In this document: one piece after another, positions 1 through 54,364 of the stretch
Numbering within the stretch: the stretch's first letter is position 1
Layout of the letters: each line of letters begins with the position of its first letter
Assembly: GCA_947478005.1 (NCBI GenBank)
Contig: CANJVG010000010.1
Coordinates: 1-54,364 of the forward strand
Origin: Bacteroidota bacterium
GTDB taxonomy: Bacteria; Bacteroidota; Bacteroidia; Chitinophagales; LD1
Reading direction: 5' to 3'
Length of the DNA stretch: 54,364 nucleotides
Notes under the pieces: generated by a model
Seen by the model: only the letters and a program-made list of their open reading frames with translations
Databases searched by the model: none
Told to the model about the DNA's origin: nothing
Program-made: the position numbers and the translations under genes

Positions 1-967
1 CGATGTCCCACAAATAGGTAGGCTACGCAAATAGGATGCGTTCTGCTGGGTTAGACTTGCTCTATGAATATCATAGAAATAGTAAGACGCTTTAATACAC
101 AGCGAAAGTGTATCCGACATTTAGAATTTATTCGATGGCATGGGAAGGTTTTATGCCCCTATTGTTCAAGTAACCGAACTACTGCCCTAAAACGAGAAAA
201 TCGTCATCACTGCAATGGCTGTAACAAGAGTTTCAGTGTTTTAGTGGGAACCATTTTTGAGGATACTCATCTTGAACTCCCCAAATGGTTTGTCGCTATT
301 GGATTAATTCTAAATGCGAAGAAAGGAATCTCATCCCGACAACTTTCCAGAGATATAGAAGTGAATAAAAATACCGCTTGGTATGTTCAAATGAGAATTC
401 GAAAAGCCATGAATGAAGATAATCTATTGCTAACCGGTGTGGTGGAAATAGATGAAACGTATGTGGGTGGTGCATTGCGCAACAAAACAAAAAAGCATAG
501 AATAGCGCAGAAGGAAGCCGGCAAAACAACCACTGGTATGGAACATAAAAAGCCAATTCTTGGTTTACTTCAGAGAAGTGGAAAGGTAATTACTCGTGTG
601 CTGACTAAAGCGAATGGCGACACTATCAAGCCTATCATTGACCAAAAGGTGGAACAAGATACAACTATCATTACGGATGGTTTTGGCGGTTATGCGGGGT
701 TAGAGAAAAAGTATAAAGAACATCAAATAGTGAATCATGAAAAGGATGAATTTGTGAGAGGCATTTATCACACAAACACGATAGAAGGATTTTGGTCATT
801 AGTGAAACGAGCTATCATCGGACAGTATCATAAAGTGAGTGGAAGGTATTTGCATTTGTATGTAAACGAATGCGGCTACAAATACAATAACCGAAACAAT
901 CCAGCACTCTTTAGTGGATTTATGATGGATGCTTTGGCAACCAATTCTATCTAATGCTAGGACATCG
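1..967 (+). mobile_element. IS1595-family insertion sequence
   Basis: One transposase gene is bracketed by an 8-bp perfect terminal inverted repeat, CGATGTCC at 1-8 and GGACATCG at 960-967. The right repeat starts 5 bp after the transposase stop codon. The left repeat begins at the first base of the window, so the true left tip, any longer inverted repeat and the target-site duplication cannot be checked. The size, just under 1 kb with a single gene, fits small IS1595 members. The element appears intact. Confidence 0.8.
64..954 (+). CDS. IS1595-family transposase
   Basis: A 296-residue DDE-type transposase that moves the element by cutting and joining its ends. The N-terminus (about residues 30-60) is a zinc ribbon with CPYC and CNGC cysteine pairs, as in IS1595 transposases, and probably binds the terminal repeats. 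The catalytic domain follows: EIDETYVGG (about 127-135) gives the first acidic residue, ITDGFGGY (about 200) the second, and HTNTIEGFWSLVKR (about 238-251) the Asn/Glu-Lys block typical of the family, followed by YKYNNRNN near the C-terminus. The frame has no interruption and the length is normal, so the enzyme is probably active. It starts at the first ATG after the left repeat. I am confident of the family but not of the subgroup. Confidence 0.9.
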   Translation: MNIIEIVRRFNTQRKCIRHLEFIRWHGKVLCPYCSSNRTTALKRENRHHCNGCNKSFSVLVGTIFEDTHLELPKWFVAIGLILNAKKGISSRQLSRDIEVNKNTAWYVQMRIRKAMNEDNLLLTGVVEIDETYVGGALRNKTKKHRIAQKEAGKTTTGMEHKKPILGLLQRSGKVITRVLTKANGDTIKPIIDQKVEQDTTIITDGFGGYAGLEKKYKEHQIVNHEKDEFVRGIYHTNTIEGFWSLVKRAIIGQYHKVSGRYLHLYVNECGYKYNNRNNPALFSGFMMDALATNSI

Positions 968-1015
968 CCCTTCGCGCCCTTTGCGTTAAACTGTATTCTG
1001 CATTTAGCTGTTTAG

Positions 1016-1058
1016 CATCAAATCAACTCATCATCAAATCAACTCATCATCAAATCAT
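1016..1058. repeat. Short 16-bp tandem repeat next to the IS
   Basis: The unit CATCAAATCAACTCAT occurs twice without change (1016-1031 and 1032-1047), followed by a partial third copy up to about 1058. It lies about 50 bp beyond the right end of the insertion sequence. It is too short to suggest a function and may be slippage. Confidence 0.75.
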
Positions 1059-1160
1059 TCTAGCTATTTATTGCAAATTTCGATTCATTACCAGTCTTTC
1101 CTTGTGAGAATTATGTAACTATTTAACAGAGTTATGTAATGCCTTATCCCTAAATTGCTA

Positions 1161-1168
1161 TACTTTTG
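1161..1168 (+). promoter_or_regulatory. -7 promoter element TACTTTTG
   Basis: Exact match to the Bacteroidota housekeeping -7 consensus TAnnTTTG, 29 bp before the start codon of the alpha/beta hydrolase. No clear TTTG -33 box lies at the right distance, so only half of the promoter is supported. Confidence 0.5.
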
Positions 1169-1197
1169 CCGCCATAAACGCATTAACCACAACTCGT

Positions 1198-2139
1198 ATG
1201 TTTAAAAAATTAGGCAAAGGATTATTTCTTCTTCTTACAACCATGTTGGTTTTACCTATGGTGTTTTTCTTCTTTATGCCTACCCGTATTATTTCGAAAG
1301 AAGTGGCGCGGGTTAAACTTTCGTTACCAACTTCTCATTTCATGTTTTGGCGCGGTGCAGAAGTGCACTACCTCGATGAAGGTCATGGTCCTGTGGTGTT
1401 GATGATTCACGGCTACGGAGGCTCGGCCCGCAATTTCGAAGAACTTACTGATTCGCTGAAAGACTCCTATCGGGTAATCAGCGTTGACCTGCCGGGCTTC
1501 GGGCTCAGCGATATGCCACTTATGGGTCTTCAACCCGATTATCTGAAAATGTATCGCGACTATATTTCGTTTGTGCTCGACACCCTGCAATTGCACGATG
1601 TGTGTGTTATGGGCAACAGCATGGGTGGAGGCATTGGCTGGCTCAGTGCCGGTGACCATCCCGATAAAATAACCCGTTTGGTATTGCTGGGCAGTGCTGG
1701 CTACGATCCTCAGAAAATAGCCGCTAACCTAACCATGGTTCGGTTCAAAAGCCTAGGCAGGCTACTCAGCAAGGGCATGCCCGAGTTTGTTACCAAAAAC
1801 CGCTCTTACCGCATCTATGCAAATCCCGAAAAGGTAGATGCTTCGGTGTGGACACTGAACAACGAAATGCTAAACCGTCAGGGCAACATCGAAAGTATGT
1901 TAGCGTTGGCTTGGGCGCAGCAGTTTCCCGACACGCTGCTGATTAAACGTATCAAATGCCCCGCCCTGATTGTTTGGGGAAAACAGGATAATGTAATTCC
2001 TTGGGAACATGCTGAGCGCTTCCATCGCGACATTCTCCACAGTCAGGTTATTATCTACGATAGTTGCGGCCATGTACCCATGATGGAATCCCCCGGTCGG
2101 CTAAAAGGCGATTTCATCCGGTTTGTGATGGGAAGTTAA
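1198..2139 (+). CDS. Membrane-anchored alpha/beta hydrolase
   Basis: A 313-residue alpha/beta-hydrolase-fold enzyme, probably a lipase/esterase-type serine hydrolase. A hydrophobic N-terminal segment (about residues 8-28) should act as an uncleaved membrane anchor. The oxyanion region is MIHGYGGSARNF (about 72-83). The nucleophile elbow GNSMGG places the catalytic serine at S141. WGKQDNVIP gives Asp264 and CGHVPM gives His292, so the triad is complete. It starts at the only ATG close to the promoter element. A strong hairpin follows, so it is probably transcribed alone. Family assignment is firm; the substrate is unknown. Confidence 0.88.
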   Translation: MFKKLGKGLFLLLTTMLVLPMVFFFFMPTRIISKEVARVKLSLPTSHFMFWRGAEVHYLDEGHGPVVLMIHGYGGSARNFEELTDSLKDSYRVISVDLPGFGLSDMPLMGLQPDYLKMYRDYISFVLDTLQLHDVCVMGNSMGGGIGWLSAGDHPDKITRLVLLGSAGYDPQKIAANLTMVRFKSLGRLLSKGMPEFVTKNRSYRIYANPEKVDASVWTLNNEMLNRQGNIESMLALAWAQQFPDTLLIKRIKCPALIVWGKQDNVIPWEHAERFHRDILHSQVIIYDSCGHVPMMESPGRLKGDFIRFVMGS

Positions 2140-2161
2140 TTGAAACTAAAATTGAAGAATT

Positions 2162-2203
2162 AATTCAAAACAGCTGGGGCAGGTGCCCCGGCTGTTTTGA
2201 ATT
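2162..2203. terminator. Bidirectional hairpin terminator
   Basis: The 13-nt arm AATTCAAAACAGC (2162-2174) pairs with GCTGTTTTGAATT (2191-2203). Inside it GGGGC (2176-2180) pairs with GCCCC (2185-2189), leaving a 4-nt loop and one G-T wobble. The near-perfect 19-bp stem sits between two convergent genes and has A/T-rich flanks on both sides, so it can serve both. Confidence 0.85.
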
Positions 2204-2242
2204 TAAGCCTACATACAATGGTAAAACTGCAGTTAATTGTTC

Positions 2243-3241
2243 CTAACTAAGCAGAGCGCTTAGTTTCTGTAGTTGCTCCTTAGCCCCCATTACTATCAGA
2301 CGGTTGCCGGGACGCAGAACTGTCTTAGCTGTAGGGTTGAGGGCAAAATCACCGTGCGCTATTTTAATACCGAGTACTGTTGCGCCCGTCTTTTTCCAGC
2401 AATCCAGCTCTTCGAGTGAAATAGTAACAGCCGATTCCACTTCTTCAATGCTAAAGTGTTCATTGCGGTTAGTGGCCATAAGGTCTACAAACTCCTTTAC
2501 ATCGGGGCTTAGAACTAAAGTGGCCATGTGCGCGCCACCTATTTTATCGGGCATAATTACGTTGCTGGCTCCGGCTGTTTTTAGTTTGCGTACTGAAGAA
2601 TCATTCGAGGCGCGGCTAATAATTTTAAGATCCGGATTTAATTCCCGGGCAGTTAGCACCAAAAAGAGATTATCCGCATCATTTGGCAAGGTAGCTATCA
2701 GGGCCGATGCTCTTACGATACCGGCTTCCAGTAGGGTTTCATCGCGGGTAGCATCATCCTCAAAATAATAATTCACCGGAAAAGGAAGTGAGTCTTTCCG
2801 AGTGGCTGTCTTTTCTATGACCACAAAATCCTTTTGGCTATTGTGAAAAATACTGGCAGCCTCCTGCCCGTTTCGGCCAAATCCGCAAATGATTACGTGA
2901 CCACTTAAATGATTAATGGAGTTTTTCATTTTATATAGTTTATAGTTGGTAGAAAATTCGCCATCCAATAAATAGCTGGAAAGATAAGTGATGAAATAAG
3001 TAAAGGCGCTAAGATTGACGGCAATGAGAATAATAGTAAAAACTCTCCCTGCCTCGCTCAATGGTCTTACCTCGGCAAAGCCAACGGTAGAGAGCGTTAT
3101 CACCGTCATGTATAAGGCCTCGAGGTGATTATAATGCTCAATATATACGTAACCAATATTGCCGCTGATAACAATAAGAGCAAATGCAAAAAAGGAGACG
3201 TAAATTTTAAAGAAAGGGCTACTCTGAAGCGATTTCAACAT
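2243..3241 (-). CDS. Two-TM potassium channel with RCK (TrkA-N) domain
   Basis: A 332-residue MthK/Kch-type ion channel subunit. TM1 spans about residues 12-33. The pore helix and selectivity filter are TLSTVGFAEV (49-58), and TM2 spans about 65-90. The cytoplasmic part opens with the Rossmann nucleotide-binding motif IICGFGRNGQE (about 116-126) of TrkA-N/RCK domains and ends with a TrkA-C-like domain (about 250-332). The filter reads TVGFA, with alanine where the canonical TVGYG/TVGFG has its last glycine, so K+ selectivity should not be assumed. Ligand gating by nucleotide or ions is expected from the family. It converges with the alpha/beta hydrolase and shares its terminator. Confidence 0.88.
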   Translation of the reverse strand: MLKSLQSSPFFKIYVSFFAFALIVISGNIGYVYIEHYNHLEALYMTVITLSTVGFAEVRPLSEAGRVFTIILIAVNLSAFTYFITYLSSYLLDGEFSTNYKLYKMKNSINHLSGHVIICGFGRNGQEAASIFHNSQKDFVVIEKTATRKDSLPFPVNYYFEDDATRDETLLEAGIVRASALIATLPNDADNLFLVLTARELNPDLKIISRASNDSSVRKLKTAGASNVIMPDKIGGAHMATLVLSPDVKEFVDLMATNRNEHFSIEEVESAVTISLEELDCWKKTGATVLGIKIAHGDFALNPTAKTVLRPGNRLIVMGAKEQLQKLSALLS

Positions 3242-3380
3242 ATATTTTCGGGGTCGAAGATAAAAAGCTGTTGTAAAAATGTAGTGTGGGCTTTACATTT
3301 CCCCTACTTTAAGAATAGTCACTTAGTTTTATCATCTGTTAATTTAACTAAGGCCTACAACAAAAATGAAGTTGAAGCGT

Positions 3381-3388
3381 TAGCTTTG
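3381..3388 (+). promoter_or_regulatory. -7 promoter element TAGCTTTG
   Basis: Exact TAnnTTTG match 17 bp before the ATG at 3406, predicting a very short leader of roughly 12 nt. No TTTG -33 box is present at the ideal spacing. Confidence 0.5.
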
Positions 3389-3405
3389 CTATAAATCAAA
3401 AAACT

Positions 3406-4272
3406 ATGAAAACTCTAAAAGCAGTTATACTCGTTCTATTCATTAGTGTTCTTTCTGTAGCGAAGACTTTTGCTCAGGAACCAATGGAAGACGTAATTTA
3501 TCTTAAAAACGGAAGTGTCTACCGGGGTATGATTATAGAACAAGTGCCTAACGTAAGTATGAAGATACAAACCCTGGGAGGCAATATTTTCTTTGTAACC
3601 ATAGCGGACGTAACTAAGATTACGAAGGAGAATAAAGTGCAGGAAGGAAATAACTACAACCATTTCGAGCCACCGTTTATGCACGGATGGCATAAAGGCG
3701 ACAGTACCCACAATCAGTTTCGCCCAAAACGCAAGGGATATTTCTTCAACGCGCAGATATTAGTTGAAAACCTTCAGGGTGGGGTGCGTATAATTAACGG
3801 TTATAAGTTTAATCGTTTTGCCTACCTGGGTGTGGGAATAGGATTTGATAATGTTTTCAACGCACCTTACGTTCGCAGTCATCAATCCATCAGCAAGAGT
3901 TCATATCAAGGTCTTTACTTCCCCATCTACCTTTATTATGCCGGTGATATACTCAACAAGCGGGTAACTCCTTACTACGCTTTGGAGTTGGGTTACACGA
4001 TGGGACCAAAGAAAGGAACCAACCTGATGAATGGAGATGGGTTTGACCGCAACAACATGCGCGGTGGTGCTTTTGGAGGATTGGGATTAGGTATAAAGGT
4101 AAATACCAGACGTGGTGGTAACTTAAGCGTACTCTTCAACATGAACGTTAAGCAAGTTAAGTTTACCGAAACCAATACTTTCACCGATGTTTTCGGAACA
4201 CCTTATACTACTACTGAAAAGAAACAAGCTCTTTTGTTCTTTCCGGGCATTCGTTTCTGCTTAGGATTTTAA
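3406..4272 (+). CDS. Secreted/outer-membrane protein of unknown function
   Basis: A 288-residue protein with a signal peptide (residues 1-23, cleavage after TFAQ-type motif). The mature N-terminus, beginning DVIYLKNGSVYRGMIIEQVP, is a small module I recognise from many Bacteroidota envelope proteins. It is followed by alternating hydrophobic/polar, aromatic-rich strands (about 105-288) ending in F, as expected for an outer-membrane beta-barrel. No catalytic motif was seen. It has its own -7 element and no same-strand partner. Outer-membrane location is inferred from composition only. Confidence 0.75.
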   Translation: MKTLKAVILVLFISVLSVAKTFAQEPMEDVIYLKNGSVYRGMIIEQVPNVSMKIQTLGGNIFFVTIADVTKITKENKVQEGNNYNHFEPPFMHGWHKGDSTHNQFRPKRKGYFFNAQILVENLQGGVRIINGYKFNRFAYLGVGIGFDNVFNAPYVRSHQSISKSSYQGLYFPIYLYYAGDILNKRVTPYYALELGYTMGPKKGTNLMNGDGFDRNNMRGGAFGGLGLGIKVNTRRGGNLSVLFNMNVKQVKFTETNTFTDVFGTPYTTTEKKQALLFFPGIRFCLGF

Positions 4273-4502
4273 GATTTCCATATTTCTAAGTCATTCTGTA
4301 TTTTGGCTCTTGGTTCCGGGTGGCGCGTTTTGAACAGTCTCTGCTCGAAGATTGTGACGGAACAGCTCGTTGTTCAAGAGGTGCCGGGAGCAGAAAAACA
4401 TGTGTGTCCTCCGAACAATTTTAAGTAACTCTTACACCTTTAACCGTGATAGAGCATCATTTATAAAGACTGAGAGCCCGAAAAGACGGGTTTCAAATTC
4501 CC

Positions 4503-7001
4503 TTAGAAACCTGGATAGATACCTAGCTTTACGGCAAAGTTAGCGGCATTGGGATTGTCTCGGTAGGTACAGCGCCAGTAAAAGCCTAACTGAAACAGAT
4601 TGAGAATGTTTTCTAAACCTACTCCTACTTCTACATAAGGAATCGGTCCGGGCACGCGGATATCGGAGGGCAAAGTGATGAGCGAGGCGTTCTTGCTACT
4701 GTAGCCGCCAAACAATGCCTTGCATTGAATGAATTCGCGCATGTGCAACTTGCTGATGCCCGGGATGCGGTTGAGGAAAAAACCATCGAAGTAGTGTTCC
4801 CACCACAGCATGATGAATTTATCGGAAACAAACTCGAAGGGAGCCGCCACTTGCAGCGTAAGGTCATCGCGAACGAAGCTTAAATTGCTGGAAGAGATAT
4901 TGGAAACAGGGTAAGGTGAGTTGCCGAAGATGTAACCTGCGCGGGCAAAGATTTTAGAATACCCAATTACGGGCAATTGCCAGCGGTGTTTGAACTGCAA
5001 CATCAGTTTCTGATAAGTATAGTTGCCTCCGAATAATTTGTTTTCGAAACCAAAGGCGAACTTGAGGGTTATGCTGGGGGTTCGCGTTTGCAAAGGATAA
5101 CGATAGGTGTAGCTTTCGAAGTAATAATCAGTTTTGCAGTAGCGTATTTCGCCCGAAATTTCGGTGGTGGTTATTTGCGGTATGTTGCGGGTGATGCCTG
5201 CATTGTCGGTTCTTGAAAAAGAGAAGGCGCTCGGAATGGAATAGAAGGTTTTGTTGGATAGAACCAATTTGGTTGACAGGCCTTTGATCCAATCTCTTTC
5301 ATAATAGAAGTTGATTTGCCTTGTCTTCATCACTTTGCTAAGGGTCGCTCCGCTGATGAGGGTGAGCACGTTATCATAAGAGGCATAGGAGTCTTCATTG
5401 CCCAGAATAAACATGTCGTTGATGTATTCAGCCTCGATAGCGTGCCAGCGCTGGTAGCGAGATGGAAGCAGGAAGCGCAGATTGGCCACATACTTTATGG
5501 CATGGTCTTTAGTTCCATAAGCCACATAGCCACCCGTGAAGAATTTGTCGCTGATTTGGCGGTTGGTGTAGATGCCGAGGCGAAGGCGCCAGCCCTCTAC
5601 ATTGTTTCGGCTGGCTATGTGGTAGAGCCTGCCGAAATCTACAGGGCCGCATTTGACATTGGAGGTGGTGAGCAGGTTGGTAAAGAACTTAAAGGCCTTG
5701 AAAGCGGGCACATGCTGCACAGAATCGAAGTGTTTGTACACTAAACGCTCGGCTGTGCTGAGCGTGTCGAGGCGCATGGTGTCGATGTAAGCGCGGTTCT
5801 TTTTATAAACGTCTCCATCTACGATATCATCTTTGCTGGCCCAGATTGAATCGGGGGCGGTTTGATGCAAAGAGATGTCGCTGCGCGTAGTTTTCTTCTC
5901 GATGCGGATAGCAAGTTTGTTGGGATTTTTTAAAAGATTGCCTTCGAGCAACATATCCTCATTGGTGAGCATCCAATGGGTTGAATCTACCAGATTAAAG
6001 GTTTGTTCGAGGGTGAGGTCGTAGATATAATTGAGGTTGGCCTTCTCATTTGGCTTATAAGAAATGAATTTGATGCCCCAGGTAGCCGAATCAATCAATG
6101 CATAGCCTTTTTCACATAAATCTTCTTTCACCCGCCCCACAAAATTGAGCTTATAGGTGGTGCGCCCGTTGGGATGGGTGGTGTCCATTACATGATAATT
6201 GTAAACTCCTTCGGCACCAAACGAAAATGGCGAGATAAAGGATTTCTCCAGCACAATATGCACGCTTTCGTAGGCATCAGTAACATCGAAATGGTAGCCA
6301 ATGAGCTTTACCCACAATGGGTCGGGCAGGCCCGACATGCGGTTGTAGCGAAAGAGGTTGACTCTGCGCTGTGGTTTCTTGCGGAAGTACACTTCCTTCA
6401 ATTGTTCCTGCACAAACAAGGGGAAATATCTTCTGCCCAAAGGCGTGGAATCGGGTTTTTCGAAGAAGAACTTGTAGGGTTTGAAGAAGTTGGCGTTCAG
6501 AAACTTGTCGGTGGGGTTCAGCACCGAGTAAATCATTTTAGAATACTCTTTGAAATGAAAACTATCGTTGGCTTCGGCCCTATTGAACTCCCTGTTTCGC
6601 TGCACAGCATGGAAAATGAACAAAGCCGCGGTGTCTATTTCGCGTTTTTGTTTACGCTTTTTGGGTTTCACGACTACCTCTTTCAAGTTTACATCAATGG
6701 CACTCAGCTCTATGGATAATTTGTTGATTGTTCCGGGCGTAACAGGCACTTCAACGGTTTGATAACCGATAAGCGACACCACGAGGGTCTTGGGTCTTAG
6801 AACAGAACTGATTTTGAAGTTGCCGGCTGTGTTGCTACCGATGGCGCCTACCGTTCCTTTGAAACGGATATTGGCATAATCGATGCCCTTTCGGGTGGTT
6901 TTGTCTATTACTTTTCCGGTAGCAATGGTGGGCGACTGTGCAAAACCCGAATGGGCAAACAAACTGAGAAGAAAGACAAAAAATAATTTCGAATAGTTCA
7001 T
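4503..7001 (-). CDS. DUF5686 outer-membrane protein with carboxypeptidase-like regulatory domain
   Basis: An 832-residue envelope protein. It has a signal peptide (1-21, ending SGFAQ), then a CarboxypepD_reg-like beta-sandwich (about 25-110: ATGKVIDKTTRKGIDYANI), a basic linker (KPKKRKQKR), and a long DUF5686 region. The C-terminal half is rich in aromatic beta-strands and ends in GF, as in an outer-membrane barrel. This architecture is common in Bacteroidota and resembles the N-terminal plug extension of TonB-dependent receptors, but no TonB plug domain was seen. It has no catalytic motif and the function is unknown. A single-gene unit is likely because both neighbours lie more than 140 bp away. 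Confidence 0.85.
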   Translation of the reverse strand: MNYSKLFFVFLLSLFAHSGFAQSPTIATGKVIDKTTRKGIDYANIRFKGTVGAIGSNTAGNFKISSVLRPKTLVVSLIGYQTVEVPVTPGTINKLSIELSAIDVNLKEVVVKPKKRKQKREIDTAALFIFHAVQRNREFNRAEANDSFHFKEYSKMIYSVLNPTDKFLNANFFKPYKFFFEKPDSTPLGRRYFPLFVQEQLKEVYFRKKPQRRVNLFRYNRMSGLPDPLWVKLIGYHFDVTDAYESVHIVLEKSFISPFSFGAEGVYNYHVMDTTHPNGRTTYKLNFVGRVKEDLCEKGYALIDSATWGIKFISYKPNEKANLNYIYDLTLEQTFNLVDSTHWMLTNEDMLLEGNLLKNPNKLAIRIEKKTTRSDISLHQTAPDSIWASKDDIVDGDVYKKNRAYIDTMRLDTLSTAERLVYKHFDSVQHVPAFKAFKFFTNLLTTSNVKCGPVDFGRLYHIASRNNVEGWRLRLGIYTNRQISDKFFTGGYVAYGTKDHAIKYVANLRFLLPSRYQRWHAIEAEYINDMFILGNEDSYASYDNVLTLISGATLSKVMKTRQINFYYERDWIKGLSTKLVLSNKTFYSIPSAFSFSRTDNAGITRNIPQITTTEISGEIRYCKTDYYFESYTYRYPLQTRTPSITLKFAFGFENKLFGGNYTYQKLMLQFKHRWQLPVIGYSKIFARAGYIFGNSPYPVSNISSSNLSFVRDDLTLQVAAPFEFVSDKFIMLWWEHYFDGFFLNRIPGISKLHMREFIQCKALFGGYSSKNASLITLPSDIRVPGPIPYVEVGVGLENILNLFQLGFYWRCTYRDNPNAANFAVKLGIYPGF

Positions 7002-7147
7002 TTATCGCCCCTCAACTTCCCTTCACAAGTTCACAAAATTCAAATATCTTCCCTGTAGACGTTCGACTGTAATTAATAGTGTGGGTTTAATCTGAGCTCC
7101 AGGCAATAGCGCTGCAAGTTAACAGCTTAATTGCCAAACGAGTGGCT

Positions 7148-7432
7148 CTAAACTTTTATTAACTGAATGGCTTGCTGCGAACAGGCCGAAACACAGAGCC
7201 CGCAGCCGAGGCATTTTGCCGGATTGACTACCTGCACTTTGCGTCCTCCGTTAAAAACTGTTTTCAATTTGCCGCAAAAAGGCAAGGAGGCATACTGCTC
7301 GGGCGAAATAGGTTTCACCTTTAGCACATTCATTAAGCAAACATGCGCACATACGCCTTTGCCTTCACATTTGTTGAGGTCTGTTACCGGCAAATACTGC
7401 TCGTTTGTCGATGAATGAGTTTCCATTTGCAT
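7148..7432 (-). CDS. Small ferredoxin with atypical first cluster site
   Basis: A 94-residue two-cluster ferredoxin-like electron carrier. The second motif is canonical (C74, C77, C80, C84: CLGCGLCVSAC). The first reads CEGKGVCAHVC, so the usual second cysteine is Lys25 and only C22, C28 and C32 remain. An extra Cys53 lies in the loop between the motifs. Cluster I may therefore be 3Fe-4S, use Cys53, or be absent. Two in-frame ATGs (7432 and 7426) compete. A TAnnTTCG element ends at 7438, so either the message is leaderless from 7432 or translation begins at 7426. No partner oxidoreductase is adjacent. Confidence 0.8.
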   Translation of the reverse strand: MQMETHSSTNEQYLPVTDLNKCEGKGVCAHVCLMNVLKVKPISPEQYASLPFCGKLKTVFNGGRKVQVVNPAKCLGCGLCVSACSQQAIQLIKV

Positions 7433-7437
7433 AATGG

Positions 7438-7445
7438 CGAAGATA
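7438..7445 (-). promoter_or_regulatory. -7 variant element TATCTTCG
   Basis: On the minus strand this is TAnnTTCG, one base from the TAnnTTTG consensus. It lies 5 bp before the upper start codon of the ferredoxin, implying an almost leaderless transcript. No -33 box is at normal spacing. Confidence 0.35.
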
Positions 7446-7505
7446 AGTGAGCCGAAGCTTCAAAAACAATGATATTGGTCAGGTGGCGCTGGAAAGGTAA
7501 ATCTA

Positions 7506-7840
7506 TATCGAGGGCGGAATTTTGGCAATCGAGGGTGAAACTTTCAAAAACGAGGGCGGAATTGTGACAAACAGGACTGAAACAATCGCATACTGGACCT
7601 AAATTTTGACAAACGGGACTGTAATAATCAAAAACGGGACCGAAATAATCAAAAATGGGACGAAAAATTGACAATCACTGCTGAAAATTTCAAAAACACT
7701 GCCGAAAAAATCAGAAATCAGGCTAAAATTTTGGAAGAAAAAGCCAAAGCAATGACAAATCAGGCCAAAATACTGAAAGAATAGGCCAAGGTCGTGGCAA
7801 ATCTGGCCAAAACTTTGAAAAACAAGGCCAACTAAATGCA
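7506..7840. repeat. 21-bp intergenic tandem array A (16 units)
   Basis: Sixteen head-to-tail units, each 21 bp except one of 20 bp (7653-7672). A typical unit reads AAACGGGACC followed by GAAATAATCAA. The units drift along the array: the core is GAGGGCGG in the first units, GGGAC in the middle and CAGGCC or TGGCC in the last five. The array fills most of the gap between the adhesin gene and the ferredoxin gene, both on the minus strand. Its last unit runs into the adhesin terminator. Open minus-strand frames over it are explained by the 7-codon period. Confidence 0.9.
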
Positions 7841-7875
7841 AACAGCCGAAGACTTATCTCCAGCTGTTTGCATTT
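7834..7875 (-). terminator. Hairpin terminator of the adhesin gene
   Basis: AAATGCAAACAGC (7834-7846) pairs with GCTGTTTGCATTT (7863-7875), a perfect 13-bp stem with a 16-nt loop. It lies 26 bp beyond the stop codon of the minus-strand adhesin. The 15 bases GCAAACAGCCGAAGA recur in the terminator at 25024-25067. Confidence 0.75.
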
Positions 7876-7900
7876 GGTTCAATATTCTATCGCAAGGTCT

Positions 7901-10900
7901 TTATCGAATCAGCGTAACGCTGCCTTTGCGCTCTATCTTTTTATCGTCCAGGTAGGTAATTTTTACCCAATAGCTAAACACCGAAGCGGTTTGCATTTCG
8001 CCTTCGAAAGTTCCATCCCATCCTTCGAGTTGATTGTTGGTTTCAAACACCTTTTCGCCCCATCGGTTAAAAATTTTCAGGTCAATGAACTTGATTCCTT
8101 TGCCAAACACTTTAAACTCCTCATTGTTTCCATCGCCATTGGGCGAAAAAGAGTTGGGAATAAACACCGGCAAAGTATCTTCCACCAAAATGGTTAAACC
8201 CGTGGTGGCCACACACTGACCATTGTAAGTAACCGTGAGGCTGTATCTCGTTTCGCGGCTATAAGGCGTCACCAATGGGTCGGCACAGTCCACACAGTTA
8301 AGCGCCACGCCCGGAGTCCAGTTATAAGACACTATGCTGGAAGCAGGAAAAGGAGAAAAAGTAGTAATCAATCGGATAGACTCACCCAATTGCAACACCG
8401 TATCGTGCGGAAACACATCTACCACACCGTTTTCGGGTTCGGGCACCACAATAGTCAGTTGTGTGCTGCATCCCCAATAGTTGGTACCAACCACCACATG
8501 CTCACCGGCACTCAAATTGTAGAAATCGCCCGAGCTATTCGGGTTTCCGTTATCTATACTATAGGCAAAAGGGGTGTTTTGCAATGGCCCTCCCGACACA
8601 TGGATGGCTCCGTCAGTATAACTGCTGCCAAAGCAGGAAGTAGAATCAATAGTATAAGAATAAACATCACCCACCGGGGCCGGAATGAAGACAGGCGTGG
8701 TGGCCGGGCAACTGTTGGCATCGGTCACCGCTATGGAATAGTTGCCGGTGTTTAAAGCTGTAAAAAGTCCGGTCGAATTGGTTTGAAGGGCCACTGCATT
8801 TTGCAAAAGCGTATAACTAAAACCAGGTGAGCCGCCTGTAGCCACAGCTGTAATGGTGCCGTCAATACTTCCCGAGCAGGTTACCTGAGTAGAAGTAGCC
8901 GTTACCTGCAATGCCGATGGCTCATTAACCACCGTAGCGGCTGAAGTATTGCAATTGTGCGCGTCAGTAACAGTAACACTATAGCCGCCTTTGGTTAAAC
9001 CGGTAATGGTGGATGTAGTTTGCGCCACCGACCATGCATAAGCATAAGGAGAATTTCCGCCTGATACCACCGCATCCACACTTCCGTCATTTCCCTGAAA
9101 ACAACGCACATCATGCGGAGTAAGATTGACCGAAAGAGCAGCAGGCTCGGCAATAAGAACCGTAGTGGCGACCGTGCATAAGTTAGCATCGGTTACAACC
9201 ACGTTGTAACTATTAGCCGCAAGACCGGTTTGAGGATTCGAACCGGAAATTCCGTTCCATGTAAAAGTATAAGTACCTACTCCCCCACTTGGTGTCACTT
9301 CTCCGCTGCCATCCGCCAGGCCGGCACAGCTTACATCGGTAATATTCGGTGTGCCGAATGTAATAGCCGTGGGTTCATTGATGATATTGGAAGTGCTTAT
9401 GGAGCAACCATTGGCATCGGTAACGGTGGTGGTGTAAGTATTGGCCGATAAATTAGAAGCAGCAGTATTATTCAACAAAACATTATGACTCCAGCTAAAA
9501 GAATCCACGCCCGTTCCCCCCGAAACATTAAGGATAATAGAACCGGTGGCCAATCCATTGCATAAAACAGGAGCTACCGTGGCCGCTCCAAATGAAAGAG
9601 CTGTTGCCGGTTGAGTAACCGGATAAGAAGCGGCAACCGTGCAGTTATGAAAATCAACTACCGTTAGGAAATAGGTGTTTGCCGCCAAACCATTAATAGT
9701 TTGTGAAGCGCCTGAATTAGGATTCCATGTATAACCGTAAGGGCTGGTTCCTCCGGAAGGGTTGGCTGTGATAGAGCCATTACTTCCATTAAAACAAGAA
9801 ACATTGGTAATCGTAGAGGGATTCAAAGAAAGGGCAACAGGCTGACCGACCGTAAAACTTGCCGACTGCGAACAACTGGTATTATCTGTAACGGTGATGG
9901 TATAGCTACCTGCCGGCAAAGAAGACAAGTCTTCGGTAATAGCCGCGTTATAATTCCAAGCATAACCCAGTGGAGAAACCCCGTTGGTAACCGTAACGTC
10001 AATGCTACCATCGCTGCTGCCATTACACAAGGCATCAGTAGCTGCTCCGCTAATCAAAATTTGCGGAGGACTATTGACTGTAATGGAAGTAGTAGCTATA
10101 CACAGGCTATCATCGGTTACGGTCACGACATAAGCCTGGGCGGAAAGCCCGGTAGCCGTTTGAGTAAGCTGAGAGGGGGTAGTATTCCAAGCATAGCTGT
10201 ACGGCAAAGAACCACCTGTAGGCCGAGCCGTAATACTTCCGTTTGCAGAGCCAAAACAAGTAGTATTCACTACCGTAGGAGGGTTGAAAGTAACGGCAGT
10301 AGCAGGTTGAATCAAAGCATAACTGGTGGATAAACTGCATCCGTTTACATCCGTAACCGTAACAAGGTAATTTCCTGCCGCTAAACTACCGGCATTAGGC
10401 TGATGTAACTGCGCGTCATGGCTCCAAGTGTAGGTATAACCTCCCGATCCGCCCGAAACAGAAACAGTAATGTACCCGTCATTGCCATTAAAGCAGGCTA
10501 TGTTTTTCTTTTGCGCTGCATTAAAAATTAGAGCCGTAGGCTGTGTAATATTCAAATTGCTAACCTTGGGGCAACCGTTCCCATCTGTTACAGTTACCGA
10601 GTAAGCTCCGAAAGTGAGATTAGATACAGTATCATTATTGGGCAAACCATTGCTCCAGCTAAAATTATAACCGCTACCGCTGCCTCCAACAGGGTAAACA
10701 ATAATTTGTCCGTTATTTCCCCCGTTGCAATAAATATTGGTAATAGACTGAGTAAGTGTTAAAGCGGTAGGTTCGGTTACAACGGCCGTTGCACTGCCAG
10801 AACATCCCAGCGCATCTGTAACGGTAACTGAGTAAATTCCCGGGATTAAGTTTTTAGCGGAGTCAACATTGCCCGTTCCGGCATTAGCGCTCCACGCATA

Positions 10901-12148
10901 AGTATAAGGGGCGGAACCATTACCAACGGCTTTTACCTTTCCATTGTTAGCTCCGTTACAGGTAACATTGATAACCGTAGTAACTACAGGCAAATTGACA
11001 ATATTTACCCGCACGGTATCCAGGTGCAAACAAGCACCGCCATTCATTGTGACCACATAACTGGTAGACACACTCGGGCTGACTACTATGGAATCCGTAT
11101 TTCCCAAATTGGCTCCTCCTAATATTTTCCATGAAAAAGCCGCAGGCCCCGGAATTACAGAACCTATTACCGAAGCTTTTAAGGTATTATTATGATTAGG
11201 GCACGAACTAATGTCTACTCCGGCACTTACCCGCGAATTATCTACAAGCACGTTTACCGTATCTGTACCTGTGCATCCTGATGTGTCAGAAACAGAAATA
11301 ATGTAGTTGGTTGAAGTAACGGGATTGGCGCTGGTAACCGAAGTATCTGGAATGGTAACGGCATTTATTCCGATTGATGGCGTCCAAACAACGGTATAAT
11401 CGTTGATATCAGGAACGCAGTAATTGAATTTTACGTTAGGCCGTAAAGAAGATGAAGCCGGTGCTACAGCGGTTCCACAATAATCAATATTTCCCATAAT
11501 GTACAGATAACTTGTAAATCCGGTATTGGTACACTCTGCTTTATTATTTTGACTTCCGAAGGTTACCGGATTATACCAGCAAACATCCACTATAAGATTT
11601 GAAACGCCATCCCAGGCAAAAGAAGTAGTAAGACTAAAACTATTTAGCCATCCTGTTTGAGGCATAAAAGGTGTTGCTGAGGTGTACACAGTAGTCAAAT
11701 TATTCTCCCAGGTTGTCAAACTTGAGGCGCTAGTACATGCCATTTTAATAGAGAAGTTTGACAAAACCGAATTACTATTAAAAATCTGGAGGTTAAAAGC
11801 CAAGTTAGTCAGCACACAAGGACCTCCTAAACCAGAAAATAACTCGGCAGCCGTATACAGCATTTGATTGCGGCCGCTTTTGGTAAAATTTCCAAGCAGC
11901 GAAGGGGGTTGCAATTGGCTGCCCGTTTGAGCGGTGTTGCCACTTCCAATTTGCGACAAATTACTACTCCCGTTACATTTTACAGAAGGTCCGCACGAAA
12001 CAGGAACGGCATTTGCAGACAGTTTTATCTGCTGACCAGGACAAATAACTGGGAGGTCAACAGAAGCATTAACAGGGATTGTACATTGCGCAAATAGTAG
12101 ATCATTAGCGCCAAGCAAAAACAAAATCAACAAATAGGTATTTTTCAT
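7901..12148 (-). CDS. SprB-repeat T9SS-secreted adhesin (type B sorting domain)
   Basis: A 1415-residue exported surface protein. It has a signal peptide (1-20, ending LLFAQ) and an N-terminal region with several cysteines (CTIP, PVICPG). A PKD/Ig-like segment follows at about 240-390. About ten SprB-type repeats of 75-85 residues then run from about 390 to 1250. Each has a C-x-G/N-x2-D/N-G core (for example VTCNGANNG), then Y-x-W, then YSVTVTDxxGC. The last 90 residues are the gliding-motility-associated CHU_C domain (FIPNSFSPNGDGNNEEF, FNRWGEKVF, WDGT), the type B signal for T9SS export. SprB repeats occur in gliding adhesins of Flavobacterium, so surface adhesion or motility is a reasonable inference. 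The repeats differ enough at DNA level to avoid collapse. Confidence 0.92.
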   Translation of the reverse strand: MKNTYLLILFLLGANDLLFAQCTIPVNASVDLPVICPGQQIKLSANAVPVSCGPSVKCNGSSNLSQIGSGNTAQTGSQLQPPSLLGNFTKSGRNQMLYTAAELFSGLGGPCVLTNLAFNLQIFNSNSVLSNFSIKMACTSASSLTTWENNLTTVYTSATPFMPQTGWLNSFSLTTSFAWDGVSNLIVDVCWYNPVTFGSQNNKAECTNTGFTSYLYIMGNIDYCGTAVAPASSSLRPNVKFNYCVPDINDYTVVWTPSIGINAVTIPDTSVTSANPVTSTNYIISVSDTSGCTGTDTVNVLVDNSRVSAGVDISSCPNHNNTLKASVIGSVIPGPAAFSWKILGGANLGNTDSIVVSPSVSTSYVVTMNGGACLHLDTVRVNIVNLPVVTTVINVTCNGANNGKVKAVGNGSAPYTYAWSANAGTGNVDSAKNLIPGIYSVTVTDALGCSGSATAVVTEPTALTLTQSITNIYCNGGNNGQIIVYPVGGSGSGYNFSWSNGLPNNDTVSNLTFGAYSVTVTDGNGCPKVSNLNITQPTALIFNAAQKKNIACFNGNDGYITVSVSGGSGGYTYTWSHDAQLHQPNAGSLAAGNYLVTVTDVNGCSLSTSYALIQPATAVTFNPPTVVNTTCFGSANGSITARPTGGSLPYSYAWNTTPSQLTQTATGLSAQAYVVTVTDDSLCIATTSITVNSPPQILISGAATDALCNGSSDGSIDVTVTNGVSPLGYAWNYNAAITEDLSSLPAGSYTITVTDNTSCSQSASFTVGQPVALSLNPSTITNVSCFNGSNGSITANPSGGTSPYGYTWNPNSGASQTINGLAANTYFLTVVDFHNCTVAASYPVTQPATALSFGAATVAPVLCNGLATGSIILNVSGGTGVDSFSWSHNVLLNNTAASNLSANTYTTTVTDANGCSISTSNIINEPTAITFGTPNITDVSCAGLADGSGEVTPSGGVGTYTFTWNGISGSNPQTGLAANSYNVVVTDANLCTVATTVLIAEPAALSVNLTPHDVRCFQGNDGSVDAVVSGGNSPYAYAWSVAQTTSTITGLTKGGYSVTVTDAHNCNTSAATVVNEPSALQVTATSTQVTCSGSIDGTITAVATGGSPGFSYTLLQNAVALQTNSTGLFTALNTGNYSIAVTDANSCPATTPVFIPAPVGDVYSYTIDSTSCFGSSYTDGAIHVSGGPLQNTPFAYSIDNGNPNSSGDFYNLSAGEHVVVGTNYWGCSTQLTIVVPEPENGVVDVFPHDTVLQLGESIRLITTFSPFPASSIVSYNWTPGVALNCVDCADPLVTPYSRETRYSLTVTYNGQCVATTGLTILVEDTLPVFIPNSFSPNGDGNNEEFKVFGKGIKFIDLKIFNRWGEKVFETNNQLEGWDGTFEGEMQTASVFSYWVKITYLDDKKIERKGSVTLIR

Positions 12149-12586
12149 TCCTTCAAGGTCTTTCCAAAAGGTTATAACACTAAAATCATAACGCGATTCA
12201 TTTTGGTTTAAAAAATCAAAACTTCAGTATCTTCCACAAATCTATTGTCTGTATTCTCAGACTCCAATCAGAAAAAGTAAAAGTAAAATAATTCATGGCC
12301 CAAGGCTAAATAGAAATCCACTATCTATTGACAGTTCAAAATCGGAAACTGTTGCATGCAGGGAAGAATCGAAAAATAAATTGCGGGGAAGGTCCATTAC
12401 CCTATACTTATCCAAGTGAAGAGAGAATGCATAACTCTTTATTTGCCCAAAAGGAAACATTGGTAAGCTGATAATACTATAGTCGATAAGCTGGCTGCTT
12501 ATCCAAATTCCATTCAATAGACACCAAAATAGATAAAAAAATAACGGATTAGTAAATCGAAAGACAAGGTACAAAACAGTTAATAC
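12149..12586. other. Intergenic region with one doubtful ORF
   Basis: A 438-bp gap between the adhesin start and the end of the YeeE-like gene. It is A/T-rich. The only open frame is 12293-12574 on the minus strand (93 residues), which starts 12 bp after the YeeE-like stop and has a hydrophobic N-terminus but no recognisable motif. I give that ORF about a one in five chance of being real. No clear terminator or -7 element was found. Confidence 0.4.
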
Positions 12587-13054
12587 TTAATGCGGTAGCT
12601 TATTTTGCAAAAGGCCATATACATAGGTTCCTGCCACAGCACTCAACAGCGCAATTATAAAAACAGGAAAACCACTGCCGATTAAGCCATACATGGGCCC
12701 CGGACACGCGCCCGTCATAGCCCATCCCAAACCAAAACATAAACCGCCAATGATGTTTCCTTTGTTGAAGGGTCGCTCGCTAAAAATCACCTCTTCGCCC
12801 TGAATGGTTTTGATTTTAAACTGCTTAATAATAAGCGTGGAAATAGTAGCAACCACCACTGCTGTGCCTATAACCCGATACATGTGAAAGGAGGCCAGTC
12901 GAAACATTTCCTGAATGCGAAACCACGAAACAATTTCTGCTTTCACAAAAACAATCCCAAAGAAAATGCCAACGGCTATATACTTTAAATTTGAAGTAAC
13001 CGATTCCGTTGTGGTTTGATGGTTGGTGCCTTCTTCTTCTATTTTAGTTTTCAT
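12587..13054 (-). CDS. YeeE/YedE-type sulfur transporter half (second gene)
   Basis: A 155-residue membrane protein of the YeeE/YedE (TsuA-like, DUF6691) group, which imports thiosulfate or related sulfur compounds. About four hydrophobic helices follow a polar N-terminus. GACPGPMYGLIGSG (near the C-terminus) carries the conserved cysteine motif. I chose the ATG at 13054 (MKTKIEEE), 10 bp after the upstream stop. The longer frame from 13114 would overlap the upstream gene and add 20 unlikely residues. It is translated together with the 13065-13628 gene, and together they make a full-size transporter. Confidence 0.82.
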   Translation of the reverse strand: MKTKIEEEGTNHQTTTESVTSNLKYIAVGIFFGIVFVKAEIVSWFRIQEMFRLASFHMYRVIGTAVVVATISTLIIKQFKIKTIQGEEVIFSERPFNKGNIIGGLCFGLGWAMTGACPGPMYGLIGSGFPVFIIALLSAVAGTYVYGLLQNKLPH

Positions 13055-13064
13055 TGTTTTGATT

Positions 13065-13628
13065 TTAAAGATTAAAAATAAGCGGTAGCAAAAGCCAGGT
13101 AGCCAAAAATCCACCTATCATAAAACAGATGGTGGCAATTAAACTCGACAACTGAAAGTTAGAGATACCGGTAATAGAATGCCCCGAGGTGCAGCCGCCC
13201 GCATATCGAGTGCCGAAACCTACCAGAAACCCACCGACCACAATCAGAATAAACCCATTGATGGTAAGTAAACCGGTGAATGAAAATATATCAGTCGGCA
13301 CTAACTGCGAAAACTCCTTTACCCCAAGTTGCATTAGTTGCTGCTGAGTAGAAGAAGCAATAACAATAGGGTTAGGATTAGCCAGCACGGTAGAGCCTAC
13401 GATACCACCTATTAAAATGCCGATGACGAAGAAAATATTCCATGTTTCCTTCTTCCAGTCGTATTTAAAATACAGAATATTGCCGGGCAAACAGGCTGCG
13501 CAGATATGCCGAAACGAAGAAGAAATACCGAACGGTTTATTTCCAATTAGATAAAGCAAGGGCACCGTAAGCCCAATTAAAATACCCGCAATACTCCAAT
13601 GCCAGGGTTGACGCAAAATATCTAACAT
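13065..13628 (-). CDS. YeeE/YedE-type sulfur transporter half (first gene)
   Basis: A 187-residue integral membrane protein with about five helices. Conserved cysteines lie in FRHICAACLPGN (about residues 38-49) and in the signature YAGGCTSGHSITG (about 138-150), both expected to handle sulfur in the transport path. I start at the ATG at 13628 (MLDILRQPWHW), because the 16 extra residues from 13676 look unlike the family. It is the first gene of a two-gene operon with the other transporter half. A full -33/-7 pair lies upstream at 13741-13772. A rhodanese, dioxygenase or TusA gene would be expected nearby, but none is in the window. Confidence 0.85.
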   Translation of the reverse strand: MLDILRQPWHWSIAGILIGLTVPLLYLIGNKPFGISSSFRHICAACLPGNILYFKYDWKKETWNIFFVIGILIGGIVGSTVLANPNPIVIASSTQQQLMQLGVKEFSQLVPTDIFSFTGLLTINGFILIVVGGFLVGFGTRYAGGCTSGHSITGISNFQLSSLIATICFMIGGFLATWLLLPLIFNL

Positions 13629-13740
13629 AAGTTCTGATTGAGTTTTTAATAAAATAAGAGAAAAGGAAAAAGACAAAGAAAGTGTTGAAAGGAATCAACA
13701 ACAACAACAGGAATAGATAAGATTTATCCGCTTCATTGAA

Positions 13741-13772
13741 CGAATATAGAAAGGGTTTTCATATTTCTCAAA
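13741..13772 (-). promoter_or_regulatory. Promoter TTTG-N20-TATATTCG
   Basis: On the minus strand a TTTG -33 box (13769-13772) is followed after exactly 20 bp by TATATTCG (13741-13748). This is the Bacteroidota spacing with the TTCG variant of the -7 box. It points to the YeeE/YedE operon, with a leader of roughly 110 nt. Confidence 0.6.
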
Positions 13773-13885
13773 ACTAGCGGTTAAAGATTTTGCTTCCCAT
13801 GTTTGCTCTCCCATATAAAAAATTAGTTTCGAGCCCGCAAATTTCAAAAACAACTACTTACATAGTCGAAAAACAAAGTCAGAAT

Positions 13886-14848
13886 ATGAGTGCTCTCTTT
13901 AAAGAATCTGCCAATAGAATTGAACTGCATTATTTCTTCTCCGATAATTCACATAGCATGAATGCCCACATTCGCAACAAATGCGAAGGCAATCTACTGG
14001 GTATTTTAAAGGAGATTTCATCAGTACTTAATGCACGTGTACAAATAGAAACCGAAGCTTTAACCGAAGGTGGATTAAAGGAACGCTTTGTGCTATTGGG
14101 CAAAAGCGACTATTTGAAAAGCCTAGTTACCTCGGTGTTTCATTATGTGCTGCCGCTGGAAGTAGATATTGAAAAGACAGTAAACGAAGAGAACAAAGAA
14201 GAAACCAAACAGCGAATAGAAAACCTAAGAAAAGAACTTCGGGAGCAGGAAAGAGACAGCGATGCTAAACTGGATAAGGAAAATATAGCCACTCTGTTTC
14301 GTAATAATCTTAAAATCATAAAGCTAAAATCGAACTTCTATCGCCAGTTGAATGGTTGCGAAAAGGTGACGAAGTTCTCGGTGCAATTGGTGGATGCAAA
14401 GGGCGAATACACCGGCAAGGTAAACACCATCAACCGCAAGCGTTTCGACACTTATATGCTGATAGCCGATACCCTTAAACCGGAACTGGATGAAAAAGCG
14501 GTTATCGAAATTGTTTCGCCAGTGTTGAAGACCGGTAACTACAAGTGGAAGGGCATTTACCTGCAAACGGGTAAAATCATCAACTTCTCGATGAAGGATA
14601 TTGATTTCAAAAATGAAGTGGTGAGCCAAAGCATGGCGTTCAAAAACGGAACCCGCATTGAGTGCAGCCTCGAAAGCACACGCAAAATGACAGAGCTTGG
14701 GGAGATTTCAATAACCGGTTACTCCGTATTAGTAGTCAGCAAGAAACTCGATGACCAGGTGGTGACTGAAATGCCTAAGGTAAGAACCGTGCCTAAGAAA
14801 AAGGAACCCGAGTTGAAGCAACTCGATTTGTTCGGCAGCTTGTTTTAA
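13886..14848 (+). CDS. Unknown protein ending in a sliding-clamp-binding motif
   Basis: I do not recognise this protein. From the ATG at 13886 it is 320 residues; in-frame starts at 13799 (ATG) and 13790 (TTG) would add an unconserved-looking leader. The N-terminal region (about 1-105) contains ELHYFFSDNSHSMNAHIRNK and a later TEGGLKERF. A charged, probably coiled-coil stretch follows (about 107-140: EENKEETKQRIENLRKEL). The rest looks like a beta-rich domain. Near the C-terminus QLDLF (312-316) matches the bacterial beta-clamp-binding consensus QL(S/D)LF, preceded by a basic linker (VPKKKEPELK). This suggests a link to replication, repair or anti-phage defence. It is monocistronic and followed 25 bp later by array B. 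Confidence 0.75.
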   Translation: MSALFKESANRIELHYFFSDNSHSMNAHIRNKCEGNLLGILKEISSVLNARVQIETEALTEGGLKERFVLLGKSDYLKSLVTSVFHYVLPLEVDIEKTVNEENKEETKQRIENLRKELREQERDSDAKLDKENIATLFRNNLKIIKLKSNFYRQLNGCEKVTKFSVQLVDAKGEYTGKVNTINRKRFDTYMLIADTLKPELDEKAVIEIVSPVLKTGNYKWKGIYLQTGKIINFSMKDIDFKNEVVSQSMAFKNGTRIECSLESTRKMTELGEISITGYSVLVVSKKLDDQVVTEMPKVRTVPKKKEPELKQLDLFGSLF

Positions 14849-14873
14849 TCCCCTTATTCTGAAATATGGTTGA

Positions 14874-15167
14874 TTGATTTTAGTTTGTAGGTGTTTGACT
14901 TTGGTTTGATGGTCTTTGATTTTAGTTTAAGTGTGTTTTACTTTGGTTTGTGGCCGCTTGATTTTAATTTAAAGGTCATTGACTTTGGTTTAAGGGTCCT
15001 TGATTTTAGTTTACGGCTGTTTGATTTTAATTTAAGGGTGTTTTACTTTGGTTTATAACTGTTTGATTTTGGTTTGAGGGTGTTTGACTTTGGTTTGTGG
15101 CTGTTTGATTTTAATTTAAAGGTCATTGACTTTGGTTTATAACTGCTTGACTTTGGTAAAATGGGAG
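14874..15167. repeat. 21-bp intergenic tandem array B (14 exact units)
   Basis: Fourteen consecutive units of exactly 21 bp with no indel. Each has a conserved 13-nt core TTKAYTTTRRTTT and an 8-nt variable tail. Only four core words occur (TTGATTTTAGTTT, TTGACTTTGGTTT, TTGATTTTAATTT, TTTACTTTGGTTT). Tails such as AAAGGTCA, GTGGCTGT and ATAACTGT/C recur in different combinations. Units 4-6 and 11-13 nearly repeat as a block, a shift of 147 bp. The array begins 25 bp after the clamp-motif gene and lies between convergent genes. Stops interrupt its frames, so it is not coding. Confidence 0.93.
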
Positions 15168-15391
15168 GCAATTGGTCTATTTTCAATAAATAATACCTCA
15201 AAAAATGGTTGAATGTCGAAAAAACTCAGATTGGGGTAAGAGAAAGTCGTCTTGGAGTCAGTAATAACCGTACAAGTGTTGGAAGTCGAGTATAAGGAAC
15301 CCAACTGGAAGCCATGGATGGCGACAGAAATACCAACCCGCTTTTCATCAAAAGCAAAAAGTAGGAAAAACCAGAAGAAAAAGGGAAAGAT
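15168..15391. other. Non-coding remainder of the convergent gap
   Basis: This follows array B up to the mevalonate kinase stop codon. I see no ORF, hairpin or repeat unit of the 21-bp type in it. Confidence 0.5.
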
Positions 15392-16315
15392 TTAGAATTT
15401 CATCAATTCCACAACATCAATAGCACCGGGCAACAGAACACTCAAATCAGTGTCGGCTTTGGTAATCCCGATGATAAAACCGCCTCCGCCTGCCCCGCAA
15501 ATCTTGAGATGATAAGCATTCTGCTTCAACCCTTCCTGCCAAACGGCATGAAACTTCTTAGGAATAAACTCAGGTATTAAATCAAACTGCAACTGCGAAA
15601 TAATTTTAACGCTGCGCATCAGGTCAAGATACTTGGCTTGCAGAAAACTTTCGATAGCAATATTGTTAGAGGGAATCAAACTATGCTCAATGGTCGTCAT
15701 AAACTTCTTGTCCTTACATTTCTCCAAAAACGAATTGACATAAGGGGAAGTTTGTCGCTCTAAGTGCGTGTTTATCAGAAACAATTTAAGCACTGCATTA
15801 TCGCTCTTGGGCAAATTGAAAGTATCAGCTACTTCACCTTTATTCAATAAAACTGCCTTATTCAAATAACAAACCATCGCATCCAAACCCGAACTGGTGC
15901 CATGAAAATGACTTTCCAATTCAGCCAATTCACGCTTCAATTCGCTTACTACATAATTCCTCTTCTTGTTTTTGCGATACTGTGAATATAAAGCAGCAAC
16001 AAGAGCTCCAGAACTTCCCAAACCATAACCCTGAGGAATATCCGAGTCAAAATACAACCCCTTCTCCAAGTCTTCGAGCATCTGGTTGGTGTCGTATAGG
16101 GTAGCAATGCGGTCATGATAAATAATATAGTTAGCCAGTGCAGCTATTGATTTATTAGAACGAGCCACATCATGTTCCCGAAGGTTCCCCAATTTAAGCA
16201 AGCCGTGATACTTATCTAAAGGAATGGCCAAACCCATCGCTCCTTTGTTAATGATATGTTCACCGAACAAAAGGATTTTGGAATGAAAGATTTTATGAGA
16301 AATTTTATTGGCCAT
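15392..16315 (-). CDS. mvk: Mevalonate kinase (GHMP family)
   Basis: A 307-residue GHMP kinase that phosphorylates mevalonate with ATP in isoprenoid synthesis. Motif 1 is LLFGEHIINKGAMGLAIPL (about residues 15-33). The ATP-binding loop is GYGLGSSGALVAALY (about 96-110). The catalytic-base region is GTSSGLDAMVCY (about 139-150), and the C-terminal motif 3 is GAGGGGFIIG (about 275-284). It is the last gene of a minus-strand run with mvaD (63 bp upstream) and the GYDIA kinase, so a pathway operon is clear. Assignment as mevalonate rather than another GHMP kinase rests on motif 1 and on this context. Confidence 0.85.
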   Translation of the reverse strand: MANKISHKIFHSKILLFGEHIINKGAMGLAIPLDKYHGLLKLGNLREHDVARSNKSIAALANYIIYHDRIATLYDTNQMLEDLEKGLYFDSDIPQGYGLGSSGALVAALYSQYRKNKKRNYVVSELKRELAELESHFHGTSSGLDAMVCYLNKAVLLNKGEVADTFNLPKSDNAVLKLFLINTHLERQTSPYVNSFLEKCKDKKFMTTIEHSLIPSNNIAIESFLQAKYLDLMRSVKIISQLQFDLIPEFIPKKFHAVWQEGLKQNAYHLKICGAGGGGFIIGITKADTDLSVLLPGAIDVVELMKF

Positions 16316-16378
16316 TAGTTTTCCTGCGAATAGGGAGATGATGAAAGTGGCGTTTGTAAAACGTGAACCGAAAACTGT

Positions 16379-17431
16379 TTACTTCATTTTCTTAGCTCCC
16401 TTACCTACCTTATCGTGAATCATTCTTCCGTTTTCGCAAAGTTCTTCGAGCTCGGCATAAATAAATGCCTTCACCTTCTTCGCAATCTTCTTTGGATAGA
16501 GCAAATGAATATTAGGCCCGGCATCTAAAGTAAAGTAAACCGGAAGCTTACTTTCCTCTCTGAACCTCCTGATTCGTTCAATCATACTTAAAGTAGCCGG
16601 AGCCATCAACACAAAAGAAGGCGTAGAACACATCATCAGCGCATGCAATGTCATCGCTTCTTCTTCCACAATAGCCCCGAATTTTTCCAGGTCACCTGTT
16701 TTAAGTGACACGAGCAATTCCTTTAAATTCTTTTCTGCCTGCGCATAGCGCGTTCTTGCAAACGGATTAGTCTTCATCAACGAATGACCCACTCTGCTCG
16801 AAACTTTCTTCTCAGCACTGCTCGCAATAAGAATACTGTTTTGATACGTTTGAAAAACAGGATGAAGGTTCTTAGTATAAGGAATAGCATACTCATCGCT
16901 CGAACCTTTTACCGAATTAGTTTTGCCCCATTCAGCAATTTGCGGATATATAGACCGCGCAGCACTACCCGAACCAAGGCGGGCATAGTAAGAAGCCTTT
17001 TGAAGAAACTTATCGGCACTTAGCTTCTTCTTATTCAATTGCTCCTGCAAATCGCATAGGCAAATAGCCAAAGCACTCATAGCAGATGCCGATGAGGCAA
17101 TACCCGATGAATGAGGGAATGAATTAGTGGAATGAATCAGTAAACCATATTGATTTAAAAGCGGAAAATCTTTTCTGATGCTTTCAAAGAACTTGAGAAT
17201 TTTCAATTGGAAAGCCATGTTGGCCTTGCCATCAAAGTAAAACCGCAATTCAATATCGCTTCCATTTCCTTCCTTTTCAACCAACGAAACGCTCGTTTCC
17301 GAATAACAATTCTCTAAGGTAAAACTGATAGACGGATTTGCCGGAATCTGCACACCGGTCTTCTTTCCCCAATATTTAACGAGCGCAATATTACTCGGAC
17401 TTCGCCAGGTTACTTTTTTAATCTCTTTCAT
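16379..17431 (-). CDS. mvaD: Diphosphomevalonate decarboxylase
   Basis: A 350-residue enzyme that makes isopentenyl diphosphate from diphosphomevalonate by ATP-dependent decarboxylation. The N-terminus shows the family hallmark SPSNIALVKYWGKK (about residues 11-24). The phosphate-binding loop is HSSGIASSASAMSALA (about 112-127), and RLGSGSAARSIY (about 151-162) contains the conserved serine-rich substrate loop. TLDAGPNIH (about 301-309) carries the invariant catalytic aspartate. Length and all motifs are normal. It lies between the GYDIA kinase (44 bp) and mevalonate kinase (63 bp), so the three steps from mevalonate to IPP are probably encoded together. Confidence 0.93.
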   Translation of the reverse strand: MKEIKKVTWRSPSNIALVKYWGKKTGVQIPANPSISFTLENCYSETSVSLVEKEGNGSDIELRFYFDGKANMAFQLKILKFFESIRKDFPLLNQYGLLIHSTNSFPHSSGIASSASAMSALAICLCDLQEQLNKKKLSADKFLQKASYYARLGSGSAARSIYPQIAEWGKTNSVKGSSDEYAIPYTKNLHPVFQTYQNSILIASSAEKKVSSRVGHSLMKTNPFARTRYAQAEKNLKELLVSLKTGDLEKFGAIVEEEAMTLHALMMCSTPSFVLMAPATLSMIERIRRFREESKLPVYFTLDAGPNIHLLYPKKIAKKVKAFIYAELEELCENGRMIHDKVGKGAKKMK

Positions 17432-17475
17432 ACTTGATATGTTTTAAGATGATGGCAAGAATACAACAATACTTT

Positions 17476-18423
17476 CTACAGAATCATTTCTTCCCAACTT
17501 AAAATTGTGCTTATGTTTTTCTGCTGTAAATAGTCAGTCAGTTCTTCCCTGCTTTTATTGTTTGTCAGCATTACAAAATCCCCTCCCCATGCACCGAGTG
17601 ATTTCACACTTCCCCAATAATCACTGAACAAAGTATCCTTCACCTTCATCAACTTCAACTGCGAGCCAATCAATACTTCATGTTCATTGAGCAAATCCTC
17701 AAATCGATTAAAATCTTGAGTATTGATAATCAAACCGGTTATTCGATTTAGTTCATTAACAGCGTGTGTTTTATCATTTAATTGCTGCCTGTAATATTTA
17801 ATTGCATCTGGTGAAGATTGCTTCTTTCCGAGATGGGCGAAATAGATTTTATCATTGAAAGAAGGTTTCCAATTGACCTTGGTGGTGCTTGGCTCCTCTC
17901 CTATCTTCCGGTAAATGATTGCTGAGTCACTTCCCGCACAAGCCACATCATAACCCGAACCGCCAATAGAGTTTTGTAATAGCGTGTAAGCATTCACATT
18001 CGCCCATTCTGATAAACAATAAATAAGGGTAGAACTTGAACCAAGCCCCCAATGGTTAGGGAACTCTAATACTGTTTCTACAGCCAAGTCACGCTTATCT
18101 TTTAAAAAATCAGGGTTCAATTCTCTCGTTGCATTCAGTATTTTAGACAAATCATTCGCCTGTGCAGAGGAATCATTCAAGCAGGTAAAATCAGCTTTAT
18201 CAAAAGTAAATTGAAGCCATGGTTGCTTTTTGCTGCTAAGCGCCATCCAATATAACACGTGTTCAGAAGAACTTAACTCGCGCACGCGCAGATGTTGACC
18301 AAACTTAGTGGGTAGGGCCAGCGATTGAGCTCCATCGAGCACAAAATACTCTCCGGTAATCATCAACTTACCATGTCCGTAGAAATGATGCTTATCTTCG
18401 TTTGTAGTAATGCGCAGTTTCAT
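17476..18423 (-). CDS. GYDIA-family GHMP kinase, probable phosphomevalonate kinase
   Basis: A 315-residue GHMP-fold kinase. The N-terminal motif is GHGKLMITGEYFVLDGAQSL (about residues 16-35). The ATP loop is GLGSSSTLIYCL (about 121-132), and the group-defining motif appears as GGSGYDVACAGSDS (about 148-161), with Val for the Ile of GYDIA. Members of this Bacteroidota family regularly sit with mevalonate genes. Here mevalonate kinase and mvaD are the immediate downstream genes and no other candidate for phosphorylating phosphomevalonate is present, so that role is inferred. The C-terminal LGAWGGDFVMLT stands in for the usual glycine-rich motif 3. Confidence 0.82.
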   Translation of the reverse strand: MKLRITTNEDKHHFYGHGKLMITGEYFVLDGAQSLALPTKFGQHLRVRELSSSEHVLYWMALSSKKQPWLQFTFDKADFTCLNDSSAQANDLSKILNATRELNPDFLKDKRDLAVETVLEFPNHWGLGSSSTLIYCLSEWANVNAYTLLQNSIGGSGYDVACAGSDSAIIYRKIGEEPSTTKVNWKPSFNDKIYFAHLGKKQSSPDAIKYYRQQLNDKTHAVNELNRITGLIINTQDFNRFEDLLNEHEVLIGSQLKLMKVKDTLFSDYWGSVKSLGAWGGDFVMLTNNKSREELTDYLQQKNISTILSWEEMIL

Positions 18424-18471
18424 GTATTGAATACAAGATTAAACGAAAACTGTTTATCGGGAAACAAGTTC

Positions 18472-19056
18472 CTACCTTTCTTTAAGAGGAACAAAATCCT
18501 TTACAAAAGCATCGCGTGGATTAACCACCGGTAATGGTTTAAAGTAAGCCAGCATTGAATCTCTGGGAAAAGTGAGAATAGGAACTCCCGGGGCGGAAAA
18601 CCACATCAGCAATTTCATATAGGAATATTGATAAGGATCTGTAGCTGCTGCAATCTTCTTGAATCCTAATTTTCGAGCTAACCGTTTTCCCAGTTTTGCA
18701 TTGCTGGTAGTATGCAGGGCATGGCCTTCAACAAAGGTATGGTTAGATGGAATACCCAAAGAATCGGCCATTATTTTCATAATCATTCCTTCATTATAGG
18801 CGGTGTGAACAGCCGCTCCTGAAAAGATAATATTGCGGGCAACGCCACGGTCGTACAACTCTTTGGCCCAGTACAAGCGCACATTAAGCAAAATTGAATC
18901 CTTGGCCTGTTTGTATGGAAAGCCCGGAACAATGATTGCATCAAATGGCGCCCGTTTTACTATTCTTTTATACGAGCGCAATTCATTTTGTGCCGATGAA
19001 TCATGTGCGAGAAAAAGGATAAGACCTAAATGAATAATTGAAAAAAATCTGCTCAT
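18472..19056 (-). CDS. YdcF/SanA-like DUF218 protein
   Basis: A 194-residue exported or membrane-associated protein. It has a signal peptide (1-22, ending DSSAQ) followed by a DUF218 domain: DAIIVPGFPY (about 39-48), ELYDRGVARNIIFSGAA (about 66-82), and the acidic/His segment THTxVEGHALHTTSN (about 106-118). The family includes ElyC/SanA, which act in envelope integrity, but no reaction is established here. It lies 48 bp upstream of the mevalonate genes on the same strand and may be the first gene of that operon. The link could be undecaprenyl-lipid metabolism, which is speculation. Confidence 0.8.
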   Translation of the reverse strand: MSRFFSIIHLGLILFLAHDSSAQNELRSYKRIVKRAPFDAIIVPGFPYKQAKDSILLNVRLYWAKELYDRGVARNIIFSGAAVHTAYNEGMIMKIMADSLGIPSNHTFVEGHALHTTSNAKLGKRLARKLGFKKIAAATDPYQYSYMKLLMWFSAPGVPILTFPRDSMLAYFKPLPVVNPRDAFVKDFVPLKER

Positions 19057-19082
19057 ATAATTTCAACACTAATTTATAGTTG

Positions 19083-19090
19083 CGAATATA
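19083..19090 (-). promoter_or_regulatory. -7 variant element TATATTCG
   Basis: A minus-strand TAnnTTCG element 27 bp before the YdcF-like start codon. It is a candidate promoter for the mevalonate operon. No -33 box is at ideal spacing. Confidence 0.4.
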
Positions 19091-19202
19091 GAAATAGGTC
19101 ATCGCAAAAATTTATTGTGTCGATTCTTAGGAAATGATTGCCTGCACCTCTAATTTCAAGCGTTCATTTTAATTCAACGAAAAATAAATTCAAACAAACA
19201 TC

Positions 19203-21002
19203 ATGTATCTTGTAGGCACAGGGAAGGGGGATATAACCGGTTTTAAAAAGGGAGTAGGATTACTTGGGTATGGAATTCATTCTAACACTATGGAAGAAAT
19301 TGAAACTCCACTTACAGCACGTGCATTTGTATTTATAGATGAACAGTCGAAACGCAAAATGTGCTTTGTAAATTGTGAACTAGGCTTTATAACCTTAGCG
19401 CTTAAAAAAGGGGCATTGAAAGATTTGGAACGTAAGCATCCTGATTTTAAATATGATGAAGACAACCTTATGATAACCGCTCAGCATACACACAGCGGAC
19501 CCAGTGGTTACTCTTACTATGGATTATATAATCTCAGCACTCCTGGTTTTGTGTTAGAAATTTACCGCAAGATTGTGGATGGAATTGTAGAGTCGATAGT
19601 AAATGCTGAAAAGAATATAAAGCCATCGGAGTTGCAGTGGAGCACAGGAGTGATGGAACCCGAAAAAGAAGTGGCTTATCAGCGCAGTATAGATGCGTAT
19701 AATCTGAACCCAGAGGTGAAAGTAAAGGCCACTTTTGAAACAAGGCACCTTGCCGTTAATCGGGAGATGACATTATTAAAGGTAAATGAAAAGGACGGAA
19801 AGGAACGTGGAAGCATCAACTGGTATGCTGTGCATCCCACTAATTTGCCTAATACCAATCACAAACTTTGTGGAGATAACAAAGGCTTTGCAGCTACCTA
19901 TCTGGAAGAACATTTTGCAACAAAAGGAAACAGCGATTACATAGGTGTGTTTGCGCAGGGCAATTGTGGTGATGTAACACCACGAATGGTCCATAATCCT
20001 GTTTATCCTTTTCAGCGTGGCCAGTGGGAAGGAAAGTTTCCAGACGATATGGAAAGCGCAAAATTTAATGGGCGCATTCAATTTGAAAAGGCAAAAGATA
20101 TTGCGGAATCATCTGACCAAAAAGGTATCAGCGGTGCCATTGATTACGAATTGATGTTTGTAAACTTTACCGATGTAACCTGCGACCCTAAGTTTACTAA
20201 GGGGAAACAAAATGCGCAAACAGGTAAAGCTGCGCTTGGAGTAGCTTTCTTTACGGGCACTAAAATAGATGGGCCAGGTATGCACCCGGTGGTTGGGGGA
20301 TTGACAAAACGAATTTCTCGCGTAGTGAAGTTATGGGAGAAGGTACTGGCCAAGTTCAGCAATGATGATTACAAAAAAGTAATAGAACGAAAGTATCGTA
20401 CACAGGGAGTGAAGGATATATTAATCGAAAGTAACACCCGGAGAATCCTTGGAACCAAATACATTGATCGTTTAATTGTTCCGGCATGGGCAGATCCTGC
20501 AATTGCCACCTTCAAATACTTTTATAAAAAGGTAGGCCATGTAAACAAACCTTGGACACCACAAGTTCTGCCCATTCAGCTTTTCATTATCGGTGATTTT
20601 GCATTGGCGGGTTTCCCCTTTGAAATAACGACCATAGCGGGTAAACGTCTAACTGAACAACTGGAAGGTATTTTGAAACAGCGCGGAGTGAATAGAGTAA
20701 CTCTCTGTCCTTATGCCAATGGATACTCCGGTTACATGACCACCAATGAAGAGTATCAGGCACAGATTTATGAAGGCGGTCATACGGTATTTGGAGAATG
20801 GAGTTTTGCTGCCTTACAAACAAAATTTGATTTGCTGGCCAACGAAATGCTGAAGCCTAAAGAAGAAAGAAAGTTTGTGCATGATGCTATTCCTCCTGAT
20901 TTTACCGAGGAGGAATTGAACCATTTTCCTTTTTACAAACGGGCTTGGTATATCCGCCAGGAACTAATACGCGCCAGAAAAATGGAGCGAAGAGGATTGT
21001 AA
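19203..21002 (+). CDS. Neutral/alkaline ceramidase-like protein without signal peptide
   Basis: A 599-residue homologue of neutral ceramidases, which split ceramide into sphingosine and fatty acid. The N-terminal domain begins directly with LVGTGKGDITG. Probable zinc ligands are H95 and H97 in ITAQHTHSGPSGY and the later histidine in WYAVHPTNLP, followed by CGDNKGFAATYLE. The catalytic block reads GNCGDVTPR, with Thr259 where characterised enzymes have serine in GDVSPN. No signal peptide is present, although most family members are secreted. The length (about 600) is slightly short. Bacteroidota make sphingolipids, so a ceramide-related role is plausible, but activity is uncertain. Confidence 0.82.
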   Translation: MYLVGTGKGDITGFKKGVGLLGYGIHSNTMEEIETPLTARAFVFIDEQSKRKMCFVNCELGFITLALKKGALKDLERKHPDFKYDEDNLMITAQHTHSGPSGYSYYGLYNLSTPGFVLEIYRKIVDGIVESIVNAEKNIKPSELQWSTGVMEPEKEVAYQRSIDAYNLNPEVKVKATFETRHLAVNREMTLLKVNEKDGKERGSINWYAVHPTNLPNTNHKLCGDNKGFAATYLEEHFATKGNSDYIGVFAQGNCGDVTPRMVHNPVYPFQRGQWEGKFPDDMESAKFNGRIQFEKAKDIAESSDQKGISGAIDYELMFVNFTDVTCDPKFTKGKQNAQTGKAALGVAFFTGTKIDGPGMHPVVGGLTKRISRVVKLWEKVLAKFSNDDYKKVIERKYRTQGVKDILIESNTRRILGTKYIDRLIVPAWADPAIATFKYFYKKVGHVNKPWTPQVLPIQLFIIGDFALAGFPFEITTIAGKRLTEQLEGILKQRGVNRVTLCPYANGYSGYMTTNEEYQAQIYEGGHTVFGEWSFAALQTKFDLLANEMLKPKEERKFVHDAIPPDFTEEELNHFPFYKRAWYIRQELIRARKMERRGL

Positions 21003-21014
21003 GGTTCTCCTTTT

Positions 21015-21431
21015 TTAGGCCATAAAGGCCAGGATATCCTTTAGCGTAACAATACCAACCAACTGCCCATTGTCCACAACGGGAAGTGACATAAATTTCT
21101 TTTTCTTCAGAATTTCAGCTGCTTCCAAAATTATGGTGGTAGAAGGTACGGTCGTAGGATCAGCGGTCATTATATCTTTTAGGTTCACCTCCTTATCCAA
21201 TACATCTAAGTCCAACGCTAATTTCTCGAGTCTACCTGCTAATTTAACTATAAGTTTGGGAATATCGTTTGAACTGATAATGCCAATCAACATATCTTCA
21301 TTATCCACTATTGGCAGGTGATGGATATGAAATTCTGTAAATAGACGTAATACCTGCGATAACTTGTGGGTTTCATTTGCCACCACAGGAACCTTTGTCA
21401 TTATTGCCGCAATCATTGTCTTGTTAGCCAT
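21015..21431 (-). CDS. Stand-alone CBS-pair protein
   Basis: A 138-residue protein made almost only of two CBS motifs (about residues 7-60 and 82-138). Hallmarks are HHLPIVDNEDMLIGIISSND in the first and MSLPVVDNGQLVGIVTLKD in the second. CBS pairs bind adenine nucleotides and act as regulatory modules. With no other domain, the partner is unknown. A TACCTTTG promoter element lies close upstream. The gene ends 12 bp from the convergent ceramidase-like gene, with no obvious hairpin between them. Confidence 0.88.
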   Translation of the reverse strand: MANKTMIAAIMTKVPVVANETHKLSQVLRLFTEFHIHHLPIVDNEDMLIGIISSNDIPKLIVKLAGRLEKLALDLDVLDKEVNLKDIMTADPTTVPSTTIILEAAEILKKKKFMSLPVVDNGQLVGIVTLKDILAFMA

Positions 21432-21446
21432 GTTTTATATTTTCCG

Positions 21447-21454
21447 CAAAGGTA
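21447..21454 (-). promoter_or_regulatory. -7 promoter element TACCTTTG
   Basis: Exact minus-strand TAnnTTTG match 16 bp before the CBS gene start codon, implying a leader of about 10 nt. Confidence 0.5.
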
Positions 21455-21507
21455 GCTTCGAGCCACCGCTAGAACATGACCTAATTCATAAAAAAGACTG
21501 AGAATAA

Positions 21508-23106
21508 CTATTGCAACACCTCGGTTTTAAATTCTGAGTTGAAATGAAACTCAATATCAGGATTGTTCTCGCGTTCCATTTTAAGGAACCAATCACTTGG
21601 TGCTAAGTAAACGATGTGACCGTCTTTATCATGCACAATGCTGGTTGATTTAAAGCGGATAAATTCATCGAGTTTCTGTTGATTATCTGAACGCAACCAA
21701 CAAGCTCTGGTCATGCTGATAGGTTGAAAACGACAACCGGCATTATATTCATGCTGCAAACGATACTGTATTACTTCAAACTGCAACTCTCCTACCGTAC
21801 CCACAAACTTTCTGTTGCCCGGCTGCTGTGTAAAGAGTTGAGCAACTCCTTCATCCGTCAATTGCTGAATACCCTTTTCCAATTGCTTGCTCTTCATTGG
21901 GTCGGTGTTGATCAACTCTTTGAAAATTTCAGGAGAGAAGGATGGGATACCTCTTATCTGAAAATCTTCTCCTTCTGTTAATACATCGCCTATTTTAAAA
22001 CTACCGGTATCATACAAACCAACCACATCACCCGGATAGGCTTCATCTACAATATTCTTTTCCTGCGCCATAAAGGTAACCGGAGTGCTGAAACGAAAAT
22101 TCTTGTCCAACCGAACATGGTGGTAGTAAGTATGACGTTCAAACTTTCCGCTAATGATTCGTAGGAAGGCGATTCTATCGCGATGTTTAGGGTCGAGATT
22201 AGCGTGGATTTTAAATACAAAGCCCGTCATCTTGTTTTCTGAAGGCTCTATAAAGCGAGTGTCGGTTTCGCGTCCACGAGGAGTAGGTGAGATTTCGAGA
22301 AAGGTCTCCAGCAATTCCTGCACACCAAAATTATTTACTCCCGAACCAAAGAACACAGGAGCTAAATTCCCTTTCAGGTATTCTTTCACATCAAAATTAT
22401 CATACACTACTTCTACCGTTTCGATGTCTTCGCGCAATTGCTTGGCATCTAACTCACCAACTTGTTTTTCAAGCTCAGGGTCATTCACATCAGTTATCTG
22501 CAACACTTCGTTCGCGATTTTACTACCGCTTGCTTTAAACAGGTTAAGGTACTTCTTATGCAAATTGTAAACTCCTTTGAACAAAGTTCCCCGATTGATT
22601 GGAAACGAAAGTGGACGAACTCTTATCTTTAATTCCTTTTCAATTTCATCTAACAAATCGAACGGGTCGCGACCTTCTCGGTCTAATTTATTGATGAAGA
22701 CAATCACCGGAGTTTTGCGCATGGCGCAAACTTCCATCAATTTGCGGGTTTGCGCTTCTACACCTTTCACCGAATCTACCACCATTATTACTGAATCAAC
22801 AGCGGTGAGCGTGCGATAGGTGTCTTCGGCAAAGTCTTTGTGACCGGGGGTATCAAGAATATTGATGAGTTTGCCTTTATATTCAAAACTCATAACGGAA
22901 GTGGCCACGGAAATTCCCCGTTGCTTTTCTATTTCCATAAAATCGGAAGTAGCGGTCTTCTTTATCTTGTTGCTCTTAACAGCACCTGCCGTTTGAATAG
23001 CTCCTCCAAAGAGAAGCAGCTTTTCTGTTAGCGTGGTTTTGCCGGCATCGGGGTGAGAGATGATACCGAAGGTTCTTCGTCTGTTAATTTCGTCTATGGT
23101 TTCCAT
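21508..23106 (-). CDS. prfC: Peptide chain release factor 3
   Basis: A 532-residue translational GTPase that recycles RF1/RF2 after termination. The P-loop is [15 protein letters not shown] (about residues 17-31) and switch I contains [32 protein letters not shown] (about 80-95) is the G3 motif, and [18 protein letters not shown] (about 138-155) is the G4 region typical of RF3 rather than EF-G. Length matches RF3. It is transcribed divergently from the 42-residue membrane peptide. A TATTTTCG element sits only 9 bp before its ATG. Confidence 0.95.
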
Positions 23107-23114
23107 GAGGGGCG

Positions 23115-23122
23115 CGAAAATA
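23115..23122 (-). promoter_or_regulatory. -7 variant element TATTTTCG, near-leaderless
   Basis: A minus-strand TAnnTTCG element ending 9 bp before the prfC start codon. Transcription would begin within about five bases of the ATG. The same GCGCGAAAATA context (plus-strand reading) precedes the helicase gene at 50979-50988. Confidence 0.45.
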
Positions 23123-23195
23123 GAAAAAGAGTGCAGACAGCGGTTTACAATAGGTGTTTACACAGTCATTTTAATCAAAAACAGTGACTCAAATA

Positions 23196-23227
23196 TTTGT
23201 TTGTTTCTAAATACTTGTTTAATTTTG
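23196..23227 (+). promoter_or_regulatory. Full consensus promoter TTTG-N20-TAATTTTG
   Basis: TTTG (23196-23199) and TAATTTTG (23220-23227) are separated by exactly 20 bp, a textbook Bacteroidota promoter. The predicted start site is 5-10 bp before the ATG of the small membrane peptide gene, which supports that gene being real. Confidence 0.7.
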
Positions 23228-23243
23228 GCTAAAACATAAGCGT

Positions 23244-23372
23244 ATGAAAGCGTACTTACCACTCCTTCTCTTTGGTGGCTTTTTTATTGTCACCTTTCTC
23301 TTGTTTTTAGTTTTCAGAAAAAGAGATGAAGATTCGGAAAAAGAAGAAGAAGAAACAAAGGCGGAAGAGTAG
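23244..23372 (+). CDS. 42-residue single-span membrane peptide
   Basis: A small ORF starting ATG at 23244 and ending TAG at 23370-23372. The N-terminal half (residues 5-26) is one transmembrane helix rich in Leu and Phe. It ends in RKRDED, followed by a strongly acidic tail (SEKEEEETKAEE). The positive RKR patch suggests the tail lies in the cytoplasm. A full consensus promoter sits directly upstream with correct spacing, which is the main reason to call it. No family is recognised. Similar short membrane peptides with charged tails occur in Bacteroidota beside respiratory or assembly genes, but the neighbour here is prfC, divergent. Confidence 0.6.
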   Translation: MKAYLPLLLFGGFFIVTFLLFLVFRKRDEDSEKEEEETKAEE

Positions 23373-23656
23373 TCCTTAAACTTGCTTCTTTGCTTTCAGC
23401 AACGCCACGTATTGCCACGCTTTAATCCAGCATTTTTCGTGTTTGTTTCGTGGATGAATTGAAACTTAGATTTCAGCGCCCAATCTTTTTTATTGGTCCT
23501 TTTCTACCTATCAACTATTGTCGTATCCGGGCAGAAACAATTCACAGATTGTAAACAATCAGCTGTTAAAACAAACCCGCCTTTTAGGCAGCCGTATATA
23601 GCAAGTACCGAATGATAGCCCAACCCAAATGGTTTGGGACTACTTTCAGTTGAACT
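23373..23656. other. Intergenic region without recognised features
   Basis: This 284-bp gap lies between the small membrane peptide and the next gene on the same strand. I found no ORF, no -7 element close to 23657 and no strong hairpin. Confidence 0.4.
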
Positions 23657-24322
23657 ATGCGGTGGTTTTTCAAAAAATACAAGCTTACATTTTCCTTTGC
23701 AGTGCTATGCGGTCTATTGCTAAGCAGCCATAGTGCTGTGGCGCAAAAGGACACCATAGAAGGCGAAGTAACTGCTTATTTAAACATCCATCCGAAGGAA
23801 GAAATTAGCTGTGATGGCTATGCTTCGCTTTACTACAAAAAGAATTTCTATCAGGTGCGCTATAATTATGAGGACAGCAAAACATTCTCCTTCTATTATG
23901 GCCGGCCTATCATTTACGACAAAGCGTTTTATCTGGAGTTCATTCCAACCATGGGTGTTTCAGTGGGCAATTTTACCGGTATATCACCGAGTTTTCAGGT
24001 GTATAGCGAAATAGGAAGGTTTGAATTTTTCAGCAGCAGTCAGTATTCGGTTTGTGTAACAAAGCCCGCCAACAGTTTCTTTTTTAACTGGACAGAAGCC
24101 CTGGTTAAGTACAAGAACATTCTGAAACTGGGTGCCTCGTGTCAGGTAACGAGCATGTATAATGCACCGCATACCGAAAAAGCAGACCGAACACCGGTCG
24201 AAATAGATGCCGCTGTGGTGGCAGGTGTGCAATACAAACGGTTTTATCTTTGCGGTTACTTCTACAACTTCTGGAAGGATACACGGTACTATACCGTAGG
24301 GCTTACTTATAATCTAAAGTAA
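23657..24322 (+). CDS. Secreted protein of unknown function
   Basis: A 221-residue protein with a basic N-terminus and a signal peptide (about 1-30, ending SAVAQ). The mature part is rich in Tyr and Phe with alternating strands (CDGYASLYYKKNFYQVRYNY, FYGRPIIY, FYLCGYFYNF) and ends YTVGLTYNLK, which is compatible with a small outer-membrane barrel. No family is recognised and there is no catalytic motif. Neighbours give no functional hint. Confidence 0.65.
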   Translation: MRWFFKKYKLTFSFAVLCGLLLSSHSAVAQKDTIEGEVTAYLNIHPKEEISCDGYASLYYKKNFYQVRYNYEDSKTFSFYYGRPIIYDKAFYLEFIPTMGVSVGNFTGISPSFQVYSEIGRFEFFSSSQYSVCVTKPANSFFFNWTEALVKYKNILKLGASCQVTSMYNAPHTEKADRTPVEIDAAVVAGVQYKRFYLCGYFYNFWKDTRYYTVGLTYNLK

Positions 24323-24628
24323 CACCTTCTGCGATTTCAAATTTCAATTCAAGAATCCGCTCGATAGTAATGAACAGATGTTTCGATGCCATTGGTCATG
24401 AGTTAGTATAACAAGATCTCGATTTACCTTTTTCGTTCTCGTTACAGAGAAACGAGAAACTTCTCGAAGCTTTTAGTTATCGCTTCCGAGAATTAACAGC
24501 TAATCATATGGTCTGTTCAAAAAAAACTGCGCTCATTAATGACAGCTAGTTCTTGTAAAAAAGCCCTGTAGCTACCGGTTAAAATACATCGTAGCTAAGA
24601 AGTCATTTCAGGCAGAACGCAGAACAAA
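24323..24628. other. Intergenic region between convergent genes
   Basis: A 306-bp gap with no plausible ORF. CTCGTT and AACGAG near 24436-24452 can form a short 6-bp stem, too weak to call. Nothing else stands out. Confidence 0.4.
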
Positions 24629-24919
24629 TCATTCCGCAGTTACTCCCACCACCGCAGTAGAAGGATCTATAACAGACCTGATTTCCATAATTTTGTTGGC
24701 AGGAAAGCCGCCTTGCATAGCATGTTCACGAATAATATCTTCATTGGCTGCTCTATACACACAATGAATATTATCGTCAGTAACATAACTGTGCAGCCAT
24801 TCAATATCGGGGCCAAGGCCGCCAATAACATCGCATGATTTTTGAGAAATAGCTTTCAATTCTGCTGAGCTCAGTTTACCGGCTCCGGGTATAACACGCT
24901 CTATAAGGTATTTAGGCAT
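24629..24919 (-). CDS. DUF4242 (SCO4226-like) small protein
   Basis: A 96-residue single-domain protein. It opens MPKYLIERVIPGAGKLSSAE and contains IEWLHSYVTDDNIHCVYRA (about 39-57), ending in a short beta/alpha stretch. This matches DUF4242, which includes the nickel-binding protein SCO4226 of Streptomyces. Possible metal ligands here are H43, H52 and C53, but I cannot tell whether nickel is bound. It has its own -7 element and is separate from the downstream genes. Confidence 0.8.
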   Translation of the reverse strand: MPKYLIERVIPGAGKLSSAELKAISQKSCDVIGGLGPDIEWLHSYVTDDNIHCVYRAANEDIIREHAMQGGFPANKIMEIRSVIDPSTAVVGVTAE

Positions 24920-24960
24920 GAGGTTTGGTTTTTGGATGAAGTAATGATTTTATGATTATT

Positions 24961-24968
24961 CAAAACTA
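24961..24968 (-). promoter_or_regulatory. -7 promoter element TAGTTTTG
   Basis: Exact minus-strand TAnnTTTG match 42 bp before the DUF4242 start codon. No -33 TTTG is at 19-21 bp. Confidence 0.4.
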
Positions 24969-25023
24969 ACCATTAGTTCCAAAATATAAAAATGGGAACT
25001 ATCGCTGTTTAGGTTCAAGGTTT

Positions 25024-25067
25024 AAAAGCAAACAGCCGAAGAGAAATCTCTTCGGCTGTTTGCTTTT
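25024..25067 (-). terminator. Perfect hairpin terminator of the SGNH hydrolase
   Basis: A perfect inverted repeat with arms of 21 bp (25024-25044 and 25047-25067), built around GCAAACAGCCGAAGAG and CTCTTCGGCTGTTTGC, with A/T tails at each end. It lies 21 bp after the stop codon of the minus-strand hydrolase. In that direction the hairpin ends in a T run, as required for intrinsic termination. It shares 15 bases with the terminator at 7834-7875. Confidence 0.9.
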
Positions 25068-25088
25068 GTTTTGTCTTATGTCAATCTA

Positions 25089-26732
25089 TTACTCCTTCAC
25101 TACGCGCTGAGAAGTCTTACCATTCTTGGTGGTAATGTTCAGCATATAAACACCAGCTGCAAGCGCAGATACATTCACTGTGTTCTGTACCATAGCAGGT
25201 TGCAATACCACTTGACCTAACAAATTAGTCAGTTCCAAATGAGTAATGTTTTCGCCACCTGTTTCAATAGTCAACAAACCATTGGTTGGGTTAGGATAAA
25301 TATAGAACTCCTTAGCGGCATTAATTTCATTTACTGCTGATGGGGTTTGACCATAAGCCAGATTTAAGACAGGAGCCAATTCAGCGTCAGCTGAATTATT
25401 GAACTGCACCTTGCCACCTGTTGCACCCGGAGCTGAAACAATAAACTGGGTGGTAGCTGAATGGCTAATATGCGAAAACATAGATACCGGCAAGTCTAAA
25501 CGAATCCAATCGCCATCACCTGTGTTTGAACCAAACAAACAAGGATTGCCCGAAGCATCTTCAACGGCTGTAAAATCAGCAGGCTCTACATCAGCCGTAG
25601 CACCAAAATTGCCGCTCTTTATTTTCACTTGTATGCTTCCGCTGATTGGGTTAGTTCCGGTCAAAGCTTTTCTTCTTAAAAACAAACTGGCTTTACGCAA
25701 AGTAGTATCTGCCATAGCCGTGGTATTAAACGAAAGAACCGTAGCAAATTGCTCACCGCTTGCTTCTCCCATATAAAGACTTGTGTCTGTATTGCCTGTG
25801 GAAGAAACAGTGCCTGTTTGAGCGCTGTGGTCAGACAACAAATACAAATCATCCATTAAGAACTTGTGGTAAAATTTCTGGGTGCTGTAGCCTACTAAAT
25901 CTTTGTAACCCTGTGTAGAAAGGTGGTAGCAATCTTTAGCTATACCATAATCGCGCATTGTGCTTTTTGGTGATGGGAAATTAGGGTCGCCATAAGGCAT
26001 AGGAACTGTGAATGCCGCATAAGTTCCTGTAGGTGGTTGAAGTGTAAGTGGTGAGGTTTGACCATGCAGATATTGCATAAGACCAGGACATTTAAAGAAC
26101 TCCAATTGTGGGTCGGCATTGGCCACGCTGTCCATACGCTCGCATACCTGATTTAAGATAGTGTTGATTTGAATATAGGTAGGCTTTTCCATTCCATCCC
26201 ATGTTCCATAAAAAGGATGCTGTGTTTCGAACGGAGCCACATCATGAATGGTTTCGGCAAAATTTGGATATACATAACCGCTGTACACAATATGGATACC
26301 CGGTTTGCAACTCTTAATATAACGAATGATAGAATCCAAACGCTGGAACACATTATCAAACAAAGTGTCCGTTTGACCTTGCGTATTGCTTACGTTCCAA
26401 TCGCCCAAAAAGTCATTACCACCAATGCTTAAGTGTACCACATTAATGGTAGGGTTCAAGGTAAGTTGGTTCAATATTTCTGCCTCAGAAGCAGGCGTCA
26501 TAAAGTCATCCGTTTGCGCTCCGCTTATAGACAGGGATGCATTCGAAACAAACTTGTAATTGGAATGGCCCCAGGTTTTAAATACATTATTAATAGTGGC
26601 TTCCGAATTCATGAAGAAAGCCCAACTGTCACCTACCAAAAGCACTTTCTTTTCGGTTGGCTCCACGCATTGAGAAAACAGTTTACTAAAACACAGACCA
26701 CAAATAGCAAAGAGTAGAGTAAATCTTTTCAT
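25089..26732 (-). CDS. T9SS-secreted SGNH/GDSL hydrolase with DNRLRE-like domain
   Basis: A 547-residue secreted esterase-like enzyme with a signal peptide (1-20, ending LFSQ). The SGNH domain covers about 25-290: block I LLVGDSWAFF gives the nucleophile serine, block III SIGGNDFLGDW the Gly/Asn, and block V KDCYHLSTQGY the Asp-His pair. A beta-sandwich like DNRLRE carbohydrate-binding modules follows (about 310-455). The C-terminus is a type A T9SS signal (FYIYPNPTNGLLTIE through GVYMLNITTKNGK). Probable substrates are acetylated or esterified polysaccharides, inferred from architecture. It is transcribed alone, with its own promoter element and terminator. Confidence 0.88.
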   Translation of the reverse strand: MKRFTLLFAICGLCFSKLFSQCVEPTEKKVLLVGDSWAFFMNSEATINNVFKTWGHSNYKFVSNASLSISGAQTDDFMTPASEAEILNQLTLNPTINVVHLSIGGNDFLGDWNVSNTQGQTDTLFDNVFQRLDSIIRYIKSCKPGIHIVYSGYVYPNFAETIHDVAPFETQHPFYGTWDGMEKPTYIQINTILNQVCERMDSVANADPQLEFFKCPGLMQYLHGQTSPLTLQPPTGTYAAFTVPMPYGDPNFPSPKSTMRDYGIAKDCYHLSTQGYKDLVGYSTQKFYHKFLMDDLYLLSDHSAQTGTVSSTGNTDTSLYMGEASGEQFATVLSFNTTAMADTTLRKASLFLRRKALTGTNPISGSIQVKIKSGNFGATADVEPADFTAVEDASGNPCLFGSNTGDGDWIRLDLPVSMFSHISHSATTQFIVSAPGATGGKVQFNNSADAELAPVLNLAYGQTPSAVNEINAAKEFYIYPNPTNGLLTIETGGENITHLELTNLLGQVVLQPAMVQNTVNVSALAAGVYMLNITTKNGKTSQRVVKE

Positions 26733-26756
26733 AGGGTTAATTTAATTTTTAGATAA

Positions 26757-26764
26757 CAAACATA
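26757..26764 (-). promoter_or_regulatory. -7 promoter element TATGTTTG
   Basis: Exact minus-strand TAnnTTTG match 25 bp before the SGNH hydrolase start. A TTTG lies 16 bp further upstream (26781-26784), shorter than the preferred 19-21 bp. Confidence 0.45.
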
Positions 26765-26865
26765 ACTTTTTCGGAGAACGCAAAAAGAATTTTAACGAAG
26801 CGGCTCCTCCTTTTTGGTGGAATACTAATTTAGGATAATCAGTAAAAATTAGGTTGGTTTGTGGC

Positions 26866-27321
26866 ATGAATATTACCATCGAAAATGAGGTTAAGGAACA
26901 ACTGCTTAACCGCTTAAGCCAATTGAGCCCAAAGTCTAAAGCAAAATGGGGAAGCATGACCGTGGAACAGATGCTGGCGCACATGAACGATGCGTTTAAA
27001 ATCTGCCTGGGCATGAAAGAAGCAAAGGACAATTCGAACTTTCTTTGGGGCAAAATTATTTTTCCGGTGGCGGTTTATGCCATACCCGGTTTTCCGCGAA
27101 ACTCTGTTACCGCTAAAGAATTGAACCAACAAAAAGGAGGCACCAAGGCGCGCGATTTTTATACCGAAGTAGAGTTTTTGAAGAAGATGATAGATGTGTT
27201 CAACGAACGCGAAGAAGAGAAGGTAAAACCACATCCTATGTTTGGCAAATTGACCAAACAGCAATGGCGCGATTTATTGGTGAAGCACCTGAGCCATCAT
27301 TTAAAACAGTTTGGAGTTTAA
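26866..27321 (+). CDS. DUF1569 (DinB-superfamily) protein
   Basis: A 151-residue four-helix-bundle protein of the DUF1569/DinB type. MTVEQMLAHMNDAF (about residues 28-41) and WRDLLVKHLSHHLKQFG near the C-terminus provide the histidines that bind a divalent metal in the superfamily. DinB relatives are often thiol transferases, and this organism encodes a bacillithiol deacetylase (46714-47430), so thiol-linked detoxification is a possible but unproven role. I use the ATG at 26866. The frame is open to a TTG at 26854, which is a less likely start. Confidence 0.8.
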   Translation: MNITIENEVKEQLLNRLSQLSPKSKAKWGSMTVEQMLAHMNDAFKICLGMKEAKDNSNFLWGKIIFPVAVYAIPGFPRNSVTAKELNQQKGGTKARDFYTEVEFLKKMIDVFNEREEEKVKPHPMFGKLTKQQWRDLLVKHLSHHLKQFGV

Positions 27322-27340
27322 GGAATGCAACACACCCCGT

Positions 27341-27409
27341 CAAAATTCCCGGAGCGGAATTTTGCCACCCCTCTGTAGAGGGGAAAATACAAAAGCCCTT
27401 TTAGGGCTT
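27341..27409. repeat. Cluster of short palindromes between convergent genes
   Basis: Three hairpins lie in 70 bp: CAAAATTCC/GGAATTTTG (27341-27349, 27356-27364), CCCCTCT/AGAGGGG around 27368-27383, and AAGCCCT/AGGGCTT (27393-27399, 27403-27409). An A run follows. It separates the DUF1569 gene from the convergent FN3 gene, so a terminator role is likely. The word style (CCCCTCT, GCCCTTTTAGGGC) resembles intergenic palindromic repeats common in Bacteroidota, which I recall but could not check here. Confidence 0.6.
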
Positions 27410-27472
27410 GGGGTATAAAAAAAAACAGCCCCCTTTTCAGAGAGCTGCTTAACCAAATTCCAAATTTCAGAA

Positions 27473-28105
27473 TTAAGTAGCGCGGGCAAGAGCAACATCG
27501 CTTGGTTTGCTTTTGCTGTTTGCTGAGAATCCCAAAACCCTTACTTCATACTTCGCTCCCGATTCTAAATCGGAGAAAGTAACACTGGCTTTGTTTACCG
27601 TGGTTTTGGTTTGCGGTGGACCTGTTTCGCCCACTTTCCTTATCTGCCACAAGTAAGAGAAACCCTGGCCCAATGATTTGCAACGGGCATCTATTTCTCC
27701 TTCCTGTTTTCCCGAATCGGCTTTTACATCCTGCGGCTGATTGGCATTTTTCTTGCTTTTCTTTTTCCGCAGAATTAAACCCGTTCTGCCCGCCATTTCT
27801 TCATCACCATCACAAACCTCTTCGGCCTTCAGTGCCATTTTTTTATACGCCTTGTTCATATCCTTTACCGCCACATTCTTTGCTTTAATGTCGGCTGTAG
27901 CTTTGCTTTCGGCTTTTGTAATGGCTTTGCCTGCATCTATGGCTGCATTTTTCAACGCATTGATAAGGGCCAATGATTCGACATCCTGAAAATCGGGATT
28001 GACTAATAAACCTTCAACTACAAAGAGTATGTAATCTACTTCCTCCTGAGGAGTTTTTTTGCTGATTGTTACGCGAAACAGCAACGCGATAATTATAGTT
28101 TCCAT
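27473..28105 (-). CDS. FN3-domain protein of unknown function
   Basis: A 210-residue protein. The N-terminal part (about 1-115) is helical and rich in Ala and Lys (KAITKAESKATADIKAKN). A lysine-rich linker follows (KKKSKKNANQ), then a fibronectin type III-like domain (about 130-208) with FSYLWQIRKV, FSDLESGAKYEVRVLGFSA and a terminal RAT. No signal peptide is evident, so the protein may be cytoplasmic. Similar FN3-tail proteins in Bacteroidota are uncharacterised. Start chosen at 28105; no alternative ATG is close. Confidence 0.65.
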   Translation of the reverse strand: METIIIALLFRVTISKKTPQEEVDYILFVVEGLLVNPDFQDVESLALINALKNAAIDAGKAITKAESKATADIKAKNVAVKDMNKAYKKMALKAEEVCDGDEEMAGRTGLILRKKKSKKNANQPQDVKADSGKQEGEIDARCKSLGQGFSYLWQIRKVGETGPPQTKTTVNKASVTFSDLESGAKYEVRVLGFSANSKSKPSDVALARAT

Positions 28106-28453
28106 TTTGTTTTAATAATTAATTGTTCTAGAAAAAAATACAGTACCATAAGTGTGCGAATGCACACTGTGTTAAGAGACCTTGCCGAAGGGCAGAACGG
28201 CTAGAGATGTTTCATGCCGAAAAACAATTTGTTGAAGTAGAACTACTGCGTTAATCTTTTGCTGTTTTTTTTCTAAACGCTAAGACCTATTTAAATATTG
28301 TGTTTGGCCGAAAAAATATTTTGTGGCCTTAGGATATTTTTAGAAATGCGGGATGATTATAGGTGCTTAAAGGAAGGGGAAATTAGGAGAGAATAAGGGA
28401 AATTGAATAACGGTTGAACTTACATTATCGAAGTGACTAGGTGTGGCAGCTAT
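28106..28453. other. Intergenic region left of the restriction operon
   Basis: A 348-bp A/T-rich gap. AGTGTGC (28151-28157) and GCACACT (28162-28168) form a 7-bp hairpin with loop GAAT, without a T run. No ORF is credible. It probably marks the edge of the acquired restriction-modification segment. Confidence 0.45.
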
Positions 28454-28915
28454 TTAGAATAACTTTTTCGGGGCAAAATGAATTTTAATTGTCTTGTCTT
28501 CGCGATAAAAAATAGCAAAGTCAATTTTGTCTAAATGCTGATTAGTTTTTTGTTCTGCATGTTCTGAATAAACTAAACCAACACCGTAAAGTATTTTAGA
28601 GTATTCAAATTTTATTAGCAATCGTTTAATGGAAGTTGAGTAGTCGTTATTATTCTTTAGGTCTTGAACTTTTATAAAGTCGTCAAGTACAAACCTGTCT
28701 TTGTTTTCAAAGAAAACTACAGTCTTGTTTTTTATGGCTACTATGTCAGGAATAAATGCCCCTTTATTTTTTGTAGTTCTTAATTCTTTGTTCGGATGTA
28801 ATGAAACACCAGTTCCACTTTGCGGAAAGTCGAAACAAATGATTTCCCAATCATTCTCTTCAAGCCATTCAAGTATGGCTTTTGTTGCTTGTTCTTCTGT
28901 TATGCGTCTCTCCAT
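28454..28915 (-). CDS. Small PD-(D/E)XK nuclease-like protein of the R-M operon
   Basis: A 153-residue protein. FIPDIVAIKNKTVVFFENKD (about residues 53-72) contains PD, a hydrophobic strand and E-N-K, a canonical PD-(D/E)XK active site. The N-terminus (ATKAILEWLEENDWEI) resembles the helical start of restriction-type endonucleases. Its start codon lies inside the end of the 411-residue gene (16-bp overlap), so the two are translationally coupled. It is the third gene after the methyltransferase. It may be the cutting subunit, or a nicking/repair accessory such as Vsr, although the sequence does not look like Vsr. A/T-rich like the rest of the operon. Confidence 0.7.
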   Translation of the reverse strand: MERRITEEQATKAILEWLEENDWEIICFDFPQSGTGVSLHPNKELRTTKNKGAFIPDIVAIKNKTVVFFENKDRFVLDDFIKVQDLKNNNDYSTSIKRLLIKFEYSKILYGVGLVYSEHAEQKTNQHLDKIDFAIFYREDKTIKIHFAPKKLF

Positions 28916-30135
28916 AATGCTCCGTCTGGAAATAATATTGCGTCTGCAAAATATGAAAATACTCTAATGTGCTTTACTTTAGAAAACATTGAACCATAAC
29001 GAACTTGCATATAGTATCTTGGTATCTCACTATGTTTTAATTGAGCATATTTTTTGGTTAAGAGATTTTTACTTTCGCTTGACTTAACGGCACTCACAAA
29101 ATCTTTTATTTTCCCTTTTTTCCCTTTAAGGATGATTGTTTTCTTTTTATCATCCACTTCTACATCAGACCAAGCCATTACTAAATTATACTCTCTATCT
29201 TCAAATGTCTTGCCTTCTCTACAAAGTAAATAATCAATGGCAGCTAAAGCACCGGGATATGGATCGCCTCTAAATCCTGCGTCAACTTTGTAAACAATAG
29301 TTTCCTTTCTACTTCTAAGTAGCTCTCCAATTTTATATGAAGAACTCTCATAAGTTTTGAGGTAATTTAATATATAATCAGTCGGCACCTTTATTGTCGC
29401 TGTCAAAGGAGACATATTGTTATTTCCACCTTTAGCGGCAAATTCAGTTTGCATGAAATTCTTCCTATCAATTACAATCCTTTTTCCAAGGAGCTTTTCT
29501 CTGCCTTTTATAACACCAGTAGTTTCAACGACATTGATAATTTCATTAATAGCATCAAACATCAACTTCATTTCTGAATCTCTGCTATCAGGGCTTCCTG
29601 CAAAATTTCTATTCGTATCGAATTTCAATCCTTTACTTCTAATATTTGGCGAACTCGTAGCTAATGGATGTGAGCGATAATCGGAAGGGAAGTAATAGAA
29701 AAGTGCAGGAATTTTATAAATACTCATTACGTTGTCCAATGCTCTAAAAACTAAAGGATTTATTGAGTCCCATTTTGTAGTATTACCTTTCGTTCGATTA
29801 ATAATCACAGCTTCAGGATAAATGTAGAATGCAGGTACATTATTTTCTACTGATGCCGCTAAACGGCCAAACCTTTGAAATACATTGTGACCTGTGCCTG
29901 CTTCCGTAGAAACTTCAATTGAAAATATTGGTTCAGAATCTAATTCAACGATTAGGTCTGGAGCATCGAGATAAAGAATCTGCTTTATATGGTCTGGCAT
30001 TGTATGGAATTGAGTTGCATTGTTTGCATCACTTTCATACATTTTTTTCTTAGTGAAGGTTTTACCTGAAAGACCTGTTTTGGCGATTATATAATCCGCA
30101 AAACTTTCCGTACTGTACCAAATTCTATATTTCAT
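28900..30135 (-). CDS. Putative type II restriction endonuclease
   Basis: A 411-residue protein without close family recognition. DAPDLIVELDSEPIFSIEVS (about residues 53-72) looks like a PD-(D/E)XK core, but the expected lysine is serine (E-V-S). A following TEAGTGHNVFQRFGRLAASV fits a nuclease helix. A second acidic/basic part (about 370-411: AQLKHSEIPRYYMQVRYGSMF) may contact DNA. Its start overlaps the methyltransferase stop by 4 bp (ATGA), which supports a matched restriction partner. The specificity is unknown. Given the missing lysine, this subunit may recognise DNA while the 153-residue protein cuts. Confidence 0.7.
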   Translation of the reverse strand: MKYRIWYSTESFADYIIAKTGLSGKTFTKKKMYESDANNATQFHTMPDHIKQILYLDAPDLIVELDSEPIFSIEVSTEAGTGHNVFQRFGRLAASVENNVPAFYIYPEAVIINRTKGNTTKWDSINPLVFRALDNVMSIYKIPALFYYFPSDYRSHPLATSSPNIRSKGLKFDTNRNFAGSPDSRDSEMKLMFDAINEIINVVETTGVIKGREKLLGKRIVIDRKNFMQTEFAAKGGNNNMSPLTATIKVPTDYILNYLKTYESSSYKIGELLRSRKETIVYKVDAGFRGDPYPGALAAIDYLLCREGKTFEDREYNLVMAWSDVEVDDKKKTIILKGKKGKIKDFVSAVKSSESKNLLTKKYAQLKHSEIPRYYMQVRYGSMFSKVKHIRVFSYFADAILFPDGALWRDA

Positions 30136-31400
30136 AAGTATTTTTTTATTGCTATTGCTACTGCCTTTGCTAACAAAGGAGGAACGGCATTGCCTGTTTG
30201 AACTCTACCTTGAACAATTCCTCCACTAACAATAAAGTTATCTGGAAAACTTTGTAATCTACATCTTTCTCTAATGCTCAGCCCTCTATTATCTGATGGA
30301 TGTCCGAATTGAAATTGAGGTCTTATTCCGCCAGAAACTTGCGTAGGACTTTGAATATCCCAAGCTAAGCGAATTCTTTGTTTGAACTTTGGATACATTG
30401 GAGTACCTGGCTTTGTACTTTTAATTTTTTCAATTACTGCTATAGGATGATTGGGAGCTTTATGATTTGTTAGTTTATCTTCTTTTAAGTTTTTTCTCAT
30501 TAACTTTTGATACTCACTAAATGGTTCTTTCTTGTATTTAGTAATAACTTCATTTGGCTTTAAGCTTGGTAAGTCACCAATAGCATCTTTAACTGTGACA
30601 TAAGGTTTTTTAGTTTCTGGACCGTGTGTTTTTTTAATTTCAGAAAAGTCGAATTCTTCTCCATCTCTAATTCCTACGAAAACTAATCTTGTCCGTGATT
30701 GCGGCACACCATAATCCGGAGCAAAAAGCAATTTGCTTTTTACTTTCATATTTCCTGCAAGACTTAAATCTTTTTCAATTGTTTTCACAAAATCGCCTGT
30801 ACTTTTCATTCCAGAAACATTTTCTAAAACAACTACTTTTGGTTTCAATGCTTTTACAAAACGAATAAACTCTTTATAAAGTAAATTCCTTTCATCGTCT
30901 TCGTGTCTCTTTCTATTATTCAATGAGAAACCCTGACAAGGCACTCCACCAATTAATACATCAACCTGTCTGCCGTCTAAAAGCTGTAAAAATGATTTTG
31001 GATTTACCTTTCTAACATCACCTAAAACAGTTGAAACATTCGGATGGTTAGTTTTAAATGTATTTATTGAAGGCTGGTGTATGTCGCAACCAATAGCAAT
31101 TTCAAAACCAGCTAATTCAAAACCTAAAGAAGTTCCCCCACATCCACAGAATAATTCTACAACAAGAGGTTTGTCATTTGCTGGAAGTGTACCTTTAGTT
31201 ATAAATGGATCGCCTTTCCAATAATATCCATTTTCTTCGACTTTAACGGATTTATCCCAAACATTAATTTTATCAATTACATCAAGGTCGATGTCGTCTG
31301 GATTTTCATCAATTCTTAATTGATACGCTTCCTCCTCAACTGTGTTAAGAATATCGCTATCAATTTCCTTATACGCTTTTATCTTTACCTTTTTCGGCAT
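30132..31400 (-). CDS. C5-cytosine DNA methyltransferase (type II R-M)
   Basis: A 422-residue modification enzyme. An N-terminal extension of about 75 residues precedes motif I (VVELFCGCGGTSLGFELAGF, about 78-97). The catalytic motif IV is GGVPCQGFS (about 150-158), with the cysteine that attacks cytosine C6. Motif VI is VVLENVSGM (about 194-202) and motif VIII is YGVPQSRTRLVFVG (about 228-241). A target-recognition region and motifs IX/X (RLQSFPDNF, QTGNAVPPLLAKAVA) complete it. It is first in a tight three-gene operon, as expected for protection before cutting. The low G+C compared with its neighbours suggests horizontal acquisition. Confidence 0.93.
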   Translation of the reverse strand: MPKKVKIKAYKEIDSDILNTVEEEAYQLRIDENPDDIDLDVIDKINVWDKSVKVEENGYYWKGDPFITKGTLPANDKPLVVELFCGCGGTSLGFELAGFEIAIGCDIHQPSINTFKTNHPNVSTVLGDVRKVNPKSFLQLLDGRQVDVLIGGVPCQGFSLNNRKRHEDDERNLLYKEFIRFVKALKPKVVVLENVSGMKSTGDFVKTIEKDLSLAGNMKVKSKLLFAPDYGVPQSRTRLVFVGIRDGEEFDFSEIKKTHGPETKKPYVTVKDAIGDLPSLKPNEVITKYKKEPFSEYQKLMRKNLKEDKLTNHKAPNHPIAVIEKIKSTKPGTPMYPKFKQRIRLAWDIQSPTQVSGGIRPQFQFGHPSDNRGLSIRERCRLQSFPDNFIVSGGIVQGRVQTGNAVPPLLAKAVAIAIKKYL

Positions 31401-31924
31401 AACAATTAGTTTTTTACTGGTTTACAGTATTTGATTTTTTTTCGGCAAAATTCAATACGTCCTTCTTGCAACATTTCTCAATATTTTAAAAGCAACGTTT
31501 TCTCTTAATAGGAAACAAGACGCTGTTTTGAACTTATAGAAAATATTTATGCAAATTTTCCAATCATTTCCTTATTAGTAGTCTACTCATTCCCTTCAAT
31601 TTTCCCAAATTTAGATTCCCTATGTCCAGATGTACTGCAACGTTACGAAAAGCCAGTCCCCATCTTCTTTTAGTTTTCTAATATCTCACCAAATGTCACA
31701 TTCTGACCATTGTTAATTTACATGGGACGAATATTTTCCAAATATAAAATGTCTCGAAGAAGAAAGAACAATTAAAAACTAAAATTTATTGACAGTATTT
31801 CAACTTCTCGATTTGTTAGGTGGTGTTTATGCCTTTTTAGAGTGTGCAAAATTAAAAGCGCTGGTTTTTTTGTGTCAGCAAGTGTGTGAGCAAAACCAAA
31901 CCCGTTCCCCTAATTTCGATACAT
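31401..31924. other. Upstream region of the R-M operon
   Basis: About 520 bp, strongly A/T-rich, without a credible ORF. No TAnnTTYG element was found within 70 bp of the methyltransferase start. The last 20 bases before array C (about 31904-31924) look like one degenerate array unit. Confidence 0.5.
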
Positions 31925-32155
31925 CAAAAACGGTTTTTGATATATGAAAAACCGAAAATGATTATAAGAAAATGGTTTTCTTATATAGAAAAACCAAAAA
32001 TGATATATCAAAAATGCTTTTTGATATTAAGAAAACGGATTTTGTAATTAGAAAAATGAATTTCTTATATAAGAAAATGCTTTTCTTATATAGAAAAACG
32101 CTTTTTGATTATAAGAAATTGGATTTCTTATATAAAAAAACGGTTTTTGGTGTTA
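31925..32155. repeat. 21-bp intergenic tandem array C (11 exact units)
   Basis: Eleven units of exactly 21 bp without indels, plus partial units at each edge. A typical unit is GAAAAACGG then TTTTTGATATAT: an A tract, a 3-4-nt G/C-containing centre, and a T tract. Second halves are drawn from a few words (TTTTTGATATAT, TTTTCTTATATA, ATTTCTTATATA, AAAATGATATAT). The array lies between the start of the R-M operon and the end of the PLP-enzyme gene, both on the minus strand. A plus-strand frame stays open over it only because of the 7-codon period. Confidence 0.92.
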
Positions 32156-32291
32156 AGAAAATTGAAAAATACAGGTCCAAAAACAGAGAAACTATTGAAC
32201 AGGAGGCTTTTTAGTGCAAAATCTGCCCTAAAAAGACGAAGGGAGGAATATTTGGTTCATCTTTCCGTTTCCCCTCTAAACTCCTCGTTCA

Positions 32292-33521
32292 TTAAAGTGC
32301 CTGCGCTAAATCGCTGATTACATCTTCTACCGATTCGATACCCACACTCAGCCGCACCAATCCATCGGTGATGCCATATTTTTCGCGTTGGGCTTTGGGC
32401 ACAAACGAATGGCTCATGCTGGCAGGATGTTGAATGAGGGTGTCGATAGTGCCCAGCGAAGCGGTGAGTTGGCAGAGCTTAATTTTCTTCATCAGCTTCT
32501 CCCCTGCTTTGTAGCCGTTCTTCAATTCGAACGAAAGCACACCGCCATAATTCTTCATTTGTTTGCGGGCCAGCAAATGGTCGGGATGGCTTTTCAGCCC
32601 GAGGTAGTTGACCTTAGAAACAGCGGGATGCTTTTCTAAAAAGCCCGCCACCTTCATGGCATTGGCGCAATGTTGCTCCATGCGCAGCGAAAGAGTTTTC
32701 ATACCGAGGTTGAGTAACCAGGCATCGAAAGGGGCACAGATAGTGCCGTTGAATTTTCTGATTTGCCATACTTCCTTTTTGATAAAGGCGGTATCGGTGC
32801 CCACCAAAAAGCCGCTCAATCCTGTGCCGTGGCCATTGAGATATTTGGTGGCCGAATGCACAATGAAATCGATGCCAAACTGAAAAGGCTGTTGGAGATA
32901 AGGCGAAGCAAAAGTATTGTCCACGGCAGTTTTGGCTTTATACTTTTTGGCGAGGGCGGCCAGGGCGTTTAAATCATAACAGTTCAACGTAGGGTTGGAA
33001 GGAGTTTCGGCATAAATCAGTTTTATGTTCTTCTTTTGTTTCAGGATGGTTTCCAGTTCGTTCAGTTTGGCAAAATCGGCATAGATGATTTCGATGCCGA
33101 GGGTTTGACCATAATGATTAAAGTAATCGACCGAAGTGCCGTAAATATTTCCTTGTGCCAAGAGCGCGTCACCGGGTTTTAATACAGATTGAAACAAAGC
33201 AGAAATAGCGGCCATGCCCGAAGAAAAGACCAGGGCCTTTGCTTTTATATTCAAGCCAAAGGTTTCCATCAATTCTAATTTCTTCTCCACCAACTCGGCA
33301 TTGGGATGGCTCCAGCGCGAATAGATAAAGGCTTCTTCTTTGCCCTGAAACACCGCCTGTGCTTTTTCGGCACTCTCATAGATATAGGTAGAAGAAGTGA
33401 AAATGGGCGATGAATGAGGATGGATGTTTTTAGCGGTATCAAACTTATCTTGCGAGGTGATGGTGGCGAAGCCCTGTGCCTTTTGGATTTTGGATTTGCG
33501 GTGTTGGATTTTAGATGCCAT
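32292..33521 (-). CDS. Cys/Met-metabolism PLP enzyme (cystathionine gamma-synthase/lyase type)
   Basis: A 409-residue fold-type I PLP enzyme of trans-sulfuration. Cofactor-phosphate region: FSSGMAAISALFQ (about 101-113). AETPSNPTLNCYDL (about 173-186) and AVDNTFASPYLQQP (about 197-210) are family signatures, and HSATKYLNGH (about 221-230) contains the PLP lysine. The choice among cystathionine gamma-synthase, gamma-lyase and methionine gamma-lyase cannot be made by eye. The first 16 residues (MASKIQHRKSKIQKAQ) look like a low-complexity insertion; the conserved region starts near GFATITSQDKFD. No partner gene is adjacent. Confidence 0.9.
   Translation of the reverse strand: MASKIQHRKSKIQKAQGFATITSQDKFDTAKNIHPHSSPIFTSSTYIYESAEKAQAVFQGKEEAFIYSRWSHPNAELVEKKLELMETFGLNIKAKALVFSSGMAAISALFQSVLKPGDALLAQGNIYGTSVDYFNHYGQTLGIEIIYADFAKLNELETILKQKKNIKLIYAETPSNPTLNCYDLNALAALAKKYKAKTAVDNTFASPYLQQPFQFGIDFIVHSATKYLNGHGTGLSGFLVGTDTAFIKKEVWQIRKFNGTICAPFDAWLLNLGMKTLSLRMEQHCANAMKVAGFLEKHPAVSKVNYLGLKSHPDHLLARKQMKNYGGVLSFELKNGYKAGEKLMKKIKLCQLTASLGTIDTLIQHPASMSHSFVPKAQREKYGITDGLVRLSVGIESVEDVISDLAQAL
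33481..33518. repeat. GGATTTT-word tract inside the start of the PLP-enzyme gene
   Basis: A stretch of repeated TTTTGGATTT, TTGGATTTGCGG and GTTGGATTTTA words. It encodes the odd KIQHRKSKIQKA N-terminus. It belongs to the same style of word tract seen at 40841-40873 and 51016-51199. Confidence 0.6.
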
Positions 33522-33668
33522 TTTCGAGGTTTGTGTTCTGGTTTAAAGCTTACGCGCTTGAATTTAAATTTATGTTTTGCCACGAATTGCACAAATTAAA
33601 CACGAATTGTTCTGCACTAATTAGTGATAATTCGAGTAATTCGTGGCTGGTTTTTTCTCTTTAGATAG

Positions 33669-34325
33669 CTAAGGTAGGTAAAGAGTTGAAATATCTTCCA
33701 ACGACTGGAGCTTTCTATCTGCAATAATCAGTTTTGGATTTTGGAAGTCTTCGGGATAAGGAACCACCACACATTTCATTTTGGCGGCTTTAGCGGCCAG
33801 CAAACCATTGAAGGAATCTTCGAGCACCAAACAGTTTTGAGGTCTTACCTGCAATATTTCTGCAGTGCGTAAAAAAACAGCCGGATGTGGTTTGCCATAG
33901 GTTTCATGTTCGGCTGAAACGAGAATATCGAAGTAGCTTTCTATCTTCAACTTCTTTACGGTGGCTTTTATCAATCGCATGGCGGAAGAAGATGCCACGG
34001 CCATTTTTAGTTTCTTGTTTTTGAAGAATTCTAAAGAAGCATGAACACCGGCCATTGGATGCGCATGATGGGTAATGGCATTCTCCATTTCATCCAGCAC
34101 TTCGTCATGAATTTCTTCTTTCGTCTTTCCAATCCATTGTTTCCTGTTCCACCAGTGCTCCACCACTTCATCAAAACGAAAGCCTGTTGTTTCTATGCAG
34201 TCCTTCTCTGATAATTCTAATCCAACCGTGGCAAAAACCTTCATCTCTGCCTTGCGCCAAAAGGGCTCACTGTCGATAATTAAACCGTCCATATCGTAAA
34301 TTACTGCTTCAATATTTTCAGTCAT
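33669..34325 (-). CDS. HAD-superfamily sugar-phosphate phosphatase (YniC/HxpB-like)
   Basis: A 218-residue HAD-IA hydrolase. Motif I is VIYDMDGLIIDSEPFW (about residues 8-23) with the nucleophile Asp and acid/base Asp. Motif II is AVASSSAMR (about 109-117). Motif III/IV are KPHPAVFLRTAE (about 145-156) and VLEDSFNGLLAAKAA (about 165-179). The DSEPFWRKAE continuation and length resemble the E. coli hexitol/2-deoxyglucose-6-phosphatases (YniC) more than beta-phosphoglucomutase. The exact substrate is inferred only. It is divergent from the TerC-family gene, with only 41 bp between the two start codons. Confidence 0.85.
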   Translation of the reverse strand: MTENIEAVIYDMDGLIIDSEPFWRKAEMKVFATVGLELSEKDCIETTGFRFDEVVEHWWNRKQWIGKTKEEIHDEVLDEMENAITHHAHPMAGVHASLEFFKNKKLKMAVASSSAMRLIKATVKKLKIESYFDILVSAEHETYGKPHPAVFLRTAEILQVRPQNCLVLEDSFNGLLAAKAAKMKCVVVPYPEDFQNPKLIIADRKLQSLEDISTLYLP

Positions 34326-34346
34326 GATTATTCGTAGCTATTTTTG
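34316..34346 (+). promoter_or_regulatory. Promoter TTTC-N19-TATTTTTG deciding a TTG start
   Basis: TATTTTTG (34339-34346) is an exact -7 match, with TTTC (34316-34319) 19 bp upstream. It lies 21 bp before a TTG codon at 34367. No ATG precedes the conserved protein sequence in that frame, so promoter position and frame both favour the TTG start. The -33 box overlaps the first codons of the divergent HAD gene. Confidence 0.55.
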
Positions 34347-34366
34347 CGGCTAATAAAATATCTCCA

Positions 34367-35167
34367 TTGGAATCTGTCGCGCAATTCTTTTCACATTTTC
34401 TGGAGCCTTGCCCAAAAACGGCTTTGCTGATAGTGCTGAATCTGGTTCTGATTGAAAGTTTGCTTTCAGTAGACAATGCCGCTGTGCTGGCCACCATGGT
34501 TATGGATTTGCCGCCAGCACAAAGAAAACGCGCACTGCGAATAGGCATTGTGTTCGCTTATATTTTCAGAGGCATTGCCTTAATATCTGCAAGCTACCTG
34601 ATGAAGATAAGCTGGTTGAAATTAGTTGGAGGCAGCTATCTTCTTTACCTGGCTATCGACTTCTTTTACAAAAAGATAGTCAAGCACGAAACGGTGATTG
34701 AAATCGAATCCTGTAAACTGGATGAGGAATCAAAACACCCCAAAAGAATATTCGGTCTTAGTCATTTTTGGAGTACGGTGCTGATGGTAGAAGTAATGGA
34801 CATGACTTTTTCACTTGACAATGTTTTTGCCGCGGTGGCATTTACCAGCAATATCTACCTGGTGTGTTTAGGTGTTTTTATAGGCATCATTACCATGCGT
34901 ATTGTGGCCGGTTATTTTGTAAAACTACTGACCCATTTCCCTTTCCTCGACACCGTTGCATTTGTGGTGATTGCGTTGCTCGGCACAAGACTATGTTTGG
35001 ATTTTGCCTGCACTTATTTCCCTGAAGGTAGTCTTTACCGTGTTCTGCATGATGAGAATACCAGTTTGTATTTCTCTCTTTCAACTGTACTTATTTTCTT
35101 CCTGCCCATCCTGACTTCTGCATTATTCAATTTCCCGCACCACTCCAAAGAAAAGAAGGACAGCTAA
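34367..35167 (+). CDS. TerC-family integral membrane protein
   Basis: A 266-residue protein with about seven transmembrane helices. The two TerC hallmarks are LIESLLSVDNAAVLATMVMD (about residues 28-47) and MDMTFSLDNVFAAVAF (about 144-159), each with the conserved acidic residues in the membrane. TerC/Alx proteins are linked to manganese export and metal resistance. The start is TTG; the first in-frame ATG is 41 codons later and would remove the first hallmark. It ends 69 bp before the next T9SS gene, which appears to have its own promoter. Confidence 0.87.
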   Translation: MESVAQFFSHFLEPCPKTALLIVLNLVLIESLLSVDNAAVLATMVMDLPPAQRKRALRIGIVFAYIFRGIALISASYLMKISWLKLVGGSYLLYLAIDFFYKKIVKHETVIEIESCKLDEESKHPKRIFGLSHFWSTVLMVEVMDMTFSLDNVFAAVAFTSNIYLVCLGVFIGIITMRIVAGYFVKLLTHFPFLDTVAFVVIALLGTRLCLDFACTYFPEGSLYRVLHDENTSLYFSLSTVLIFFLPILTSALFNFPHHSKEKKDS

Positions 35168-35236
35168 ACGTTATTCATACCTGTTCATTTATTTTTAGGG
35201 TGCATTAATTTTATTGCTTTGTTTAGCGTCTTGGAC

Positions 35237-38200
35237 ATGATAACCTCTCGACTTTCTAAAAAATATACATTCAGCTTTTGGCTTTGTTTAGCTATCACTA
35301 TTCCGTTTGCGCAGGTGTCGCATATCGGTGGCCTAATCAATACCTACGCAGCGGTTTCGTCTATTGATTTCTGCTCAAACAAAATGGTGGTAGATGATGC
35401 TTCGGTTTTTCATGCAGGACAAAAAGTAATGGTGATGCAAATGAAGGGTGCCTCGGTAGATGGCTCCAACAGCGCTGCATTTGGCAATGTCACCGGCTAC
35501 AACAATTGCGGCAATTATGAAATTGAAACGATTAAAAGCGTTGTCGGGAACACTGTTGAATTTACCTTTGCGCTGGTTCGTGATTATGATGCGAGCGGTG
35601 GAGTTCAATTAGTTTCCATTCCTGAATATCAGATTGCCTCGGTTGATTCTGCCTTAAAACCAATTGTCTGGACAGGAACTAAAGGAGGCGTCATTATTTT
35701 GAAAGCTGACACCATTATTCTAAACGATTCGGTAAACGTAAAAGGATATGGGTTTAGAGGTGGTGCCATAATTAATGATAGCAGCGCACAACCATGTTAC
35801 AATAACGGAGTAGGTGGAGCATCGGTATATTACTGTGCCAATATATCATGCGGAGCTGCAAAAGGTCAGGGAATTGGAACTGCCGGCTTTGGATTTGGAC
35901 GAGGTAAGGACGGAAACGGTGCAGGTGGTGGAAATGACCATAACACCGGTGGTGGTGGTGGTGCTAATTTTGGAAGTGGAGGCATGGGCGGTACCCGAAC
36001 CAACACAAGTACCTTCAGTTGTCCGGGTCCTTATGCGGGAATTGGTGGTTCTGCTTTGTCTTACAGCAATGGTGCGAATAAAATATTTATGGGAGGTGGT
36101 GGTGGAGCAGGAGATGAAAACAATAATGAGGGTACCGAAGGTGGACACGGAGGAGGTATCGTTATTTTCATGGCAAATACCCTTGTTGGTAACAACAAGA
36201 GGATAAATGCCAACGCAAATTCGGAAGTTTATCTGGCTCGCGCAGATGGAGCCGGAGGTGGTGGTGGGGCAGGTACTGTACTTTTATATGTTGACAATTA
36301 TTCGGGCAATGTACAGGTGTATGCCTGCGGTGGAAAAGGAGGAAATTTAGATAATGGTGGAAGTCAAACATTCTGTATGGGGCCTGGTGGTGGTGGTGGT
36401 GGTGGTATGTTATGGGTAAAAACAAATACCATCCCGAGTAATATAACTTACATTGATACCGGTGGTTTAAACGGAAAAGACACCTATGGATTAGGACCTG
36501 CTGCATGTCCATTCGGAACTACCAATGGTGCTACTGCGGGTACAAATGGCGGCAGCTTAACAGGTTTGAATATTGTTTCAGGAACAATTCCTTTTGTAAA
36601 ACTAAGCCTTACTGCTTGCTGCGACACTACGGTATGCCCTAATCAATCGATTCGAATGACGGAAGCGGATACCTCTACTTATCCTGCTACAGTTTCCTGG
36701 AGCAACGGTTCTTCAGCCCATACGTTTACGCAAGCGGTGGCAGTAACTACTCCTTTTACTATCACTGTAACAGACCACCGCGGTTGTCAACTTACCGAAA
36801 CACATACGGCCACTGTTTACAATAATATTGCCGGTGTTACTACTTGTTGCGACACAACAGTTTGCCCGGGAGCAACGGCCAGCTTTAATGTAAGTGCCCC
36901 TCCACTTTCACAATTAACTTACCATTGGAGCACAGGAGATTTTACGACTTCCATTACCCAACAGATTTCTACCTCGCAAACATTTTATATAACTATCACT
37001 GACCAAAACGGTTGTAGTATTCAGCAAAGTGTGGATGCCTTCATTGATAATACTTTCCCCAACTTATCGATTTGCTGTGATACCGTTCTATGTAGCCCAT
37101 CAACGGTTATCTTTACTGCAAGCACTACAGCTTCTCCGGTTAACTATGCCTGGAGCAGCGGACAAAATACGGCTACTATAACACCAACTATTTCTTCATC
37201 GCAATCATTTACAGTAACCGTTTCTAACACAAGTGGCTGCTCGGCTCAGCTGAGCGTAAATGCCAGCATTAATAATGTGCCACCTGTATTTACGGTTTGC
37301 TGCGACACTGTTTTTTGCACCACGGGAACTATCTTAGCTGCAGCAAAATCTGACAGTATTCTTTCTTATCATTGGAGTACAGGGGAAACCGTTGCTTCTA
37401 TCAGTCATTCTGTCTCGGCTGCACAAACATTTACGGTTACCGCAACAAACGCTAATGGTTGTTCGGCTCAACAAAGTGTGAACGCGAGTATCCAAAATAT
37501 TCCTCCGGTATTTGCAGTTTGCTGCGATACCGCTTTTTGTGTTTCAGGAACACTAAAGGCTGTCGCTACCTCTGCCAATCAACTATCCTACAGTTGGAGT
37601 AACGGAGCAAGCACCGATTCTATTTTCATGTTTATAAATACTTCGCAAGCCATTGGTGTGCAGGCTACTGATGCTTTAGGGTGCACCGCTGAAGCCTTTG
37701 TAGATGCAATTATTCTGAATACGCCTCCCTCATTTTCGATTTGTTGCGACACTGTCATTTGCCCGAATGGAACGGTGAATCTCGCCATTACCACCCCACC
37801 TAATGGTTTCTATACTTATAACTGGAATAACGGCCAACAGTCACCTTCTATAAGTCAGCAACTTGCTGCTTCTCAAACTTTTTCGGTAACAGTAACCGAC
37901 CAAAACGGATGCAGTGGTTTGGCTAGTTCACAAGCAACCGTAAACAATACCGCTTTTGACTTTTCGGTTTGTTGTGATACTGTTTTGTGTTTGGGAGAAC
38001 AGGCAGTATTTACAGCTTCTTCTACCAATCAGGCAACCTATAGTTGGAGTAGTGGTGAAACTACGGCCTCTATTTCCCCTACTATTTCTACACCTCAAAC
38101 ATTTACCGTAACAGCCACTAATGCAGGTGGATGCACAGGAGCAAAAGGTGTGCAGGCAAGTATCTCTTCTCCGACCACTTCTATCACTGCCGTTCCTGAC

Positions 38201-38683
38201 ACTACTATTCAATCAGGACAGACTGCTCAACTTTTTGCCACCGGAGATTCAACCTATACCTACCTTTGGTCTTCCAGCGAAACACTAGATAGTTCAAACA
38301 GCAAAAACCCTACTGCCAAGCCAATAAGTACTACTATCTACTGTGTTACCGCTACTGATAAATATGGTTGCACGGCCACTGCTTGTTATAAGGTAGAAAT
38401 CAATTTACCCGATATTAAAGTGCCCGATGCTTTTTCTCCTAATGGTGACGGGCACAATGATGTCTTCACTATTTTCCCTTTGTCCTCGGACATATTAGAA
38501 ATACGGATTTACAACCGTTGGGGTGAGGTCGTATTTTATTCTAAGGGGAATGCGGCATGGGATGGTACCTACAAAGGCAAAACACAGGAAGCCGGCAATT
38601 TTGTTTGTCAAATTTCTTATACCAATCCGGTGAACCCTGGTAAGACCAATACGGTTATTAAGGACCTTATTTTAGTACGATAA
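35237..38683 (+). CDS. T9SS type B protein with glycine-rich region and CCDT repeats
   Basis: An 1148-residue exported protein, starting at the ATG at 35237 (a TTG at 35219 would only lengthen the leader). It has a signal peptide to about residue 30 (FAQ). The region at 30-180 is beta-rich. A glycine-rich segment (about 190-430, with runs such as GAGGGNDHNTGGGGG and GPGGGGGGG) follows. Seven Ig-like repeats of 74-76 residues then each start with CCDT-x2-C (first at 36616, last at 37970). The C-terminus is a CHU_C type B sorting domain (VPDAFSPNGDGHNDVF, YNRWGEVVF, WDGTYKGK). It is likely a cell-surface or extracellular structural protein. No enzyme domain was seen. Confidence 0.87.
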   Translation: MITSRLSKKYTFSFWLCLAITIPFAQVSHIGGLINTYAAVSSIDFCSNKMVVDDASVFHAGQKVMVMQMKGASVDGSNSAAFGNVTGYNNCGNYEIETIKSVVGNTVEFTFALVRDYDASGGVQLVSIPEYQIASVDSALKPIVWTGTKGGVIILKADTIILNDSVNVKGYGFRGGAIINDSSAQPCYNNGVGGASVYYCANISCGAAKGQGIGTAGFGFGRGKDGNGAGGGNDHNTGGGGGANFGSGGMGGTRTNTSTFSCPGPYAGIGGSALSYSNGANKIFMGGGGGAGDENNNEGTEGGHGGGIVIFMANTLVGNNKRINANANSEVYLARADGAGGGGGAGTVLLYVDNYSGNVQVYACGGKGGNLDNGGSQTFCMGPGGGGGGGMLWVKTNTIPSNITYIDTGGLNGKDTYGLGPAACPFGTTNGATAGTNGGSLTGLNIVSGTIPFVKLSLTACCDTTVCPNQSIRMTEADTSTYPATVSWSNGSSAHTFTQAVAVTTPFTITVTDHRGCQLTETHTATVYNNIAGVTTCCDTTVCPGATASFNVSAPPLSQLTYHWSTGDFTTSITQQISTSQTFYITITDQNGCSIQQSVDAFIDNTFPNLSICCDTVLCSPSTVIFTASTTASPVNYAWSSGQNTATITPTISSSQSFTVTVSNTSGCSAQLSVNASINNVPPVFTVCCDTVFCTTGTILAAAKSDSILSYHWSTGETVASISHSVSAAQTFTVTATNANGCSAQQSVNASIQNIPPVFAVCCDTAFCVSGTLKAVATSANQLSYSWSNGASTDSIFMFINTSQAIGVQATDALGCTAEAFVDAIILNTPPSFSICCDTVICPNGTVNLAITTPPNGFYTYNWNNGQQSPSISQQLAASQTFSVTVTDQNGCSGLASSQATVNNTAFDFSVCCDTVLCLGEQAVFTASSTNQATYSWSSGETTASISPTISTPQTFTVTATNAGGCTGAKGVQASISSPTTSITAVPDTTIQSGQTAQLFATGDSTYTYLWSSSETLDSSNSKNPTAKPISTTIYCVTATDKYGCTATACYKVEINLPDIKVPDAFSPNGDGHNDVFTIFPLSSDILEIRIYNRWGEVVFYSKGNAAWDGTYKGKTQEAGNFVCQISYTNPVNPGKTNTVIKDLILVR

Positions 38684-38776
38684 ATCGTGTGCCATTTCAA
38701 TAAACCTGTTTTACAAAAAGCAGAACGGTTTTTATTTTTACTTTCCGACCTCAATTACAAACAAAAAAATCTACCA

Positions 38777-39343
38777 ATGAAAAAAAACGCAATCACTTTA
38801 ATCCTCGCTTTCCTTATCAGTTATGGAGCAGAAGCGCAACTCACAATTAATGATGTAACCTTACCGGCAACTATTAAACAAGGCAATACTACGCTGGTGC
38901 TAAATGGTGGAGGCATCCGTAAAAAACTTTTCTTTAAACTTTATACCGGTGGGCTTTATCTTACTGCCAAAACCAAAGAAGCATCCGAAGTTATCAATGC
39001 CGACAAGCCAACTGCTTTCCGTTTAACAACAACCTCAGGTGTACTGAACAGCAATAATTTCAGCGAAGCTATACAAGAAGGTTTTGGCAAATCAATGAAA
39101 GGAAATACGGCCTCTCTTCAACCTAAAATTGACGAGTTCATTGGCACCTTTAAAAAGGAAGAAGTGAAAGAAGGCGACACTTACGAACTGTGGTATGTAC
39201 CGGGTGTTGGAGTACAATCGTATAAAAACGGAACATTGAAAAGCACAATTGCCGGCCTTGATTTCAAGAAAGCGCTGTTTGGCATTTGGTTCTCGAGTGA
39301 CCCGGTGGATGAAGATTTGAAGAAAGGCTTATTGGGACATTAA
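38777..39343 (+). CDS. Secreted chalcone-isomerase-like protein
   Basis: A 188-residue periplasmic-type protein with a signal peptide (1-20, ending GAEAQ). The chalcone isomerase-like fold is indicated by LVLNGGGIRKKLFFKLYTGGLYL (about residues 37-59), a bacterial signature of the CHASE/Chalcone_3 type, and a later YELWYVPGVGV. Bacterial members bind or act on unknown small ligands, probably lipids, rather than chalcones. I use ATG 38777 because the open frame from 38687 adds 30 residues that would hide the signal peptide. It lies 93 bp after the T9SS gene. Confidence 0.8.
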   Translation: MKKNAITLILAFLISYGAEAQLTINDVTLPATIKQGNTTLVLNGGGIRKKLFFKLYTGGLYLTAKTKEASEVINADKPTAFRLTTTSGVLNSNNFSEAIQEGFGKSMKGNTASLQPKIDEFIGTFKKEEVKEGDTYELWYVPGVGVQSYKNGTLKSTIAGLDFKKALFGIWFSSDPVDEDLKKGLLGH

Positions 39344-39351
39344 TACTTTCG
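39344..39351 (+). promoter_or_regulatory. -7 variant element TACTTTCG
   Basis: TAnnTTCG element immediately after the preceding stop codon, 33 bp before the methyltransferase ATG. A TTTG lies upstream, but at 24 bp, outside the usual spacing. Confidence 0.4.
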
Positions 39352-39383
39352 AAAATTTCATTCAGCACAAAGACATACTATAA

Positions 39384-40115
39384 ATGAAGCCAAACTGGTT
39401 TGAAGAATGGTTCGATTCGCCATACTATCATTTACTTTATTGTAACAGAAGTGCTGAAGAAGCAGAATCCTTCATTAAAAAATTAACGCAAAAACTTGAC
39501 CTGCGAAAGGGCGCTAAAGTGCTGGATGTAGCGTGCGGAAAAGGACGACACTCCCGCACTTTAGCCTCGCTTGGTTACGATGTAACAGGCATCGATCTTT
39601 CGGCTAATAGTATTGCCTTTGCCAAGAACTTTGAGAATGCTCATTTAAAGTTTGAGGTGTTTGACATGCGCAAAACGTATGCCGCTCAGAAATTCGACTA
39701 TGTGTTTAACCTGTTCAGCAGCTTTGGCTATTTTGAAGAGGAAGTTGATGACGTAAACGCAATGAAAGCTTTTGGTGCCAGCCTGAAATCTGGCGGAACC
39801 CTGGTGATGGATTATATCAACTGCGAATGGGCGGTGAAAATGATGAAGCCCCGGGAAATAGTGCAGCGCGATGAAATTCAGTTTCATATCCAAAAGAGAA
39901 TTGAGAAAGGATTTATTCTGAAGAGCATTGACTTTTTGGACAAGAACGAAGACCATCATTACGAAGAGCGTTTGAAAGTGATTAACCTCAATAAGTTTGA
40001 GAAGATGCTGCATGATGCCCGATTTGAATTAAAACAAACCTTTGGCGATTATGACCTCAGCGAATTCAGCCGTGGCTCTTCACCGCGCTTAATAATGGTG
40101 GCCAAAAAACAATGA
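39384..40115 (+). CDS. Class I SAM-dependent methyltransferase
   Basis: A 243-residue methyltransferase. SAM motif I is VLDVACGKGRHSRTLASLG (about residues 46-64), followed by VTGIDLSANSI (about 67-77). The motif II/III region is FDYVFNLFSSFGYFEEE (about 108-124). The N-terminus (MKPNWFEEWFDSPYYHLLY) is typical of a Bacteroidota group with unknown substrate. Its stop overlaps the next start by 4 bp (ATGA), so it is coupled to the rRNA methyltransferase gene, suggesting an RNA or translation-related target. Confidence 0.87.
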   Translation: MKPNWFEEWFDSPYYHLLYCNRSAEEAESFIKKLTQKLDLRKGAKVLDVACGKGRHSRTLASLGYDVTGIDLSANSIAFAKNFENAHLKFEVFDMRKTYAAQKFDYVFNLFSSFGYFEEEVDDVNAMKAFGASLKSGGTLVMDYINCEWAVKMMKPREIVQRDEIQFHIQKRIEKGFILKSIDFLDKNEDHHYEERLKVINLNKFEKMLHDARFELKQTFGDYDLSEFSRGSSPRLIMVAKKQ

Positions 40116-41446
40116 GCGCAACCGTAAACTATCCCGAAGCTTTTCTGGATAGAATGAAAAATGTTTTGGGCGATGAATTTGAGGCCTTCGTTCAAAGTCT
40201 GAACAGCCCCTCTCCCACATCTATCCGTTTGAATCCGCGCAAAACTGTAGCTGATATTATTTATACCAACACCGAACAAATTCCTTGGTGCGAAAACGGA
40301 AGATACCTGAGCGAACGCCCTTCCTTTACCTTCGACCCGCTGTTTCATGCCGGTGCTTATTATGTGCAGGAAGCCAGTTCGATGTTTGTAGAAGAAATCT
40401 GGAAACAGATAAACCCTGAAAATAAAACGGTGAAGGTGCTTGATTTGTGTGCCGCACCGGGTGGCAAATCGACTCATCTTCTTTCGCTCATGAATGAAGA
40501 AAGCCTGTTGGTGAGCAATGAACTGATTCCCAACAGGAATAAGATTCTGCAACAGAATATTACCAAATGGGGAACCGCCAATTGCATCATCACCCAAAAC
40601 AAGCCGGAAGATTTTGCGGTCCTGGAAGATTACTTCGACATTATTCTGATTGACGCGCCATGCAGTGGCGAAGGCTTGTTTCGAAAAGATAAGAATGCCA
40701 TTGAGGAATGGAGCGAAAAGAATGTGGCGCTATGTGCTGTTCGTCAAAAGGATATTCTTGAAAAGGCTGTAAATGCTTTGAAGCCAGGAGGCTTTTTGAT
40801 TTATTCTACCTGCACGTTTGAAGCGGTGGAGAACGATGAGCGGATTTCGGATTACGGATTGCAGATTGCGGATGTTGAAATTCAGAATTCAGGTCAGGTA
40901 AAAACCAACTACGGTTATCAGTTCTATCCGCACAAAGTAAAGGGGGAAGGGTTCTATATTTCGGTGATGAAGAAAGAGACCACAGACGATAAATCGCAGA
41001 AGATAGACACAAGGCATAAGACGCAAGACACAAGACAAAAGACCGCTGTGCACTTCTTGCAAAACCCTGACCAATTTGTGGAGCATACCAAGAACGAATT
41101 TCTGTTTGCCATTCCTCAACATCTGTATGCCGATTTTCTGTTTCTCGAAAAGCAACTATACATACGTCAGGCGGGAATTTTTATGGGTACTGTTAAGGGC
41201 AAAGATTTTTTGCCCTCACAGGATTTAGCATTAAGCAATTCTATCAAAACCGATTTACCTTCGGTTGAATTGAACTATGAAGAAGCTATTTCGTTTTTGC
41301 GATGCGAAACACCAAAGCTGAAAACAGAAAACCGTGGCTGGTGTTTGGCTACTTTCAAAGGGCTGAACCTTGGCTGGATGAAGGTAATGGATGGCCGCAT
41401 CAACAACTACTTTCAGAAGGAATGGCGAATTCTGAAACAGGCCTAG
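40112..41446 (+). CDS. RsmF/NOL1-type RNA cytosine-C5 methyltransferase
   Basis: A 444-residue enzyme that methylates cytosine in rRNA. SAM motif I is VLDLCAAPGGKSTHLLSLM (about 110-128). The motif IV catalytic region is DAPCSGEGLFRKD (about 185-197) and the motif VI cysteine is YSTCTFE (about 230-236), so both catalytic cysteines of the RsmB/RsmF/Trm4 fold are present. A C-terminal PUA-like domain follows (about 310-444). Two low-complexity tracts occur between these parts: SDYGLQIADVEIQNSG (about 245-262) and DTRHKTQDTRQKT (about 300-312). They look inserted in frame. Coupled to the preceding methyltransferase gene. Confidence 0.9.
   Translation: MSATVNYPEAFLDRMKNVLGDEFEAFVQSLNSPSPTSIRLNPRKTVADIIYTNTEQIPWCENGRYLSERPSFTFDPLFHAGAYYVQEASSMFVEEIWKQINPENKTVKVLDLCAAPGGKSTHLLSLMNEESLLVSNELIPNRNKILQQNITKWGTANCIITQNKPEDFAVLEDYFDIILIDAPCSGEGLFRKDKNAIEEWSEKNVALCAVRQKDILEKAVNALKPGGFLIYSTCTFEAVENDERISDYGLQIADVEIQNSGQVKTNYGYQFYPHKVKGEGFYISVMKKETTDDKSQKIDTRHKTQDTRQKTAVHFLQNPDQFVEHTKNEFLFAIPQHLYADFLFLEKQLYIRQAGIFMGTVKGKDFLPSQDLALSNSIKTDLPSVELNYEEAISFLRCETPKLKTENRGWCLATFKGLNLGWMKVMDGRINNYFQKEWRILKQA
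40841..40873. repeat. CGGATTT-word tract inside the RNA methyltransferase gene
   Basis: Repeated words CGGATTTCGGATTACGGATT and GCAGATTGCGGAT in series. Very similar words occur between genes at 51016-51047 and 51171-51199. The tract keeps the reading frame. Confidence 0.65.
41001..41043. repeat. ACAAGAC-word tract inside the RNA methyltransferase gene
   Basis: A purine-rich series of AGACACAAGGCATAAGACGC and AAGACACAAGACAAAAGAC words. It encodes the repetitive peptide DTRHKTQDTRQKT in the linker before the C-terminal domain. Confidence 0.65.
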
Positions 41447-41476
41447 TGCCTAATTTCGATTCATTTCCATTATCCA

Positions 41477-41507
41477 TTTCGGGTTTCGTGTTTCCCCTAT
41501 ATATTCG
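41477..41507 (+). promoter_or_regulatory. Promoter TTTC-N19-TATATTCG
   Basis: TATATTCG (41500-41507) with TTTC 19 bp upstream (41477-41480), 29 bp before the lipoprotein ATG. It is the plus-strand equivalent of the TTCG variant seen elsewhere in the window. Confidence 0.5.
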
Positions 41508-41536
41508 CGCATTCAAAAATAAATCCAATCACATCC

Positions 41537-42760
41537 ATGAAGCAATTCCTTTTTCTTGTTTTGGCTACAGCCCTGGCCTTTACTTCCTGTAAAAATAATA
41601 CCACCGCCAAAGTGGATAATGCGTTTGAAAAAGAACTGCAGGAAAAATTCATTAATGCCAAAGAAGGCGATGTGATTGAACTACCCGAAGGGACCTTCAC
41701 ACTTACCCGTTCATTGATTCTCGATGGCATTAAAAATGTAACCATCAGAGGGAAAGGAAAGGACAAAACGATTCTTTCGTTTAAGGGGCAGAAAGACGGT
41801 GCCGAAGGTTTGCGCATTACGGCTGATGGCATTGTGATGGAAGACTTTGCCGTGTTGGACGCCAAAGGTGATTGTATAAAGGTGCAGGATGCTACCAACG
41901 TTACGTTCCGCAGATTGAAGGTGGGCTGGACATCTTTGCACGATACCAAGAATGGTTCGTATTCTACCTATCCTGTAGGTTGCACCAATGTGTTGATTGA
42001 AGAGTGTGATGTGTTTGGCTCGGCTGATGCGGGTGTTTATGTGGGTCAATCGAAAAACATCATTGTGCGCAAAAACAATGTGCACGATAATGTGGCGGGT
42101 ATTGAAATAGAAAACTGCACGGGGGCTGATGTGTATGAAAACATATCGACCAATAACACCGGTGGAATTCTGGTGTTTGACCTGCCCGATTTGCAAGTGA
42201 AAAACGGAAGCCGCTGCCGCCTTTTCAACAATAAAATTATCAGCAACAATGTGCCTAATTTTGGTGTGAAGGGAACAACGGTAGGCGAAATTCCGGCAGG
42301 AACCGGGGTAATCATCATGGCTACCAACCAATGTGAAGTGTCGGGTAATGAAATATCGGGAAACAATACGGTGAGTGCTTGTGTCATCAGTTTTATGGCA
42401 TTGAACAAACCATTTAAAGATTCGATTTATGACCCTTACTGCGGTGGAATTTCGATTCATGATAATAAAATTACGCGCGGCACTGGCGTGACAGATAACA
42501 GTGTGGTATTCGGCAAGATGTTCAGCGCCTTGTTTGGCGATAAGGTGCCTGATTTGGTGACCGATGGGGCTGTGAACCCTGCTTATCGCAATGCGGATGG
42601 AAGTATTAAGGATGACCAAAGAATCTGTTTCCGCAATAACGGAAATGTGACATTCAGCAATATGGATTTGCTGGGTAAGGGCAAGAACCGCAGCAGCGAT
42701 GCGAGTAAGTTTGATTGCACGCAGCAAGCGCTAACGGAGATTAAACTGAATGTGCAGTAA
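41537..42760 (+). CDS. Parallel beta-helix lipoprotein
   Basis: A 407-residue lipoprotein. Signal peptide MKQFLFLVLATALAFTSC has a lipobox-like end with the acylated cysteine at position 18. The body is a right-handed parallel beta-helix: repeated hydrophobic/Asn-rich coils such as VTIRGKGKDKTILSF, VLIEECDVFG, IIVRKNNVHDNVAGIEIENC and CEVSGNEISGNNTVSAC. Such folds often bind or cleave polysaccharides, and NosD-like and pectate-lyase-like members are known, but no clear catalytic set was seen. The likely site is the outer or inner membrane facing the periplasm or surface. Confidence 0.85.
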   Translation: MKQFLFLVLATALAFTSCKNNTTAKVDNAFEKELQEKFINAKEGDVIELPEGTFTLTRSLILDGIKNVTIRGKGKDKTILSFKGQKDGAEGLRITADGIVMEDFAVLDAKGDCIKVQDATNVTFRRLKVGWTSLHDTKNGSYSTYPVGCTNVLIEECDVFGSADAGVYVGQSKNIIVRKNNVHDNVAGIEIENCTGADVYENISTNNTGGILVFDLPDLQVKNGSRCRLFNNKIISNNVPNFGVKGTTVGEIPAGTGVIIMATNQCEVSGNEISGNNTVSACVISFMALNKPFKDSIYDPYCGGISIHDNKITRGTGVTDNSVVFGKMFSALFGDKVPDLVTDGAVNPAYRNADGSIKDDQRICFRNNGNVTFSNMDLLGKGKNRSSDASKFDCTQQALTEIKLNVQ

Positions 42761-42777
42761 AGAGTCCTATATTCTTT

Positions 42778-42811
42778 AAGCCCATGTTGAAGTCATATTC
42801 AACATGGGCTT
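42778..42811. terminator. Bidirectional hairpin terminator
   Basis: AAGCCCATGTTGAA (42778-42791) pairs with TTCAACATGGGCTT (42798-42811), a perfect 14-bp stem with a 6-nt loop, followed by TTATTTT. It lies between the convergent lipoprotein and MBL genes. Only 5 bp separate it from the MBL stop codon. Confidence 0.9.
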
Positions 42812-42816
42812 TTATT

Positions 42817-43647
42817 TTAAAACAAGGAATACTGAACAGCATGGAAAGTTTTAAGGCTTTGGGTCAAGAAAAGATTTTCAGCCGAATGTTGAATGTGATA
42901 CAAAGGGCTTTCTTTATAACGCGAAGCCACCGCTATTGTCAGCTCATTGGCAAACGGTTTAAACAAATCGAGCACCAATTCGGGTCGGTTATTGCTTTGC
43001 GAGAGATGGGACAAAAGCAAATGGCTTAAATAGGGAGCCCGGTGCATGGCAAACAATTGCAGAGCCTGCGCATTGGACAAATGTCCCTTGCCACCCCGTA
43101 TGCGGTTTTGCAAACGCAGAGAATAAGCTCCTTCCTCAAGCATCTGCTCATCGTAATTACTTTCAAGAAAAACAGCATGACATTGGCGGAAATAATGCAC
43201 CACCTGTTTACAGGCTTTGCCTATATCTGTCAACACGCCAATCTTTAGGCCGTTGCCTTCAACAATAAAACTGTAGGGGTCGGCTGCATCGTGCAATTTT
43301 TCAAAAGCCGTTACTCGCAAGGCGCCAATTGCCACCGGTTCGGCAGTGATGTCACGTACGAGTTCCGAAGGTAAAACCATACGGCTATTGCGGAGGGTAG
43401 CATTACTGATATAAACAGGCAATCCATATTTTTTAGCCAACACGGGCAATCCATTAATGTGGTCGGTATGCTCGTGCGATATAAAAATGGCCTTCACATT
43501 TTCCATGCTCAAACCCAGGTTAGCCATTCGCCTTTCGGTTTCACGGCAGCTGATGCCCGCATCAACCAACACGGCTTCCTTGCCATTGCCCACATAGTAG
43601 CAATTGCCGTTACTACCCGAATTTAAAGAAGCAATGAAAAGCGACAT
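42817..43647 (-). CDS. MBL-fold metallo-hydrolase (YycJ/WalJ-like)
   Basis: A 276-residue metallo-beta-lactamase-fold enzyme. It opens MSLFIASLNSGSNGNCYYVG, the start typical of the YycJ/WalJ group. ISHEHTDHINGLPVLAKKYG (about residues 55-74) is the HxHxDH metal site, and VFLESNYDEQMLEEG (about 158-172) and HLLLSHLSQSNNRP complete the pattern. Members of this group act as nucleases or in DNA-repair/cell-wall regulation in Firmicutes; the role here is unproven. Start ATG 43647 lies 7 bp after a -7 element, so the message may be leaderless. Confidence 0.88.
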   Translation of the reverse strand: MSLFIASLNSGSNGNCYYVGNGKEAVLVDAGISCRETERRMANLGLSMENVKAIFISHEHTDHINGLPVLAKKYGLPVYISNATLRNSRMVLPSELVRDITAEPVAIGALRVTAFEKLHDAADPYSFIVEGNGLKIGVLTDIGKACKQVVHYFRQCHAVFLESNYDEQMLEEGAYSLRLQNRIRGGKGHLSNAQALQLFAMHRAPYLSHLLLSHLSQSNNRPELVLDLFKPFANELTIAVASRYKESPLYHIQHSAENLFLTQSLKTFHAVQYSLF

Positions 43648-43654
43648 AGCGGTG

Positions 43655-43662
43655 CAAAACTA
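43655..43662 (-). promoter_or_regulatory. -7 promoter element TAGTTTTG, near-leaderless
   Basis: Exact minus-strand TAnnTTTG match whose last base is 8 bp from the MBL gene ATG. Transcription should begin at or within four bases of the start codon. No -33 box at ideal spacing. Confidence 0.45.
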
Positions 43663-43926
43663 TAAACAAAGCTTAGGTAAGATAATTGCATCCCTGTATT
43701 TATCGACCGAAAGAAAATCCGGTAGCAAAATCAATTGCGATTAGTTAGAGATAGTGCGGAGGAGGCATGATAATGGGAAAGACAAACAGAGTCTTGATGG
43801 TAGATTTCATTTCTTTTGTACTAATCACTTTTTATTCCCGCCCAGACTCTTAATTTAGTATAGTGCTTACGCAATAATGGAGCACTCTTGTTTGCCTCTT
43901 CTATAAACCTTGAATAGTTACAACCC

Positions 43927-45003
43927 ATGCACTTGACCACCTCCATAAAGATTTATAGTATTCTGATTTTTGTCCTTACAGGTCTTTGTTTACCAGTCCA
44001 TACTTCTGCCCTTCAGGCTGTGTTCAAAAACCACAAGGATGGTTACAACGTTTTTCGAATACCCACGGTTATTGTAACAAAGAGCGGCAAGGTGTTGGCG
44101 TTTTGTGAGGGTCGAAAAAGCTTAATGGACCATGGCAATATTGACCTTGTAATGAAAACATCTACCGACAACGGCAATAGTTGGAGTAGCTTAAAAATAA
44201 TATGGAATGACGGAAATAATACCTGTGGTAATCCAACACCCGTTCAAGACCGTTTGACCGGAGATATTCTACTGATTGCAACGCTTAATAATGATAAGAT
44301 CTTTCTTCTTCGTTCCCATGACGAAGGCATGAACTGGGAAAAGCCTGTTGACATTACGTCTACGGTAAAACCAGAGAACTGGAAATGGTACGCAAGCGGA
44401 CCGGTTCATGCGATACAATTGCAGCAAGGCCGTTACAAAAACCGAATAGTAGTGCCTTGCAACCACACGCTGGCAGGTATTGACAAACATATTTCACATG
44501 TCATTTACTCCGATGACCATGGCCTTTCCTGGCAACTTGGGGGCAGTGCGTCTTTGGTCAAAACAGACGAATGCACCGTAGTAGAATTGTCCGATTACAC
44601 GCTCCTATTAAACATGCGAAACAGTGACCGAAGTTTGCCGAACCGAAAAACCAGCATTAGTAATGATGGAGGCCTTAGCTGGTCGATTCCGAAATTTGAC
44701 AGCACTCTAATTGAGCCTGTTTGTCAAGGATCTTTATTGCGCTATTCTTATAGCCCCAGCCTGCTGTTATTTGCAAATCCGAAACACGAAACAAAGCGAC
44801 AGAATCTAACGCTTTCGATAAGCAAAGACGATGGAAAAACATGGACCAGGCAGATAACCATCCACGCAAAAAAAGCCGCCTACAACGATTTAACCCTGCT
44901 CCATAATGGCAACATTCTTTGTGTATTTGAAACAGGTAAAATACTGCCCTATTCGGGCATCTGCGCAACCACTATCCAACAATCAGCAATAACCGAGCAA
45001 TAG
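43927..45003 (+). CDS. Secreted exo-alpha-sialidase-like BNR protein
   Basis: A 358-residue six-bladed propeller enzyme of the sialidase type, which removes terminal sialic acids. A hydrophobic signal segment (about 8-28) is followed by the FRIP motif (43-46) with the triad arginine. Five Asp boxes mark the blades: STDNGNSW (79-86), SHDEGMNW, SDDHGLSW, SNDGGLSW and SKDDGKTW. Further candidates for the active site are the acidic FCEGRKS, the second arginine in LLNMRNSD and FETG near the C-terminus. It has no T9SS tail, so it is likely periplasmic or simply exported. No sialic-acid uptake or catabolism gene is adjacent. Confidence 0.87.
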   Translation: MHLTTSIKIYSILIFVLTGLCLPVHTSALQAVFKNHKDGYNVFRIPTVIVTKSGKVLAFCEGRKSLMDHGNIDLVMKTSTDNGNSWSSLKIIWNDGNNTCGNPTPVQDRLTGDILLIATLNNDKIFLLRSHDEGMNWEKPVDITSTVKPENWKWYASGPVHAIQLQQGRYKNRIVVPCNHTLAGIDKHISHVIYSDDHGLSWQLGGSASLVKTDECTVVELSDYTLLLNMRNSDRSLPNRKTSISNDGGLSWSIPKFDSTLIEPVCQGSLLRYSYSPSLLLFANPKHETKRQNLTLSISKDDGKTWTRQITIHAKKAAYNDLTLLHNGNILCVFETGKILPYSGICATTIQQSAITEQ

Positions 45004-45106
45004 GCACTTCTTAAACAAATATTGTCGACTACCGGATTTAACGGTCATTCAATTTTCCTTATCAGATTTCAGAAAAATGACTGGCTTTTTTTTATTAACA
45101 ATGGTC

Positions 45107-45138
45107 ATTTGGTCAAGTAATTTTTTACTCTAGGTTTG
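45107..45138 (+). promoter_or_regulatory. Full consensus promoter TTTG-N20-TAGGTTTG
   Basis: TTTG (45107-45110) and TAGGTTTG (45131-45138) with exactly 20 bp between them. It lies 42 bp before the glutamate dehydrogenase ATG, giving a leader of about 35 nt. This is the best promoter in the window along with that at 23196-23227. Confidence 0.75.
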
Positions 45139-45180
45139 TTCTCCGTTTAATTACGGGCATTGTTCACGAAATAAAATATC

Positions 45181-46617
45181 ATGGCTGATAAAAAAGAAAG
45201 TCTGAATCTCAAAAACTTAAGTTTCTCTGATAGTGTATCCTACTATTTTGACAAAGCCGCTCCGTTCACAGGAGCTCCACAAGGCTTGCTTGACCAGATT
45301 AAAACCTGCAACAGTATTTACAAAATGAATTTCCCGGTAAAGTATGGCAACGAAGTTCGTGTAATCGAAGCGTATCGTGTACAGCACTCGCACCACCGAA
45401 TGCCTACCAAAGGTGGTATCCGTTATTCACTCCAGGTTGACCAGGATGAAGTGATGGCGCTGGCTGCTTTAATGACTTATAAATGTGCGCTAGTGGATGT
45501 TCCGTTTGGCGGTGCTAAAGGAGGAATTAAAATCTCTCCTCGTCAAACACCTCCGGATATTTTGGAGAATATTACCAGACGTTATACCACCGAATTGGTA
45601 AAGAAAAACTTTATAGGACCGGGCATTGATGTTCCAGCTCCTGATTATGGAACCGGAGAACGTGAAATGGCCTGGATACTTGATACCTACGTTACACTTC
45701 GCCCCGGTGAAATTGATGGATACGGTTGTGTTACTGGTAAACCAATTGCCCTGAACGGTATTCACGGTAGAACCGAAGCTACCGGACGTGGTGTTGTTTA
45801 TGCACTGAACGAAGTTTGCTCTTATAAGGATGATATGAAAGACCTTGGCTTAGAAACAGGCTTAGAGGGCAAGCGCGTAATTGTGCAGGGTTTAGGAAAT
45901 GTAGGTTACCACACCGCGCGTATTATTAGTCAGTATGGTGCCAAGGTAATAGCCATAGCCGAAGCCGATGGAGCGGTATATGATGAAAACGGAATTGACG
46001 TAGATGATTTATATAAATATCGTCAGGAAAAGAAATCGGTGAAAGGATACGGCAAAGGCAAAGTAATTGCCGATTCTGCCTCGGCTCTTGAACTGCCTTG
46101 CGACATTTTAATTCCTGCGGCATTGGAAAAACAAATTACCGATAAAAACGCAGCGCGCATTAAGGCAAAAATTATTGCCGAAGCGGCTAACGGTCCTGTA
46201 ACTCCTGCTGCTGAGCAAATATTGTTGAAGAAAGGGGTGATGATTATTCCTGACATATATATCAATGCCGGAGGCGTTACGGTTTCTTATTTTGAATGGC
46301 TGAAGAATCTTTCGCACGTTCGTTTTGGAAGAATGCAGAAACGCTGGGAAGAGAAACATCAAACAGATTTCATCAAACTGGTCGAAGACCTTACCGGAAA
46401 AACCGTAGCTAAATCAAGAATTGACAGCCTGATTCACGGGGCCGATGAAATAGATTTAGTAAACAGCGGTTTGGAAGATACTATGATTGAAGCTTATCGC
46501 GATATCCGCGAATTTAAGAAGCGTAGAAAATCGGAAATTGATATTCGCACCGCAGCCTTTGCGGTGGCCATCAACAAGATTAAGAACAGTTACTACGCCA
46601 TGGGAATCTTCCCTTGA
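45181..46617 (+). CDS. gdhA: Glutamate dehydrogenase (Glu/Leu/Phe/Val family)
   Basis: A 478-residue amino-acid dehydrogenase that interconverts glutamate with 2-oxoglutarate and ammonia. Substrate/catalytic region: MPTKGGIRYS (about residues 76-85) and the hallmark DVPFGGAKGGIKISP (about 103-117). Nucleotide-binding fold: VIVQGLGNVGYHTARII (about 233-249). AAEQILLKKGVMIIPDIYINAGGVTVSYFEW (shown in parts: IPDIYINAGGVTVSYFEW) is the conserved C-terminal signature. It is somewhat longer than the usual 420-450 residues owing to the C-terminus. Single-gene unit with a strong promoter and a strong terminator. Glutamate rather than leucine specificity is inferred from length and the N-terminal domain. 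Confidence 0.88.
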   Translation: MADKKESLNLKNLSFSDSVSYYFDKAAPFTGAPQGLLDQIKTCNSIYKMNFPVKYGNEVRVIEAYRVQHSHHRMPTKGGIRYSLQVDQDEVMALAALMTYKCALVDVPFGGAKGGIKISPRQTPPDILENITRRYTTELVKKNFIGPGIDVPAPDYGTGEREMAWILDTYVTLRPGEIDGYGCVTGKPIALNGIHGRTEATGRGVVYALNEVCSYKDDMKDLGLETGLEGKRVIVQGLGNVGYHTARIISQYGAKVIAIAEADGAVYDENGIDVDDLYKYRQEKKSVKGYGKGKVIADSASALELPCDILIPAALEKQITDKNAARIKAKIIAEAANGPVTPAAEQILLKKGVMIIPDIYINAGGVTVSYFEWLKNLSHVRFGRMQKRWEEKHQTDFIKLVEDLTGKTVAKSRIDSLIHGADEIDLVNSGLEDTMIEAYRDIREFKKRRKSEIDIRTAAFAVAINKIKNSYYAMGIFP

Positions 46618-46647
46618 TGCAGATTTCGGGTTTACTAATTCGGGATT

Positions 46648-46700
46648 CATACAAATAGAAAAGCCGCCTCAGAAATGTGGACGGCTTTTCTATTTGTATG
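46648..46700. terminator. Strong bidirectional hairpin terminator
   Basis: A 19-bp perfect stem: CATACAAATAGAAAAGCCG (46648-46666) pairs with CGGCTTTTCTATTTGTATG (46682-46700) around a 15-nt loop. It lies between glutamate dehydrogenase and the convergent bshB1 gene, 13 bp from the bshB1 stop. Confidence 0.9.
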
Positions 46701-46713
46701 GTACCGTAAACAA

Positions 46714-47430
46714 TTACAGCAGATTCATTAAATCATTCACCCCCACCAATCTGTTTACACTAAAGGCCTCGGCATACTTCGCACCTATCGGTACACCAAA
46801 GTAGCTATCGCGGGCTTTTATATAATCCAGAAACTCAGGTGAGGAGATATAGGTTTGCGGTTCTTTAGATGCCGGATTATAAAACTGTGATTTATAAGCG
46901 CGAATGCACTCAATCTTTTTTTCGAAATAATCGGAAATGTCCACCACAAAATCGGCCGGTTGATGAAGCGCCTGCTGATAGTTGTAAACCACCTTGGGTC
47001 GAAAAGGTTTTTGCTTCTCCCCTTTCATCTTGGTTTCAATTTTTGCTAAGCCTGCCAGGAAGCACGCATCACGAACTAATTCAGCTGCCTTTCCATGGTC
47101 GGGATGACGGTCATATTTTGCATTGGCAAAAACAACAGCCGGTCGATATTTGCGAATCATTTTAATCACTTCGAGTTGATGGGCTTCATCATTTATAATA
47201 AAGCCATCGCGAAAGCCGAGATTCTCTCTATCCTTTATTCCTATTATTTTGCTGGCTGCTGCTACCTCCTTTTGTCTCGTTTTCACATCACCCCGGGTGC
47301 TAAGTTCACCCTTGGTTAAATCGACAATTCCGGCTTTATAGCCTTTTACAATGTGTTTAATGAGGGTGCCCGAACAGCTTAATTCAACATCATCGGGATG
47401 GGCGCCAAAAGCCAGAATATCTAAAGTCAT
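46714..47430 (-). CDS. bshB1: Bacillithiol biosynthesis deacetylase BshB1
   Basis: A 238-residue PIG-L/LmbE-type zinc deacetylase that removes the acetyl group from GlcNAc-malate in bacillithiol synthesis. AFGAHPDDVELSCSGTL (about residues 7-23) carries the zinc ligands H11 and D14 and the catalytic Asp. DRHPDHGKAAELV (about 106-118) gives the third zinc ligand. The length, the DLTKGELSTRGDVKTRQKE stretch and the C-terminus match BshB1. It starts 15 bp after the stop of the 673-residue T9SS gene and is probably cotranscribed with it, although the functions look unrelated. Confidence 0.92.
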   Translation of the reverse strand: MTLDILAFGAHPDDVELSCSGTLIKHIVKGYKAGIVDLTKGELSTRGDVKTRQKEVAAASKIIGIKDRENLGFRDGFIINDEAHQLEVIKMIRKYRPAVVFANAKYDRHPDHGKAAELVRDACFLAGLAKIETKMKGEKQKPFRPKVVYNYQQALHQPADFVVDISDYFEKKIECIRAYKSQFYNPASKEPQTYISSPEFLDYIKARDSYFGVPIGAKYAEAFSVNRLVGVNDLMNLL

Positions 47431-47445
47431 AATTATATAGCCTGC

Positions 47446-49467
47446 TTAGTTCTGTTTAATTAATTTCTGCATGGCTTTGCCCTGCGCTGTTTCAACAACA
47501 ACCATATAAACACCCTCCGCCCAGTCTTGTGTAGGTATGGTCTTTGTATTAGTCGTTACGTTCACCTTTTCCTGATAGAGCTCCTGCCCTACCATGTTCA
47601 TCACTTTTATATTCACCGATTGATTGGCAAAGGAAGATAAGTCTAAAGTCATTCTATCATTTGCAGGATTTGGATAAACACTAAAGGTATTGTTTGCTGC
47701 ATTGACACTACTGATGCCGGTAGCAAGCACGGTATCAACTCCCCAAGCATACTCGATGGTGGTAGTGTCCATTACAATTTTAGAATAGTAAACATACTGT
47801 GCCGGTGAACTCGTGGTATCCAGATACCATCTTTCCTCAAAATGAGATTGGTCGATTACTGCCTGGAAATTATTGAAGCTTCCATACATCACAGAATCAC
47901 CAACCATCAATACCCACGTTTGCCCGCCATTGGTTTCACAAGCTCTTACAGTGTTGATTTCACCCGTACAGCTTCTGCGCACAGCCACATAATTACTGCC
48001 CTGTCTGCCCAATAACCACATACTGTCGTTGCGCACTTCATCAAAAGCAGCATCGTTCCAACGCAAAGACACATCCTTATAAGTGAAGGCGGTACCTACT
48101 AAAGGACTAACAGGCTCGGGACGATACATGAGAAGCGACACATTTTTTTTCTGCATGACATAAGGAAGATGAATATTGGCATTGTTTGAATTGCGCGCAT
48201 CCCAGTCGGCATTCACTTCACCCGATGAGGTATAAACAGCCGTGGTGCCCACATTAGCTACACAAGGATACTGCTGAAAACCAACCTTGCCTTTCCAAAA
48301 ATCAATAACGGAAGACAGGGTGATGGATTTATGCTTGAAGATAGCAACGTCTTCCTTACAGATAACCGAACTCTTTGAAATACTACTCAGGTTGTTGGCA
48401 AAACCAGGAGCGGTTTGAGGAGTGACAATACTGGCTAAAGGAAGCAGTAAAGAAAAATCTACCTGATGCCAAAGATTAGAATCCTGCAAAAGCTGAACAG
48501 TTTCCTGTACTACATCAGGATGAAAATAGGCCCCAGAGCTCCATTGAAAAACAACTTTATCAACGGATGACATGCCGCTGTTCAATACAAAGCCACTGTC
48601 CAAGGAATGGCCAATGTGCAACAAGGTATCTAAGTTGGGTGTCCAGGAGCTGATGACCGTATCTACTTCCAAGGAAGAGGTAGCCATAAAAGTTCCGCCA
48701 TGGGATGCACCCACCGGAGCATCACCAAAACCGGTAATGAGATAAATAAGGTTGTTATGACTAGCCCCATAAGGGTCGCTATATTTACCAGAATAGTTAC
48801 GACCTGCTACCGGATAGTAAGTACCTTTATCGGTAGTCATCATCAACATGGTTTCTAGTAAGCGCTGTGAAGCCGAAATGGCCAAACTTTTAATCTCTGC
48901 ATCCTGCGCAAAATCGGCCAAGTTTAACATACCACTCAGGCAATAGGGCGAATAGACCGATGAAAAGAATTCATAAAACCCATACTGATTCTTTAAGTTA
49001 AGGAAGTGTACCAAGCGTTTACGCAAATTGCTGTCCACCGCTTTGCCATTGCGCTCGTGCAATAGCCAGTCGCTGCCCATCCACATGATCATGTGGTTTT
49101 CTGACCAGTAATTTCGCACGGTGTCGCCCGAATTAATCCAGTAAGGTACAGAATTTAAAACTGGTAGAATCTGCGCATCATAGGTTCCGCTATCAAGATA
49201 GAGGATGCGAATCATTTCAATAATATCGAAATCGCTTGTGGTGCCTGTGGCTATGTTAGCCAAGGTGGTGGTGAGCGTGGGTGCATCTACCGGTATACCG
49301 CGATAAGCCTGCAAAATCATTTTGGCACCGCCTGAAGATGCCAAAGAAGAATCGATGTAGTCTTGTCTGCGCTGTTCGTAAACACTATTGTTGGCCGCAA
49401 CCGTTTGATAACTGTTCAGCAACATAAACAAACAAATCCCCGACAAAAGCGAGTAGCCTAATTTCAT
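47446..49467 (-). CDS. T9SS type A secreted protein, possibly polysaccharide-lyase-like
   Basis: A 673-residue exported protein with a signal peptide (1-24, ending TVAAN). I do not recognise the main domain. Residues about 30-330 appear mostly helical, with WSENHMIMWMGSDWLLHER and the later GASHNNLIYLITGFGD, reminiscent of alpha/alpha-toroid polysaccharide lyases, where His and Tyr act in elimination. Residues about 350-590 look beta-rich, with many Trp/Tyr. The last 75 residues are a type A sorting signal (FSVYPNPANDRMTLDLSS to GVYMVVVETAQGKAMQKL). A glycan-degrading role is only a guess. Confidence 0.7.
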   Translation of the reverse strand: MKLGYSLLSGICLFMLLNSYQTVAANNSVYEQRRQDYIDSSLASSGGAKMILQAYRGIPVDAPTLTTTLANIATGTTSDFDIIEMIRILYLDSGTYDAQILPVLNSVPYWINSGDTVRNYWSENHMIMWMGSDWLLHERNGKAVDSNLRKRLVHFLNLKNQYGFYEFFSSVYSPYCLSGMLNLADFAQDAEIKSLAISASQRLLETMLMMTTDKGTYYPVAGRNYSGKYSDPYGASHNNLIYLITGFGDAPVGASHGGTFMATSSLEVDTVISSWTPNLDTLLHIGHSLDSGFVLNSGMSSVDKVVFQWSSGAYFHPDVVQETVQLLQDSNLWHQVDFSLLLPLASIVTPQTAPGFANNLSSISKSSVICKEDVAIFKHKSITLSSVIDFWKGKVGFQQYPCVANVGTTAVYTSSGEVNADWDARNSNNANIHLPYVMQKKNVSLLMYRPEPVSPLVGTAFTYKDVSLRWNDAAFDEVRNDSMWLLGRQGSNYVAVRRSCTGEINTVRACETNGGQTWVLMVGDSVMYGSFNNFQAVIDQSHFEERWYLDTTSSPAQYVYYSKIVMDTTTIEYAWGVDTVLATGISSVNAANNTFSVYPNPANDRMTLDLSSFANQSVNIKVMNMVGQELYQEKVNVTTNTKTIPTQDWAEGVYMVVVETAQGKAMQKLIKQN

Positions 49468-49499
49468 GATAAAATTGTTTTAGAATAAAAAATGATTGG

Positions 49500-49507
49500 C
49501 GAATATA
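49500..49507 (-). promoter_or_regulatory. -7 variant element TATATTCG
   Basis: Minus-strand TAnnTTCG element 33 bp before the start of the 673-residue T9SS gene. No -33 box at normal spacing. Confidence 0.4.
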
Positions 49508-49578
49508 AGGAAGGATGTAATAATTGCGATTGAAAATTAAGGATTTGAGTTTTGAGAAGTAAACAGCCCATAAAAGAA

Positions 49579-49613
49579 AATGCAGATTTTGAATTTGTAT
49601 TCAAATCTGCATT
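49579..49613 (-). terminator. Hairpin terminator of the DEAD-box helicase
   Basis: AATGCAGATTT (49579-49589) pairs with AAATCTGCATT (49603-49613). GAAT and ATTC extend the stem after a single bulged T, leaving loop TTGT. In the minus direction it is followed by TTTTCTTTTA, as expected for intrinsic termination of the helicase transcript. Confidence 0.8.
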
Positions 49614-49680
49614 CTGCCTTCGTTAATCTTCAATCACTAATCCAATGATTTTTGAACCCTGGATTAGGTAAGAGGGTCTA

Positions 49681-50964
49681 TCAACTGCCAAACTTCTTTC
49701 CCCAAAACTTCTTCTTTTCGCCTTTGGGTGCTCCTGCCGACTTGTGGCCCGGAGAATGCGAAGAAGGTTTCTTATGGGAGAAACTGCGGTTATCTTTTTT
49801 CGGAACAGTCATGGCTATTTCGGCCTGACTCATCGGGTAAGGGTGGCCTTCCACGACCGGAATTGGTTTGCCTATCAATTTCAGAATATCTTTCAACTCG
49901 CCTTTTTCTTCTGCATCGCAAAAGGAAATAGCAATACCACTGGCACCGGCACGACCTGTACGGCCAATACGGTGAACATAGGTTTCGGGCACATTGGGCA
50001 ACTCGTAGTTTACTACGTGTGAAAGTTCATCGATGTCGATTCCGCGGGCGGCAATGTCGGTGGCCACCAACACCTGGGTGTTGCCGGCTTTAAAATCCTT
50101 CAAGGCATTTTGACGCGCGTTTTGTGATTTGTTGCCGTGAATGGCCAGGGCCTTAAAGCCAACCTTCACCAACTCTTTGGTTACTTTGTCAGCGCCATGT
50201 TTGGTGCGGGTAAATACCAATGCACGATCCATGCTTTTGTCTTTCAATAAATGGATCAACAGGTCTTTCTTATCGCTCTTGGCAACATAATAAAGCGATT
50301 GCTTGATGGCATCCACCGTAGTCGATTGCGGGGTCACGGCTACTTCCACAGGCTCGAACAAAATGGTGTTGGCCAGTTTGAGAATTTCGGGGGCCATGGT
50401 GGCCGAGAAGAACAGTGTTTGGCGCTTGGTAGGTAGCTTGGCAATCACTCTTTTTACATCATTGATGAAACCCATGTCGAGCATACGGTCGGCTTCATCG
50501 AGCACAAATATTTTGATGTGTTGAAGATGGACAAAGCGCTGGTTCATGAGGTCGAGCAAACGACCCGGTGTGGCAATCAGTATGTCCACTCCTTTTTTGA
50601 GTGCCTCGGTCTGTGCATGTTGCGACACTCCGCCAAAAACAACGGTGTGTTTCAAGCCCGTGTGGCGACCATAAGCCGTAAAGCTTTCGGCAATCTGAAT
50701 CGCCAGCTCCCGCGTAGGGGTCAGAATCAACGATTTGATATGCTTGGGTCCCTTATCGTGAGCTGCTTCGGCATGTAAAATCTGGAGGATAGGAATGGCA
50801 AAAGCAGCCGTTTTTCCGGTGCCTGTTTGGGCACAACCCAGCAAATCTCTATGCTTTAAAATAACGGGGATAGATTGTTCCTGAATGGGTGTCGGCTTGG
50901 TGTATCCTTCAGTTTTGAGAGCGCGAAGGATGGGCTCTATGATTTGTAGTTTCTCGAATGGCAT
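49681..50964 (-). CDS. DEAD-box RNA helicase (RhlE-like)
   Basis: A 427-residue ATP-dependent RNA helicase. The Q motif is PTPIQEQSIP. Motif I is AQTGTGKTAAF (about residues 42-52), Ia PTRELAIQI, II VLDEADRMLDMGF (about 153-165), III FSATMAPEI, V ATDIAARGIDID and VI HRIGRTGRAG (about 330-339). The C-terminal tail (about 385-427) is short, basic and Ser/His/Lys-rich (HKKPSSHSPGHKSAG, GEKKKFWGKKFGS), probably for RNA contact. Such proteins act in ribosome assembly and RNA decay, especially in the cold. Start ATG 50964 lies 17 bp after a TATTTTCG element. Confidence 0.93.
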   Translation of the reverse strand: MPFEKLQIIEPILRALKTEGYTKPTPIQEQSIPVILKHRDLLGCAQTGTGKTAAFAIPILQILHAEAAHDKGPKHIKSLILTPTRELAIQIAESFTAYGRHTGLKHTVVFGGVSQHAQTEALKKGVDILIATPGRLLDLMNQRFVHLQHIKIFVLDEADRMLDMGFINDVKRVIAKLPTKRQTLFFSATMAPEILKLANTILFEPVEVAVTPQSTTVDAIKQSLYYVAKSDKKDLLIHLLKDKSMDRALVFTRTKHGADKVTKELVKVGFKALAIHGNKSQNARQNALKDFKAGNTQVLVATDIAARGIDIDELSHVVNYELPNVPETYVHRIGRTGRAGASGIAISFCDAEEKGELKDILKLIGKPIPVVEGHPYPMSQAEIAMTVPKKDNRSFSHKKPSSHSPGHKSAGAPKGEKKKFWGKKFGS

Positions 50965-50980
50965 TTAATAAATTGAGGCG

Positions 50981-50988
50981 CGAAAATA
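50981..50988 (-). promoter_or_regulatory. -7 variant element TATTTTCG
   Basis: Minus-strand TAnnTTCG element ending 17 bp before the helicase ATG, implying a leader of about 10 nt. Its GCGCGAAAATA context is the same as before prfC (23113-23122). Confidence 0.45.
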
Positions 50989-51015
50989 CTCTTTATTAGA
51001 CAGAAGACGGGGGGA

Positions 51016-51199
51016 ATTGCGGATTGCGGATTTGGGATGCGGATTGAACAGCCGAAAGGCGGAATACATTTAACGCAAAGGGCGCGCAGGTGATGACGCA
51101 AAGGACGCAGAGGAATTGCCTTTCGAAACTGCGAAGGGAAATACAATTGTTGCCGCGATTGTTTTGATTTCGGAGGGCGGATTTCGGAATGCGGATTGA
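51016..51199. repeat. Dispersed GCGGATTGCGG / ACGCAAAGG word tracts
   Basis: Intergenic low-complexity segment. It contains ATTGCGGATTGCGGATTTGG (from 51016), AACGCAAAGGGCGCGCAGG and GACGCAAAGGACGCAGAGG (about 51071-51113), and GGCGGATTTCGGAATGCGG (about 51177-51195). The GGATT words match the tract inside the RNA methyltransferase gene. The AACGCAAAGGGCGCG stretch occurs inverted just right of the insertion sequence (about 971-990). Confidence 0.65.
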
Positions 51200-51316
51200 G
51201 GGAGGACGTTTGTCTGAACTCCCGATGGGTCGGGACAGGTTATGATTTTTGTGATTGAAGGATTAAAGGCCTGATTAGATGCGGGTCTGCTTAAACCGAG
51301 GGTTCGGTTATTGGCA

Positions 51317-51631
51317 CAGAGACGTCAATAATCATCTCAGAGATGCCAATAATCATCACAGAGATGCTAATAATCATCTCAGAGACAGCAATAATCGTCA
51401 CAGAGATGCCAATAATCATCTCAGAGAGAGCAATAATCGTCACAGAGATGCCAATAATCATCTCAGAGAGAGCGATAATCGTCACAGAGATGCCAATAAT
51501 CATCCCAGAGATGCCAATAATCGTCACAGAGACGCCAATAATCATCTCAGAGACAGCAATAATCGTCACAGAGACGCCAATAATCATCTCAGAGAGAGCA
51601 ATAATCGTCACAGAGATGCCAATAATCGTCA
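51317..51631. repeat. 21-bp intergenic tandem array D (15 exact units)
   Basis: Fifteen units of exactly 21 bp with no indels. Each begins CAGAGA, has a variable triplet (TGC, CGC, CAG, GAG, CGT), then AATAATC, and ends ATCT, ATCA or GTCA. ATCT-ending and GTCA-ending units mostly alternate, so a 42-bp dimer is visible. This is the most homogeneous of the four arrays. It sits between divergent genes (helicase and the SBBP-type protein). Several long frames on both strands are open across it because of the 7-codon period. Confidence 0.95.
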
Positions 51632-51966
51632 TGAAGATTTTGGTTATTGGGTTGGAGGGAGGTGTTTTTGAATGAAAATGGAGGTTTTTTGATGAAATGG
51701 GGCATGTAAGCGATGGGCAGGCACGTATTGGTAGCCTATGGCGCGCTTTCAGGGCCGGGAAGGGGACTTTTAGAGCGCAAAGCGCTTGAAAGTTTTGTTT
51801 GAGTTGATGAGATTGGCTAAAAGCCGCATCAATTCTTTTATATTTGATTGCCTTTAAACAAAAAGGCAATGAAGATAGAATCTCTGGTATTTTTTAAAGA
51901 TTAAAATGATTCGTTTAATCGCACAAGCCGAAAGCTTTAAACTCACCAGCAATAAAAACCAACACC
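51632..51966. other. Upstream region of the SBBP-type gene with one hairpin
   Basis: A 335-bp region after array D. ATTGCCTTT (51847-51855) and AAAGGCAAT (51862-51870) form a 9-bp stem with loop AAACAA, about 97 bp before the ATG. It could be a 5-prime leader structure or the remains of a terminator. No -7 element of either type was found close to 51967. Confidence 0.45.
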
Positions 51967-53613
51967 ATGAAAACAACAAAACTCCTAACCTTTTTTATTT
52001 TACTCTTAAGCACCTCAGTTTCACTTTATGCACAAAACTGGCTGTGGGCTAAGAGTGGGGATTATACCAAAACAGCAGGGGCAAGTATGGTAATTGTAAA
52101 TACCAATGAGAATATTTATTGCCTTGGCGGGTTTGATTCTTGCGTAACTTTTGACGTCAATACAATTACCGGCTGGAATGATCCACAGGGTGGAAATGGT
52201 TTTATTGCAGAATATTCATCTGCCGGTAATTTTATCAGACTTGGGCGGATAAGCAAGAATACCCTGCAAAGTGGGTTTTCAACGGTTAATTTAAACCATG
52301 ACTATGAAGGAAATATCTATGTAAACGGTGATATGGATGGTGGCAATACATTTGATACCATTCATACCGGTTCAAATTATGATGGATATATTGCTGCCTT
52401 CGACTCAAATTTACATGGCTTAAATGTAAAGAAAGCAGCAAGCGTAATTTACTCAACCGCATTTGATAACGAGAAGAATACTTATCTCGCGGGCACGATT
52501 GATAGAACCATAGACCATATTGATACGTTTAGTCTTTATAACGATAACTCAGATCCATTTTTTCATCCTAAAATGTTTTTAGCAAAATTGGATAGCGCGC
52601 AGAAATGTGTTTGGGTTAAGCAAAATTACGGGGCAACATCATCCGTACAATCCATTTCATTAAGCAACGGTAATTTGTATATGATTGGATATGCTGATAG
52701 TTGTATTCAATTCGACACAGCACACATCTGCGCTATTGGAGGAAATGATGTTGGTTTTCTGGTTGACTTGAATATGAACGGAAATATAAAATGGGCTCAT
52801 CCATATCTTTCGACAACTACTTATTTTCATTCTATATCAACAGACCAGATTGGAAACTGTTATGTAGCAGGTGGATATAACGATAGTATTACTTTAGGCA
52901 GTTACACCATTTATAAAACACCGGGCAGCAAAAGCAATAGTTTTATTGCAAAGTATGATAGCACAGGTCAGATAATTTGGGCTACAGCTATTCGTTCGGA
53001 TTCACTAATTTATATAGCCGATCAAAGCTCAGATGAAACTGGTAACACTTACATTTTCGGTAACTTCAAGAAAGATGCAATATTTGGTAACGACACTATA
53101 GATGCTCAGTCAAATAACGATATGTTTATTGCAAGGTATGCTTCGAATGGCAGTTTGCTAGGATACAAAATAATTAGCAATGTGATTGGCAAATCTATTA
53201 CCCAAGATGCCGATGGGAATGCCATAGTAACGGGTATTCTAAGCACCGGCACTACTTATTTTGATAGTATTCCTTTAACCTGCACAGGGCAGAGCAATTT
53301 TTTCTTAGCCAAGTTAGAGGCTATTACGGGTGGTGCAAACAGTGTAAGGATGATGCGCTTAGATGACCGCCTGGTTATTTATGCCAATCCTAATACGGGT
53401 AGCTTTACAATAGAGGTGCCGCAAGGCATAGTAAGAGGTAACCGCGCCCAGTTAGGTATATACAACAGCACAGGCGGTGTGGTAAAAGATGAGCCGGTGG
53501 ACATCAGTAACAACCGGCTAAGCATAGACATAGGCAGTGTGCAAAAAGGTATTTATAGCGTTACGCTTAGCAGCGGGCAAAAGAGGTATACGGGGAGGGT
53601 GGTAGTGGAATGA
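51967..53613 (+). CDS. T9SS type A secreted protein with SBBP-like propeller
   Basis: A 548-residue exported protein with a signal peptide (1-22, ending SLYAQ). The body shows repeated SBBP-like beta-propeller elements: NWLWAKSGD, NENIYCLGGF, GFIAEYSSAGN, KMFLAKLDSAQKCVW, NSFIAKYDSTGQIIWATAI and MFIARYASNGSL. The C-terminal 80 residues are a type A T9SS sorting signal (LVIYANPNTGSFTIEVP, KGIYSVTLSSGQKRYTGRVVV). There is no enzymatic motif. Probably a surface or secreted binding protein. Downstream of array D and transcribed away from the helicase. Confidence 0.85.
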   Translation: MKTTKLLTFFILLLSTSVSLYAQNWLWAKSGDYTKTAGASMVIVNTNENIYCLGGFDSCVTFDVNTITGWNDPQGGNGFIAEYSSAGNFIRLGRISKNTLQSGFSTVNLNHDYEGNIYVNGDMDGGNTFDTIHTGSNYDGYIAAFDSNLHGLNVKKAASVIYSTAFDNEKNTYLAGTIDRTIDHIDTFSLYNDNSDPFFHPKMFLAKLDSAQKCVWVKQNYGATSSVQSISLSNGNLYMIGYADSCIQFDTAHICAIGGNDVGFLVDLNMNGNIKWAHPYLSTTTYFHSISTDQIGNCYVAGGYNDSITLGSYTIYKTPGSKSNSFIAKYDSTGQIIWATAIRSDSLIYIADQSSDETGNTYIFGNFKKDAIFGNDTIDAQSNNDMFIARYASNGSLLGYKIISNVIGKSITQDADGNAIVTGILSTGTTYFDSIPLTCTGQSNFFLAKLEAITGGANSVRMMRLDDRLVIYANPNTGSFTIEVPQGIVRGNRAQLGIYNSTGGVVKDEPVDISNNRLSIDIGSVQKGIYSVTLSSGQKRYTGRVVVE

Positions 53614-53823
53614 TAGTGTTGCCGATAGAACAGCCTGGATGCAATTGATAAGTAAAACGTTAGAAACCGACCACTCACATCAAAATTCGGGAAAACGTTC
53701 CTTTAACATACTTAGTATGCAAACTGAACTTTATTTTCAGTTTATTTTTTGGGCGCAACCTTCTGTAAAACCGCTTCATCTATCCTGTAATGCTGCCAGA
53801 TAAGGGCGCCAAGGCAGAATTTA

Positions 53824-53831
53824 TATTTTTG
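53824..53831 (+). promoter_or_regulatory. -7 promoter element TATTTTTG
   Basis: Exact TAnnTTTG match 19 bp before the ATG of the ornithine aminotransferase gene. No -33 TTTG at ideal spacing. Confidence 0.5.
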
Positions 53832-53849
53832 AAACGAAAACTTTAAACA

Positions 53850-54364
53850 ATGACAAGCGAAACAGTGCAAACCAGAGCCGAGCAATTGATAGAACTTGAA
53901 GAGCGCTATGGCGCCCACAATTACCATCCGCTGCCTGTGGTACTCGACCGTGGCCGCGGTGTTTATTTATGGGATGTGGAAGGCAAACGCTATTACGATT
54001 TTCTTTCGGCCTACTCGGCCGTTAACCAGGGCCATTGCCATCAGCTGATTGTGGATGTGATGAAAAAGCAGGCCGAAAAGCTGACTTTGACTTCGCGCGC
54101 TTTTCACAATTCGGTGTTGGGCGAATACGAAAAATATATTTGCGAATACTTTGGCTACGATAAAGTGTTGCCGATGAATACGGGAGTAGAAGCCGTGGAA
54201 ACTGCCATCAAGCTGGCGCGCAGATGGGCCTATGAAGTAAAGGGCATTAAGAACAATAAAGCCAAGGTGATTGTGCCCAATGGAAATTTCCATGGGCGTA
54301 CTGTCCTCGCCATCTCGGCCTCTACCGACCCTTCGAGCACCGATGGTTTCGGGCCTTTCGTTCC
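53850..54364 (+). CDS. rocD: Ornithine aminotransferase, 5-prime part
   Basis: The first 171 codons of a class III PLP aminotransferase that converts ornithine and 2-oxoglutarate to glutamate semialdehyde and glutamate; the window ends inside the gene. The N-terminus [20 protein letters not shown] (about residues 15-34) is distinctive for ornithine aminotransferase. [16 protein letters not shown] (about 49-64) and [20 protein letters not shown] (about 107-126) give the substrate and PLP-phosphate regions, followed by PNGNFHGRT. The PLP lysine lies beyond the window. Start ATG 53850 is preceded by a -7 element. Confidence 0.93.

Follow-up and report, generated by a model that had tools for sequence, protein, structure and literature searches.

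The locus

An open reading frame of 320 amino acids plus stop lies at 13886-14848 on the forward strand of the window (the whole 54,364-nucleotide stretch of DNA that was analysed), where the initial annotation had placed it, and its stop codon is at 14846-14848. The start codon, ATG at 13886, is kept in relatives from the same genus, whose alignment opens with M-S-x-x-F-K-E; upstream of this ATG, the frame stays open back to a TTG at 13790. The gene stands alone. Its 5′ neighbours, on the opposite strand, are two sulphur-transport (YeeE/YedE-type) genes, and its 3′ neighbours, again on the opposite strand, encode a GHMP kinase and a diphosphomevalonate decarboxylase. The G+C content of the gene is 0.420, against 0.419 for the window. 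The gene and the parts of its product are listed below.

13886..14848, forward strand: PDC-S42 (LAPAL / phrog_3243) family protein, from its match to PADLOC PDLC05016 (E=7.7e-96) and its conserved ATG
13913..14101, forward strand: predicted ferredoxin-like domain, first part (residues ~10-72), strand-helix-strand-strand, with HYFFSDNSHSMNAHIRNK; from AlphaFold
14108..14254, forward strand: predicted helical insert (residues ~75-123); from AlphaFold and hydropathy
14336..14434, forward strand: predicted ferredoxin-like domain, second part (residues ~151-183); from the alignment and AlphaFold
14471..14755, forward strand: predicted OB-like, SSB-like domain (residues ~196-290); from the VIA top match, the SSB Rim1
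14756..14845, forward strand: predicted disordered Lys-rich tail (residues 291-320); pLDDT <50
14819..14833, forward strand: QLDLF, predicted beta-clamp-binding motif (residues 312-316); from alignments and the published consensus

A repeat of 21/42-bp period follows the gene at 14874-15157, as had been noted. It was dropped as a part of any system with the gene, because relatives have no array beside theirs. Four largely degenerate arrays with a period of 21 bp (42 bp) occur in the window, at 7509-7831, 14874-15157, 31914-32161 and 51315-51631, and comparable 21-bp-period arrays in three other genomes of the genus (L009, L010 and L012) do not adjoin the gene. The window also encodes, at 7901-12148, a repeat-rich surface protein of 1415 amino acids whose C-terminal end looks, by eye, like the gliding-motility type.

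Family membership

Apart from its C-terminus, the protein had been described as unrecognised. This description does not hold, as residues 8-316 match positions 7-317 of the 320 in PADLOC profile PDLC05016 (PDC-S42), and all 12 divergent members that were aligned match PDC-S42 as well. PDC-S42 is a computational candidate phage-defence family. The NCBIfam model LAPAL_fam (NF053583) covers only the C-terminal two thirds of the window protein and scores 43.7 bits, under its curated cut-off of 60 bits; one relative, L032, reaches 64.5 bits. The C-terminal two thirds are also matched by phrog_3243. ORF19 of Lactobacillus phage A2 is a strong phrog_3243 member and matches another PDC-S42 profile at 6.6e-77. 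Since ORF19 belongs to both, PDC-S42, LAPAL_fam and phrog_3243 are, as judged by their profiles, one superfamily under three names. The full-length match to PDC-S42 and a C-terminal motif common to the members join the window protein to this superfamily. Searches of the window protein against Pfam and against the sequences of solved structures returned nothing meaningful.

NCBIfam names LAPAL_fam a putative phage structural protein. This name looks wrong, because in four phages the gene lies near the integrase and outside the structural genes: it adjoins the integrase in the temperate phages A2, LmoS_188 and PMBT6 and is about 1.4 kb from it in Bbif-1. A virion structural protein was ruled out on the strength of this place in the lysogeny module. 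In the open-licence literature we found no report of an experimentally tested PDC-S42 member, no paper that mentions PDC-S42 or the LAPAL motif by name, and no published description of a clamp motif or OB-like fold in the family.

The C-terminal tail

The protein ends in KQLDLFGSLF; its C-terminus is KKKEPELKQLDLFGSLF, with a Lys-rich stretch just before. The initial annotation had read this end as a sliding-clamp-binding QLDLF after a basic flexible linker, and the low pLDDT over residues 291-320 agrees with that description. The bacterial clamp-motif consensus is Q-phi-x-[L/M]-[F/L] or Q-phi-x-[L/M]-x-[F/L] (PMC13254535). All seven sequences aligned from within the genus have QLDLF unchanged. 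The 12 divergent members are about 31-79% identical to the window protein, with a mean column identity of 45%. Their alignment has 25 invariant columns, Q312 and F316 included, and L315 is nearly invariant; the rest of the tail varies freely.

The last 20 residues of 25 divergent relatives and of 356 neighbouring proteins were searched for the motif. The strict published consensus occurs in 13 of the 25 and 5 of the 356 (Fisher 8e-14, a value that overstates independence because the 25 are related by descent), and in shuffled tails it is found on average 0.34 times in 25, at most 4. When loosened at position 2 and at the hydrophobic positions, in a form written after the tails had been seen, the motif occurs in 24 relatives, in 11 neighbouring proteins and, on average, in 2.2 shuffled tails. 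Two tails read after this form was set, QIEFPF and QNSMF, also fit it. The sole relative without the motif is L040.

A stronger point than the Fisher value is that two classes of clamp peptide alternate at one place, as expected under selection for clamp docking. Some members carry the pentapeptide (QLDLF, QLSLF, QISLF, QIDLF, QLPLF or QLGLF), others the hexapeptide (QLKLDF, QLTLDL, QLQLNL or QIALDL). The DinB of the same genome carries QINLF, and DinB is a known type of clamp client. The motif is thus kept in homologues, in a tail predicted to be accessible. Sequence comparison indicates that the motif is not due to chance, and strongly suggests that the tail docks on the DnaN clamp, as predicted.

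Predicted structure

AlphaFold models, resting on 11 sequences, a set that excluded relatives from genome searches and annotated records, were made for the window protein (mean pLDDT 69) and for a 36%-identical relative (mean pLDDT 75). In both, a ferredoxin-like domain with a helical insert is followed by an OB-like barrel, and the tail is predicted poorly. The start that the initial annotation had singled out, HYFFSDNSHSMNAHIRNK, occupies residues 15-32 of the protein, within the first ferredoxin-like part. The second part opens with the conserved KSNFY (148-152) and contains EKVTK (159-163). Within the insert, a hydrophobic helix (75-88) precedes a charged, coiled-coil-like helix (104-123) that fits the coiled coil noticed earlier. 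The hydrophobic helix is possibly involved with the membrane; its hydropathy (KD19) is 1.05 in the window protein and rises to 2.18 in relatives, several of which are near 2. The OB-like domain holds an invariant W221-K222-G223.

Fold searches recovered both folds in both models, all at modest scores. The ferredoxin-like part has VIA matches over residues 1-181 with Z <8. For the OB-like barrel, the top VIA match is the mitochondrial SSB Rim1, with Z 7.6 for the window protein and 7.8 for the relative (rmsd 3.2-3.4 over 87-89 residues, about 11% identity). The OB assignment is of moderate strength, since Z <8 may reflect merely a common arrangement. Foldseek gave no PDB match with E <0.001. 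Matches in a viral structure library have no annotated function: the DUF6575 protein A0A8S5QA00, A0A8S5T657, and Q6NE06 of Leptospira phage LE1. With moderate confidence, then, the models describe a ferredoxin-like domain, an OB fold resembling that of SSB and a free C-terminal tail. The likeness to SSB and RPA proteins lies in the predicted OB-like fold; the low Z and identity set the window protein apart from them, as does a tail that is basic with a clamp motif where SSB has an acidic tip. The invariant columns of the 12-member alignment show no obvious catalytic set, which speaks for a binding role rather than an enzymatic one.

Distribution and gene neighbourhoods

The gene is sparse and patchy, present in 6 of 295 genomes of the class and 9 of 395 of the phylum. 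In the genus of the window it occurs in 12 of 18 genomes, mostly as an intact single copy of 68-79% identity without defence neighbours. These copies occupy differing places with differing neighbours, none in a defence island. The GHMP kinase found downstream in the window has a strong match in 17 of the 18 genomes; in the genus relatives with both genes listed, it is encoded on a different contig or, in the case of G309, about 207 kb from the gene. The copy in one member of the genus, G300, is only 36% identical. The varied positions and this divergent copy fit gain and movement. A distant DNA search found no relative in E. coli genomes.

Elsewhere, defence genes do lie near some homologues. 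On two viral-collection contigs (L045 and L046) its companions are a small gene of unknown function, an integrase and the two genes of a BamHI-type restriction-modification system. The L053 copy sits within a type I restriction locus, where it adjoins an OLD-like ATPase; the L047 copy adjoins AbiGi, and the L048 copy lies two genes away from one for a large protein that matches a PN-superfamily effector. In L056 the gene directly precedes an integrase. No evident defence neighbours were seen for the copies in the genus, in Vibrio THAF191d, in Parabacteroides or beside RadA in Bacteroidales.

Several further observations were made in these neighbourhoods. The four temperate phages with the gene in the lysogeny module, close to the integrase, are L065, L066, L067 and L068. 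The protein between the gene and the integrase in L045 (8970-9404) has 144 amino acids, is of unknown function and has no Pfam match. On the viral contig L047, a weakly DnaN-like protein (clamp middle domain; 4668-5435) is encoded about 3.7 kb from the gene. The large protein of L048 (4048-9434; 1445 amino acids) has a C-terminal phosphorylase (PN-superfamily effector) domain and, by eye, a phosphoribosyltransferase-like N-terminus; a 249-amino-acid protein without Pfam or PADLOC match directly precedes the family gene there. The L048 genes are a possible undescribed defence operon.

Discussion

The initial annotation left a choice between a repair factor and a replication-sensing defence protein. 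We favour phage defence over repair because of PDC-S42 membership, the integrase-side places in prophages and the restriction and Abi neighbours. Family membership, the conserved tail motif and the mobile or defence context are supported by sequence comparison. On balance we lean towards a PDC-S42 phage-defence protein that docks on the clamp, binds single-stranded DNA and arrests replication of the invader, possibly with a link to the membrane.

Such a protein could work as follows. Through QLDLF, the free C-terminal tail would occupy the hydrophobic pocket of DnaN, the sliding clamp. The adjacent OB domain, SSB-like in its predicted fold, would encounter the single-stranded DNA that forks expose, most of all when a phage is replicating intensely. 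Once loaded at the fork, the protein would block or stall the replication of the invader, perhaps through competition with the polymerase for the clamp. More speculatively, the hydrophobic helix towards the N-terminus may couple the replication block to the membrane and to abortive infection. We infer clamp binding itself, single-stranded DNA binding, the membrane step and the trigger, as well as replication arrest, the last from context and family. Several points count against the model: the family is only a computational candidate for defence and is common in the genus of the window outside defence islands, scores of Z <8 also arise from unrelated common arrangements, the helix of the window protein has a KD19 of just 1.05, and L040 lacks the motif.

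It is rather unlikely, in our estimation, that the protein is instead a chromosomal fork-maintenance factor, a clamp-held, SSB-like OB protein that protects forks, restarts them or deals with gaps, and that prophages and plasmids picked up as an accessory replication factor. An OB domain with a clamp motif does resemble replication and repair proteins, most carriers in the genus keep one intact, well-conserved copy away from defence genes, one Bacteroidales genome has the gene directly upstream of a RadA-like ATPase, and an Ewingella plasmid has it near UmuDC and DinI genes. However, a maintenance role sits poorly with the very patchy distribution, the differing chromosomal places among species of one genus, the 36%-identical copy in a member of that genus, the prophage positions beside integrases and the restriction and Abi neighbours.

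RipA, SocB and staphylococcal phage polypeptides all target DnaN, and temperate phages and plasmids carry members of the family. A clamp ligand with which a mobile element restrains host or competitor replication, either as a superinfection or incompatibility factor or as a RipA/SocB-like toxin, rather than sensor-type defence, could therefore be imagined; we consider it improbable, as no conserved antitoxin partner gene was seen adjoining and chromosomes retain the gene stably on its own. Roughly half of the divergent tails (among them QGDLF, QYNLF, QPTLF and QGELNL) miss the strict consensus, mostly at position 2, yet a C-terminal peptide conserved for some purpose other than clamp binding, such as a dimer contact or a protease tag, is quite improbable given the exchange of the two peptide classes at the same place, the enrichment over background and shuffles, and the typical placement of the motif at the end of a disordered tail.

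Returning to clamp-docking phage defence, the nearest functional analogue in the literature found is PdpSau. This prophage-encoded protein joins a membrane helix to an OB fold; it stops the replication of phage DNA and alters membrane polarity, and its authors compare it with AbiP (PMC10127798). PdpSau and AbiP are single-gene systems described as a membrane helix plus an OB fold; the window protein is likewise encoded by a lone gene, and may resemble them in its predicted hydrophobic helix and OB-like fold. Its helix is weakly hydrophobic and internal, whereas that of PdpSau is N-terminal, and sequence likeness is claimed for neither PdpSau nor AbiP. No clamp motif is reported for either in the literature found. 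RipA (a Rosmer toxin) and SocB act on the DnaN clamp, on which the window protein is predicted to dock; unlike it, they are toxins under antitoxin or protease control. We know of no OB domain in RipA or SocB. RipA of S. pneumoniae targets DnaN, with suppressors that map to the clamp pocket (PMC12795458). SocB is named in passages of PMC5422525 and PMC12795458, and the staphylococcal phage polypeptides that target DnaN enter as the entry for reference 54 of PMC10127798.

A wider proposal is tentative, and we hold it with some doubt: a widespread single-gene antiviral system, found on temperate phages, plasmids and chromosomes across at least four phyla, in which an SSB-like module tethered to the universally conserved DnaN clamp senses or arrests phage forks. 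This clamp-tethered, SSB-like antiviral principle was not described in the open-licence literature that we found. If the proposal is true, phage defence, like repair, would use the replication clamp as a docking site, and the NCBIfam name would be misleading. An unnamed candidate defence family thereby gains a testable mechanism with a five-residue handle that includes Q312, L315 and F316. Nearly all members examined end in a peptide of the clamp-docking type, and the family may guard cells by way of the machinery that copies DNA.

Follow-up and report, generated by a model that had tools for sequence, protein, structure and literature searches.

A predicted two-subunit restriction enzyme of the BsmI/BtsI/BsrDI kind encoded with a single C5 methyltransferase in a three-gene operon of a Bacteroidota bacterium

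Three overlapping genes occupy the minus strand of the window, which here means the whole 54,364-nucleotide stretch of Bacteroidota bacterium DNA that was analysed. In transcription order they are M (31400-30132), encoding a C5-cytosine DNA methyltransferase of 422 aa, B (30135-28900), encoding a putative large restriction subunit of 411 aa, and A (28915-28454), encoding a putative small restriction subunit of 153 aa. The overlap is 4 bp (ATGA) between M and B and 16 bp between B and A (28900-28915, minus strand), and the three overlapping genes listed in a preliminary description of this DNA are thus real. Chance open reading frames were ruled out by shuffling the 2,947-bp stretch 200 times, which gave a longest frame of 79 aa on average and 134 aa at most, and all three frames are intact in some relatives. 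GC content is 33.8% in this stretch and 42.3% in the remainder of the window, and it drops at either boundary of the stretch. Upstream of M, at 31930-32170 of the window, lie A+T-rich imperfect repeats in which TTTTTGATAT- and TTTCTTATAT-like words are linked by AAGAAAA-like words, as judged by eye.

The M protein consists of a single catalytic domain with an N-terminal extension of about 75 aa (30132-31400, minus strand). It matches PF00145 with an E value of 4.5e-68 (230.5 bits vs a cut-off of 22) and TIGR00675 with an E value of 3.4e-54, and with both PCQ and ENV motifs present it qualifies as a C5-cytosine DNA methyltransferase. The PCQ motif (residues 154-156; 30933-30941, minus strand), the catalytic motif of this family, is invariant in an alignment of four sequences. 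When M was compared with plasmid and phage methyltransferases, no enzyme with a stated specificity was found among the matches listed; the closest plasmid relative among these, at 48.6%, is carried by Thermus thermophilus plasmid pTthSNM7-6d (locus L046, 3879-5711), and neither B nor A is annotated beside it. An unannotated stretch downstream of that relative looks by eye like a MutY/endonuclease III-like glycosylase, perhaps serving the repair of deaminated 5mC.

The small subunit A carries a canonical PD-X12-E-N-K active site from P56 to K72 (28700-28750, minus strand; assigned by column conservation), in which P56, D57, E70, N71 and K72 are invariant in 26/26 aligned sequences, confirming the complete PD...ENK noted earlier. 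Similarity to Hjc Holliday junction resolvases (PF01870) is weak, with an E value of 0.0042 that falls below the Pfam cut-off. An AlphaFold2 model of A (mean pLDDT 91.7) gave no Foldseek match under an E value of 0.001. In VIA-align, residues 464-655 of BsmI ranked first (Z 10.7, rmsd 3.3, 140 residues), with other PD-(D/E)XK nucleases scoring nearly as high (XisH proteins, Z 9.6 and 9.3). On this modelling, A probably cuts the second strand of a site.

The large subunit B has no Pfam or NCBIfam match. It matches the PADLOC model PDLC03392, "Type II nicking endonuclease", with an E value of 8.4e-6 over residues 43-148 only, and 23 of the 24 aligned B sequences match the same model; the one that does not is a distant single-chain protein matching another PADLOC Type II restriction enzyme model. 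Column conservation places a non-canonical active site at P59 D60 ... E74-X12-Q87 R88 (29872-29961, minus strand). D60, E74, Q87 and R88 are invariant in 24/24 aligned sequences and P59 is present in 23/24, in an alignment that includes a relative at 24% identity. B reads E-V-S after its PD (P59 D60 ... E74 V75 S76), as the preliminary description had observed in pointing to a missing lysine. The motif PD-Xn-E-X12-QR is reportedly the active site of the large part in the group of enzymes discussed below; B fits it, and the absent lysine is thereby accounted for. The active site of BtsIB is given as P57, D58 and E72, with a P-D-E spacing identical to that of P59, D60 and E74 in B, according to the published account of that enzyme (PMC2909958).

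The AlphaFold2 model of B (mean pLDDT 81.0) is weaker than that of A and is low at residues 34-40 and 378-387. Searched with Foldseek against the PDB, it gave only four clear matches, all of them BsmI entries (E 9e-9 to 2.1e-8), and VIA-align superposed it on BsmI 2-444 with Z 15.8 and rmsd 5.2 over 321 residues, the best unrelated row reaching Z 6.2. The model suggests that B recognises the site and probably nicks one strand. The preliminary description had raised, as one of two possibilities, that one protein recognises and the other cleaves. The need for two proteins survives in the best-supported model, but B as a mere recognition subunit with a dead site probably does not, since its invariant D60, E74, Q87 and R88 fit a different kind of active site, one for nicking a single strand.

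Structure prediction of each protein, proposed at the outset as a check, thus leads to a single enzyme in both cases: B and A superpose on consecutive, non-overlapping parts of BsmI (PDB 9f38, 9ez5, 9ez7 and 9ezd), of which residues 2-444 have the fold of B and residues 464-655 the fold of A. Sequence identity in these superpositions is only 11-15%, and PDB sequence searches with B, A or their single-chain relatives gave no match to BsmI; the link therefore rests on predicted structures. BsmI is one chain, whereas the window system is encoded by two genes, and the PDB titles naming top- and bottom-nicking mutants of BsmI indicate two separate active sites. The two-gene arrangement also fits the description of BtsI and BsrDI, in which a large subunit recognises the site and nicks one strand while a small subunit without specificity cuts the second (PMC4081073, PMC2909958), a likeness drawn from those published descriptions and from residue spacing. 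The pairing, not recognised as an established type in the preliminary description, does correspond to one, with B and A equivalent to the N- and C-terminal parts of BsmI in a BtsI/BsrDI arrangement (PMC4081073, PMC2909958). From the models, the nuclease pair is most likely of a known kind, the BsmI/BtsI/BsrDI group (Type IIT).

Natural single-chain relatives were found in genome G110 (locus L009, 5487-7256; 589 aa) and on a plasmid of Helicobacter sp. NHP19-003 (locus L048, 3995-5755; 586 aa). Both align at the N-terminus with the B profile (hhalign E 2.3e-6, probability 89), E-X12-QR included, and at the C-terminus with the A profile (E 1.1e-7, probability 94), ENK included. This fusion of B- and A-like parts supports B + A as one functional enzyme. 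In the best-supported model both proteins, as the preliminary description had suggested, are needed for double-strand cleavage. That the two would instead have separate activities, B as a single-chain endonuclease and A as a repair or nicking enzyme, is very improbable: the weak resemblance of A to Hjc resolvases, shared by 23/26 of its homologues (PF01870), leans that way, but B- and A-like parts are fused in the single-chain relatives and in BsmI, B has no canonical lysine, and the three genes stay together in 28/31 loci. For A, the earlier suggestion of a dedicated repair or nicking enzyme is left unsupported by the same fusions and by the same linkage. A heterodimer of the BbvCI type, in which subunits of similar size both take part in recognition (PMC4081073), was rejected on the unequal sizes of 411 and 153 aa.

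A scan of one genome per species yielded 31 loci with a relative of B, spanning Bacteroidota, Chlorobiota, Campylobacterota, Bacillota, Gracilibacteria and one Neisseria MAG, six phyla in all, where many of the loci come from MAGs and single phylum assignments may be wrong. Three of the loci (L013, L028 and L036) seem to share their records with the loci from genomes G592, G603 and G671. The order M-B-A on one strand is found in 28/31, and L022, L027 and L039, which make up the remainder, are each cut off by the end of a contig; co-occurrence of the three genes, another check suggested at the start, is thus seen in every locus that is not truncated. The 16-bp B/A overlap recurs in 21 of the 29 loci having both genes (the value for L030 being a genetic-code artefact). 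Across 26 of 32 sets, made up of the window and 25 of the 31 loci after six were dropped for split, truncated, missing or fused genes, the distances of M, of B and of A are correlated (r 0.83, 0.65 and 0.66, each reached in 0/2000 permutations). Relative to the window, M of locus L012 is 95% identical and B only 76%, and exchange within the cassette therefore probably occurs.

Relatives of B are rare around the genome of the window. They were found in 1/40 genomes of the nearest set, which is that genome itself, in 0/17 other genomes of the genus, in 4/298 genomes of the order including its own, and in 2/395 genomes of the phylum, one of them its own and the second encoding a distant single-chain protein. 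Judged from this sequence distribution, the cassette looks like a recent horizontal gain. A search with the nicking-endonuclease model of the 398 genomes in the phylum of G674, which holds locus L037, returned only G674 itself, and no relative of B was found by sequence in plasmids, phages or viral contigs.

Several loci depart from the standard form. Broken or fused B frames occur in three of the 28 full loci (L026, L037 and L038). The B frame is broken by frameshifts in L037 (5998-7169) and L038 (1561-2792), and in L039 (4734-6242) both M and B are broken, reflecting either assembly errors or decay. In L026 (5947-7314; Mariniphaga sp. KA03), residues 1-361 of B are fused in frame to residues 64-153 of A, a single 455-aa frame left after the 3' part of B and the 5' part of A were lost; this cassette is immediately preceded by a gene for a Vsr mismatch endonuclease (PF03852, E 6.2e-32). 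A small helix-turn-helix gene, possibly encoding a control (C) protein, directly precedes M in L011 (4393-4731), L012 (4368-4730), L025 (4388-4759) and L040 (4379-4735), where it was confirmed by Pfam, and upstream of M in L014, L015, L016, L021, L023 and L026, where it was judged by eye; in the window, the coding strand upstream of M shows no open reading frame of at least 35 aa. Locus L030 (4845-7679; Candidatus Gracilibacteria, JAAXWG010000002.1) holds an M-B-A cassette recoded to read UGA as glycine: B has 19 TGA and 0 GGN glycine codons, the three open frames together have 58 TGA and 3 GGN, and the DNA is 22% GC. Here a restriction-modification operon crossed a genetic-code boundary and was adapted.

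The unusual point is one methyltransferase instead of two, kept in 28 loci. As a rule, though not as a strict definition, a Type IIT system comes with a pair of methyltransferases, either separate or joined in one chain (PMC4081073). No such pair is seen here, a single-domain C5 methyltransferase standing alone in 28/28 full loci, and for this reason the system is called a Type IIT variant. BtsI is described with two methyltransferases, M1 and M2 (PMC2909958), as against the one C5 enzyme of the window. The single-chain relatives differ in the same respect, having one chain and two adjoining methyltransferases where the window has two chains and one: two PF01555 matches lie beside the chain in G110, and two annotated methyltransferases beside that on the Helicobacter plasmid. 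A literature search, whose scope excludes REBASE, found no description of a single-methyltransferase Type IIT family, which is no proof of absence.

As happens in an ordinary Type IIT system, the site might be fully asymmetric and its other strand protected by a second methyltransferase, here a distant or host-encoded one. The general rule for Type IIT systems (PMC4081073) and the two methyltransferases adjoining both single-chain relatives speak for such an enzyme, as do two further PF00145 matches besides M and three PF02384 matches elsewhere in the genome of the window. We nevertheless consider it unlikely, as M-B-A recurs in six phyla and no second methyltransferase was found beside it by amino-methyltransferase or C5 motif in the 28/31 loci with flank ORFs (a simple motif test under the standard code, with several flanks short and with L016, L030 and L031 having no flank ORFs). 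Moreover, the genome of the window has no PF01555 or PF02086 match, and the C5 methyltransferase on its contig C5 belongs to another operon. That operon (locus L052, 1592-6098), where proteins of 617 aa (DUF262-like by eye) and 459 aa come after the methyltransferase, is probably a second, unrelated restriction-modification system.

Single C5 methyltransferases usually read symmetric sites. The constant presence of one single-domain C5 methyltransferase in all 28 full loci, with no second nearby by motif, would also agree with a Type IIP-like system, in which the heterodimer, an asymmetric two-site nuclease, acts on a fully symmetric (palindromic) site and M methylates both strands. If true, heterodimeric two-site enzymes would no longer be tied to asymmetric recognition. 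The odds seem to be well against it, however, because the Type IIT enzymes named in PMC4081073 all read asymmetric sites and the same source gives quasi-palindromes as the known solution with one methyltransferase. The few Type IIS systems of this sort, BbvI and MlyI, have one methyltransferase and a quasi-palindromic site that is asymmetric for the restriction endonuclease and symmetric for the methyltransferase (PMC4081073). Like the window system, BbvI (GCAGC/GCWGC) and MlyI have one companion methyltransferase, their nucleases being no part of the likeness; BbvI cuts at a distance (8/12; PMC4081073), unlike BtsI (2/0; PMC2909958). On the strength of the single methyltransferase and of the BbvI/MlyI precedent, we lean towards a quasi-palindromic site for the window system, one that would be asymmetric to B and A and an ambiguous palindrome to M.

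In the mechanism that we propose for the B + A enzyme, B would bind the recognition site and cut one strand with its PD-Xn-E-X12-QR site, while A, as an Hjc-like PD-E-K nuclease without specificity of its own, would dock on B and cut the other strand. Double-strand cleavage would need both subunits, and the single C5 methyltransferase M would protect the site on both strands. The computations show the gene structure, the homology and fold of the proteins, the conservation of active sites and cassette, and the natural single-chain relatives; from them we infer the docking of A on B, the order of the cuts and nicking by B alone. The restriction-modification operon of the preliminary description is borne out. 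We put at about 0.84 the probability that M-B-A is a Type II restriction-modification operon, complete and horizontally mobile, with a two-subunit enzyme of the BsmI/BtsI/BsrDI group (Type IIT), in which B and A are both needed for double-strand cleavage.

The nuclease kind itself was already known, and what is new here is a variant that combines a Type IIT-like nuclease with a single C5 methyltransferase. If this reading is right, the cassette represents a coherent and widespread branch of split enzymes of the BsmI/BtsI type for which one methyltransferase is enough, and it would offer an easy way to test how an asymmetric nuclease is reconciled with the protection of its host. B-type large subunits would then be natural strand-specific nicking enzymes, and about thirty new ones, possibly with new specificities, would form a practical resource. 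Found in six phyla, and among them in a lineage that uses a different genetic code, the cassette shows how far small restriction-modification operons travel.
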